Of a DNA stretch of 50,184 nucleotides, positions 1 through 50,184 are shown piece by piece (positions within the stretch are counted from its first letter, which is position 1; the number at the start of each line of letters is the position of its first letter). Below the pieces are notes generated by a model, which did not search any database, was not told where the DNA came from, and worked only from the letters and a program-made list of their open reading frames with translations. The position numbers and the translations under genes are program-made. Origin of the DNA: Chlorobiaceae bacterium. GTDB lineage: Bacteria > Bacteroidota > Chlorobiia > Chlorobiales > Chlorobiaceae. The DNA is taken from positions 1-50,184 of the forward strand of contig JAAXXR010000010.1 of assembly GCA_013334335.1 (NCBI GenBank), read 5' to 3'.

Positions 1-139
1 CAGGGGACGCTCCTGACCCTGTGAAACGGCAACGGATAGCAGCTTGATTTTATGACGGCCCATGCGTAACATGGGACATGCGGAAAATCAGACACGAGGC
101 CAGACAGGAACTCCATGACAACAAACCGGGAGGAGCCCC

Positions 140-814
140 ATGCCCTTCATCCGTCCCGAATCAGCGCCGTTTTGCCTGCTTGAGGCCATTGCACAGGGCG
201 AGGGTCTCCGCACCGAATTCAAGCGCCTCATCCACTCCCCCGCCAAGATCGCCCGGTCGATGGTTGCTTTTGCCAACACGTCGGGCGGACGTATCCTTGT
301 CGGAGTGGACGATGACCGCCGGATTGTAGGTATCAGCAGCGAAAAGGAGACGCTCGAGGTCATTGATGAAGCGCTTCGGCTGCATATCGAACCGAAGCCC
401 CTCTTCGAAGTGCACGTCGAAGAGTTCAAGCGTCGCATGGTGCTCATCGTCAATATCCCCGAAAGCAATACCAAACCACACGTTCACGTGGAGGAGAGCC
501 GCTGCGGGCAAACCGGAAAGCGCGCCGTCGAGCGGCGGGTCTACATCCGCGAGGGCAGCCACAACCGGGCGGCGTCTGAGGATCTGATCGCCCTGTTCCA
601 CTCAAGGAAGGAGCCCGTGAGGCTGTCGTTCACCGACCGCGAGCGCCGACTGATCTCCTATCTCGTCGAAAACTCCCGGATCACGGCGGCCGAATTTGCC
701 GATCATGCGGGCATTCCGCTCTCCGAAGCCAGGCGGATCCTGGTGTCACTCGTCAGGACGGGTACGGTGCGCCTGCTGACCGAAGGCGCAGGCAGCGTCT
801 ACGCGCTTGCTTGA
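140..814 (+). CDS. AlbA_2/Schlafen-type putative DNA-binding protein
   Basis: The 224-residue product opens with a Schlafen/AlbA_2 (AAA_4) type domain. The EFK motif near residue 28, the AFANTSGG stretch near residue 45 and the following GVDDD turn are the usual landmarks. The C-terminal 65 residues look like a winged helix, with a helix-turn-helix around residues 185-205. Proteins of this family are mostly annotated as transcriptional regulators or ATP/nucleic-acid binding proteins. This one is shorter than the common 400-500 residue forms. A strong ribosome binding site (GGGAGGAG) lies just ahead of the ATG and fixes the start. Its target is unknown. It stands alone, 154 bp before the ATP-grasp gene on the same strand. 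Confidence 0.75.
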   Translation: MPFIRPESAPFCLLEAIAQGEGLRTEFKRLIHSPAKIARSMVAFANTSGGRILVGVDDDRRIVGISSEKETLEVIDEALRLHIEPKPLFEVHVEEFKRRMVLIVNIPESNTKPHVHVEESRCGQTGKRAVERRVYIREGSHNRAASEDLIALFHSRKEPVRLSFTDRERRLISYLVENSRITAAEFADHAGIPLSEARRILVSLVRTGTVRLLTEGAGSVYALA

Positions 815-968
815 CTCCCCGGAGGCATCTATCCCGGAATACCACAAAAACAACTCTTTACCCTACATTTATGTATAATTATTTTAGGAGCGTTTTTTAT
901 TTGACCGAATTTATTTAAGTTAAATAGATCAGTGTTACATTATTACATCAGCAATACAACTTCCGGCC

Positions 969-2417
969 ATGCCCCGCCTGTTCGAAAACTACGACGCCAA
1001 CCCCGACCGTTTCTTCGATGAGGTCATTTCGAAGGAGGGGCCGCCGAGGATGCACTATGAGAAGATGATGCGAAGGTTCAGCCAGCTGACGGTCGACGAC
1101 ATCAAGGCGAGGCGGCAACTGGTGAACATCTTCTTCCGGAACCAGGGCATCACCTTCACCGTGTACGGCGTGGACGAGGGCATCGAGCGCATTTTCCCGT
1201 TCGACCTTATCCCGAGGATCATTCCAGCTTCGGAGTGGGAGAGGATCGAGCGGGGCCTCCTGCAGCGGATCACCGCCCTGAACGAGTTCCTTTCCGACAT
1301 CTACCGTGACCAGAAAATCCTGAAGGACAAAATCATCCCGCCCGAACTGGTACTGGGAAGCAAGCACTTCCGGCGCGAGTTCATCGGGGTGCGCCCGCCG
1401 CTCGGGGTTTACATCCATGTGACGGGCAGCGATCTGATCCGGGACGCCGACGGGCGGTACCTGGTGCTGGAGGACAACCTGAGGACGCCGAGCGGAGTCT
1501 CCTACATGCTGCAGAACCGGCTGGCCATGAAGCGCGCCTTCCCGGTGCTGTTCGACCGCTACAAGGTTCGTCCGGTCGACAGTTATCCGCAGCAGCTCCT
1601 GAGGACATTGCAGGAGATCAGCCCGACCCAGAAGGCTGAACCGAAGGTGGTCGTGCTCACGCCGGGCATCTACAACTCGGCCTATTTCGAGCACAGTTTC
1701 CTGGCGCAGCAGATGGGCGTGCAGCTCACCGAAGGTCGCGACCTGGTGGTCAACAACAACAAGGTGTTCACGAGAACGACGCGTGGACTGCAGCGGGTTG
1801 ACGTGATCTACCGACGGGTGGACGACGAGTTCCTCGACCCCCTCGTATTCCGCCCGGATTCGAAGCTCGGCGTCGCCGGGCTGATCAACGCCTACCGAAA
1901 GGGGAATGTCGCCCTGGCCAACGCCATCGGAACAGGCGTGGCCGACGACAAGGTGATCTACAGCTTCGTGCCAGAGATCATCCGGTACTACCTTGGCGAA
2001 GATCCGATACTGGACAACGTCGAGACCTGGCTGGCAAGCAATCCGCAGCACCTGAAGTACATCCTGCAGAATCTCGACAAACTCGTGGTCAAGGCGGCAA
2101 ACGAATCTGGCGGTTACGGCATGCTCGTGGGCCCGCACGCCTCACAGGAGGAGCGTGAGCAGTTCGCCGAGAAGATCGTGGCGAACCCGCGCAACTACAT
2201 CGCGCAGCCGACCATCTCGCTGTCGCGCCATCCGAGCTTCATTGGCGACACGGAGATCGTCGCCTGCCATATCGACCTCCGGCCATACGTCCTGTTCGGC
2301 AAGAGCCCGTCGATCGTCCCCGGCGGACTGACCCGGGTAGCCCTGAAGCGAGGCTCGCTCGTGGTCAACTCATCCCAGGGCGGCGGAAGCAAGGATACAT
2401 GGGTAATCGATAATTGA
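969..2417 (+). CDS. Circularly permuted ATP-grasp protein (type 2)
   Basis: The 482-residue product matches the circularly permuted ATP-grasp family (formerly DUF404/DUF407). Recognisable blocks include PFDLIPRII near residue 78, [14 protein letters not shown] near 170, [15 protein letters not shown] near 225, [14 protein letters not shown] near 280 and [16 protein letters not shown] near 320. The family is predicted to ligate amino groups to carboxylates using ATP, but substrates are mostly unknown. It heads a same-strand trio with an alpha-E protein (21 bp downstream) and a transglutaminase-fold protein, a combination conserved in many bacteria. No clear ribosome binding site precedes the ATG, so the start rests on family-like sequence at the N terminus. 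Confidence 0.9.
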
Positions 2418-2438
2418 ACTCCTAACCATACGTACCAC

Positions 2439-3506
2439 ATGCTGAGCCGAGTCGCCGAATCACTCTTCTGGATGAGCCGCTACTTCGAACGCGCTGAAAA
2501 CACGGCCCGCTTCCTTGACGTCAACTTCAACCTGCTGCTCGACCTGAACAGCATCGCCAGCGTTGATCATCCGAACTACTGGAGCCCGCTGATCATGGTC
2601 ATGGCCGATCCGGAGGATTTCAAGCGGCACTACAAGGAGTACAGCGCCCAGAACGTGACCGACTACCTGGTGTTCAACCGCCAGAACACCAGTTCGATCA
2701 TCTCCTCGATCGGCATGGCCAGGGAAAACGCACGGAGTATCATCGAGAGCATCTCGAGTGAAATGTGGGAACAGTTGAACAATCTCTACCATTTCCTGCA
2801 GAGCGTCACGCCCCAGCAGGTGCACAACGATCCCTACAGTTTTTACAAGGAGATCAAGAACGCCTCACACCTCTTCCAGGGCATCACCGACAACACCTTT
2901 TCCCGCAACGTTGGCTGGGACTTCGTCCAGATCGGCAAGTATCTCGAACGCGCTGACAACGTCGCGCGGCTCATCGACGTCAAGTATCACATGCTGATGC
3001 CGAAGCGCAGCCAGCACCTCGACATCGTGAAGAACTCGGTGGACATCATCCAGTGGATGGCCGTACTGAAAAGCTGCAGCGCCCTGGAGGCCTTCAGAAA
3101 AGTCTACCTGTCCAAGATCGACCCGGAAAACATCCTCAGCTTCCTCATCCTCGACCGCACTTTTCCGCGCAGCATCACCTTTTCGATCTGTGCGGCCCAG
3201 GAGGCCCTCTGGAGGATCTCCGGCAGTTCGCTGCACCGCTATGTGAACAACGTCGACAGGCTCATCGGCAAAATGGACGCCGAACTGAGTTACACCACCG
3301 TCGATGACATCTACAAGCAGGGGGTGCATGAGTTCCTCGAGGAGATCGAGCATGGGCTGATCAGAATTGGAGAACAGCTACATCTCCTATATTTTGCGTA
3401 TCATACACCAAAGATTGAGCCCCAGGACGCTTCGGAAGGGCTCTCGTTCACCGGTGTCGCAGGAGGCCGGGCGAACTGGAGCCAGTCACAGCAGCAGCAG
3501 CAATGA
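2439..3506 (+). CDS. Alpha-E domain protein (DUF403)
   Basis: The 355-residue product starts with MLSRVAESLFWMSRYFERAENTARFLDV-type sequence, which is the signature of the all-helical alpha-E family, and keeps the second internal copy (GKYLERADNVARLIDV near residue 165). Family members almost always sit beside the circularly permuted ATP-grasp and transglutaminase genes, as here, and are thought to act in the same unknown peptide- or amide-forming pathway. The last residues are glutamine-rich (five Q encoded by CAG/CAA codons), a low-complexity tail that is not part of the fold. No catalytic role has been assigned to the family. Confidence 0.88.
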   Translation: MLSRVAESLFWMSRYFERAENTARFLDVNFNLLLDLNSIASVDHPNYWSPLIMVMADPEDFKRHYKEYSAQNVTDYLVFNRQNTSSIISSIGMARENARSIIESISSEMWEQLNNLYHFLQSVTPQQVHNDPYSFYKEIKNASHLFQGITDNTFSRNVGWDFVQIGKYLERADNVARLIDVKYHMLMPKRSQHLDIVKNSVDIIQWMAVLKSCSALEAFRKVYLSKIDPENILSFLILDRTFPRSITFSICAAQEALWRISGSSLHRYVNNVDRLIGKMDAELSYTTVDDIYKQGVHEFLEEIEHGLIRIGEQLHLLYFAYHTPKIEPQDASEGLSFTGVAGGRANWSQSQQQQQ

Positions 3507-3545
3507 CCGTCCCGTGCGAAAAAGAACCGAGAAAACAGCAGTTTT

Positions 3546-4379
3546 ATGATTATCAAGGTTGAACACACGACGGTGTTTGAATACGAGGAGCCAGTTTACG
3601 AAACAGCGACCGAAGTGCGGCTGCATCCCGTGAGCGGCCCGGCCAACTCCCAGCGATGCGCCAGCTTCAACCTGCAGGTCGAACCGCCTGCCACCATCTT
3701 CGATTACACGGACTTCTACGGAAACATGGTGCACCACTTCAACCTCCTGCAGAGCCACAAGCGGGTCCAGATCGTGGCGACCTCGGTCGTCGAGACCACG
3801 GCCGCACCGGAAGGAACACCGGAGGAGGAGGATGAGATCAAACTGCTGGACTTTTCCGCGGAGAGTCGTTACGTGCACTTCGACACCTCCATCTGCGCGC
3901 TTGCCGAACAGTTCAGGAGTGACGGCGATATCCATGACCGCGCACTCGAAATCTGCCGGCACATCAACAGCACGTTCCGTTACGAACCGGGCGTCACCGA
4001 CGTGCACAGCACCAGCGCCGTGGTCATGGCCCTCGGACGGGGGGTATGCCAGGATTTCGCCCATATCATGATCGCCATATGCCGACATCTGGGCATCCCG
4101 GCAAGATACGTCAGCGGTTACCTCTATGGGGGCGGCAGCACTCCGGAGGGACAGGACGAGGCAAGCCACGCATGGTGTGAGATCTGGTGCGGGAAGGAGC
4201 GGGGATGGTGCGGCTTCGACCCGACGCACAAGACCCTCCTGGTGGACGAACGCTACATCAAAATCGGCTCAGGCCGGGACTATGCGGACGTACCCCCGGT
4301 ACGGGGCACCTACAAGGGAACCTCGTCCGAAAAACTCAGCGTCGCCGTAAGGGTAAGCTCGCTCGACAACCCCACCTGA
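3546..4379 (+). CDS. Transglutaminase-like cysteine peptidase-fold protein
   Basis: The 277-residue product is a bacterial transglutaminase-family protein. An N-terminal beta domain (residues 1-90) precedes the catalytic core. The core shows GRGVCQDFAHIMIAICR near residue 160 (nucleophile Cys), SHAWCEIWC near residue 205 (His) and GFDPTH near 222 (Asp). The triad therefore appears intact. With the ATP-grasp and alpha-E genes upstream (39 bp gap) it completes the conserved trio, where it may hydrolyse or transfer amide bonds. The stop lies only 4 bp from the stop of the convergent kinase gene. Confidence 0.88.
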   Translation: MIIKVEHTTVFEYEEPVYETATEVRLHPVSGPANSQRCASFNLQVEPPATIFDYTDFYGNMVHHFNLLQSHKRVQIVATSVVETTAAPEGTPEEEDEIKLLDFSAESRYVHFDTSICALAEQFRSDGDIHDRALEICRHINSTFRYEPGVTDVHSTSAVVMALGRGVCQDFAHIMIAICRHLGIPARYVSGYLYGGGSTPEGQDEASHAWCEIWCGKERGWCGFDPTHKTLLVDERYIKIGSGRDYADVPPVRGTYKGTSSEKLSVAVRVSSLDNPT

Positions 4380-4383
4380 CACG

Positions 4384-6858
4384 TCACCGCCTCCTGATGC
4401 CCTCCCGGACCTTGCCGAGAAGGGCCGGCACCGTGAACGGTTTCCGGATGAAATTCCCACCTCCCCGAATCATGCCCTGCCGGGCGGCCACCTCCGCTGA
4501 GAAGCCCGACATGAACAGCGTCCTGAATCCCGGGCTGATCAACATGAGTTGCTCGGCAAGCTGCTGTCCGTTCATGTCGTTCATGACGATATCGGTGAGC
4601 ACCAGGTCGATCATCCCGCGCCACTCCACGGCGAGGTGGACCGCATCGGACGGTGTAGAGGCCTGAAGCACCCTGTAGCCGTCCTGCTCGAGAATCATCG
4701 CGCAGAGCCGCAGGGTTTCCGGCTCTTCGGCGACGACCATGACCGTCGGACTCGCCAGGAGCGGGTCGTTGAGTGGTTGCCGCGGCTGCCCGTCAGGCTC
4801 CTCCCCGGAAAGCAGCGGCAGGTAGATACGGAATACACTCCCATTGCCCGGTTCACTGGCGAAATCGATGAAGCCCCGGTTCTGCCTGATGATGCCGTAA
4901 ACGCTCGAAAGCCCCAGGCCTCGACCATTTCCGATCGGCCTGGTGGTAAAGAACGGTTCAAAAATATGGATCCGATCATCCGATGAGATGCCGTGGCCCG
5001 TGTCGGCAACCGACAGTTCCACAAAATCGCCGGGCTCGCTGCTGACGAAGATCTCCTCTTCGCGGGAATCGACATGCAACCGGCGAGTGGCGATGGTGAT
5101 CGTTCCGGTGCCGTCCATTGCGTCCGAGGCATTCATGCAAAGGTTGGCAAGCACCTGGGCGATCTGGGCCGGATCGATGCTGACCCTGCATTCCCGGGTT
5201 TCCGGCACCCAGGATATGGAGATCCCATTGCCGAGATGCGGCTGCAGCGTGGCAATCGAGTCCTCCACCGCCCTGTTGAGGTCGAGTTCCCTGGGCAGGG
5301 CAAGCTGCCTTCTGGCGAAGGCCATCATCTGGTCGGTAAGTTCTGCCGATCGTTCGGCAGCCGTGCGTATCTCCTCGAGACTGTTTCTGACCGACGTATC
5401 GACCAGGTCGCTGGACAGGGCGATCTCCGCATGCCCAAGCATCACCTCAAGCAGATTGTTGAACTCGTGCGCGATGCCGCCGGCGAGCTGTCCCACCAGC
5501 TCCATCTTCTGGATCTGCATCATCAGCGACTGCACCCTGCTTTCGGATTGCTCCGCACGCTGACGCTCGACAATGTCCCATACCAGGTCGGCGAGGCTCC
5601 CCACCCATCCGGCATCGTCCGCATCGTAGCCGCCCGGCTTGTTGCCGAGCACCATCACCGCCGCGACGCCGCTCGGATTCAGGACCGGCACAGTCAGCGT
5701 GTCCTGTACGAATGGACGGTGCCCGGAGGGCAATCCGTCCGGATGCGAGGTATCGCGACTGTTGTGGATCACGAACGTTTTTTTCAGGACAGCCTCCTCC
5801 CAGAAGGCCACGACATCCATCGGATGGTGTACGCCCTCCTGTTCCATGTCAGCCATGTCACGCCGGATTCGGCCGGACCATATGCGTGTCGGGAGTTCGT
5901 GGAGGGAGGGGTCGAGCACCTGGAAAAAACCGAACGTACTGCCGGTGGCGCGCTCCGCCTCGTCAAGTGCCGACCGGATGAGCTCTTCGGCAGATGCAGT
6001 GCAGGACATCTCGAGAAGATTCAGCCGGAAGGTCGTCAGGGTTTCGAAACGCTTGCGCTTCGTCAGGTCGTAGATCAACCCGATGAAGCCCTCTATCCGG
6101 TCGTCCCGATAGGCGTGGAGCCGTATTTCGATATGACGGACTTCACCGTCCTTCCTGGAGATCGTGAACTCCCGGGAACATGAGGTTCCGGGATCGGCAA
6201 GGACCTCGTCGAACATGGCCCTGACCTGGCTCGACTCCACGTTGTCCAGGAAGCGGACGAATGGGCGCCCCGGGAAATCGCCGTACGAATGGCCGGACAA
6301 GTTCTCGATGGCCCTCGACATGAACACCACGTTTCCGTTGATGTCGGTAATGAATACAGGGGCATCGATCTGTTCGGTGATAGAACGGAAGCGCTGTTCA
6401 CTCAGCCACAATGCCTCCTCTGCCCGCTTGCGGCCGGAAATATCGATACCGATACCCGACAGGCAGGGCATGCCGTCGTTCATGACCTTGCTCACGGTAA
6501 TGAGGAACCAACGGTACTCGGGCCCGCCCTTGAGTAGAAGCCGGATCTCAACGCTCGCTTCGACATCCTTGTCGAGAACGTGCTTCATCTTTCTGGTCAC
6601 CAGGGCGAGATCGTCGGGATGAACGATCGTTCGGGCATCGATCGACGACATCTCTGCCTCGGACTTTCCGACAATGCGGTCCCTGAGGCAGGAGTTCCAG
6701 TGCGCAAAACGCCCGTCGGCATGAAGCATGTAGACCGTTCCAGGAAAGCTTTCAATGAAGTTCCTGCAAACACGGCACGCCTCCGGGTCCAGATGAACCT
6801 CTGCGCCGGATGATTCACGTGGGCAAACAAACCTGTCTTTTTCCTGCATGGGGGGCAT
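4384..6858 (-). CDS. Hybrid sensor histidine kinase PAS-PAS-GAF-HisKA-HATPase-REC
   Basis: The 824-residue soluble hybrid kinase has two PAS domains (about residues 30-145 and 155-270) and a GAF-type domain (about 280-435). The HisKA segment carries the phospho-acceptor in GGIAHEFNN at His464. The HATPase domain has its N box near 572, DTGHGI near 619 and GRGLGL near 645. A C-terminal receiver has its phospho-acceptor Asp756 and conserved lysine in RKPF near 806. No membrane segment is visible, so the signal is probably cytoplasmic. Three cysteines near the N terminus (C12, C28, C31, the last two as CRVC) could bind a metal, but this is speculation. There is no adjacent output gene. The promoter would lie in the 229-bp gap shared with the divergent tgt. 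Confidence 0.9.
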   Translation of the reverse strand: MPPMQEKDRFVCPRESSGAEVHLDPEACRVCRNFIESFPGTVYMLHADGRFAHWNSCLRDRIVGKSEAEMSSIDARTIVHPDDLALVTRKMKHVLDKDVEASVEIRLLLKGGPEYRWFLITVSKVMNDGMPCLSGIGIDISGRKRAEEALWLSEQRFRSITEQIDAPVFITDINGNVVFMSRAIENLSGHSYGDFPGRPFVRFLDNVESSQVRAMFDEVLADPGTSCSREFTISRKDGEVRHIEIRLHAYRDDRIEGFIGLIYDLTKRKRFETLTTFRLNLLEMSCTASAEELIRSALDEAERATGSTFGFFQVLDPSLHELPTRIWSGRIRRDMADMEQEGVHHPMDVVAFWEEAVLKKTFVIHNSRDTSHPDGLPSGHRPFVQDTLTVPVLNPSGVAAVMVLGNKPGGYDADDAGWVGSLADLVWDIVERQRAEQSESRVQSLMMQIQKMELVGQLAGGIAHEFNNLLEVMLGHAEIALSSDLVDTSVRNSLEEIRTAAERSAELTDQMMAFARRQLALPRELDLNRAVEDSIATLQPHLGNGISISWVPETRECRVSIDPAQIAQVLANLCMNASDAMDGTGTITIATRRLHVDSREEEIFVSSEPGDFVELSVADTGHGISSDDRIHIFEPFFTTRPIGNGRGLGLSSVYGIIRQNRGFIDFASEPGNGSVFRIYLPLLSGEEPDGQPRQPLNDPLLASPTVMVVAEEPETLRLCAMILEQDGYRVLQASTPSDAVHLAVEWRGMIDLVLTDIVMNDMNGQQLAEQLMLISPGFRTLFMSGFSAEVAARQGMIRGGGNFIRKPFTVPALLGKVREGIRRR

Positions 6859-7087
6859 GGGAATAAAAACAACTTATTGGGGAGAACTCAAAGAACGTAT
6901 GTGTATAGAAATTTAATATAATACTATCATCAAGCAAGAGTTTCGAACAATTCAGGTCCGGCCACCCCACCTCTCTTCCTGCGACCTGAAAGCGCTGCGC
7001 TCCGTGCCGAACAGCCCGTTTTTTTTTCTGGCCTCCGTTCCCTACCTTCTCAGGTAAACAATTGCAGCAGTCACTCTCCGGCACGCC

Positions 7088-8221
7088 ATGAAATTTTCCG
7101 TCATCTCGAACGACCATCGCTCCGCAGCTCGTTGCGGCATGCTCTCTACCGATCATGGCGACATCCCGACTCCGATCTTCATGCCGGTAGGCACCAGGGC
7201 CAGTGTCAAGTCGGTCGAACCCGTGGAACTGAAGGAACTCGACGTCAGGATCATCCTGGCAAACACTTACCATCTCTTCCTGAAGCCCGGCAACAGCATC
7301 CTTGCCAAAGCGGGTGGCATCCACCGCTTCATGAACTGGGACCGTCCACTCCTGACCGACAGCGGCGGCTACCAGGTCTACTCGCTCTCCGAGCTCCGGA
7401 AGATCAGCGAGGAGGGGGTGACCTTCAAATCGCATCTCGACGGCTCCCGCCTCAACTTCACCCCGGAAAACGTGGTCGACACCCAGCGGATCATCGGCAG
7501 CGACATCATGATGCCGCTTGACGAATGTCCTCCGTGGCCGGCTGAAAAGGAGTATGTCCGAAAGTCCGGCGAGCTGACCATCCGCTGGGCCGAACGGGCC
7601 AGGAGGCGCTTCCTTGAAACCTCGCCGCACTACGGCTACCGGCAGTTCCAGTTCGGTATCACCCAGGGAGGCACCTACGAGGACCTGAGAGCTCAATCGA
7701 GCCGTGAACTTGTCGACCTCGATTTCGACGGTTACGCCGTCGGTGGCATGGCCGTCGGAGAGCCTGCCGAAGAGATGTACCGCATGCTCGAACTTTCGAA
7801 CACCCTGCTTCCCGAATCGAAGCCGCGCTACCTGATGGGGGTCGGCACTCCGTCCAACATCCTCAACGCCATCGAGCGGGGCGTCGACATGTTCGACTGC
7901 GTGATTCCGACTCGCGAAGGGAGAAACGGACGGGTCTACACCCGTTCCGGCAAGATCAACCTGCGCTCGGCGAAGTACGCCGAAGACTTCCGTCCCATCG
8001 ACGACGGGTTCGACAACCACGTCTGCCGCAACTACTCCCGGGCCTACATCCGACACCTGCTGAACGTCGGGGAGATCCTCGGCCTCAAGCTTTGTACGCT
8101 CCACAACATATCGTTCTACCTCTGGCTCACCTCCACCGCGCGCAAGCACATCCTGGAAGGAAGCTTCCTTGAGTGGAAGGAGGCCTTCCTCACGGAGTTC
8201 AACCGCAATGACCAGCCATAA
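7088..8221 (+). CDS. tgt: Queuine tRNA-ribosyltransferase
   Basis: The 377-residue enzyme exchanges guanine 34 of Tyr/His/Asp/Asn tRNAs for the queuosine precursor preQ1. Family motifs are present: ANTYHLFLKPG near residue 58, LTDSGGYQVYSL near 90, GGMAVGE near 222 and DCVIPTREGRNGRVY near 275. The zinc site is unusual. The Cys-x-Cys-x2-Cys motif that normally precedes the RNYSRAY segment reads F308, N310 and C313 here, so only one of the three cysteines remains with the partner His339. It overlaps rimO by 14 bp, so the two are probably co-transcribed. A QueD-family gene lies elsewhere in the window at 49140-49568. Confidence 0.93.
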   Translation: MKFSVISNDHRSAARCGMLSTDHGDIPTPIFMPVGTRASVKSVEPVELKELDVRIILANTYHLFLKPGNSILAKAGGIHRFMNWDRPLLTDSGGYQVYSLSELRKISEEGVTFKSHLDGSRLNFTPENVVDTQRIIGSDIMMPLDECPPWPAEKEYVRKSGELTIRWAERARRRFLETSPHYGYRQFQFGITQGGTYEDLRAQSSRELVDLDFDGYAVGGMAVGEPAEEMYRMLELSNTLLPESKPRYLMGVGTPSNILNAIERGVDMFDCVIPTREGRNGRVYTRSGKINLRSAKYAEDFRPIDDGFDNHVCRNYSRAYIRHLLNVGEILGLKLCTLHNISFYLWLTSTARKHILEGSFLEWKEAFLTEFNRNDQP

Positions 8222-9536
8222 CCGCACCTCACCAGGTCCGGTGCTCTTCATGCTCAGCCTCGGCTGCTCGAAGAACACCGTCGACAGCGAACGCATCCTG
8301 GCCCAGGCTACCGCCAGCGGAATCACGCTGACCGACGATGCCGACAAGGCGGAGATCATCCTCATCAACACCTGCGGATTCATCGAGGACGCCAAGGAGG
8401 AGTCGATCGCGGAGACCCTGGCGGCCATCGACAAAAAGCAGCAGGGACTCGTGCGGGAGGTGTACGTCATGGGCTGCCTTGTCGAACTCTACCGGCGTGA
8501 GCTTGCCGAGGAGCTGCCGGAGATCGACGGCTTTTTTGGCACCCGCGAGCTGCCGGTGCTGCTGGAGGCCATCGGGGCGAAATACCGGGAAGAGATCGCC
8601 GACACGAGGCTCCTGCTCACCCCGGCGCACCACGCATGGCTCAAGATCTCCGAGGGATGCAACCGTCGCTGCTCATTCTGCTCGATCCCGAAAATCAGGG
8701 GGCCCTACGCGAGCCAGCCGGTCGAGCAGCTGCTGCGGGAGGCTGCGGAACTGCAGCGCAAAGGGGTCAGGGAGCTGAACCTGATCGCCCAGGACATCAG
8801 CCTCTACGGCTACGACCTCTACGGCAGGACGGCCCTCAACGAACTGGTACTCCGCCTCTCCGACATGGCGTTCGACTGGATCAGGCTGCTCTACGCCTAT
8901 CCGCTCAACTTCCCGCTGGAAGTGGTCGACACCATGCGCCGGCGTGACAATGTCTGCAACTACCTCGACATGCCGCTGCAGCACATCAATGGCCGCATCC
9001 TGAACTCCATGCACCGCGGCGTCGGCCGGGAAGAGACCGTACGCCTCATCGACGACATCCGCCACCGGAACCCCGACATCAGGCTCCGCACCACCATGAT
9101 CGCCGGCTACCCGGGCGAAACGCGCACCGAATTCGATGAGCTGCTCGAGTTCGTGCGAAGCACCCGCTTCGACCGGCTCGGCTGCTTCCCCTACCGGCAC
9201 GAGGAGCATGCGCCGTCGTTCTCGCTCGAAGACACGGTGAGCGACGAGGAGAAGGAGATGCGCGTCGGGGAGCTGATGAAGCTCCAGGAGGAGATCTCCG
9301 CCGAGAAGAACCGGGTGTTCGAAGGCACAACGCTCCGGGTGATCATCGACGAGGTCGACGGTGGAACGGCATACGGACGCACCGAGTACGATGCCCCCGA
9401 AGTGGACAACGAGGTCATCCTCGACACCGGGACCGGAAGCATTGAAACCGGAAGCTTCCACATGGCCGGGATCACTGACTCCACAGCCTACGAACTGCAC
9501 GGCTCGATCATCCCGGCCGCCAACGACCGGGGATGA
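8208..9536 (+). CDS. rimO: Ribosomal protein S12 methylthiotransferase RimO
   Basis: The 442-residue radical SAM enzyme methylthiolates an aspartate of ribosomal protein S12. The N-terminal MTTase domain has LGCSKNTVDSE and NTCGFIEDAKEES. The radical SAM core has CNRRCSFCSIPKIRG (C-x3-C-x2-C), and a TRAM-like domain ends the protein. FCSIPKIRG and the downstream PLQHI element are typical of RimO rather than MiaB. The ATG at 8208 overlaps the end of tgt and is preferred over the ATG at 8169, because the extra 13 residues are non-conserved and lie wholly inside tgt. Confidence 0.93.
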   Translation: MTSHNRTSPGPVLFMLSLGCSKNTVDSERILAQATASGITLTDDADKAEIILINTCGFIEDAKEESIAETLAAIDKKQQGLVREVYVMGCLVELYRRELAEELPEIDGFFGTRELPVLLEAIGAKYREEIADTRLLLTPAHHAWLKISEGCNRRCSFCSIPKIRGPYASQPVEQLLREAAELQRKGVRELNLIAQDISLYGYDLYGRTALNELVLRLSDMAFDWIRLLYAYPLNFPLEVVDTMRRRDNVCNYLDMPLQHINGRILNSMHRGVGREETVRLIDDIRHRNPDIRLRTTMIAGYPGETRTEFDELLEFVRSTRFDRLGCFPYRHEEHAPSFSLEDTVSDEEKEMRVGELMKLQEEISAEKNRVFEGTTLRVIIDEVDGGTAYGRTEYDAPEVDNEVILDTGTGSIETGSFHMAGITDSTAYELHGSIIPAANDRG

Positions 9537-9639
9537 CGGAAGACGTCATATCGAACGATCAAATTGGTGGTGCGGCAGAGAACTCATTTTGTATATTCAC
9601 GAATTGAAAAGAAATCAAATCTTATCGGGAGTTGCGGAG

Positions 9640-10554
9640 ATGGAACAGGGGCAGTCAAACGCCGGTAGTCGGAGAAGCGCTTTTATCTGGACCGCGAGCC
9701 TCATCCTGACCGCCGTGGCCGTCTTTTTCGCCACCACCTTCTTTTCCGGCTCCTGGCCCTACAGCTCCAGGGGAAACTCGGGGCGCAAGCAGGCGCTCGT
9801 TTCAGAGATGCGAATCAACCTTGCCCGAGCCTCCGAACGGGAAAAATCCGCGGTGCTGTCGCTCACCGACGAGGATGCCCGGAACTTCGCCGACCAGTCC
9901 AGGGAGGCTTCGGATGCGGTGGAGCGCGATCGCCGCGCACTTGGCCGGCTGCTCGAACGCGAAGGTTCCGAAAACGAGCGCACGATCCTGAAAAAGTTCG
10001 ACACCTCATGGGACACCCTTCGCAAGACCGATGCCACCCTGCTCGAGCTGGCTGCGCAGAACACGAACCGCAAGGCGATCGAACTTTCGGAGACGATCTG
10101 CTCGGAGTTGCTGCAGAAGTACCACAGCGACCTCTCGAAGCTCACAGAAAAAATCGTACCCGTCACGCGCAAGAACGCCATGGAGCGGATCGCCGGCGCT
10201 GCCGAGACGGCCGCACTGAACATTGCCCTGCTCCAGCTCCGCCACATCAACGCTCCTGGCGCAGCTGAAAAGGCAGCCATCGTATCCCTGATGAAAAACG
10301 AATCGCAAAAGGCGGTCGCCGCGCTCAGGTCGCTTGAATCGATGACCGGAAGAAAAAGCCTTCCATTCATCAAAGGGGCGTCGACGGACTTCAACCAGTT
10401 CATGCAGGTCAACGAGGAGATCGTACGCCTGTCGAACATCAACTCCAACAGAACTTCGGCAGAGCAGTCGGTCAGTTCAAGGCGTCTTGTCGACACCGTA
10501 TGCGACCGCCTGCTCAGGGAGCTCGGAAACACCGGCCCCAAGGGCTCGAAATAG
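9640..10554 (+). CDS. Membrane-anchored helical protein, 4-helix-bundle sensor-like, no output domain
   Basis: I do not recognise a specific family. The 304-residue product has a short cytoplasmic N terminus, one membrane helix at about residues 14-36, and a long helical extracytoplasmic region rich in Glu, Arg, Ser and Ala. The length and heptad-like composition resemble the ligand-binding four-helix bundle of chemoreceptors and kinases, but no HAMP, kinase or signalling domain follows. The ATG at 9640 has a GGGAG element about 10 bases upstream and is followed by the hydrophobic segment. Upstream in-frame codons overlap rimO and do not look coding. recD2 follows 85 bp later. Confidence 0.6.
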   Translation: MEQGQSNAGSRRSAFIWTASLILTAVAVFFATTFFSGSWPYSSRGNSGRKQALVSEMRINLARASEREKSAVLSLTDEDARNFADQSREASDAVERDRRALGRLLEREGSENERTILKKFDTSWDTLRKTDATLLELAAQNTNRKAIELSETICSELLQKYHSDLSKLTEKIVPVTRKNAMERIAGAAETAALNIALLQLRHINAPGAAEKAAIVSLMKNESQKAVAALRSLESMTGRKSLPFIKGASTDFNQFMQVNEEIVRLSNINSNRTSAEQSVSSRRLVDTVCDRLLRELGNTGPKGSK

Positions 10555-10639
10555 GCTGCTCCTTGAGATCTCCGGCTCTCCACCGCTTTCCGAAGCCATC
10601 TCCGGTAACCCGGACCGCGAACGGCAACATCAAGTCGAC

Positions 10640-12844
10640 ATGATCGAACACCGTGATGAACCCCATATGGAGCGGATAGCCGGCTCCGTGGAACGGGTGA
10701 CCTTCCACAGCGGAGAGAGCGGTTTTTCGGTGCTCCGTCTGAAGGTCCAGGGAAAGCGCGAGCTGGTTACGGTTGTCGGTACGGCGCCCTCTCCCGCTCC
10801 GGGAGAGTTCATGGAGTGCGTCGGCTCATGGCAGAACGACCGCACCCATGGCATGCAGTTCAAGGCGAGCCTGATCACTCCCGTCGCCCCTGCAACCCTC
10901 GAGGGCATCGAACGTTACCTGGGTTCGGGGCTCGTCAAGGGACTCGGCCCCTATTATGCGAAAAAGCTCGTCAAGGCGTTCGGCGATTCGGTCTTCGAGG
11001 TCATCGAACACCAGCCGGAGCTTCTGCACAAGATTCCGGGCATCGGTGAAAAGCGGGTGGCGATGATCACGGCATCCTGGAGCGAGCAGAAAGCGGTGCG
11101 TGACATCATGCTCTTCCTCCAGTCCCACGGCGTCGGCATGGCTCGAGCCTGGAGGATCTACCGGCTCTACGGCGACGAGGCCATCGCCAGGGTCAGCGAA
11201 AACCCCTACCGGCTCTCCCTTGACATCGACAGTATCGGGTTCCAGACCGCCGACACCATCGCTGAAACCCTCGGCATCGAAAAGAACTCGATCATCAGGG
11301 CGGAGGCCGGCATCCGGCACGTGCTCCGGAACCTGTCGCTCGAAGGCCACTGCGCCGTACCCGAAGAGACACTGCTCACCGAGGCATCCAGCCTGCTCGG
11401 CATCGACCGTCCGATAGCGGTCGATGCCCTGGAGACTGAAAAAAACCGGGGCAATGTCGTCTTCGAAACCATAGAGAATGAGCAGTGCGTCTTCCTTTCC
11501 CAACTCCATCAGGCCGAGAACAGCGTCGCCCTGGGCCTCAGGAGGCTCCTGCAGGGCATCCTGCCGTGGAAGCCAATGGACCCGCACGACATCCTGCCAT
11601 GGATCGAACGCGAGACCGGCCTCGAACTCTCCCCTTCGCAGCGGAGCGCCGTCACGCTGGTGCTCTCGAGCAAAGTCTCCATCATCACCGGCGGTCCGGG
11701 CGTCGGCAAGACCACCCTGCTCAGGGCGATCCTGGCGGTGCTTCGCCGGGAGAAGGTCTCCGTTGCACTCTGCGCTCCCACTGGCAGGGCGGCCAAGCGC
11801 CTGGCCGAATCGACCGGCATGGAGGCGAAAACCATCCATCGCCTGCTCGAGTTCGATCCGAAAGCCTTTGATTTCAGGCGCTGCCGTGCCAACCCACTCG
11901 AGGTGTCGTTCGTCGTGGTCGACGAAAGTTCGATGGTGGATGTAGTGCTGATGCAGAAGCTCGTGGCCGCGGTGCCCGACCGGGCGGCCATCGTGTTTGT
12001 GGGCGATGTGGACCAGCTTCCGTCGGTCGGTCCGGGAGCGGTGCTCTCCGACCTGATCTCCTCGGAAGCCGTGCCGACTGTCCGGCTGACCGAGATCTTC
12101 CGGCAGGCCGCCGAATCGATGATTATCGTCAATGCCCACCGGATCAACCAGGGCATGCTGCCCTTGTCTGCCGAGGGGGAGGCGCTTGGCGACTTCTATC
12201 TCGTGCCCGCCGTATCGGCTGACGATCTCCGCTCCAAGCTCATGCAGCTCGTAACGGAGCGGATCCCGAAGCGGTTCGGCCTCGATCCGGTGCGGGATGT
12301 CCAGGTGCTTACCCCCATGAACCGCGGTGGCATCGGCGTCAGGTCCCTGAACGACGAACTGCAGGGCGCGCTGAACGGCAGCGCCGAACCAAAGGTCAGC
12401 CGTTTCGGCAGCACCTTCGCGCCTGGCGACAAGGTGATCCAGATGGTGAACAATTACGACAAGGAGATCTTCAACGGAGACATCGGACTGGTCGAGAGCG
12501 TCAGTGCGGAGGAGGGGGTGCTCACGGTGATCTACGACCGCCACCGGGTGGAGTATGCATTCGGGGAACTCGACGAGATCTCGCTCGCCTATGCGACCAG
12601 CATCCACAAGAGCCAGGGCTCGGAATATCCGGCGGTGGTGATCCCGTTGGCCATGCAGCACTACACGCTGCTCGAACGCAACCTTGTCTACACGGCAGTG
12701 ACGAGGGGCCGGAAACTGGTGGTGATCGTGGCTGAACCGAAAGCGCTCGCCATGGCCGTGCAGAACTGCAAGTCAAAGCGCCGGCTGACCAGTCTCGCCC
12801 AGAGGCTCAGATCGAACGGCATGCAATCGTGGCAAAATTTGTAA
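10640..12844 (+). CDS. recD2: RecD-like DNA helicase RecD2
   Basis: The 734-residue product is a RecD2/TraA-type superfamily 1B 5'-3' DNA helicase of the kind found without RecBC. The N-terminal OB-like domain (ERVTFHSGESGFSVLRL near residue 20) is followed by helix-hairpin-helix segments (IPGIGEKR near 133). The helicase core has Walker A GGPGVGKTT near residue 350, a DES motif (VVDESSMVD near 428), GDVDQLPSVGPG near 455 and the C-terminal SIHKSQGSEYP near 655. I chose ATG 10640 although its ribosome binding site is weak; ATG 10667 is an in-frame alternative. Its 3' end overlaps the convergent amidotransferase gene by 38 bp. Confidence 0.92.
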   Translation: MIEHRDEPHMERIAGSVERVTFHSGESGFSVLRLKVQGKRELVTVVGTAPSPAPGEFMECVGSWQNDRTHGMQFKASLITPVAPATLEGIERYLGSGLVKGLGPYYAKKLVKAFGDSVFEVIEHQPELLHKIPGIGEKRVAMITASWSEQKAVRDIMLFLQSHGVGMARAWRIYRLYGDEAIARVSENPYRLSLDIDSIGFQTADTIAETLGIEKNSIIRAEAGIRHVLRNLSLEGHCAVPEETLLTEASSLLGIDRPIAVDALETEKNRGNVVFETIENEQCVFLSQLHQAENSVALGLRRLLQGILPWKPMDPHDILPWIERETGLELSPSQRSAVTLVLSSKVSIITGGPGVGKTTLLRAILAVLRREKVSVALCAPTGRAAKRLAESTGMEAKTIHRLLEFDPKAFDFRRCRANPLEVSFVVVDESSMVDVVLMQKLVAAVPDRAAIVFVGDVDQLPSVGPGAVLSDLISSEAVPTVRLTEIFRQAAESMIIVNAHRINQGMLPLSAEGEALGDFYLVPAVSADDLRSKLMQLVTERIPKRFGLDPVRDVQVLTPMNRGGIGVRSLNDELQGALNGSAEPKVSRFGSTFAPGDKVIQMVNNYDKEIFNGDIGLVESVSAEEGVLTVIYDRHRVEYAFGELDEISLAYATSIHKSQGSEYPAVVIPLAMQHYTLLERNLVYTAVTRGRKLVVIVAEPKALAMAVQNCKSKRRLTSLAQRLRSNGMQSWQNL

Positions 12845-13526
12845 GCACGAGCCCGGCGTGCGGAGCCTCCGTGACCGCCCCGTGCAGGGAGCCAGGATCG
12901 ATGCCGGCCGATTCAAGCTCGGCAATCTCCTCCTGGAGGTAGGCATCCATGATCTCGCGGGAATACTCGGGATGGAACTGTACGCCCCAGGCGGCGTCAC
13001 CGACCCTGAACGCGTGATTCGGCTCAAACGCGTTTCCGGCGAGGCGGACGGCAGAAGGGGGAAGCCTCAGGACGCTCTGGGCATGGGTCGCATGGGCCAG
13101 GAATCGCCCCGGAACACACTCGAAAAGGGGATCTCCGCCGGCGTTCACCGTCAGCTCGACCTCGACGGTCCCCACCTCCCTGCCGTGCGGATGGTACCCC
13201 ACTTCACCGCCGGCCGCCCGTCCGAGCAGCTGGTGCCCGTAGCAGATTCCCAGAAATGGCACACGGGCCTCGACGATCTCCCCTATCCAGCGCTCGATCG
13301 CGAGACTCCATGAAAGGTCGTCGGTAACCATGGCGTGTGAGCCGGTGACAACGGCTCCCGCGCATGATCGCGGTAACGGCAGTGGTTCTCCGTGCTCCGC
13401 GTCAACCACCGCCAGCCGCAACGGGAGGCTGCCGAGGCCGCGCCGCACCCACTCGTCGAAATCGCCCAACCGTTGGACCTCGCTGGCAAAGGTGCTTCCG
13501 GCCTTGATGATGTAGAGGGTTTTCAT
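12807..13526 (-). CDS. Class I glutamine amidotransferase (GMP synthase-like)
   Basis: The 239-residue product is a stand-alone class I glutamine amidotransferase domain. The nucleophile Cys lies in GICYGHQLLGRAAGG near residue 98 and the catalytic His in WGVQFHPEYS near residue 186. The oxyanion strand VTGSHAMV is near residue 60. Such single-domain proteins include predicted gamma-glutamyl peptidases and GMP-synthase-like enzymes of unknown substrate. It has no synthetase partner here. The ATG at 13526 is used because the region upstream is not family-like. Tail-to-tail overlap with recD2 is 38 bp. Confidence 0.88.
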   Translation of the reverse strand: MKTLYIIKAGSTFASEVQRLGDFDEWVRRGLGSLPLRLAVVDAEHGEPLPLPRSCAGAVVTGSHAMVTDDLSWSLAIERWIGEIVEARVPFLGICYGHQLLGRAAGGEVGYHPHGREVGTVEVELTVNAGGDPLFECVPGRFLAHATHAQSVLRLPPSAVRLAGNAFEPNHAFRVGDAAWGVQFHPEYSREIMDAYLQEEIAELESAGIDPGSLHGAVTEAPHAGLVLTNFATIACRSI

Positions 13527-13722
13527 GAACGCTGCATGATTGACGTGAACAGGAGCTGCCGCAAAACTATCATCTTTCGGACGCAGAAACAAACGCCTGG
13601 CGCCGGTTATCGCCTCTTTTTTCGTATATTGGCCGCAAACCGAAAAGCAGACGACACATGCCGCCTTCCTTTCCGAAAACAGGGGACGGGCCTCGCCCGA
13701 CAGCGAACCGCAGCACACCACG

Positions 13723-14298
13723 ATGAAGCAGCATTCGCTCATATTCCTCACCGGCTTCAGTGGCTCGGGCAAATCGACCATCGGACCGCTGCTTGCCAAC
13801 TCCCTGGGCTACGAGTTCATCGATCTCGACAAGTCGATCGAAGCGACGGCCGGCAAAAGCATCAACAGGATTTTTTCCGAGGATGGCGAGCGTGCGTTCC
13901 GCGATTTCGAGCTGAAAACGCTCGAGACCATCGCCACCCGGCGCGACCTCGTAATCTCTCTGGGTGGAGGCGTGCTTGAAAATGACCGTTGCTTCAGCCT
14001 GATCAGACAGAGCGGCACGCTGGTCTACCTGAAATCCAGCCCGGAAATCCTGACCCTGCGCCTGCAGCACAAAACCGACCGTCCACTGCTCAAGGGGGAT
14101 GACGGCACACGCCTGCAGCGGGAGGAGATCCAGGCGCGCATCTCCGCGTTGCTTGCAAAACGGGAATCCAGATACCAGAAGGCTGAGCTTGTCGTCGTGA
14201 CCGATTCGAAGAAAATCGGTTCTACCGTAGAGGAGCTGACCAGAAAAATCGAACGGCACATTCGCAAAGCCGCAAGGAACAACAAAAAGGAGAAGTGA
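13723..14298 (+). CDS. aroK: Shikimate kinase
   Basis: The 191-residue enzyme phosphorylates shikimate at the 3-hydroxyl in the pathway to chorismate. The P-loop reads GFSGSGKST near residue 11, the substrate-binding Asp is in FIDLDKSIE near residue 35, and the GGGVL motif is near residue 87. The lid and the RPLL element follow near residue 120. It runs directly into aroB with an AGGAG element inside its last codons serving aroB, so the two form a translationally linked pair. Confidence 0.93.
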   Translation: MKQHSLIFLTGFSGSGKSTIGPLLANSLGYEFIDLDKSIEATAGKSINRIFSEDGERAFRDFELKTLETIATRRDLVISLGGGVLENDRCFSLIRQSGTLVYLKSSPEILTLRLQHKTDRPLLKGDDGTRLQREEIQARISALLAKRESRYQKAELVVVTDSKKIGSTVEELTRKIERHIRKAARNNKKEK

Positions 14299-14300
14299 CC

Positions 14301-15404
14301 ATGCCGACCCCCGCAAGCCATATCGTCGTCAAAACGCCCGTCGTCGATTCGATCGGCGAGCTCTATGCGGCTCGCGGCCTCGGGAAGAAATGCGTGCTCC
14401 TGTTTGACGAACACACCCGCGAGTTGTATGGAGAGGCGATTGTCGACTCGCTGCACCGGCAGGGATTCAGTACCTGCGAACTGGTCGTGCCCGCCCGCGA
14501 AACCTCCAAAAGCTTCTCTTCGGCCTGGAAGCTTTTCGGCAGGATGATCGAACGCGACGTTGACCGCAGCTGGAACCTCCTCTGTGTTGGGGGGGGAGTC
14601 GTCGGGGACCTCGGCGGCTTCATCGCGGCCAGTTATTACCGGGGCATACCGGTCGTGCAGCTTCCGACGACGCTGCTTGCCATGACCGACAGCTCGATCG
14701 GCGGCAAGGTGGCCGTAAACCACCCGCTCGGCAAGAACCTGATCGGATTTTTCCACCTTCCCGAGCTGGTGCTGATCGATCCGGCCTTCCTGAAGTCGCT
14801 CCCGTCGAGGGAGATCTTCGGAGGCATGTCCGAAGTCGTCAAGTACGGATTCATTGCCGACCGGAGCTTCTTCGATCTCCTGAACGGCCACTTCGACGAG
14901 ATCGTGCGCCTCGAGGAGCCCTGGCTTACCGAAGCGGTCAGCCGGAGCGCCTTCATCAAAGCCGAGGTGGTCGAAAAGGATTTCCGTGAACAGAGCGGCC
15001 TGAGAGCCACCCTCAACTTCGGCCATACCTTCGCCCACGGACTCGAAAAGCTCGCGGGTTATCGCAACCTCCGGCATGGCGAAGCCGTGACGATGGGAAT
15101 GGCCTGCGCGCTCATCCTTTCCCGACGCCTCGGATTCCTGGCAGAAGCCGAGCTTGTCGAAGGGCTCGGGCTGATCGGGCGCTTCCGGTTTCCGAAAGGT
15201 CTGGTCGAAAGGCAACTCCTCGCCCGCGACAGCCGGGAGATGTTCGACAGCATGTTCTCCGACAAGAAAAAGATCGACCGCAAGCTGCGCTTCGTGCTCA
15301 TCGACAGGATCGGCCACGGATTCCTGCATGGGGAGGATGTGGAAAAACATGAGGTGCTCGGTGCGATCGAAGACGCCAAGGAGTGGTTCAGGAGCAGAAA
15401 ATAA
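14301..15404 (+). CDS. aroB: 3-Dehydroquinate synthase
   Basis: The 367-residue enzyme cyclises DAHP to 3-dehydroquinate. NAD- and metal-binding motifs are clear: GGGVVGDLGGFIAASYYRGI near residue 97, LPTTLLAMTDSSIGGK near 119, SEVVKYG near 175 and the metal-binding histidines in NFGHTFAHGLE near 241 plus RHGEAV near 258. ATG 14301 lies 8 bases after AGGAG and is chosen over an in-frame GTG at 14295, which is too close to that site. It follows aroK; aroC lies about 30 kb away in the window. Confidence 0.93.
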   Translation: MPTPASHIVVKTPVVDSIGELYAARGLGKKCVLLFDEHTRELYGEAIVDSLHRQGFSTCELVVPARETSKSFSSAWKLFGRMIERDVDRSWNLLCVGGGVVGDLGGFIAASYYRGIPVVQLPTTLLAMTDSSIGGKVAVNHPLGKNLIGFFHLPELVLIDPAFLKSLPSREIFGGMSEVVKYGFIADRSFFDLLNGHFDEIVRLEEPWLTEAVSRSAFIKAEVVEKDFREQSGLRATLNFGHTFAHGLEKLAGYRNLRHGEAVTMGMACALILSRRLGFLAEAELVEGLGLIGRFRFPKGLVERQLLARDSREMFDSMFSDKKKIDRKLRFVLIDRIGHGFLHGEDVEKHEVLGAIEDAKEWFRSRK

Positions 15405-15522
15405 TCTCATCCTGCGATCACCTGCTCCGCAAGGGTTCAACCCTGCGGACATTCAAGCATCTAAAATTCAATTGCCCCGGGTTTCAACCTCCCACATTCA
15501 GGAGGACTTCAGAGGGCATGGC

Positions 15523-16359
15523 TCATGACCCCGATCGGGAGTCCGGCGCTCCCGGGGGATTGAGATCGAGCAGGAGCAGGCTCCCCCGGGCAACGGCCAG
15601 TTCGTCGACCACATCGATGCATCCGATTTCAGCAGCGATGAGCCGACTGTTGCCTCCGGTGACGATCACCCCGACCGACGGCTCGCCGAACTCCTCGGCG
15701 AGGTAGCGTGAAATCTCCCTGATCAGGCCTTCGATCTGCTTGACCACACCCCAGAATATGCCGCTCCTGATGCACTCCCCCGTAGACCGGCCAAGCAGGC
15801 TGGTGCTCCTGTCGATGCTGACCAGCGGAAGCTGTGCGGTCCTCGAATGCAGCGCGCCGGACATCATGTCGATTCCGGGCATGATCAGGCCGCCGACATA
15901 CTGCCCCCGGGAATCGAGCACGTCGAAGGTGATCGCCGTCCCGATATCGACGGCGATGTGCGCCTGCTGCGCAAACTGCTGACAGCTCCATGCGCAGAGC
16001 GCGATACGATCGGCGCCGAACGCACTGCGGTTCTCATAACGGAGCGTGAATGGCAGCAACATCTCCGAACCGATCATCACGGCCGGCACGGAGCATTTCG
16101 AGTTGAGTTGCTCGGCGCAGTGGGCAGCGATGTCAGGAACGACACTGCAGACAGCCGCATCGAGGAAGGGTCCGAAACGGAGCGCAAGGGATACGAGCGT
16201 ATCACCCATCACAACGGGATCGGCGAAGACGCTGCTCGGCAACCGTTCGGTCAGGGGCTCCCGCCCGTAGGGAAAAATGACCATGGTCGTGGACGTGTTT
16301 CCGATCACCACGACCAGCCGGGAGATGTCGCCGGTCGCCCGGGAATGTTGCCGCTCCAT
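15523..16359 (-). CDS. coaX: Type III pantothenate kinase with altered first motif
   Basis: The 278-residue product belongs to the type III pantothenate kinases, which start coenzyme A synthesis. The segments SAFGADRIALCAW near residue 114, the IAVDIGTAITFDVL motif near 137 and GGLIMPGIDMMSGALHSRTAQLP near 157 fit the family. The first phosphate-binding motif, normally D-x-G-N-T, reads V-I-G-N-T at residues 18-22, so its aspartate is missing. This is clear in the DNA (a GTG codon). The enzyme may be inactive, repurposed or tolerant of the change. The gene follows a small membrane protein gene by 20 bp on the minus strand, probably one transcript. Confidence 0.85.
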   Translation of the reverse strand: MERQHSRATGDISRLVVVIGNTSTTMVIFPYGREPLTERLPSSVFADPVVMGDTLVSLALRFGPFLDAAVCSVVPDIAAHCAEQLNSKCSVPAVMIGSEMLLPFTLRYENRSAFGADRIALCAWSCQQFAQQAHIAVDIGTAITFDVLDSRGQYVGGLIMPGIDMMSGALHSRTAQLPLVSIDRSTSLLGRSTGECIRSGIFWGVVKQIEGLIREISRYLAEEFGEPSVGVIVTGGNSRLIAAEIGCIDVVDELAVARGSLLLLDLNPPGAPDSRSGS

Positions 16360-16379
16360 GGAAATAGTCGCCGGAATGG

Positions 16380-16895
16380 TCAGGGCCGTTTGACGGCAAG
16401 TCCGGTCCTGGCGCCAAGTTCTTCGAGGAGCCGACCCGACCGAGGCAACCCGCTCACGCCTTCGGTGACGAAGAGCGAGTCGCGCAACCCCGCATTGTGG
16501 GCCACGATGAAGACCTTGGCTGGAGGGTTGTAGGTCACCGGCTCCTGGTAGATCGAGACGATATCCTTGTACAGGAACTGCTTCCTGACCCCGTTCCGGA
16601 AACGGTATTCGACGCGGTCCTGAGCGAGGCGGACGGAGTCACCGTCGTTGCCATGTTCCGCACTGAACCTGGTGTTGTAGTACTGTGGCACGCCCAGGGC
16701 GACGGTGGTCATCGCCACCAGGAGGGTTGTTTTCCAGAGACAACCGAAATCCACACCGTAAGAAAATTTTCCATACCGGTAGAACACCGCCCATCCGGCG
16801 GCCAGAAAAAGCATGGAGAGCGACCAGGTGACGTAGTAGTAGTAATCGAGCCACCAGCCGGGAAACGGCATCGGATACTGGAAGAGTTCGGACAT
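16380..16895 (-). CDS. Hypothetical two-helix membrane protein
   Basis: I do not recognise this 171-residue protein. Residues 15-45 and 58-80 are hydrophobic membrane segments; the first is preceded by an aromatic run (WWLDYYYYVTW). The remaining 90 residues are soluble and beta-rich, with alternating basic and hydrophobic residues resembling a small PH-like or SHOCT-type domain without a clear match. The ATG at 16895 is chosen because upstream codons in the same frame overlap the divergent YjbQ gene region and are not hydrophobic in the expected pattern. coaX follows 20 bp downstream. Confidence 0.6.
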   Translation of the reverse strand: MSELFQYPMPFPGWWLDYYYYVTWSLSMLFLAAGWAVFYRYGKFSYGVDFGCLWKTTLLVAMTTVALGVPQYYNTRFSAEHGNDGDSVRLAQDRVEYRFRNGVRKQFLYKDIVSIYQEPVTYNPPAKVFIVAHNAGLRDSLFVTEGVSGLPRSGRLLEELGARTGLAVKRP

Positions 16896-16993
16896 GGATG
16901 CGACCCTGGGGTGTTTCTGGTTATCTTGAAAGATCCAAAAATACAGCTTTTCGGACTCTCTTCGAAACAGAATAATCACAACGGCGACAACCC

Positions 16994-17410
16994 ATGAAAT
17001 CATACCACAAGGAACTCTGGATGCAGGTCCCGGCAAGAATGGATTTCGTCAACATCACCCCAGAGGTCGTGCAGGTGCTCAAGGAGAGCGGCATCCGGGA
17101 GGGGCTCTGCCTGGTCAACGCCATGCACATCACGGCATCGGTCTTCATCAACGACGACGAACCCGGCCTGCACGCCGACTACAAGGAGTGGCTCGAGAAG
17201 CTCGCGCCGCATGATCCGTCCCGATACCGGCACAACCGCACCGGCGAAGACAACGGCGACGCCCACCACAAGCGACAGGTCATGGGTCGCGAGGTCGTGG
17301 TGGCCGTAACGGACGGAGCTCTCCATCTCGGTCCGTGGGAACAGCTGTTTTACGGAGAGTTCGACGGCCGCCGCCGCAAGCGCGTGCTGGTGAAAATCAT
17401 CGGGGAGTAA
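16994..17410 (+). CDS. YjbQ/UPF0047 family protein (secondary thiamine-phosphate synthase-like)
   Basis: The 138-residue protein is a full-length UPF0047/YjbQ family member. The signatures are [24 protein letters not shown] near residue 36, [19 protein letters not shown] near residue 79, and the closing [26 protein letters not shown]. The conserved histidines and Asp/Asn residues form the presumed metal site. E. coli YjbQ has weak thiamine-phosphate synthase activity, but the physiological role is unsettled. It is a single gene, divergent from the membrane protein/coaX pair, and ends 2 bp before the large palindrome. Confidence 0.88.
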
Positions 17411-17412
17411 CC

Positions 17413-17477
17413 CTGGGGTCAGGCCTCGCATTTTTTGCGTTTTGGCAAAACGCAAAAAATGCGAGGCCTGACCCCAG
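17413..17477. repeat. 65-bp perfect palindrome, REP/RAYT-like element
   Basis: Two 32-base arms are exact reverse complements around a single central G (17445). The left arm begins CTGGGGTCAGGCCTCGC and continues through a T-run and GCGTTTTG. The arm sequence resembles GGGGTCAGG-type palindromes found near REP-associated tyrosine (IS200-like) transposases in other bacteria. That link is from memory and not tested here. It sits between the stop of the YjbQ gene and a separate terminator hairpin. Confidence 0.9.
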
Positions 17478-17484
17478 CGCTGCT

Positions 17485-17520
17485 CATGAAAAAAGCCTGC
17501 AGACGCAGGCTTTTTTCATG
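17485..17520. terminator. Bidirectional rho-independent terminator (YjbQ gene / glnA)
   Basis: A 16-base perfect stem, CATGAAAAAAGCCTGC paired with its complement, closes a 4-base loop (AGAC). The stem has a GC core and A/T runs on both sides. It can therefore terminate the YjbQ transcript from the left and the glnA transcript from the right. Confidence 0.9.
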
Positions 17521-17547
17521 GTTTTCCGTACCCGGAACTCAGGATAC

Positions 17548-19692
<2,145 letters not shown>

Positions 19693-19749
19693 GAGATCCT
19701 CCTTTTACTTGTTATGTAAGTATGTAAAGTGAAATATGGTTCTGAAAAG

Positions 19750-20274
19750 CTATTTCCTCGATTTCTTCTCGTCGAATGTGAGCAGCACCTGGCGGTCCTG
19801 CAAATTGTTGCGAACGATCTCGGCACTGATCCGGTTGTTTTTCTTCAACTGCGACAGCACAAAGCTGGTGTTGGTGCCGAGCACTCCCGGCCAGCTCTGG
19901 ATTCGCGACAGGAAACGCTCAAGCGAAGCGGTGTTATGCGTCATGACCTTCAGGATATGGGAACCCTCTCCGGTCACCGAGTGGCACTCCATGATCTCCT
20001 CCTCCTTCATCACATGCTCCATGAAGGATTTGTAATGCCTCGAGGAGTCGACACGCACACGGACGAACGCCTGGATGTCGAACCCGAGCTGACGCTCGTC
20101 GACCTCCATGGTGAACCCCTTGATGATGCCGTTTTTCTGCAGCTTGTCCAGCCGCTCGCTCACCGAGGGAATCGACAGCCCGACTACTTCCGCAAGCTCA
20201 CTCAGGCGGATTCTGCCGTTGCCACCGAGAGACTCGATGATTTTGAGGTCGATGAGATCGAGGTGTCCTGACAT
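19750..20274 (-). CDS. Lrp/AsnC family transcriptional regulator
   Basis: The 174-residue product has the Lrp/AsnC layout. An N-terminal winged helix-turn-helix (LDLIDLKIIESLGGNGRIRLSELAEVVGLSIPSVSERL, about residues 5-42) precedes a RAM ligand-binding domain (about 70-150) with the typical AFVRVRV strand. The C-terminal tail of about 25 residues is basic. The family senses amino acids and usually autoregulates. Its placement just upstream of GSIII makes glutamine synthesis a plausible target, an inference from position. A palindrome upstream (20312-20337) is a candidate operator. Confidence 0.88.
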   Translation of the reverse strand: MSGHLDLIDLKIIESLGGNGRIRLSELAEVVGLSIPSVSERLDKLQKNGIIKGFTMEVDERQLGFDIQAFVRVRVDSSRHYKSFMEHVMKEEEIMECHSVTGEGSHILKVMTHNTASLERFLSRIQSWPGVLGTNTSFVLSQLKKNNRISAEIVRNNLQDRQVLLTFDEKKSRK

Positions 20275-20293
20275 AACAGAATCTTCAATTTTG

Positions 20294-20337
20294 TAAGAAA
20301 TTAATGAAATCTAAGAAATAAACAAGCTTATTTCTTA
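20294..20337. promoter_or_regulatory. Candidate Lrp-type operator (AT-rich palindrome with repeated half-site)
   Basis: TAAGAAATAA and TTATTTCTTA form perfect 10-base arms around ACAAGC (20312-20337). A third copy of the half-site, TAAGAAAT, occurs at 20294-20301, 18 bp away. It lies 20-63 bp upstream of the Lrp-family start. AT-rich imperfect palindromes in tandem are typical Lrp/AsnC targets. Binding is inferred. Confidence 0.45.
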
Positions 20338-20537
20338 ATAAAAGAGGATCCGGGAGATATTTTTCCTAAAAAAATTAGGGCCTCTTGTGCGGGTACGAAT
20401 GAATTCGTTGAAAGGTCGTTGCTATTTGCAATCAAGAATGTAACTTAATAATGTGTGTCTCTCAACTGGTTTCTTGCGCCTGCCTGCGCGTCGAGCCGGT
20501 ACCCCTCACCGGAATCCCTGAGTAAATTCGAGTTGTC

Positions 20538-20732
20538 ATGAAGGAGTATTGTCAGAAATTTTCGATTGAACAGGACGGCGAACCGTCAGAAAGCCGACGG
20601 AACGAACCGGATCCGGCGCTTCCGCAACGCCCGGTCGCCCAGGACCTCCGGTTTGTCGTCAAGGAGTCGTTAAACCTGGGGCTCCGGTTCATAACCGAGA
20701 TCGAGCAGATGCTCAAAAAGATCACGGAGTGA
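20538..20732 (+). CDS. Small hypothetical protein, helical C terminus
   Basis: I do not recognise this 64-residue reading frame. It has a polar, proline-rich N-terminal half and an amphipathic helix at about residues 40-64 (KESLNLGLRFITEIEQMLKK). Ribosome binding signals are weak. The length and the helical composition, distinct from random translation, make it plausible, but it may not be real. It lies between the Lrp gene (divergent) and crtQ (179 bp downstream). Confidence 0.4.
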   Translation: MKEYCQKFSIEQDGEPSESRRNEPDPALPQRPVAQDLRFVVKESLNLGLRFITEIEQMLKKITE

Positions 20733-20911
20733 TCGCTGCCAGCATGAACGGCTGCTTCCGGTGAATGCCACTCCTTGTGGAATGGAGGCATCGGATCCGT
20801 TGCCGGAGCTGTTTCCTCCGCTTGTTCCCTTCGGCACCAGCAGTGAACGCCGAAGATTTTCCATTGTAGTCGTCAAACGATCTTCACCCATAACGAACAA
20901 TACCAAGAACG

Positions 20912-22300
20912 TTGAAAGTAGCACTATTCGGGGCTGGAGTCGCCGGCCTCAGCGCAGCCATAGAGCTGCTTGACCGCGGCCATACGGTCGAAATTTATGA
21001 GAAACGCAAGGTACTGGGCGGCAAGGTCTCGGTCTGGAAGGACAGTGACGGTGATTCCGTCGAGTCCGGCCTGCATATCGTCTTCGGCGGTTATGCCCAG
21101 CTTCAGGAGTACCTCTCGAGAATCGGGGCGGCAGACAACTTCCAGTGGAAAGAGCACGCCCTGATCTACGCGGAACCGGACGGTCGACAATCCTTCTTCA
21201 GGAAAGCCAACCTCCCGAGCCCCTGGGCGGAGGTGGTCGGAGGCCTCCAGGCCGACTTCCTGACCATGTGGGACAAGATCTCGCTGATCAAGGGCCTCTT
21301 CCCTGCCCTGGCCGGCGACGAGGAGTACTTCAGGAGCCAGGACCACATGACCTATTCCGAATGGCATCGCCTGCACGGCGCTTCGGAACACTCCCTCGAG
21401 AAGCTCTGGAAGGCCATCGCCCTGGCCATGAATTTCATCGAACCGAACGTGATCAGCGCCAGGCCGATGATCACGATCTTCAAGTACTTCGGCACCAACT
21501 ACGAAGCCACCAAATTCGGATTCTTCCGAAAAAACCCCGGGGAGTCGATGATTGAACCGATGCGCCACTATATCCAGAAGAAGGGTGGACGGATCTTCAT
21601 CGACGCTCCGCTCAGCCGTTTCGAGCTGAACGAAGACGAGACCGTCAGGTGCGCCGTGCTCCGTGACGGTCACAAGATCGAGGCCGATGCGTATATTTCT
21701 GCCCTGCCGGTGCACAACGTCAGAAAAGTGGTGCCGAACGAATGGCTCCGGCACGACTATTTCCGGAACCTGCACGAATTTGTCGGCAGCCCGGTAGCCA
21801 ACTGCCAGCTCTGGTTCGACCGGAAGATCACCGATACGGACAACCTGATGTTCTCGCAGGGAACCATCTTCGCCACCTTCGCCGACGTTTCGATCACCTG
21901 TCCCGAAGACTTTCAGGCGGGAACCGGCTCGGCCACCGGCGGCAGCGTGATGAGCCTCGTGCTCGCACCCGCCCATCAGCTCATGGATCTTCCGAACGAG
22001 ACGATCATCTCGATGGTGATGAAGGATATCCACGACCGTTTCCCGAAATCGAGGGATGCGAAGCTGCTGAAATCGACCCTCGTCAAGATACCCCAGTCAG
22101 TGTACAAGGCGGTGCCAGACGTGGACAAGTTCCGGCCCGACCAGGTCAGCCCGATCAGCAACTTCTACCTTGCCGGTGACTACACGGACCAGAAATATCT
22201 CGCCTCGATGGAAGGGGCCGCACTGAGCGGCAGGCAGGTCGCCGAAAAAGTACACGCGCGCCTCTCCCCTTCTGCGGCAGCAACCATGAACCGACACTGA
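20912..22300 (+). CDS. crtQ: Zeta-carotene desaturase, plant/cyanobacterial type
   Basis: The 462-residue flavoprotein introduces double bonds into zeta-carotene on the way to lycopene and chlorobactene. It starts with an FAD fold, GAGVAGLSAAIELLDRGHTV near residue 8, followed by the LGGKVSVWKD element near 36. The C-terminal FAD contact is NFYLAGDYTDQKYLASMEGAALSGRQVAE near 420. Together with GLHIVFGGY this fits the plant-type phytoene/zeta-carotene desaturase family used by green sulfur bacteria rather than bacterial CrtI. CrtP-type desaturases are close relatives, so the exact step is from overall resemblance. The start is TTG at the conserved MKVALFGAG position. The arsS gene follows 4 bp after the stop. 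Confidence 0.85.
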   Translation: MKVALFGAGVAGLSAAIELLDRGHTVEIYEKRKVLGGKVSVWKDSDGDSVESGLHIVFGGYAQLQEYLSRIGAADNFQWKEHALIYAEPDGRQSFFRKANLPSPWAEVVGGLQADFLTMWDKISLIKGLFPALAGDEEYFRSQDHMTYSEWHRLHGASEHSLEKLWKAIALAMNFIEPNVISARPMITIFKYFGTNYEATKFGFFRKNPGESMIEPMRHYIQKKGGRIFIDAPLSRFELNEDETVRCAVLRDGHKIEADAYISALPVHNVRKVVPNEWLRHDYFRNLHEFVGSPVANCQLWFDRKITDTDNLMFSQGTIFATFADVSITCPEDFQAGTGSATGGSVMSLVLAPAHQLMDLPNETIISMVMKDIHDRFPKSRDAKLLKSTLVKIPQSVYKAVPDVDKFRPDQVSPISNFYLAGDYTDQKYLASMEGAALSGRQVAEKVHARLSPSAAATMNRH

Positions 22301-22304
22301 ATCG

Positions 22305-23342
22305 ATGACACCACAAACCGGCTCCTGCCTGCCTGGCGCAGGTTCAGTACCGCACTCCCTGCGCGAGGAGTGCTTCACGCCAACGTTCGAGGCCGCCCTC
22401 GCCAGCCATGGGGTGAGCCCGCTTTACGCGACAGGCGTCGGAATCCTGCAGGTCAACACCGGATACCGCTGCAACCTGCGCTGCACCCACTGCCATGTGG
22501 ACGCCCATCCGGAACGCACCGAGGTGATGAGCCGTCAAACCATGAACCAGTGCGTCGAGGTGCTGAAGTCGAACCCGATCCGGACGCTCGATATCACCGG
22601 AGGCGCACCGGAGATGAATCCCGATTTCAGGTGGTTCGTCGAAACTGCGAGGAGCGCCAGTCCGGATCTGGAAATTCTGGTCAGAAGCAACCTCACGCTG
22701 CTCGCCGCTGACAACGCGTTCCGCGACATCCCGGAATTTCTCAGGGAACACCGCGTGAACCTTGTTGCCTCCTTGCCCTGCTACACCAGGGAAATCGTCA
22801 ACCGGCAGCGCGGCGACGGGGTTTTCGAACGTTCGATCGAAGCCCTGAAAAAGTTCAACGCTCTCGGTTACGGCTTCCCTGACAGCCCGCTGGAACTGAA
22901 CCTCGTCTACAATCCGACAGGCCCATGCCTTCCAGGATGCCAGCATCAGCTTGAAGAGGAGTACCGCAAGCAGCTCGACCAACAGTTCGGCATCCGTTTC
23001 ACGCGACTCTACACGATCACCAACATGCCGATCAACCGCTTTCGCCAGTCCCTCATCGACGCTGGCGGTTACTGCTCATACATGGAGTTGCTTGCGGCGA
23101 ACTTCAACCCGGCGGCCGCAGGTGCGGTCATGTGCCTCGACACGATCTCCGTACGCTGGGACGGCAAGCTCTTCGACTGTGATTTCAACCAGATGCTCGA
23201 CCTGCCGGTCAACCCCTCGGCACCGCTCCACATCGGCGAGTTCGACCGGGCAAGGCTGATCGGCCGAAGGATATCCACCGGCCAGCACTGCTTCGGCTGC
23301 ACTGCCGGGGCAGGTTCGAGCTGCCAGGGCAGCCTGCTGTGA
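22305..23342 (+). CDS. arsS: Arsenosugar biosynthesis radical SAM protein ArsS-type
   Basis: The 345-residue radical SAM enzyme has its cluster cysteines at C56, C60 and C63 (CNLRCTHCHVD). The protein ends in a Cys-rich region, CFGCTAGAGSSCQGSLL, characteristic of the ArsS family. Some relatives carry selenocysteine there; this one has cysteine and a normal TGA stop after LL. ArsS-type enzymes act in arsenosugar formation on a dimethylarsenic-derived substrate. The next two genes are both of the families that accompany it (TIGR04282 and TIGR04283). Start ATG 22305, 4 bp after crtQ. Confidence 0.85.
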   Translation: MTPQTGSCLPGAGSVPHSLREECFTPTFEAALASHGVSPLYATGVGILQVNTGYRCNLRCTHCHVDAHPERTEVMSRQTMNQCVEVLKSNPIRTLDITGGAPEMNPDFRWFVETARSASPDLEILVRSNLTLLAADNAFRDIPEFLREHRVNLVASLPCYTREIVNRQRGDGVFERSIEALKKFNALGYGFPDSPLELNLVYNPTGPCLPGCQHQLEEEYRKQLDQQFGIRFTRLYTITNMPINRFRQSLIDAGGYCSYMELLAANFNPAAAGAVMCLDTISVRWDGKLFDCDFNQMLDLPVNPSAPLHIGEFDRARLIGRRISTGQHCFGCTAGAGSSCQGSLL

Positions 23343-23950
23343 AGATCCGGGATGAACGGTTGCTGGTCGTTTTCTCGAAAAACCCCGTGGCCGGCCGGGT
23401 GAAAACGCGCCTTGCGGCATCCATCGGCGATCGTGATGCCCTGGAGGTCTATGAAGCGCTCCGCGGCATCACCGAACGCGAAAGCGCGAGAGCCGATTGC
23501 ACGAGGATCGTCTTCTATTCGGATTTCGTTCCGGAAACCGACCTTTTCCTCGCCAACGGCTCGCAGGGGCTCCTGCAGGAGGGCACCGACCTTGGCGAAC
23601 GAATGCACCGGGCATTTCTTGAAGGGTTCAGGCTCGGGTTCCGTCATGTGGCGCTGATCGGCACCGACTGCCCGGAGCTCTCCGCATTGCTCATCAACCG
23701 CGCTTTCGACACCCTGTCGGATTGCGAGGCGGTGCTGGGCCCGGCCCGTGACGGGGGATTTTACCTCGTCGGCCTCAACCGGCCGATGCCGTCCCTCTTT
23801 CTCCGGAGGAGGTGGAGTACCCCAGAGGTATTGCAGGAATCCCTGACGATCTTCAGGGAACACGGAACAGCATACAGCCTGCTTCCGGCACTTTCGGACA
23901 TCGACACCATTGAAGACCTCGAGGAGAGCGGACTGTGGCGACCGAGCTGA
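23339..23950 (+). CDS. TIGR04282-type glycosyltransferase (arsenosugar cluster)
   Basis: The 203-residue product belongs to the DUF2064 / TIGR04282 glycosyltransferase-like group. Typical elements are FSKNPVAGRVKTRLA near residue 12, the GTDCPEL stretch near residue 103, and the GPARDGGFYLVGL loop near 125. The GTG start overlaps the TGA of arsS (GTGA), which implies translational coupling. The family's donor and acceptor are not firmly known, and arsenosugar assignment comes from the neighbours. Confidence 0.85.
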   Translation: MKIRDERLLVVFSKNPVAGRVKTRLAASIGDRDALEVYEALRGITERESARADCTRIVFYSDFVPETDLFLANGSQGLLQEGTDLGERMHRAFLEGFRLGFRHVALIGTDCPELSALLINRAFDTLSDCEAVLGPARDGGFYLVGLNRPMPSLFLRRRWSTPEVLQESLTIFREHGTAYSLLPALSDIDTIEDLEESGLWRPS

Positions 23951-24624
23951 CCATCGTCATCCCGGCATGGAACGAAGAGCGCATCATTGCGCACACGCTG
24001 CAGCGGGTCTGCGACGCCATTGCCCCACGGAGCGATGTCGAAATCGTCGTCAGCGTCTCCGGCGACGACCGGACCGCACAGATCGCCAGCGGGTTCCCCG
24101 TCGTCGTCTGCAGATCCGGGAAGGGGCGTTCCAGCCAGATGAACGCCGGAGCGGCAAGGGGCTCGGGAGGCGTGCTCTTCTTCCTGCACGCCGACACCAT
24201 CCCTCCGGAGGGATTCTGCGACGTGATCCTCAAGGCGGTGCGCGATGGCGCTTCGGCCGGATGCTTCAGGATGGTGTTCGATGATCCGCACTGGATCATG
24301 CAGCTGTACGGATGGTTCACGCAGTTTCCTTTTCAGGTCTGCCGGGGAGGCGACCAGTCACTGTTCATCACCAGGGAGCTCTTCGCCCGTATCGGAGGTT
24401 TCGACGAGTCGATGCAGGTGATGGAGGATATCGAAATCATCGAACGCATCCAGCGTCACACGCAGTTCCGGATTCTCGACAACGAGGTCGTGACCTCGTC
24501 GAGGAAGTATCAGGAAAACGGGATGCTCAGGCTCCAGGGAATCTTCGGAATGATCCACCTGATGTATGCGTTGGGCTTCAGCCAGGAAGACATCCGGCAG
24601 TTTTACCGGGACATGATCTCCTGA
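23935..24624 (+). CDS. TIGR04283-type family 2 glycosyltransferase (arsenosugar cluster)
   Basis: The 229-residue GT-A fold protein starts with LTIVIPAWNEERII, then shows the metal-binding DxD-like LHADTIPPEGF near residue 81 and GGFDESMQVMEDIEIIERI near 153. This matches the TIGR04283 group that accompanies ArsS. It starts at a GTG inside the end of the TIGR04282 gene (16-bp overlap), so the three genes are one translation unit behind crtQ. No transmembrane segment is obvious. Confidence 0.85.
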   Translation: MATELTIVIPAWNEERIIAHTLQRVCDAIAPRSDVEIVVSVSGDDRTAQIASGFPVVVCRSGKGRSSQMNAGAARGSGGVLFFLHADTIPPEGFCDVILKAVRDGASAGCFRMVFDDPHWIMQLYGWFTQFPFQVCRGGDQSLFITRELFARIGGFDESMQVMEDIEIIERIQRHTQFRILDNEVVTSSRKYQENGMLRLQGIFGMIHLMYALGFSQEDIRQFYRDMIS

Positions 24625-24781
24625 CAACGAATTTTTACCCCAAGCACGCATCATACAGGTCGTTACGATTGTTAGCGATGCCCATTATTATTTTTTATAT
24701 TTGAAAATACAGTCTCCCGAACCGGGACCCTCCCTGCGGGGCGCAAGAATTCTGACAATTATCCTTTAAATACCGCGAATC

Positions 24782-25375
24782 ATGGCAACTGAAGAACTCA
24801 ACAAGCCTGCGGCCGCGCCGAAAACGGCAGATCAGGCAAGCAACGCCGGTAACGGCGACATGGCACATCTCATCGGCAACGTCGGTATCCTGATCGACTC
24901 GGCGGTCGAATCGATGCAGGGCGTTATCAGCTCGGTGAGCTCGGCAACCGGACAGCTCATCGAAGGCGTGACGACGACGATCAACTCCGAACCCGTCAAG
25001 GAGATGCTGCAGAACGTCAACAACGCAACCGGGCAGATTATCGAAGGCGTCACGGCAACCCTGAAATCCGACCAGGTCCAGCAGTCGTTCCAGGGACTCG
25101 GCAAATTCTGGGAAGGCCTGATATCGAACCTGAACGATACGGTCAACTCCGGCCAGGTCAAGAACCTTTTCGAAAATGTCAGCACCGGCATGAGCCAGCT
25201 GATCGGCAACGTCTTCTCATCGGCCATGCCGCCCGCATTCATGCCGTCGGGCGAAGACAAGAAAAAGAACATTCAGCAGATCCATTTCAACAGCCAGAAA
25301 GAGAGTGCAGTTCCGGCGAAGGTCGAAGCTCCGGCGGCCGCAGCGAAAGCGCCAACCGGGCCCGCTGCCCAATAA
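24782..25375 (+). CDS. Candidate chlorosome envelope protein (CsmC/CsmD/CsmH-like), repeat-rich
   Basis: The 197-residue product is built mainly from a 27-residue repeat. The copies begin ATGQLIEGV, ATGQIIEGV and FWEGLISNL and end NVNN, GLGK and NVST, with a partial fourth copy (GMSQLIGNV). Before them lies GNVGILIDSAVESMQGVISSV. The tail is Ala/Pro/Lys-rich and there is no signal peptide. Amphipathic, small, Thr/Ser/Val-rich proteins like this form the chlorosome envelope, and a green sulfur setting makes that the first guess, though a phasin-like role is possible. Exact csm letter cannot be assigned. A hairpin after the stop may end or stabilise the message. Confidence 0.55.
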   Translation: MATEELNKPAAAPKTADQASNAGNGDMAHLIGNVGILIDSAVESMQGVISSVSSATGQLIEGVTTTINSEPVKEMLQNVNNATGQIIEGVTATLKSDQVQQSFQGLGKFWEGLISNLNDTVNSGQVKNLFENVSTGMSQLIGNVFSSAMPPAFMPSGEDKKKNIQQIHFNSQKESAVPAKVEAPAAAAKAPTGPAAQ

Positions 25376-25401
25376 GCTCACGAAGCCGGGTTTGATTTCA
25401 C

Positions 25402-25441
25402 CGAGCGGACCACGCGCCGGAACGGGGTTGTGGTCCGCTCG
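25402..25441. terminator. Stable stem-loop after candidate chlorosome gene
   Basis: A perfect 12-base stem (CGAGCGGACCAC with its complement) encloses a 16-base loop. It lies 26 bp after the stop of the repeat protein. No T-run follows, so it may be an mRNA-stabilising 3' structure rather than a true intrinsic terminator. Confidence 0.5.
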
Positions 25442-25458
25442 ATGAACGTGCAGTCCGC

Positions 25459-26955
25459 ATGCGGCATGCCGGCAACATGAAAAGCCCTGAAACATCGAGA
25501 TTCATCATTTTGAAGCCTGAAGAAACACACGCCGGACAAGACAAAAACGCCAGCAGCAAACTTGTGCTGATTGCCGATGACGACAGCTCGTCGCGCAAAC
25601 TGCTTGGGCATTTTATCTCCAAAATGGGTTACAACACCCAGTTCGCCGAAGATGGAGAGATCTGTATCGAGCTCATCAACAAGAGTCCCGTTGACATCCT
25701 GCTGCTTGACATCAACATGCCGAAAAAAGACGGCTTCGATGTGATGAGCTACCTTGCCGAACGGAATATCAGAATCCCGGTCATCATGGTAACGGCATCG
25801 AACGAGATTCCTCTTGCCGTCCGGTGCATCAAGATGGGTGCTTATGAATACCTGACCAAGCCCCTCGACATCGAGCGGTTGAGGATCGTGTTCAGGAACG
25901 CCATCAAGGAGACCGTACTCCAGAACGAGGTGCAGCAGCTCAAGAAAGAGCTTCGCACCAAAGAGGTGTTCCGTCATATCATCGGCAAGAGCGGTGCGAT
26001 CAAACGGGCCATGGAACAGGCCATGCAGGTCATGGAGACCGACCTGAACGTCCTGCTGCTCGGAGAGAGCGGTACCGGCAAGGAGCTTTTCGCCCAGGCA
26101 ATCCACCAGGGCAGCCGGCGCAAGACCGGCCCCTTCGTCTCGATCAACTGCGCAGCCATATCCAGTGAACTGGCAGACAGCCTGCTGTTCGGCCACAAGA
26201 AAGGCGCATTCACCGGTGCGAACAGCGACCACGTCGGATTTTTCGAACAGGCTGACGGTGGCACCATTTTTCTGGACGAAATCGGGGACATGACATCCGA
26301 AATCCAGGCAAAGGTGCTTCGCGTGCTCCAGGAGAGGCAAATCCGGAGGGTCGGGGAGAAATCGGAACGTTCGGTTGACTTCCGGGTCATCTCAGCCACC
26401 AACCAGAATTTCGCCAGAGCCATCGACAACAATACGTTCCGGGAGGACCTCTATTACCGGCTCGAGGAGTTTCCGATCGGCATCCCCCCACTGCGGGAAC
26501 GCAAGGAGGACATCACGATACTTGCCAGCTATTTCCTCGACCAGTTCTGCAGCGCCAACAACCTTGGCGCCATGCAGATCAGCGAAAACACCCTGTCGAA
26601 CCTCGGCGATTATCACTGGCCAGGTAACGTCCGTGAGCTCAAGAACGCCGTCCAGCGAGCAGCCGTAACTTCGAGAGGACAGGTGATCGAAAAACTGGTC
26701 TCCTCGCTGCAAACCTCCCGTCAGGCCTCTGTCCCACAGGAACCGTCGAAACCTGTCGACCAGGGTGCCCCGGATGTGCAGGAAGAGCCGGTCGCTCGTC
26801 CGGACAGCACATTCACCATGGACGAGCTGGAGAAAGCCGCGGTGCAGAAAGCATTTTCCAACGCTCATGGCAACGCATCCAAAGCGGCTGAAAGCCTCGG
26901 AATAAGCCGCGCGACCTTTTACAGAAAGCTCAAGAGGTACGGCATCTCGGAATAA
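25459..26955 (+). CDS. Sigma-54-dependent response regulator (NtrC family)
   Basis: The 498-residue product has a receiver domain (about 33-150, phospho-acceptor Asp84) and an AAA+ core. The core shows Walker A GESGTGKE at 202, GAFTGA at 249-254 and Walker B GGTIFLDEIGD at 267. A Fis-type helix-turn-helix (about 460-497) ends the protein. GAFTGA contacts sigma-54, so this is an activator of sigma-54 promoters. ATG 25477 is an alternative start. No kinase is adjacent; orphan kinases in the window (4384-6858, 33960-36362) are possible partners but unproven. The downstream chaperone-like gene could be a target. Confidence 0.93.
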   Translation: MRHAGNMKSPETSRFIILKPEETHAGQDKNASSKLVLIADDDSSSRKLLGHFISKMGYNTQFAEDGEICIELINKSPVDILLLDINMPKKDGFDVMSYLAERNIRIPVIMVTASNEIPLAVRCIKMGAYEYLTKPLDIERLRIVFRNAIKETVLQNEVQQLKKELRTKEVFRHIIGKSGAIKRAMEQAMQVMETDLNVLLLGESGTGKELFAQAIHQGSRRKTGPFVSINCAAISSELADSLLFGHKKGAFTGANSDHVGFFEQADGGTIFLDEIGDMTSEIQAKVLRVLQERQIRRVGEKSERSVDFRVISATNQNFARAIDNNTFREDLYYRLEEFPIGIPPLRERKEDITILASYFLDQFCSANNLGAMQISENTLSNLGDYHWPGNVRELKNAVQRAAVTSRGQVIEKLVSSLQTSRQASVPQEPSKPVDQGAPDVQEEPVARPDSTFTMDELEKAAVQKAFSNAHGNASKAAESLGISRATFYRKLKRYGISE

Positions 26956-27008
26956 CCCCGGATTGCCCCGGAACCACAGGAAGGTTTTTTCACGAACTGA
27001 GGGGACAA

Positions 27009-27038
27009 ATGACAATTCGAGCTAGCAACAAACCGTGA
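27009..27038 (+). CDS. Possible 9-codon leader ORF coupled to chaperone-like gene
   Basis: The reading frame ATG-ACA-ATT...CCG-TGA follows a GAGGGG element and ends with its TGA overlapping the GTG start of the next gene (GTGA). It could couple translation of the downstream gene, whose own start has no other good ribosome binding site. The peptide may have no function. Seen only as sequence layout. Confidence 0.3.
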   Translation: MTIRASNKP

Positions 27039-27880
27039 ACGACAATTTTTCAGACATACCTCACTCCACGGGTGCATTCCGCCTGGCCAGGACGATCATC
27101 CTGCTTTTCTGCATGATGCTTGCGGCCCGGCATGGCATGGCAAACATCGTCGTCATCGGAGACCTTGTCCGTGACTATACCCTGAAGCCGGGCCAGACCC
27201 ACGAAGCCTTCATCGAGCTTGAAAACCGGAACCCGGTCGCCAGACAGGTTCGCGTCTACCAGTCCGACTATAAATACCTGGCCAACGGAGAGAGCTTTTT
27301 CCCGGCCCCCAACACCATGGAGCGCACCAATGCCGGATGGATCACCTTCAGCCCCAAAACACTGACCATCCCGCCGATGCAGAAAGCGATGATCCGGTAT
27401 CTGATCAGAACACCCAGAGACCCGGATTACATCGGCACCTTCTGGAGCATCATCATGATCCAGGAGATGCAGGATCGGACTCCTGGAAACCGTTACGGTG
27501 TCCAGATCGTCACCCAACTGCACAATACGGGTAAAATCGGGCTTGAGTTCACCTCGGCAACCGTAGTGAACAAATCCGGACAGAGGATACTGACGGTGGA
27601 TATCGAAAACCGCGGGAACAGGATGGCGCGGCCGGAGATGTGGCTGGAGGTTTACAACAACGCGGGCCAGAAAGTTGGCAGGTTCGTCAGCGGCCAGCAC
27701 GCGGTTCTTCCCGGTTGCGGCATCCGCCGGGAGATCGACATCTCCTCCCTGCCGAAGGGATCGTACAACTCCCTCTTCATCGCCGATTGTGGCGGCAAGG
27801 ATGTCTACGGACTTGAAATCAAGCTCGTGCTTGAAGGCGAAACCGACGCAAAACCGGCTCCCCCCCCCGTCAAGAACTGA
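27035..27880 (+). CDS. Periplasmic chaperone-like Ig-fold protein
   Basis: The 281-residue product has a hydrophobic signal segment at about residues 18-36 and two Ig-like domains resembling fimbrial or DUF916-type periplasmic chaperones. Features include LKPGQTHEAFIELENRNP near residue 50, the strand WITFSPKTLTIPPMQKAMIRYLIRTP near 102, and a second domain starting near 175. No pilin or usher gene is nearby, so the client is unknown. The GTG start overlaps a 9-codon ORF. It follows the sigma-54 regulator by 79 bp. Confidence 0.6.
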   Translation: MNDNFSDIPHSTGAFRLARTIILLFCMMLAARHGMANIVVIGDLVRDYTLKPGQTHEAFIELENRNPVARQVRVYQSDYKYLANGESFFPAPNTMERTNAGWITFSPKTLTIPPMQKAMIRYLIRTPRDPDYIGTFWSIIMIQEMQDRTPGNRYGVQIVTQLHNTGKIGLEFTSATVVNKSGQRILTVDIENRGNRMARPEMWLEVYNNAGQKVGRFVSGQHAVLPGCGIRREIDISSLPKGSYNSLFIADCGGKDVYGLEIKLVLEGETDAKPAPPPVKN

Positions 27881-27904
27881 TTGCCGGAGCCGTGCCACGC
27901 TGGC

Positions 27905-28342
27905 TTAGATGCCGGTGTGGCCGAAACCGCCCGCTCCCCGCAGGGTCTCCGATAATGCCCCTACCTCTTCGAACTCCACCCTGTCGACCCTCGACACCAC
28001 CATCTGGGCTATCCGGTCGCCGTGACAGACCGTGAACGGCTCCCGCCCGTAATTGATCAGGATCACCTTCACCTCGCCCCGGTAATCGGCGTCGATCGTC
28101 GCCGGCGAATTTGGCAGTGAGATCAGGTGGCGAAGGGCAAGGCCGCTGCGAGGCCGCAACTGGGCTTCATAACCGTCCGGAAGCTCGATCGAGAACCCGG
28201 CAGGCACCAGGGCCGTCGTCAACGGCTCCACCGTCAGCGGCGCATCGAGGCAGGCCGATACATCCATACCGGCGGCATGGGCGGTTGCGTAAGCAGGCAG
28301 GAGAGCCTTTTGATTCAGTCGAACTATTTTTACCTTTATCAT
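27905..28342 (-). CDS. dut: dUTP diphosphatase
   Basis: The 145-residue trimeric dUTPase removes dUTP and supplies dUMP. All five motifs can be seen: AAGMDVSA near residue 22, PRSGLA near 66, the uracil-binding region [20 protein letters not shown] near 78-97, GDRIAQMVV near 106, and the C-terminal [10 protein letters not shown] that closes over the active site. The ATG at 28342 gives the expected family length. It is convergent with the chaperone-like gene (24 bp between stops) and divergent from bshB1. Confidence 0.95.
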
Positions 28343-28396
28343 CTGTATGCATCCCTGGTTATGTTCTGAAGCCCAATAATACAAAAAACCCCTGAT

Positions 28397-29140
28397 TTGG
28401 ACCCTCTCGACAACGTCTACGCCCTTGCGTTCGGCGCTCATCCCGACGATGTGGAGCTCTCCTGCGGCGCCACGCTCCTGAAAATCATCGCCGAAGGGCA
28501 CCGGGTGGCAGTCTGTGACCTCACCTCGGGCGAGATGGGCACGCTCGGTACGCCGGAAACCCGGAGGGAAGAGGCGTTGCGGGCAAAAGAGCTCATGGGG
28601 TACTTTGCCAGGGAGATCCTCGACCTGGGCGATGCTGAACTCTATTATACACCCGAGAACCTCCGCAAGATCATCCGTATCGTCAGGAAATACCGGCCCG
28701 ATACCGTCTTCTGCAACCCCCCCGAAGAGCGCCATCCCGACCACACCAAGGCGTCACGGCTGGTTCAGGACGCCTGCTTCTACGCGGGTCTGCAACGCAT
28801 CGAAACCTCACTTGACGGCAAGGCGCAGCATCCTCACCGGCCACGCCACCTGCTCCACTACATACAGTTCAGGCAACTCGAACCGGACATCATCGTAGAC
28901 GTCTCCTCGACCTTCGAACGTTCGAGAACCGGGGTCATGGCTTTCGGTTCGCAGTTCTACAAGGAGAACCGAACCGGCGAGCCAACCACCATGATCAACA
29001 GAAAGGAGTTCCTCACCGGGCTGGAAGCGCGTGCCCACTCCCTCGGGGAGCAGATCGGAGCGCGATACGGCGAAGGATTCCTGCTTTCCGGCGCGCTCGC
29101 TGTGCACAATTTTTCGGGAATGTTCGCCCCGGCATCCTGA
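28397..29140 (+). CDS. bshB1: Bacillithiol biosynthesis deacetylase BshB1
   Basis: The 247-residue zinc enzyme removes the acetyl group from GlcNAc-malate in bacillithiol synthesis. [15 protein letters not shown] near residue 13 carries two zinc ligands (HPDD) and HPDH near residue 115 the third. The C-terminal part fits the PIG-L/LmbE family's BshB1 branch. Green sulfur bacteria make N-methyl-bacillithiol, in line with this. The start is TTG just before the conserved N terminus; no ATG fits. No bshA or bshC is in the window. Confidence 0.9.
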
Positions 29141-29170
29141 CAGTCCGGGAAACCGGCAACCCACGACGAC

Positions 29171-30856
29171 ATGAAAAAAACGCTGACCGTCTTCGCCCTG
29201 CTGCTGCTGAGTTCTCTGGCCGGTTGCGGACGGCAGTCGCCAGAAAAGCTCAGGACGAACCATATCGTGGTCGCCGTCACGGCCGATTTCGATTACCTCA
29301 ACCCCCTCCTGATCCAGCTTTCGCTCTCCAGGGAGCTCTGCGCGCAGATCTACCCCTCCCTGGTCAGGCCGTCGCACGACGAGAAAAACGGAACGATCGT
29401 TTACCTGCCCAACGCTGCCCGCAGCTGGGAGTTCTCTGCCGACGGCAGGAGCGCGACCTTCCACCTGAACAGCTCGGCCATCTGGGAGGACGGTAAAAAG
29501 GTCACCTCACGCGATTTCAGCTTCTCCTACCGCCTCTACGGCAACCCTGCCATCGCCAGCAGCCGTCAGGACTACCTGAACGACCTGCTCCAGGGACCGG
29601 ATGGCGGGACCGATTTCGGGCGGGCGGTGCTGACCCCCGACGACTCGACGCTGGTGCTCCGCTTCAGACGGCCGATGGCTCCTGCTATCGTGCTCGATCA
29701 CTTCAACGACCTCTTGCCGGTCGCCGAACATGTGTTCCGTTCGGTCGACCCTGACGAGATCCGCCCGAAAGCCGCCCGGTTTCCGGTCATCGGGGCCGGC
29801 CCCTTCAGGGTGAAGAGCTGGAAGCGCCAGTCGAAGCTCGTGCTGGTTTCAAGCCCCACATCGGTGCTTCCACGGCCAGCCGCGACCGCCATGGTCACCT
29901 TCCTGGTGGTACCGGAGTATACGACACGCCTCGCCATGCTCAAGTCCGGGCAGATCGACGCCATGATCGCCTCCGGAGGCATCACGCCGAAGGATGCGGA
30001 CGAAATCTCGCACAGCAACCCCGACATCTCGATCCTGCCGGTCAGGAACCGCTACTTCGACAGCGTGGTCTGGCTGAATATCGACGGTGAAAGCTGGAGA
30101 AAACGGAAAGCCGTCGAGCCGAACCGCTTGTTCGGAGACCGCAGCGTGCGGCAGGCGATGACCTTCGCCATCGACCGCCAGGCCATCATCGACGGGTTCA
30201 TGGGGCCAGGACACGCCACGATCGTGAACACGACGCTGTCACCGGCCTACTCGGCCATAGCTGACCGCTCCCTACACAACTATGACTACGACCCCGACCG
30301 AGCCATCTCCCTGCTCAAGCAGGCCGGGTGGGTCCCGGGTCCTGACGGCATTCTGCAGAAAAACGGCCGGAGGTTCTCCTTCGAACTGGCGGCCCCGGTC
30401 GGCAACCCCCGCAGAAACTATGCGGCGACCATCATCCAGCAGAACCTCAGGGAGATCGGTATCGACTGCCGCCTCAGGTTTGACGAAAACCTTATGTTCC
30501 TGAAAAATCAGAACGAGTTCCGCTACGATGCCGCCTTGTCCGGCCTTGCTGCCGAAACCCTCCCTTTCCAGCTCGTCATCTGGGGCTCGGACTTCCAGAG
30601 CCACCCGTTCAACTCCTCGGCGTTCAGGAGCGCCCGCCTCGATGCCATCGTCTCCGAACTTACCGGCCCCCTTCCCCGTGATCGGGAACAGGAGCTCTGG
30701 AAAAACTACCAGCAGATCCTGCACGAAGAGCAACCCCGTTCTTTCCTTTACTATTATGACGAACTCGAGGGGTTCAGGCGCAGGGTGCACGAGGTGCGCC
30801 CAAGCATGTTCGCCACGCTGGCCAACATGTACGACTGGAACGTCGGGGACAAATGA
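29171..30856 (+). CDS. ABC transporter substrate-binding lipoprotein, peptide family 5
   Basis: The 561-residue product is a family 5 extracellular solute-binding protein (oligopeptide/DppA type). It starts with a lipoprotein signal whose lipobox is LAGC at residues 16-19. Family blocks include WEFSADGRSATFHLNSSAIWEDGKKVTSRDF near residue 75, FGDRSVRQAMTFAIDRQAII near 320, and DRAISLLKQAGW near 378. No permease or ATPase gene is adjacent, so the partner transporter is elsewhere or the protein has another role. It lies 30 bp after bshB1 and 163 bp before bchF. Confidence 0.9.
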   Translation: MKKTLTVFALLLLSSLAGCGRQSPEKLRTNHIVVAVTADFDYLNPLLIQLSLSRELCAQIYPSLVRPSHDEKNGTIVYLPNAARSWEFSADGRSATFHLNSSAIWEDGKKVTSRDFSFSYRLYGNPAIASSRQDYLNDLLQGPDGGTDFGRAVLTPDDSTLVLRFRRPMAPAIVLDHFNDLLPVAEHVFRSVDPDEIRPKAARFPVIGAGPFRVKSWKRQSKLVLVSSPTSVLPRPAATAMVTFLVVPEYTTRLAMLKSGQIDAMIASGGITPKDADEISHSNPDISILPVRNRYFDSVVWLNIDGESWRKRKAVEPNRLFGDRSVRQAMTFAIDRQAIIDGFMGPGHATIVNTTLSPAYSAIADRSLHNYDYDPDRAISLLKQAGWVPGPDGILQKNGRRFSFELAAPVGNPRRNYAATIIQQNLREIGIDCRLRFDENLMFLKNQNEFRYDAALSGLAAETLPFQLVIWGSDFQSHPFNSSAFRSARLDAIVSELTGPLPRDREQELWKNYQQILHEEQPRSFLYYYDELEGFRRRVHEVRPSMFATLANMYDWNVGDK

Positions 30857-30906
30857 CCATTGATTTACCGGGGAGGCCATACCAACGATCCCGCATCTTC
30901 CATGGT

Positions 30907-30931
30907 CAACTTTCAACGAGCAACTTTCAAC
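30907..30931. repeat. Tandem CAACTTTCAAC repeats upstream of bchF
   Basis: The 11-base sequence CAACTTTCAAC occurs at 30907-30917 and 30921-30931, a 14-bp period. It lies about 90 bp upstream of bchF. It could be a regulator site or a scrap of a dispersed repeat; binding is unproven. Confidence 0.45.
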
Positions 30932-31019
30932 TATCTTTCCGCCCTATTTTGCTATATTCAACGACGTTTTCGCATCCTGCCGGACTGGGTGCATTCACCA
31001 TCAATGACCAAGCATTACC

Positions 31020-31493
31020 ATGCCCCGTTATACACCGGAACAGCTCCAGAAGCGTAACGCCTCTGTCTGGACAAAGTCGCAGGCGATCCTCGCTCCGATC
31101 CAGTTTCTGATCTTTCTGGCCGGCGTCACGGTTACCTGGCTCTACACCGAGGGAATAGGGGTCACCGACTTCGGCTGGATCACCTTCTTCGTCACGCTCA
31201 AGACCTTCATGCTCGTGCTGATCTTCGTAACGGGAGGTTTTTTTGAACTCGAGGTGTTCGGCGCCTTTGCCTTCGCGCCCGAGTTCTTCTGGGAGGATTT
31301 CGGCAGCGCCATCGCCATGGTGGTGCACATCACCTACTTCATCCTGTTCTGGATGGGACTTGATCAGAAAATTCTCATCTGGACCGCCCTGCTCGCCTAC
31401 CTGAGCTACCTCGTCAACGCCGCGCAGTTCGTGATCAGGCTGCTGCTCGAAAAGCATAACGAAAGGAAGCTCAATGCCGGCAAGTCAGCCTGA
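31020..31493 (+). CDS. bchF: 2-Vinyl bacteriochlorophyllide hydratase BchF
   Basis: The 157-residue integral membrane enzyme hydrates the C-3 vinyl group of (bacterio)chlorophyllides. It has the family's short form, with about four membrane helices (residues 22-44, 53-75, 95-115, 119-140) and the N-terminal YTPEQLQKRNASVWTKSQAILAPIQF block. Paralogues such as BchV act on bacteriochlorophyll c/d/e precursors, and sequence alone does not firmly exclude that. Its position beside bchC and bchX favours BchF. The bchC start lies inside its last codons. Confidence 0.9.
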   Translation: MPRYTPEQLQKRNASVWTKSQAILAPIQFLIFLAGVTVTWLYTEGIGVTDFGWITFFVTLKTFMLVLIFVTGGFFELEVFGAFAFAPEFFWEDFGSAIAMVVHITYFILFWMGLDQKILIWTALLAYLSYLVNAAQFVIRLLLEKHNERKLNAGKSA

Positions 31494-32523
31494 AGCAACC
31501 GCAGACACCAAGGCCATGAAAAAATCGAAAGCGATCGTTTTCAGCGGAGTCCGGCAGATCGAGCTCAGGGAGGTCACCCTGAAGCCGGTATCTTCGACGG
31601 ATGTCCTGGTTGAAACCTGGTGGTCCTCCATCAGCACCGGAACCGAAAAGATGGCCCTCAACGGCCTGATACCCTCGCCCCCATTCATCTTTCCCTTCAT
31701 CCCCGGCTACGAAACCGTCGGAAAGATCGTCGAGGCAGGTGATCACGTCAATCAGAGCCTCATCGGCAAATTCGCCTATGTGGCAGGTTCGTTCGGTTAT
31801 GAGGATGTCAACGCGGCGTTCGGCGGAGCATCGCAATTCATCGTCTGCCCGGTAGAAAGCATCACGATCCTCGACGACATCGCCAATCCCCAATGCGGCA
31901 TCGCCCTGCCCCTCGGGGCGACGGCGCTGCACATCGTCGACCTCGCCGGCGTCAAGGGCAAAAAGGTGCTGGTGCTTGGCCAGGGCGCAGTCGGCATTCT
32001 GGCCGCTGAACTGTCGAAGCACATGGGGGCGAGCCTGGTCGCGGTCACCGAGCCCTATGAAAACCGGCTGCGAATCTCCTCGGCTGACATCAAGGTCAAC
32101 CCGGAACGCCAGGACGTTTCAGCAGCACTGGCCGGCTACGAATTCGATGTGCTCATCGACAGCACGGGTATCATGAGTGCCATCGAAACGGGACTGCGAT
32201 TCGTGCGCTTCCATGGAACCGTCATTTTCGGCGGCTACTACCAGCGTATGAACATCGATTATTCACAGGCTTTCGACAAGGAGCTTTCGTTCATCGCGGC
32301 CAGACAATGGGCAAAGGGAGACCTGCAGCGGGTCAGGCAACTGATCGCCGACCGCAAGCTGAACGCGGAAAAGATCTTCACGCACCGCTGCAAGCTCGAT
32401 AACGACCTGATGGCTGCCTACAACCAGGCATTCAACGACCCGGATTGCCTGAAGATGATCGTCGAATGGCAGGCAGAAATCGCCCCCGCCGCTGCGTGCT
32501 CCACCGAAAGCGGAAAAAGCTGA
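31474..32523 (+). CDS. bchC: Bacteriochlorophyllide a dehydrogenase BchC
   Basis: The 349-residue product is the BchC member of the medium-chain dehydrogenase family. It oxidises the 3-hydroxyethyl group to acetyl to give bacteriochlorophyllide a. AIVFSGVRQIELREVTLKP near residue 20 is typical, WWSSISTGTEKMALNG near 50 has the BchC serine in place of the zinc-ADH cysteine, and the NAD-binding loop GKKVLVLGQGAVGILAAELSKHMGA is near 166. A good AAGGAAG site precedes ATG 31474, which overlaps bchF by 20 bp. bchX follows after 9 bp. Confidence 0.92.
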   Translation: MPASQPEATADTKAMKKSKAIVFSGVRQIELREVTLKPVSSTDVLVETWWSSISTGTEKMALNGLIPSPPFIFPFIPGYETVGKIVEAGDHVNQSLIGKFAYVAGSFGYEDVNAAFGGASQFIVCPVESITILDDIANPQCGIALPLGATALHIVDLAGVKGKKVLVLGQGAVGILAAELSKHMGASLVAVTEPYENRLRISSADIKVNPERQDVSAALAGYEFDVLIDSTGIMSAIETGLRFVRFHGTVIFGGYYQRMNIDYSQAFDKELSFIAARQWAKGDLQRVRQLIADRKLNAEKIFTHRCKLDNDLMAAYNQAFNDPDCLKMIVEWQAEIAPAAACSTESGKS

Positions 32524-32532
32524 GCAACGCGC

Positions 32533-33657
32533 ATGTCATCCAGAACCATCGCCATCTATGGCAAGGGAGGCATTGGCAAGAGCTTCACGACGACGAACCT
32601 CAGCGCCACCTTCGCCATCATGAACAAACGGGTGCTGCAACTCGGCTGCGATCCGAAACACGATTCGACCACGTCGCTTTTCGGGGGCGTCTCGCTGCCG
32701 ACCGTCACCGAGGTGTTTGCTGAGAAAAACTCACGGAACGAACAGGTTTCAGTAAGCGACATCGTCTTCCGGAGAGATATTCCCGGATTCCCCCAGCCCA
32801 TCTACGGCATCGAGCTCGGTGGCCCCCAGGTCGGGCGGGGATGCGGAGGCCGCGGCATCATTTCGGGATTCGACGTACTCGAAAAGCTCGGCATCTTTGC
32901 GTGGGATCTCGACATCATCCTGATGGACTTTCTCGGCGACGTCGTCTGTGGCGGCTTCGCAACGCCCCTTGCCCGCTCGCTGAGCGAGGAGGTGCTGCTG
33001 GTCACGAGCAACGACCGCCAGTCGATCTTCACGGCCAACAACATCTGCCAGGCAAATAACTATTTCAGGACCATCGGCGGCCGATCCCGGTTGCTCGGGC
33101 TCATCGTCAACCGGGATGACGGCAGCGGCATGGCTGAAAAATACGCCAAGGCCGCAGGCATCAACGTGCTCATGAAAGTGCCCTATAACATCGAGGCGCG
33201 AGACATGGACGACAGTTTCGACTTCGCCGTCAGGCTGCCGGAAATACGCGAGCGCTTTGACTGCCTCGCCCTCGACATTCTTGCCGGCTCGATCACCCCC
33301 TGCGAAGCAAGAGGACTGGACTTCATGGAGTTTGTCAGGCTGTTTGGCGAAGTCAGCGATGAACTACCTGCTCCGGCGACTGCAGAAGAGCTCTACTCAA
33401 GGCAACAGTCGTCCAGCCAGACCCCGGCGGACTCACCGGTTGACAAGCCCTCACCCCCCATGGAGGGCGAACGCCAGCGCATGCTCGAGTGCATCGCGAA
33501 ACTGCCGGAATCGGAGCGGGAGGTCTGCTCCCTTACCGAGCTCGAACGGAAAACCCCAGCCGAAATCGCCGTGCTGAAAAACCTCACGGTTCCTGAAGTT
33601 GAAGAGCTGCTCTCCTCGGCACGGCGACATCTGAGAAAACTGTTTTTCGAAAACTGA
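32533..33657 (+). CDS. bchX: Chlorophyllide a reductase iron protein BchX with sigma-region-4-like C-terminal extension
   Basis: The product is the ATP-binding iron protein of chlorophyllide a reductase, homologous to nitrogenase NifH. The P-loop GKGGIGKS is at 10-17, QLGCDPKHDST follows near 36, and the [4Fe-4S] ligands are C104 and C139. The family's core ends near residue 280. Residues 281-312 are a Ser/Pro/Gln-rich linker. The last 60 residues (LPESEREV...ELERKTPAEIA...VPEVEELLSSARRHLRKL) resemble the helix-turn-helix of ECF sigma factor region 4. At 374 residues it is longer than the roughly 330 I expect. The partner subunits bchY and bchZ are not adjacent. Confidence 0.93.
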   Translation: MSSRTIAIYGKGGIGKSFTTTNLSATFAIMNKRVLQLGCDPKHDSTTSLFGGVSLPTVTEVFAEKNSRNEQVSVSDIVFRRDIPGFPQPIYGIELGGPQVGRGCGGRGIISGFDVLEKLGIFAWDLDIILMDFLGDVVCGGFATPLARSLSEEVLLVTSNDRQSIFTANNICQANNYFRTIGGRSRLLGLIVNRDDGSGMAEKYAKAAGINVLMKVPYNIEARDMDDSFDFAVRLPEIRERFDCLALDILAGSITPCEARGLDFMEFVRLFGEVSDELPAPATAEELYSRQQSSSQTPADSPVDKPSPPMEGERQRMLECIAKLPESEREVCSLTELERKTPAEIAVLKNLTVPEVEELLSSARRHLRKLFFEN

Positions 33658-33865
33658 ACACCGTCATCAACACTTTTGGAAAACACTCCGTTTTCTCGGA
33701 ACGACCCTTTTCTATTACTGATACATTACTTACATTTGTCATACGAGTCGCAGACAGCGCCCGGCTAACCTCTGTTTTTTCCGGCTTGTACCCACCCCCT
33801 ATCGCCGTCTCTGGCTGTCGGAGACCTCCGTACGATTTTGCCGAACCTCCGCAATTGCCTCGCCC

Positions 33866-33897
33866 TTGTCTCCGGCAATGGCATGCCCCGGAGACAA
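33866..33897 (+). promoter_or_regulatory. Leader hairpin ahead of kinase gene
   Basis: TTGTCTCCGG and CCGGAGACAA form a perfect 10-base stem with a 12-base loop. It sits 4 bp before an AGGAG site in the 302-bp gap between bchX and the kinase. No T-run follows. It may shield or position the ribosome binding site, or be the end of the bchX transcript. Apart from this hairpin and the small ORF, I see nothing in the gap. Confidence 0.4.
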
Positions 33898-33916
33898 CAA
33901 CAGGAGAACCCGGATC

Positions 33917-33973
33917 ATGATCCGCATAACGAAAAAAGCAAACAACGTCATCGGGCATCATGACAACGTTTGA
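33917..33973 (+). CDS. Possible 18-residue leader peptide coupled to kinase
   Basis: The ORF begins with ATG 10 bases after AGGAG and encodes MIRITKKANN followed by VIGHHDNV. It overlaps the first codons of the kinase in another frame. The kinase ATG at 33960 lacks a ribosome binding site of its own at normal distance, so translation may depend on this ORF. A peptide function is not supported. Confidence 0.3.
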   Translation: MIRITKKANNVIGHHDNV

Positions 33974-36362
33974 ACCAGAACGGCCAAGAAAAGTCTTCGA
34001 CAGCCTGACGGTTACCTTCGGGTTCACCTGGAGTCTGGCGATTGCGTTCTCACTCGGCATTTCCGCATGGCAGATGCATCGGGCGATCCAGAACATCGCG
34101 ACGGTTCACGCCCGGCAGGCTTACGAAAAGGAGTACAGTTTCCGGCGCTGGAACGAGTTGACCGACAAAGCGTTCACCATCATCGAACAGCCAGGCCAGA
34201 CCTCCCTGCCCACCAGCCTGTTCATGAACCGGACCATTATCAGCCCCTCGGGAAGGGTCATTTCGACGGCCAATATCGCCAATGTTCCGAACCGCTTCCA
34301 CAGCCCGGGCAGGGTCAGCGACGAGTTCGGCAGCCGTCTGACCGGATTCGTGCCGAGCATGCCGGAGAACGTTCCGGACTCATGGGAAAAACAGTCCCTC
34401 GCCGCATTCACCAGCGGCGAGCAAGAGATCGTTTCGATCACCAGCAACGGTTCGAGCCATTTCCTGCGCCTCATGCGACCGCTCACCGCCACCAAGACCT
34501 GCCTCAAATGCCATGCCGAGCAGGGATTCCGGAACGGAAGCATCATCGGTGGCTTGAGCATCATGCTTCCCATGAACATCTATCGCTCCTCGGAAAAGCG
34601 ACAGCTCGCAGCGCTCAGCCTCGGGCACGGCATTTTCTGGCTGATGGGTCTCGTGGGAATCAGGCTGGGAACCAGGAAAATCAGAAGGTCGCGCGAGAAA
34701 CTCGAACTGCTGCTCGACCATACCGAACAGCTCAACCGCGTGCTCGCCGAAGAGACCGACCGGGCCAACGCCCTGGCTGACAAGGCAAGAAATGCGAGCG
34801 CCGCGAAAAGCGAGTTCCTTGCCAACATGAGCCATGAGATCCGGACCCCGATGAATGCCATCATCGGCATGGCCGAACTGATGAACGAAACCGAACTGAC
34901 ACCTCGTCAGCAACACTATGTCTCAATGTTCCAGAGCGCTGGCGAAAACCTCCTGAACATCATCAACGACATTCTCGACATCTCCAAAGTGGAAGCGGGC
35001 CACCTCGAACTCGAGCAGACCGGCTTCAATCTTTCCCAACTTGTCGTGGAAACCTGCGACATCATCGCCGATCGGGCTTCGAACAAAGGTATCGAGTTCA
35101 GCATCGTCAATGGCATGGATCTTCCGGAGTACGTCATTGGTGATCCGGCACGCATTCGTCAGGTACTGGTCAACCTTGTCGGCAATGCCGTCAAGTTCAC
35201 GAAGAAAGGATCGATCACGGTTGCGGTGGAAGTGGTCGAACCGAAAGATCCAAAACCGGAGATCAACACAACAGATCCCGTGATGAGCACCATCCTGTTC
35301 TCCGTTACCGATACTGGTATCGGAATACCAGAGAACAAGATATCGATCATTTTCGACAACTTTACCCAATCCTCGTCCTCGACGACAAGGGAGTATGGCG
35401 GTACCGGTCTCGGGCTGGCCATCTCCAAGCGGCTGGTCAATCTCATGGGTGGCGTCATCTCCGTCACGAGCCGTGAAGGGGAAGGAAGCTGCTTCACCTT
35501 CACCGTGCAGCTCCAGCGCGCCCAAACCCCCGATCCGGGATCGAGAAGCGAGCCGGCGGACATCAACGGAGCGAACATCCTCGTTGTGGATGACAATCCG
35601 GCCAACAGGGAAATTTTACGGGAGACGCTTTCCGTTGCCGGTGCAATGGTCACCGAAGCCGAAAACGGTCTCGTTGCCTTGCAGACCTTCGACAAAGCCA
35701 GCAATATGGGCTCGCCGTTCGAACTGGTCGTGCTTGACGGCCGCCTGCCCGACATCGGAGGATCGGAGGTAGCCGAACGGATACGCAAGGACAAACTGCT
35801 GAACACGGCATGCCTGCTGCTCAGTTCAGATCCCCAGAAGGAGGATTTCACGATCTTCAGGGAGCTGGGGCTACCCACGCCGCTGGTCAAACCGGTCAAG
35901 CGGCAGGCGCTGCTCGAAGCGGTCAGCCTTGCACTCGCGGCCAAAAGGACTCCGGGCGGTACCGGCACCGAGAAGCGCACCATCCTGATCGCAGAGGACA
36001 ACCCTGACAACCAGGTACTGATCACCGCCTTCCTGAACGAATCTCCTCATGAAGTCGACATGGCTGTCAACGGCAGTGAAGCGGTAGAAAAATTCAAGAG
36101 CCGGAACTATGACCTCGTCCTCATGGACATCCAGATGCCGATCATCGACGGTTATGAGGCGACAAGGAGAATCCGCAACATCGAAAAGGAGTCGGGCGTT
36201 GCCCGGACCCCGATTCTCGCCCTCACAGCCCACGCGACGACCGAGGAACGGCAGAAATGCCTCGATGCGGGATGTGACGGACATCTGACCAAACCGATCA
36301 AGAAATCGAAATTGCTGGAAGCGATCCGCTACTGCAGCAGACCGGCCGTCCGCGAATCATGA
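33960..36362 (+). CDS. Membrane hybrid histidine kinase with heme-type (DUF3365) sensor and two receivers
   Basis: The 800-residue kinase has membrane helices at about 17-37 and 216-236. They flank an extracytoplasmic DUF3365/Tll0287-like sensor with a c-type heme motif CLKCH at 181-185. HisKA has His292 in ANMSHEIRTPMN. HATPase motifs are NLVGNAVKF near 405, DTGIGI near 451 and GGTGLGL near 480. Receiver 1 (about 539-660) has Asp593 and receiver 2 (about 674-795) has Asp723. The sensor suggests redox, oxygen or NO detection, an inference. The next gene is an HPt protein, the expected phosphorelay partner, but no separate response regulator follows. Confidence 0.92.
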   Translation: MTTFEPERPRKVFDSLTVTFGFTWSLAIAFSLGISAWQMHRAIQNIATVHARQAYEKEYSFRRWNELTDKAFTIIEQPGQTSLPTSLFMNRTIISPSGRVISTANIANVPNRFHSPGRVSDEFGSRLTGFVPSMPENVPDSWEKQSLAAFTSGEQEIVSITSNGSSHFLRLMRPLTATKTCLKCHAEQGFRNGSIIGGLSIMLPMNIYRSSEKRQLAALSLGHGIFWLMGLVGIRLGTRKIRRSREKLELLLDHTEQLNRVLAEETDRANALADKARNASAAKSEFLANMSHEIRTPMNAIIGMAELMNETELTPRQQHYVSMFQSAGENLLNIINDILDISKVEAGHLELEQTGFNLSQLVVETCDIIADRASNKGIEFSIVNGMDLPEYVIGDPARIRQVLVNLVGNAVKFTKKGSITVAVEVVEPKDPKPEINTTDPVMSTILFSVTDTGIGIPENKISIIFDNFTQSSSSTTREYGGTGLGLAISKRLVNLMGGVISVTSREGEGSCFTFTVQLQRAQTPDPGSRSEPADINGANILVVDDNPANREILRETLSVAGAMVTEAENGLVALQTFDKASNMGSPFELVVLDGRLPDIGGSEVAERIRKDKLLNTACLLLSSDPQKEDFTIFRELGLPTPLVKPVKRQALLEAVSLALAAKRTPGGTGTEKRTILIAEDNPDNQVLITAFLNESPHEVDMAVNGSEAVEKFKSRNYDLVLMDIQMPIIDGYEATRRIRNIEKESGVARTPILALTAHATTEERQKCLDAGCDGHLTKPIKKSKLLEAIRYCSRPAVRES

Positions 36363-36386
36363 ATCAACAACAGGAGATGAAACGAA

Positions 36387-36689
36387 ATGGCTGAACCGGA
36401 GATCGTCGAAATTGAACGGGATCTTGAGTACCTCATCCCCGAGTATCTCGAAGGACGACACAGGGATGTCATATCCATGAGAGAGGCGCTGACGAATGGT
36501 GATTTCGAATCGATCAGGATTCTCGGGCATAACATGAAGGGAACGGGGGGCGGTTACGGATTCGATGCCCTCACCGATATCGGAGGGGAGATCCAGCAGG
36601 CGGCAATATCGGCAGACGCCGGCGCCCTTGAAAGGCTGGCCGGCGAACTGGCGGATTATCTCGGCAGGCTGAAGATCAGGTACGTCTGA
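36387..36689 (+). CDS. HPt domain phosphotransfer protein
   Basis: The 100-residue product is a single HPt domain. The phospho-accepting histidine is His48 in LGHNMKGTGGGYGF. The flanking helices are typical. It lies 24 bp after the hybrid kinase and has a good GGAGATGA-like site, so the two are probably co-transcribed and form a relay from receiver to HPt to an unknown regulator. Its stop abuts the stop of the convergent typA gene. Confidence 0.9.
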   Translation: MAEPEIVEIERDLEYLIPEYLEGRHRDVISMREALTNGDFESIRILGHNMKGTGGGYGFDALTDIGGEIQQAAISADAGALERLAGELADYLGRLKIRYV

Positions 36690-38519
36690 TCAATCCATCG
36701 CCTTGGCCTTCTTGACTGCCTTTGCGCGCATGTCTGAGTTCAGGATCTTCTTCCTGATCCTGACGTTTTCCGGGGTCACCTCGAGCAGCTCGTCGTCGTT
36801 GATGAATTCGAGCGCCTGTTCGAGCGAGAGCCTTTTCGGAGGAGTCAACCTCATGGAGTCGTCAGAACCTGAAGCCCGCATATTGGTCAGCTTCTTGGTC
36901 TTGCAGATATTCATCGTGATATCGAGGTCCCGGGTCGATTCCCCGACAACCATGCCTTCATACACCTTGGCGTTCGGCCCGATGAAGAAGGTGCCGCGAT
37001 CCTCGAGACTTGAAATCGCATAGGCGACCGCCACACCGGTCTCTCCGGACACCAGCGCTCCGGTTTCACGGGAAGGAAGCTTGCCCTTGAACGGCTGGTA
37101 GTTGTGGAACACATGCGACATCATGCCCTCGCCCTTCGTGTCGGTGGTGAACTCGAGGTTGTAGCCGATGAGGCCCCTGGTCGGAATCTCGAACTCGAGC
37201 CTGACCATGCCGCCGCGAAGTGTGCCCATATGGGTCATTTCAGCCTTCCTGCGGCCCATCTTCTCGATGACCACACCGGTGTACTCTTCGGGGATGTCGA
37301 TCGTCACATGCTCAACCGGCTCCATCTTGACCCCGTTCTCCTCGCGGAGAATCACCTCGGGCCGAGAAATGGCCATTTCGTAGCCTTCACGTCTCATGGT
37401 TTCGATCAGCACCGAAAGGTGAAGTTCGCCGCGCCCTGAAACACGGAAGGTGTCAGCACTGTCGGTCTCCTCGACGTTGAGGGCCACGTTGGTCATGATC
37501 TCCTTCATCAGGCGCTCACGGATCTTGCGGCTCGTCACCTCCTTGCCCTCAAGGCCGGCAAAGGGAGAGTCGTTGACCGAGAAGAGCATCGAGAGGGTCG
37601 GCTTGCTGATCTCGAACGATTCGAGAAAGTCGGGCTGGCTTGAATCGGCGAGCGTTTCGCCGACGTTGGCGGTGGCAATGCCTGCCAGGGCGACGATATC
37701 TCCTGCAAAGGCCTCCTGGACTTCAACACGCTGCGTCCTGTCGAACAGGAACACCTTGGTGACCGTTCCCTTGCCGACGATGCCGTCCTGTGTCACCAGC
37801 GAAAGCTGCGATCCGGGAGAGACCGTCCCCCTCCGGATGCGGCCAATCACGATCTTGCCGATATAGTCGTTGTAGTCGAGGCTGGTCACCAGCATCTGGA
37901 ACCCTTCATCGTCATGTGCTTCCGGAGGGGGAATCTCCTTGATGATCATGTCGAGCAGGAGGCTCATGTCACCGTCAGGATCGTCCATGCTGTATTTGGC
38001 GATACCGTTTTTCGCGGAGGTGAAGATGTACGGAAAATCAAGCTGCTCTTCGTGGGCGCCAAGCGCGATGAAAAGGTCGAGGACCTGGTCGTGAACCTTG
38101 ACCGGATCAGACTGCGGCCGGTCAATCTTGTTGATGACCACGATCGGCTTCAGTTCAAGTTCGAGCGCCTTGCGAAGCACGAACTTGGTCTGAGGCATCG
38201 GTCCCTCGAAAGCATCGACAAGCAGGAGCACGCCATCGACCATCTTGAGGATGCGCTCGACTTCACCACCGAAATCGGCATGTCCGGGAGTGTCCACGAT
38301 GTTGATCTTGTAACCCTTATGCTGCGCAGCCGCATTTTTTGAGAATATGGTGATGCCCCGCTCACGCTCCTGGGGATTCGAGTCCAGCACCCTGACGTTC
38401 ACCTGCTGGTTGTCCCTGAATGCCCCGGTCTGCTGGAATATGGAATCTACAAGGGTGGTTTTGCCATGATCAACATGGGCGATAATGGCGATATTGCGAA
38501 TATTCTGTTTCCTGCTCAT
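36690..38519 (-). CDS. typA: GTP-binding ribosome-associated protein TypA/BipA
   Basis: The 609-residue translational GTPase acts on ribosome assembly and stress adaptation. G motifs are HVDHGKTTL near residue 16, the effector RERGITI near 52, [14 protein letters not shown] near 75 and NKIDRP near 131. The C-terminal TypA-specific domain follows. ATG 38519 is the family start ([21 protein letters not shown]); in-frame codons upstream run into the divergent ccsA-like region and look non-coding. Confidence 0.95.
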
Positions 38520-38686
38520 CTTTTGTCGACAAATAAGTATATTAAAAATCCATACGGGCCGAATATACACTTTTTCCCTTGAATTGCAGGCCTGAATGAA
38601 CATTTGCCAATTCAGCCCGGTTCCGCTCCGCTTCGCACGGTCAGCCGGAGCCTGTACCGATCGAACGATTCCCATCCTGCTCGCCA

Positions 38687-39538
38687 ATGGCCAACATATT
38701 CCTTGAGAATAGTACAATTTTTCTCCTGACGCAGATCGTTCCGCTGCTGTACATCTTCACGGCAACGCTCTACGGACTTCACTTCTTCAAAGAGGTACCT
38801 CTGGCCGGCAGGTTCAAGCAGACCTCGCTGATCATCACGATCGTCACCCATGTCGCCGACCTCGGCCTCCTCACCTCCCTCGAAGGCTATCGGCTGAGCT
38901 ACTCGGCGTACAATCTCCTGAGCATGGTGGCCCTGACGCTCACCATCACCTACATGTTCATCGAGCTCACCACGAAAAGTGACAAAACCGGCTTTTTTGT
39001 CATCTCGTTCGCCGCAGTGTCGGAGCTGTTCACCTCGTTCCTTGCTGCGCAGACCACTGGTTACGGACCGGTATTCAGTGGGCTTGGCATCGGCGTGCAC
39101 CTGATCTCGTCGATCTTCGGATTCAGCTCGATCGCCATTGCCGGCCTCTACAGCGGCCTCTACCTGGTGCTCTTCCGCCAGATCCGGCTCAACCGCTTCG
39201 GCCTGCTCTTCCAGCGGTTGCCGAATCTCGAGGCGCTCGAACTCCTGATCATGCATGCCGTCGGCTTTGGCTTTTTCTTCCTTTCGATAACGCTTGTGGC
39301 TGGCGTCATCGAACAGCGCTCGTCGGTCGAGAGCATCAACCTGCTCGAACCCAAGCTCATCACCCTGATCACCATCTGGCTCCTCTACGGCATCAGCCTG
39401 TTCATCAGGCCGCTGTTCGGATGGGATACCAAACATATGGCCGTGCTGCTCATTGCGCTCTTCGTGCTGATAACACTGCTGCTATTCCTGATGAGCCTGA
39501 TCACCCCCACGTTCCACAGGATGAGCTTTTCCCAATGA
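38687..39538 (+). CDS. CcsA/HemX-like cytochrome c assembly membrane protein
   Basis: The 283-residue protein has about eight membrane helices spread over the whole length. The order and size resemble the HemX/CcsA (CcmC) cytochrome assembly family, and a hemX-like gene just ahead of hemA is a common arrangement. The tryptophan-rich WGxxWxWD heme-handling motif of true CcsA is not evident, so HemX-type (regulating or stabilising glutamyl-tRNA reductase) is the better guess. It reads toward hemA with a 109-bp gap. Start ATG 38687 is divergent from typA. Confidence 0.75.
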   Translation: MANIFLENSTIFLLTQIVPLLYIFTATLYGLHFFKEVPLAGRFKQTSLIITIVTHVADLGLLTSLEGYRLSYSAYNLLSMVALTLTITYMFIELTTKSDKTGFFVISFAAVSELFTSFLAAQTTGYGPVFSGLGIGVHLISSIFGFSSIAIAGLYSGLYLVLFRQIRLNRFGLLFQRLPNLEALELLIMHAVGFGFFFLSITLVAGVIEQRSSVESINLLEPKLITLITIWLLYGISLFIRPLFGWDTKHMAVLLIALFVLITLLLFLMSLITPTFHRMSFSQ

Positions 39539-39647
39539 TCGTTTGAAAAATTAAGCCTTTTGGGATATATTAACGCTTCCTTTTGTCGATGCCCCATACG
39601 GTTCTTTTTGTCACAGCATAAAACCGGCACACTAAAACACTCCTGCT

Positions 39648-40928
39648 ATGAACATCATTTCAGTTGGTGTCAACCACAAGACTGCACCCATTGAAATCCG
39701 TGAAAGGATCGCTCTTTCTGAAGTTCAAAACAAGGAATTCATTACCGACCTCGTTTCGAGCGGCCTGGCCACCGAAGCGATGGTGGTCTCCACCTGTAAC
39801 CGGACCGAGCTCTATGTCGTCCCGGCAATTGCGGAGGTCAACTGCGACTACCTCAAAGAGTACCTGATCTCCTACAAGGACGCCCGCAAGGAGGTCCGCC
39901 CGGAGCACTTCTTCAGCCGTTTCTACTGCGGCACCGCCCGCCACCTCTTCGAGGTCTCGAGCGCGATCGACTCACTTATCCTTGGCGAAGGCCAGATCCT
40001 CGGGCAGGTCAAGAACGCCTATCGCATCGCAGCCGAGATGGGCACGGCCGGGATCCTGCTCACGCGCCTCTGCCACACGGCGTTCAGCGTCGCCAAGAAG
40101 GTCAAGACCAAGACCAAGCTCATGGAGGGCGCGGTGTCGGTCAGCTACGCGGCCGTCGAACTCGCCCAGAAGATCTTCTCGAACCTCTCCATGAAAAAGG
40201 TGCTGCTCGTCGGCGCCGGTGAAACCGGAGAGCTCGCGGCAAAACACATCTACGCGAAGAACGCGCGCAATATCGTCATCACCAACAGGACCCAGTCCAA
40301 GGCCGAGTCCCTCGCCGAGGAGCTCGGAACGAACCGGGTACTGCCCTTCGAGACCTACAAGGAGCATCTGCACGAATTCGACATCATCATCACGGCCGTC
40401 AGCTCGAAGGAGTACGTCCTCACCGAGCCTGAGATGCAGCACAGCATGGCCAGGCGCCGCCTGAAACCGGTGATCATCCTCGACCTCGGCCTGCCGAGGA
40501 ACGTGGATCCGGACATTTCGAAGCTCCAGAACATGTTCCTCAAGGATATCGACGCCTTGAAGCACATCATCGACTCGAACCTCGAACGCCGACGTCTCGA
40601 ACTCCCGAAGGTCAACGCCATCATCGACGAGGAACTCGTCTGCTTCGGCCAGTGGATCAACACCCTCAAGGTGCGGCCGACCATCGTCGACCTTCAGTCG
40701 AAATTCATCGAAATCAAGGAAAAGGAGCTGGAACGTTATCGCTACAAGGTCAGCGAAGAGGAGTTGCGACGCATGGAACACCTGACCGACCGGATCCTGA
40801 AAAAAATCCTGCACCATCCGATCAAAATGCTCAAGGCCCCCATCGACACTGCCGACACGATCCCCAGCAAAGTCAACCTCGTCAGAAATATCTTTGACCT
40901 CGAAGAACCAAATCAGTCACACCAATAA
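39648..40928 (+). CDS. hemA: Glutamyl-tRNA reductase
   Basis: The 426-residue enzyme reduces glutamyl-tRNA to glutamate-1-semialdehyde, the first committed step of tetrapyrrole synthesis. [19 protein letters not shown] opens the protein. The catalytic cysteine is in [11 protein letters not shown] near residue 49. [17 protein letters not shown] near 110 and the NADPH loop [16 protein letters not shown] near 185 are family hallmarks. In a photosynthetic host this is the main control point for bacteriochlorophyll supply. hemC follows after 14 bp. Confidence 0.95.
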
Positions 40929-40942
40929 AATCTGTAATCGAA

Positions 40943-41881
40943 TTGAAAAAAGAGATTATCATCGGCACTCGCTCAAGCCCACTTGCCTTGTGGCAGGCTG
41001 AATTCACCAAGGCAGAGCTTTCAAAGAAGTTTCCTGAACTCAACATCACCCTCAAACTGGTGAAAACCACGGGTGACGTGCTGCTTGACTCCCCGCTTTC
41101 AAAGATCGGAGACATGGGCCTGTTCACGAAAGACATCGAAAAACACCTGATCGCCGGTGAGATCGACCTTGCCGTGCACAGCCTGAAGGATGTGCCTACC
41201 GGTACGCCCGAGGGACTCATGATCACCTCGTTCACCGAGCGTGAAGACACCCGTGACGTCATCATCTCCAAATCCGGAAAGGGCATCAAGGACCTGCCCC
41301 AGAACGCCAGGATGGCCACCAGTTCACTGCGCAGGATGTCGCAGTTGCTCAGCATGCGCCCGGACCTGCAGATCCTCGACATCAGGGGCAACCTGAACAC
41401 CAGGTTCAAGAAGTTCGACGACGGCGAGTTCGACGCCATGATGCTTGCCTATGCCGGCGTCTTCCGGCTCGAGTTCAGCGACCGCATCTCGGAAATCCTG
41501 CCACATGACGTGATGCTTCCGGCTGTCGGCCAGGGTGCGCTTGGCATCGAGACCCGTGTCGACGACATGGAAACCCGCGAAATCGTCCGTGTGCTCAACG
41601 ACGACAACACCGAAATCTGCTGCCGTGCGGAGCGCGCACTGCTCAGGCACCTCCAGGGCGGATGCCAGATCCCGATCGGCTGCTACGGATCTTACGCCGC
41701 CGGCTCGCTGAAGCTGCTCGCGTACGTCGGTTCGGTCGACGGCAAGACCGCCATCCGCAACGAAGTAACCAAAGCCGTCAAAACTCCTGAAGAGGCTGAA
41801 GCCGTGGGTGTCGAGCTCGCCGAGATCCTGCTGTCGATGGGTGCCGAAAAGATTCTCGCCGACATCCGCAAGACCCGCTGA
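40943..41881 (+). CDS. hemC: Hydroxymethylbilane synthase
   Basis: The 312-residue enzyme polymerises four porphobilinogens. [14 protein letters not shown] at the N terminus, VHSLKDVPT near residue 80, SSLRRMSQL near 128 and the dipyrromethane cofactor cysteine in [10 protein letters not shown] near 237 identify it. The start is TTG ([10 protein letters not shown]), as no upstream ATG fits. It overlaps hemD by one base (TGATG-type junction), so the two are translationally coupled. Confidence 0.95.
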
Positions 41882-42633
41882 TGAAAAAAACGGTCCTCGT
41901 CACGCGCCCGAAGCATCAGGCTCAGCCTTTTGTCAAGGCGCTTGCGGAGTACGGCCTGGACTCGGTTGTCTTCCCGACCATCGAGATCAGGCCGGTGGCC
42001 GGCTGGGCAGTGCCCAACCTCGGCCGCTTTGCCGGAATCTTCTTCACCAGCGCCAACAGTGTCCGGTTTTTCCTTGAACGGCTGATTGAACAGGCTCCAG
42101 CCGAACTGCAGAACCTGCAGGAATCTCGCGTCTGGGCAGTGGGCAAAACCACTGGCGGAGACCTGGAAAAGCATGGCGTCAAAACCGAACCCCTTCCCAA
42201 AATCGCCGACGCCGTCAGTCTCATGGAGGGCATCGACCCGAATGAGATCGAAGGAAAAACCTTCCTGTTCGTGCGCGGCAACCTCTCGCTCGGTACCATT
42301 CCGAAACTCATCGCTGAACGCGGGGGCACCTGCGTGGAGCTGACCGTCTACGAGAACATCCAGCCCTCTCGGGAGGACACCGAAAAAGTCAAGAGCCTTC
42401 TCCTTGCTGGAAAGCTCGACTGCCTCTCTTTCACCAGCCCTTCGACCGCCATCAATTTCTTCGAGGCCATGGGTTCGAAAACCCTGCCCGAAGGCGTACT
42501 CGTCGCGGCAATCGGCACCACTACATCCGGAGCGCTCGAAAAGATCGGCATCCGGGTGGATGTCATCCCTGAATACTTCGACGCTCCGAATTTCGCCAAA
42601 GCTATCGCGAGCAGACTGACGAGTGACCGGTGA
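41881..42633 (+). CDS. hemD: Uroporphyrinogen-III synthase
   Basis: The 250-residue enzyme cyclises hydroxymethylbilane with ring D inversion. The family is poorly conserved. [14 protein letters not shown] near residue 8, a central [17 protein letters not shown] near 130 and [14 protein letters not shown] near 182 fit the two-domain fold. The start overlaps the hemC stop. A terminator at 42680 closes the hemACD unit. hemB lies 1.6 kb on, behind two oppositely oriented genes. Confidence 0.9.
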
Positions 42634-42679
42634 CGCGGAACAGGTGGCGAGTGGATAAGGCAAACCGGTAGTAAAATCG

Positions 42680-42715
42680 AAAAGGCCGCTTCGAGAGTGC
42701 TCGCAGCGACCTTTT
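42680..42715 (+). terminator. Rho-independent terminator after hemD
   Basis: AAAAGGCCGCT pairs with AGCGACCTTTT with one mismatch, around a 14-base loop, followed by T-rich sequence. It ends the ccsA-hemACD unit. Its A/T flanks could also serve the convergent minus-strand transcript. Confidence 0.7.
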
Positions 42716-42741
42716 TCTCTTTACTGGTCACTCATCTCGAT

Positions 42742-43257
42742 TCAATCCACATCCGGTATATCGTCGATATAACCAACGAAGATCGTCTGGGGCCCGGGGT
42801 CGGGTTCCTTCTGCTCGTCGAGGGAAGCGACTGCGGCTTGCGGAGACGACGGAAATGTCGTCGCGGGGTCGTCATCGAACAACAGAAACTGGCGGGCGGC
42901 AAGAACTGACTCGACGGAGAGCTCTTCGACACACTCTGTTCCCACCGGATCCTGGATCGTAGCGTCAGGCTCCTTCGGTTCGCCAATCTTTTTCGTCTTC
43001 GAGGAGCGTGAGCGGCCACGCGGTCCGTAAGCGGCCATCTCGCGCTCGATCGACTCCTTTACGGAATCCTCGATTTCGATGCGTATGGCGTGCAACAACT
43101 GGATCGATTCGGTGCGATGTTCAGCCATCTCACGGTGCAACGAATTGCCGATCCGTTCGATTTCAGCCTGTTCGCGGCCAGGCCATCCCGTCACCATGAT
43201 GGCAACTATGGCGATGAGCAGCAGGAGCATGATGATCAGGAGGAGGATAATCGTCAT
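42742..43257 (-). CDS. Hypothetical single-pass membrane protein with coiled-coil segment
   Basis: I do not recognise this 171-residue protein. Residues 1-23 are a very hydrophobic membrane anchor rich in Ile and Leu, followed by a charged helix (about 28-75) that could form a coiled coil. The tail is disordered, acidic and proline-rich, ending GYIDDIPDVD. ATG 43257 is 3 bp downstream of the hisN stop on the minus strand, so it is probably in the same transcript. Confidence 0.65.
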   Translation of the reverse strand: MTIILLLIIMLLLLIAIVAIMVTGWPGREQAEIERIGNSLHREMAEHRTESIQLLHAIRIEIEDSVKESIEREMAAYGPRGRSRSSKTKKIGEPKEPDATIQDPVGTECVEELSVESVLAARQFLLFDDDPATTFPSSPQAAVASLDEQKEPDPGPQTIFVGYIDDIPDVD

Positions 43258-43259
43258 CG

Positions 43260-44033
43260 TCAGCTGCGCTCCCCTGTTTCGATCTCCTCGAGCAGCGCCC
43301 GGCCTACGGTCAGGTTGGCGCTGACCAGCCCTTCGCCGTCGATCACCGAGCGTCCACGGTAGTCGAAACAGCGGCCGCCGGCCTCGGCTACGATCGGGAT
43401 GATCGCCGCGCAGTCCCAGGGGCTCATGACCTTGTCTACGGCTACCTCGGCCCGTCCGGACGCCACCAGCATGTGTCCGTAGCAGTCGCCCCATCCCCTG
43501 ACCAGCCCGGCTTCGGTACGCAGCCGATCGACGGGATGCGGAGAGGGCGGATCGGTCAGGTACTCCCGTTCAGTGAACACCACGGTGGCGTCGGCCTTGT
43601 CGGAAATGGCCGAGACGCTGACCGGAGAACCGTTCATGAAGGCACCGCACCCGGATTCGGCATGATAGAGTTCACCAAGTGCCGGAAAGTTGATGACTCC
43701 GAGGCGAAGGCTGCCTTCGACTTCGAGCCCGATCATCACCCCGTAAAGCGGCACGCCATGAATGAAGGACCTGGTCCCGTCGATCGGATCGATGATCCAC
43801 CGCCGTCCGTTGTCCGAAGGGCGCTCATCGAACTCCTCGCCGAACAGGCCGTCACCCGGAAAACAGGCGGTAATACCCTGACGGATAAGCTCCTCGGTGT
43901 TTCGGTCTGCCTCGGTCACCGGAGAGGCATCACGCTTTGAAAAAACCTGTAGGGATTTGCGGCCGAAAAAGCCGAGTGTCAGTTTTCCGGCCTTTTCGGC
44001 CAGTTCAAGGGCAAGCTGGAGGTCAGGGGTCAT
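43260..44033 (-). CDS. hisN: Histidinol-phosphatase, inositol monophosphatase family
   Basis: The 257-residue product is an IMPase-fold phosphatase. The metal ligands appear in GEEFDE near residue 66 and WIIDPIDGTRSFIHGVPLYG near 77, and the second signature in MSPWDCAAIIPIVAEAGG near 205. The DPIDGTRSFI and GWGDCYGH forms point to histidinol-phosphatase (HisN) rather than inositol monophosphatase or CysQ, an assignment from motif resemblance. No other his genes are nearby. The ATG at 44033 is preferred over an upstream ATG because the extra 17 residues are not family-like. Confidence 0.82.
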   Translation of the reverse strand: MTPDLQLALELAEKAGKLTLGFFGRKSLQVFSKRDASPVTEADRNTEELIRQGITACFPGDGLFGEEFDERPSDNGRRWIIDPIDGTRSFIHGVPLYGVMIGLEVEGSLRLGVINFPALGELYHAESGCGAFMNGSPVSVSAISDKADATVVFTEREYLTDPPSPHPVDRLRTEAGLVRGWGDCYGHMLVASGRAEVAVDKVMSPWDCAAIIPIVAEAGGRCFDYRGRSVIDGEGLVSANLTVGRALLEEIETGERS

Positions 44034-44077
44034 GAACGAAACGCTTGAATATGGTTGAGTATGACAGGTGAATATAA

Positions 44078-45205
<1,128 letters not shown>

Positions 45206-45236
45206 GCGCAGGACAGGAGACAGACCACATTCACTT

Positions 45237-45273
45237 GCCCGGCGCACCATCGAAGGCCAGCGCCGGGCTTTTT
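45237..45273 (+). terminator. Rho-independent terminator after hemB
   Basis: GCCCGGCGC pairs with GCGCCGGGC around a 14-base loop and is followed by TTTTT. It lies 31 bp after the hemB stop. aroC begins 12 bp later, so aroC needs its own promoter or readthrough. Confidence 0.85.
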
Positions 45274-45285
45274 CATCTACTGCAT

Positions 45286-46479
45286 ATGATACGCTACTTC
45301 ACCGCGGGCGAATCTCACGGCCCGGCACTCTCCGCGATCGTCGAAGGCCTTCCGGCAGGCGTCACGCTGCGAGAAGAGGAGATCAACCGCCAGCTTGCGC
45401 GCCGCCAGCAGGGCTACGGCCGGGGCGGCCGCATGAAGATCGAGAGCGATCGGGCCGAAGTGCTCTCGGGCGTCCGGTTTGGCAGGAGCATAGGCTCACC
45501 GGTCTCCCTGCTTGTCAGGAACCGTGACTGGGCGAACTGGACCACCCCCATGGCCCAGTTCGAGGACCACTCCGGCGAGGTGGCGAAAATCACCATCCCC
45601 AGACCGGGGCACGCCGATATGACCGGGTTCATCAAATACGGCTTCGACGACATCCGGCCGGTCATCGACCGCTCCTCGGCTCGGGAAACCGCCGCACGCG
45701 TCGCCGCAGGCTCGCTGGCGAAGATGTTCCTGAGCCAGCTGGGCATACAGGTCGGCAGCTATGTCTCCATGATAGGAGGGGCAGGAAAACCGATCGCACA
45801 AGAACTCCTGCAGGAGATGCTCGCCGATGGAGCCGAAGCGCTGGCAACGGCGGCCGACCTCTCCGAGGTGCGCATGCTCGACCGTGACGCCGAACAGGCT
45901 GCCATCGCGGCCATCGACGGGGTCAAAGAGGAGGGTGACACCCTTGGAGGAATCATCGAGATTTTTATCACCGGGGTACCGATGGGACTGGGCAGCTACG
46001 TGCAGCACGACCGGAAACTTGACGCTGCCCTCGCTGGCGCGCTCATGTCGATCCAGGCAATCAAGGGAGTCGAGGTCGGCACGGCGTTCGACAACGCCCG
46101 CAGACCTGGCTCACAGGTGCATGATGAGCTCTTCGCGGGCGGTGACCGGGGCCTGAGAAGGGAGACCAACCGTTCAGGCGGCATCGAAGGCAGCATGTCG
46201 AACGGGCAGCCGATTCACCTGAGAGCGGCCATGAAACCGATCTCGTCCCTGGTCTCCCCCCTCAGATCCTTCGATCTCGCATCGCTCGAACAGGTGCAGT
46301 CACGTTTCGAGCGGAGCGACGCCTGCGCCGTGCCTGCTGCAGGGGTCGTGGCCGAAGCCGTCGTTGCGCCGGTGATCGCCAACGCCCTGCTCGAAAAAAT
46401 CGGCGGCGACCACATGGCAGAGATCAGCCGGCGCCTCGAGGCCTACCGGGAAGAACTGCGCTGCAGGTTCCGCGCATAA
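45286..46479 (+). CDS. aroC: Chorismate synthase
   Basis: The 397-residue FMN-dependent enzyme makes chorismate from EPSP. MIRYFTAGESHGPALSAIVEGLPAGV at the N terminus is the first family signature. GRGGRMKIESDRAEVLSGVRFGRSIGSPV near residue 44 and SARETAARVAAGSLAK near 128 follow. ATG 45286 gives this exact start and replaces an upstream in-frame ATG within the terminator region. The pathway partners aroK and aroB lie about 31 kb upstream. Confidence 0.95.
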   Translation: MIRYFTAGESHGPALSAIVEGLPAGVTLREEEINRQLARRQQGYGRGGRMKIESDRAEVLSGVRFGRSIGSPVSLLVRNRDWANWTTPMAQFEDHSGEVAKITIPRPGHADMTGFIKYGFDDIRPVIDRSSARETAARVAAGSLAKMFLSQLGIQVGSYVSMIGGAGKPIAQELLQEMLADGAEALATAADLSEVRMLDRDAEQAAIAAIDGVKEEGDTLGGIIEIFITGVPMGLGSYVQHDRKLDAALAGALMSIQAIKGVEVGTAFDNARRPGSQVHDELFAGGDRGLRRETNRSGGIEGSMSNGQPIHLRAAMKPISSLVSPLRSFDLASLEQVQSRFERSDACAVPAAGVVAEAVVAPVIANALLEKIGGDHMAEISRRLEAYREELRCRFRA

Positions 46480-46502
46480 ACGGCATTCATCGACAGCCGG
46501 TC

Positions 46503-46540
46503 AACGAAAAAGCCTCCCGAGAACAGGAGGCTTTTTCGTT
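46503..46540. terminator. Bidirectional terminator between aroC and cysE
   Basis: AACGAAAAAGCCTCC pairs perfectly with GGAGGCTTTTTCGTT across an 8-base loop (CGAGAACA). The A and T tracts on each side let it serve aroC from the left and cysE from the right. Confidence 0.9.
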
Positions 46541-46604
46541 GCCTTGCGGTGCATGAGGCCATCGGTCATTCACCACTTGAAGCCAGGCCATTCGTCACTC
46601 GCCA

Positions 46605-47405
46605 CTATTTCCTCTTCTCCGGAAACACCAGCCGCTGGTTCATGTCGAGCGCAGGGGCCGGGGTCTCAGTCCGGCCGACGATATGCGCCGGCACGCCGGC
46701 AACGGTGTAGTGCGCCGGGACGTCGTCAAGAACGACGCTCCCTGCGCCGACCTTCGCCCCCTCGCCGATCACGATGTTGCCGAGAATCTTGGCCCCGGCG
46801 CCGATCATGACCGACCGTTTCACCTTGGGGTGGCGATCTCCGATCTCCTTGCCGGTGCCACCGAGCGTCACTTCGTGCAGCAGCGACACATCGTCATCAA
46901 CCACGGCGGTTTCACCGATGACCAGCCCGGTCGCATGGTCCAGCAGGATACCCTTGCCGATGACTGCCGCCGGATGGATATCCACGGCAAAGATCTCGGA
47001 AATGCGATTCTGCAGGAAATAGGCCAGCGAATGTCGCCCGTTCGACCAGAGCCAGTGTGCCAGCCGGTAGGACTGCAGGGCCTGGTAACCTTTCAGAAAC
47101 AGCATGATTTCGAAAAAGTTGACCGCCGCCGGGTCGCGCTGCTGGGTGGCCACCATATCGCACACGGCGAACTCGATGGCTTCCGGACTCATCCGGTAGA
47201 AATTTTCGAAAAGCTCCTGTAACACCTGGGGAGGAAAGTGCTTCGAGCCAAGCTTGACCGAGAGCAGCATGGCAAGAGCCGGAGCGAATTCATCGTAACG
47301 GATGATGTGCTGTTCGAGAAACATGCGGATTTCCGGTTCACGTTCGCACTCCCGTCTCGCTTCGCCGACAATTGCCGACCACAGGTTACTGATGTCGATT
47401 CCCAT
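46605..47405 (-). CDS. cysE: Serine O-acetyltransferase
   Basis: The 266-residue enzyme makes O-acetylserine for cysteine synthesis. An N-terminal helical region (about 1-130) precedes the left-handed beta helix with hexapeptide repeats from about residue 140. DIHPAAVIGKGILLDHATGLVIGETAVV and HEVTLGGTGK carry the active-site His and Asp. The C-terminal tail differs from the Ile-ending tail that binds CysK in some species. No cysK is adjacent. Confidence 0.92.
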   Translation of the reverse strand: MGIDISNLWSAIVGEARRECEREPEIRMFLEQHIIRYDEFAPALAMLLSVKLGSKHFPPQVLQELFENFYRMSPEAIEFAVCDMVATQQRDPAAVNFFEIMLFLKGYQALQSYRLAHWLWSNGRHSLAYFLQNRISEIFAVDIHPAAVIGKGILLDHATGLVIGETAVVDDDVSLLHEVTLGGTGKEIGDRHPKVKRSVMIGAGAKILGNIVIGEGAKVGAGSVVLDDVPAHYTVAGVPAHIVGRTETPAPALDMNQRLVFPEKRK

Positions 47406-47752
47406 TGATGATGTAATACGGCGTCATGCCATGGTTAATGATAGCTGCAGGACGGCCCCGTTCGACAACGATAGCCTTGCTGCCGGTACAGGTACCGTAA
47501 AGGCGCTCCTGAACGTTCCGGCAGCAGTTGAATTTATAAAAAAACGCCATCATTGCCCACGGAGACCTACATACCGGCCTGCTGAATGGCATCATGACCG
47601 GGGGGGGTCAGGATTTCGGCATTTGTACTTTATCGGTAAAATTCTTAACATCGATTTAACATTGCGCGCTCCCAATCTGGCAGTTCATCGCTCAGCAGCA
47701 AGTTCATCAGGAGTAACGCAGTCCTTTTTCCCCATTCAAAAAGGAGTTACCC
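47406..47752. other. Gene-poor region upstream of small peptide and radical SAM gene
   Basis: About 350 bases hold the cysE upstream region and the lead to a small peptide ORF. I see no convincing gene. An 8-G run followed by TCAGG (47600-47612), then ATTTCGGCATTTG, resembles part of the arm of the palindrome at 17413-17477 and could be a decayed copy. Short ORFs on both strands lack ribosome binding sites. Confidence 0.4.
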
Positions 47753-47827
47753 ATGGACCCCCAAGGCATATCCATTGCCCGGTCAACAATCGCATTGACT
47801 GAATCTTCCGCTCCCCCAAAGGTGTAG
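47753..47827 (+). CDS. Candidate 24-residue peptide upstream of radical SAM/SPASM gene
   Basis: This ORF is too short for normal gene calling. It has a textbook AAGGAG site 6 bases before the ATG, better than most genes in the window. The peptide reads MDPQGISIARSTI then ALTESSAPPKV and has no cysteine. It ends 95 bp before a radical SAM gene on the same strand, a layout seen for RiPP precursor and maturase pairs. Whether it is translated, or a substrate, is unproven. It could be a leader peptide. Confidence 0.4.
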   Translation: MDPQGISIARSTIALTESSAPPKV

Positions 47828-47922
47828 ATCCCCATTCCCATACGAACCGGCCGCCTGCCCGTTTCGCATGGGGCACCTCTTCGACTGTACGTTTTTTCGT
47901 CGACTGTTCAACCCGGAACGCA

Positions 47923-49017
47923 ATGACCGCCCGATCTGAAGACATCCCGTTCATGAGCACGCTTGGACTCCTGCTCACTTACCGCTGCACCATTTTCTGC
48001 CCGCACTGCCTGGTTGAAGCCGGGCCGGAACGCAAGGAGAAAATGGCGCTCGGCAGTGCCTTCGGCTGGATCGATGAAGCTGCCGGCTACCGCAATGGAA
48101 CGATCAGGTGCATCGAACTGACCGGCGGAGAACCGTTCTACGACCTCCAGACCCTTGCGCTGATATCCGACCATGCCATGAATGCAGGACTTTCCGTATC
48201 CGCAATCACCAATGCCGGATGGGCCGAAACCCTCGAGCAGGCGATTCTCACCCTGAACGAACTGCCCGCAATCCGGAAAATCTCCATCAGCACGGATGTC
48301 TATCATCAGCAGTTCATTCCCGTAGGGTATGTCCATAACGCCATCATCGCCGCCGAACTTCTCGGACGAAAGTATGACATTGCCGTCACCACCGACAACG
48401 AACATGACGAACGGTACCGGTCGATCATTGCTCGTCTCGAAAAGTTCGTCGAACCCGGCCGCATCAGGAGCACGGCCACCGTCCCCGCAGGAAGAGCCAT
48501 GAAACAGGCATCCGCCCTGAACCGCCGGCATTCGCCGGAACCCTTCATGGCAGCATGTACCGCTTCAAGCGTTCCGGTCATTCTCCCCGACGGCCGGGTC
48601 ATGGCATGCGCAGGGCCGATGCTCACCCGTCAAGACTCCTGCCCGTTGTGCCTCGGCAACCTCCGGAAGGAGTCTCTCGCAAACGTGCTCGATCGGGCGG
48701 AGATCAACCCGCTGCTGCACCTGCTCAGGGTCTGGGGGCCTCACCGGATGGTCTCGCTGCTTCGAGACCGAGGCCATGGGGCACTGCTCCCGAAAGAGTA
48801 CCTCTGCGGCAGCGGCTGTGACATCTGCACCAAGCTGCTGTCCGACCGGCGTCTGGCGAATCTGCTCACCAGCCTCCTCGACGAACAGAAAAACAGGAAC
48901 GTCATCGCCTACGCGAGGATGCAACGACTCAAAGAGCCCGAGATGGTTCAGCGTTGCCATCTCGACGGATCGGACATGATCGACGCTGCCAACGCCCTGC
49001 TCGTGCCAGACGCCTGA
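47923..49017 (+). CDS. Radical SAM protein with SPASM-like Cys-rich C terminus
   Basis: The 364-residue product has the radical SAM cluster C22-x3-C26-x2-C29 (RCTIFCPHC) and the GGEP motif near residue 68. The C-terminal part has cysteines at 212, 229, 240, 243, 295, 299 and 302, with the PDGRVMACAG and LGNLRKESL patterns of SPASM domains that hold extra clusters. SPASM enzymes mostly modify peptides, so a RiPP maturase role is possible. I do not recognise a named family. It is not the 7-carboxy-7-deazaguanine synthase QueE, which is much shorter. The ATG at 47923 follows GGAACGC. Confidence 0.85.
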   Translation: MTARSEDIPFMSTLGLLLTYRCTIFCPHCLVEAGPERKEKMALGSAFGWIDEAAGYRNGTIRCIELTGGEPFYDLQTLALISDHAMNAGLSVSAITNAGWAETLEQAILTLNELPAIRKISISTDVYHQQFIPVGYVHNAIIAAELLGRKYDIAVTTDNEHDERYRSIIARLEKFVEPGRIRSTATVPAGRAMKQASALNRRHSPEPFMAACTASSVPVILPDGRVMACAGPMLTRQDSCPLCLGNLRKESLANVLDRAEINPLLHLLRVWGPHRMVSLLRDRGHGALLPKEYLCGSGCDICTKLLSDRRLANLLTSLLDEQKNRNVIAYARMQRLKEPEMVQRCHLDGSDMIDAANALLVPDA

Positions 49018-49066
49018 ACGGCCAGCGCACCATTGCCTCTCCGGCGACTGGCCTCACCGACGGATT

Positions 49067-49088
49067 CGCAAAAAAGAATTTTTTTGCG
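49067..49088. terminator. Weak A/T-rich hairpin after radical SAM gene
   Basis: CGCAAAAAA pairs with TTTTTTGCG around a 4-base loop (GAAT). The T-run is part of the stem. It lies 50 bp after the radical SAM stop and may be a weak terminator, though the low GC content makes this uncertain. Confidence 0.4.
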
Positions 49089-49139
49089 TAGACTTGGCTG
49101 TTTCCGGACGACCAGAACCAGATATCGTACGCCACGCCC

Positions 49140-49568
49140 ATGCTCATTTCAAGGAAAATCGAGATCGACTACGGCCATACCCTGCCGAACAGCTTTTCAT
49201 TCTGCAACCAGCTTCACGGTCATCGGGGCGTTATCGTCGCCACCGTCCAGGGGCCGCTCAATGATCTCCCTGGAGACGCTGAAGAGGGCATGGTCATGGA
49301 CTTCAAGTTCCTGCACCGCACCATGGTCGAGCAGATCCACGACAAGCTCGACCACGGGTTCGCGATCTGGAAGAACGACCACGAAGACCTCGAGTTCATC
49401 ATGAAACGCAACAAGCGGGTGCTCGTCACCGACGAACCACCGACCGCCGAGTGCCTTGCCAAATGGGCCTTCAACCAGTTGAGCAGCCACCTCCCCGAAG
49501 GCGTCACCCTCAAGAACCTGCGCTGGTACGAAACCCCGAACAACTGGGCCGACTACGACGGCGAGTGA
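49140..49568 (+). CDS. queD: 6-Carboxytetrahydropterin synthase QueD-family protein
   Basis: The 142-residue protein matches the PTPS/QueD fold. Zinc-binding histidines lie in IDYGHT near residue 13 and in CNQLHGHRG near 22-30, where the cysteine of the CxxxHGH motif is the catalytic one typical of QueD. Glu in RWYETPNNW near 131 anchors the pterin. It would supply the queuosine pathway that ends in tgt at 7088. The start is an ATG 22 bp after the last A/T-rich region. Confidence 0.85.
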   Translation: MLISRKIEIDYGHTLPNSFSFCNQLHGHRGVIVATVQGPLNDLPGDAEEGMVMDFKFLHRTMVEQIHDKLDHGFAIWKNDHEDLEFIMKRNKRVLVTDEPPTAECLAKWAFNQLSSHLPEGVTLKNLRWYETPNNWADYDGE

Positions 49569-49611
49569 CGGCGATTCGATCTGCAAGGTTGAGCCACAAC
49601 CGGCTCGATAC

Positions 49612-49636
49612 AAACCGGGTGGTTTCCCGGTTTTTT
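49612..49636 (+). terminator. Rho-independent terminator after queD
   Basis: AAACCGGG pairs with CCCGGTTT around a 6-base loop and is followed by more T residues. It closes the queD transcript. Confidence 0.85.
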
Positions 49637-49796
49637 GCTTTGCCCCATCACGGGCTTCCGCACAGCCACAGATCCCCATGCAGCGCAGGTTTTGCGGAGC
49701 AACAGCGTCAGAATGGTATGAAACGTCCAATCGTTTCAGGACCATGTAAACAAACTTTGTAGATAGATCTGGCAACTATTGATACGGGAGGTTCCC

Positions 49797-49976
49797 ATGA
49801 AGAGAGTACTTGCTTTACTGTTGTTGCTGACGGTCACCGGCTGTGATCCCCACTACTACCGGAAGGAGCGTGACGACCGGTATCGCCGTGATTCACAAAG
49901 AGAGCGTCACCATGATCGCGCTTACGATGCGCCTCGAGGTTCCGATGACGAAAGAAGGCCACCTATTTTCCCGTGA
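49797..49976 (+). CDS. Small arginine/aspartate-rich lipoprotein
   Basis: The 59-residue product has a lipoprotein signal (MKRVLALLLLLTVTGC; lipobox Cys at residue 16). The mature part is very hydrophilic, with many Arg, Asp, Tyr and His residues and a proline-rich end. A GGGAGG site precedes the ATG. No family is recognised. It is the last gene in the window; the remaining 208 bases show no gene. Confidence 0.7.
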   Translation: MKRVLALLLLLTVTGCDPHYYRKERDDRYRRDSQRERHHDRAYDAPRGSDDERRPPIFP

Positions 49977-50184
49977 CCGGCGATCAGGCAACTTTGCACC
50001 TGTGCCACAAGCGCCGCATGGATATGCTCTGATTCCCCGGGAGCACCGAGCTGGGGCCGGTGTTCCCGGGAACGTTGTTCCGGCTGCTCTCCTCTGGAGA
50101 CCGCACCGGTTGTTCTTTCACCCTCCCCCCGCCATAACGGCGGCCATCGAACCGGTCATCACGTGTTCAGGGTAAGCTACCGCC

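Follow-up and report, generated by a model that had tools for sequence, protein, structure and literature searches.

A radical SAM enzyme of EpeE-like fold in a Chlorobiaceae genus is probably the remaining half of a small-protein maturase cassette

EpeE (YydG) of Bacillus subtilis is a radical SAM peptide epimerase (TIGR04078; PDB 8ai1-8ai6), whose operon, epeXEPAB, also contains genes for the precursor, a protease and an ABC exporter. Ribosomal peptides are likewise the substrates of the sactipeptide maturases AlbA, SkfB and CteB, which are radical SAM enzymes with C-terminal auxiliary cluster sites, and of the proteusin epimerases PoyD and OspD, which have the SAM cluster only, plus a C-terminal recognition element (PMC8326336). 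The hydrogen donor of EpeE is Cys223 (PMC5682303).

The window, a stretch of 50,184 nucleotides from a Chlorobiaceae bacterium, encodes a radical SAM (rSAM) enzyme of 364 amino acids (47923..49017, + strand). Its gene is flanked on the left by a serine acetyltransferase gene (cysE-like, 46605..47405, - strand; name read from the translation) and on the right by a QueD-like 6-pyruvoyl-tetrahydropterin synthase gene (PTPS, 49140..49568, + strand; PF01242). A preliminary description of this DNA had proposed a RiPP-like pair, in which the enzyme would modify the product of a short ORF of 24 codons (47753-47827, + strand), and all of the elements named there were located as described: the ORF encodes the Cys-free peptide MDPQGISIARSTIALTESSAPPKV, follows a Shine-Dalgarno-like AAGGAG (47741..47746, + strand) and lies 95 nt upstream of the rSAM ATG at 47923. 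The supposition that the QueD-like gene is unrelated was also supported, because the PTPS gene is present in 20 of the 21 genomes of the window's genus, with or without the enzyme; a QueD/QueE-type partnership was ruled out on the same ground. In congeners lacking the enzyme, cysE and PTPS are directly adjacent (~300 nt apart), so that the enzyme and its leader represent an inserted (or elsewhere lost) unit. Elsewhere in the window, another rSAM gene (22305-23342), which we read as ArsS-like (arsenosugar synthesis), is followed by two glycosyltransferase-like ORFs.

The rSAM ORF contains the radical SAM core (PF04055) with the cysteines C22xxxC26xxC29, and further cysteines at positions 63, 212, 229, 240, 243, 295, 299, 302 and 345. 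The preliminary description counted seven extra C-terminal cysteines in SPASM-like spacing, which overstates the case. The extra cysteines are there, and four of them (212, 229, 299 and 302) are the only ones invariant across the family; the SPASM model (PF13186) scores 21.0 bits against a gathering cut-off of 21.5, and C240/C243 are missing from the closest relative, Chlorobium G023. Among NCBIfam models the best match is the YydG/EpeE peptide epimerase (TIGR04078), at 74.2 bits well below the cut-off of 300, and the sole solid relatives in the PDB are EpeE structures. For the AlphaFold model of the enzyme (pLDDT 86.7), the nine top PDB structural matches are all EpeE (TM 0.66-0.70 by query length), at about 19% identity. 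The enzyme thus shares with EpeE the predicted overall fold, the SAM-cluster motif CxxxCxxC (C22/C26/C29) and four C-terminal cysteines (C212/C229/C299/C302), the probable ligands of one auxiliary [4Fe-4S] cluster. A small-molecule substrate, as for viperin, MoaA or ArsS, would fit the weak matches of models for these three across the rSAM core and a structural match to viperin, but the latter is weaker than that to EpeE, which clearly outranks all other matches in both sequence and fold, and members of the family go together with a small-protein gene, as set out below; we regard such a substrate as very improbable.

The likeness to EpeE does not extend to its catalytic Cys. At the column of EpeE Cys223 the window enzyme has Ala230, its congeners have Ala, Ser or Met, nearly all other near relatives, including the partner-bearing family, have Ile, and Cys never occurs in the near family; an EpeE-like Cys pair at this site is found in the distant Chlorobiales relatives G022, G041 and G102. 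According to the alignment, Asp210 of EpeE, the residue altered in PDB 8ai6, is not retained in the window enzyme either. Since the catalytic Cys223 is absent, the window enzyme is not an EpeE-type epimerase by the known mechanism, although it may resemble EpeE in the steps as far as radical formation. With the sactipeptide maturases the enzyme shares the rSAM core, the C-terminal auxiliary cluster sites and a link to ribosomal peptides, but it is without an N-terminal extension that might serve as recognition domain, and SkfB gives only a weak profile match. The proteusin epimerases PoyD and OspD, also rSAM enzymes acting on ribosomal precursors, were undetected among the relatives of the window enzyme.

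To place the enzyme, 98 genomes of the order (Chlorobiales) were searched for a close orthologue, which was found in the window genome, in its congeners G004, G006, G007, G017 and G019 (together 6 of the 21 genomes of the genus), in Chlorobium G023 and, as a degenerate copy, in G085. A wider scan of the genome collection yielded 28 strong loci, 22 of which lie outside Chlorobiaceae, in archaea (including Archaeoglobus, Methanoperedens and Bathyarchaeota) and in bacteria (Nitrospirae, Deltaproteobacteria, Chloroflexi, Acidobacteria, Nitrospinota, Ignavibacteria and Bacteroidota). The window enzyme is 58% identical to that of G023, its nearest relative outside the genus, and 36-45% identical to members outside Chlorobiaceae, which establishes its homology to this family. 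The distribution is patchy: the cassette was present in 3 of 230 genomes within one class, in a sample of 394 genomes of that phylum to which the window belongs it occurred in Chlorobiaceae only, and a search of viral contigs revealed no relatives of the enzyme.

All 22 loci outside Chlorobiaceae, as well as that of G023, contain a small-protein gene of one family (63-190 aa) immediately upstream of the enzyme, usually ending at most about 130 nt before it (~530 nt in L085), and the degenerate G085 copy is the only relative outside the window's genus without this partner. In G023 the partner has 75 aa, and one of the other pairs comes from a Thermodesulfovibrionales genome (L072). The partner consensus is approximately IPxELxKxFxxxxRIVxK...GIPVPxxLL...FDxxxxPK, and a profile of the family detects the partner at all these loci and also at two that did not enter its construction (L133, E=4.5e-20; L086, E=3e-9). 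No Pfam or NCBIfam model matches the partners, which are unlike YydF, and the AlphaFold prediction gave no usable fold (pLDDT 52.6). The small proteins are under purifying selection (codon-position differences of, for example, 12/7/30), and most of them are Cys-free. Two loci, L069 and L070, have tandem partner genes (5391-5621 and 5653-5889; 5393-5602 and 5700-5909) before one rSAM gene, and in Bacteroidota (L076, L078, L079, L083 and L084) the partners are about 120-160 aa long with a seemingly doubled motif region. The preliminary description was therefore right about the kind of system, since genes of this EpeE-fold family nearly always follow a small-protein gene, and wrong about the particulars, since that partner is something other than the 24-residue ORF. 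The small protein and the EpeE-fold rSAM enzyme form a new family without prior characterisation, of which the window represents an orphaned branch; the open-access literature, which was covered for TIGR04078, for epipeptides and for rSAM peptides of archaea or Chlorobi, yielded no description of the pair.

Besides the enzyme and the small protein, the neighbourhood comparison showed no widely shared gene. In contrast to epeXEPAB, the loci share no exporter, ABC transporter or protease gene next to the cassette, and an operon of that type is not found. The absence of such genes, for a partner conserved from archaea to Bacteroidota, sets the pair apart from peptides of the antibiotic type and is a hint that it works inside the cell.

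In the window genome (G000) and the five congeners, the partner is absent from both the locus and the genome. Two profiles, of nine and 22 rows, found the positive controls and no match in these genomes, which rules out a partner elsewhere in the genome, short of a strongly diverged one in trans that could have escaped both. The leaders of the six congeners contained no trace of it in any frame, including read-through of stops, and tblastn with the G023 small protein gave only noise outside G023. In the enzyme tree, the six congeners form one clade (support 100/100) whose sister is the partner-bearing G023 (97/82), so that a single loss of the partner on the branch of the six congeners is the simplest history. 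An encoded precursor, as would define a RiPP locus, was thus not found for the enzyme, the 24-aa ORF being unconserved and the partner family absent, although a different sort of precursor may be encoded in trans.

The short ORF itself was examined for codon-level conservation across the relatives, the check suggested in the preliminary description, and no constraint was seen. ORFs of its kind (AAGGAG or AGGAGG plus an ATG start, 15-60 aa) occur at chance frequency: the window has one, and shuffled windows have 1.75 on average. Above chance is the recurrence of a ribosome site with its ATG in a similar position, 159-224 nt 5' of the enzyme, in all six enzyme-bearing congeners, where the equivalents of AAGGAG are AAAAGGAG, AAAAGGAA, AAAAAGGGG or AAAACGAG. 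What follows these signals varies, with peptides of 24, 30, 26, 26, 45 and 6 residues; in G004 a stop is found at codon 7, yet the enzyme gene is open through every invariant motif. Within the clade of G019, G017 and G004, the ungapped codon-position differences are 7/10/9, 9/8/9 and 8/10/13, and the codon-position test detected no protein-level constraint, with little power given six short sequences. The peptides of the window and G006 are marginally similar (p=0.03) and those of G019 and G017 are alike, as expected of close relatives; other pairs mostly align no better than shuffled sequences. Local alignments and a profile search revealed no resemblance of the 24-aa ORF to the partner-family proteins, and the same approaches, with stops read through, gave no sign that the ORF is a partner cut short.

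The recurring start signals, the similarity between the window and G006 peptides and the maintenance of the enzyme would fit a rapidly evolving precursor, confined to this lineage, that took over from the old partner as the enzyme's substrate. Such a precursor, however, would have to be a peptide that lacks codon-position constraint, changes length from species to species, is cut short in G004 next to an open enzyme gene, mostly aligns no better than shuffled sequence between subclades and does not resemble the partner family. We consider it improbable, and the proposal that the 24-residue ORF encodes the substrate is not borne out: the preliminary description had named disruption or lack of conservation of the ORF, in relatives with the rSAM gene, as grounds for refuting the pair, and this is what is seen. 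Some function of the short ORF is possible given its start signals and the window/G006 similarity, and its sequence features make it probable that it is a leader ORF, or what is left of the start of the lost gene, and not the substrate.

Conservation of the leader is confined to islands. The most conserved (0.91) is a promoter-like block, TTGTAC - 17 nt - TAACAT (47623..47651, + strand), which is missing from congeners without the enzyme and was undetected by a simple sigma-70 scan; it is followed by the ribosome site (0.73) and a block immediately 5' of the rSAM start, CGTCGACTGTTCAACCC (47898..47914, + strand; 0.78). The frame of the CGTCGACTGTTCAACCC block relative to the rSAM gene shifts between relatives, so the block is not coding for the enzyme. 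The body of the short ORF is poorly conserved (0.2-0.45), only its start signals being retained. An inverted repeat, CCTTTTT (47723-47729) and AAAAAGG (47738-47744; whole element 47723..47744, + strand), could pair over the ribosome site. Expression of the enzyme might therefore be controlled by translation initiation at the short ORF or by base-pairing between CCTTTTT and the ribosome site, a reading to which the conserved islands within an otherwise diverged leader, and the occurrence of the repeat in some form in all six leaders, lend some weight. However, stem pairing does not exceed that of shuffled sequences in four of the six leaders (p>0.1), so that the repeat is weakly supported, covariation is little, and Rfam returned no family, only two archaeal snoRNA models far under their gathering scores on the opposite strand inside the gene. 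Such regulation is a tentative proposal, compatible with the loss of the partner gene and a refinement of that explanation.

The explanation we favour, and consider probable, is that of a small-protein maturase cassette whose partner was lost in the window's genus, the short ORF being a leader or leftover and not the substrate. On this view the cassette once comprised two genes, the first for a small substrate protein and the second for an EpeE-fold rSAM maturase, and what remains of it lies within or close to the cysE-PTPS interval in six species of the genus. In the other lineages, SAM bound at C22/C26/C29 would most likely give rise to a 5'-deoxyadenosyl radical that most likely abstracts hydrogen from the conserved GI(P/W)-P-LL...F(D/E)...PK region of the small protein, and the auxiliary cluster at C212, C229, C299 and C302 would take up an electron. 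Because the EpeE Cys donor is missing and the partners are mostly Cys-free, EpeE-type epimerisation is unlikely, as is the thioether formation of the sactipeptide maturases; a cross-link or a desaturation would be our guess.

The partner gene would have disappeared once the genus had separated from the lineage of Chlorobium G023, with the enzyme kept under selection. Purifying selection is seen on the enzyme among the six species (dN/dS 0.15-0.41), so that, with the partner lost, its substrate in the genus today is probably the product of a gene at another locus. Decay of the enzyme following partner loss would be in line with the small number of genomes of the genus that have it (6 of 21), the loss of the C-terminal tail in G004 and the G085 relative without CxxxCxxC and without partner, but all motif residues are intact and dN/dS is low in six diverged species, and we think decay unlikely. 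The G085 gene itself (L061, ~7248-8315) has kept the C-terminal cysteines and, by its sequence, is a pseudo-rSAM protein or a decaying gene.

The genus would thus provide a natural case of a maturase outliving its substrate gene, and the pairs in other lineages, whose enzymes retain the EpeE fold without the catalytic Cys, bear on new peptide chemistry. We put forward, as a conjecture that could well prove wrong, that the pair constitutes a conserved and so far undescribed system for modifying peptides, spread through bacteria and archaea, with non-EpeE chemistry and a conserved intracellular product rather than an antibiotic, and that in the window's genus the enzyme was retargeted to a new substrate after loss of its partner.

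The distant relatives with the Cys pair have neighbours of their own. In G102, a member of the Chlorobiaceae, the YydG-like rSAM gene (L062, 3278-4372) lies directly 3' of a gene for an Os1348-type NHLP-clan precursor (2910-3191; 29 bits against a cut-off of 40), which makes this pair a candidate epimerase-type cassette. In the Chlorobiales genomes G041 (L037, 1832-3115) and G022 (L038, 7780-9419), the YydG-like rSAM genes follow genes for unannotated proteins of 98 and 189 aa, respectively.
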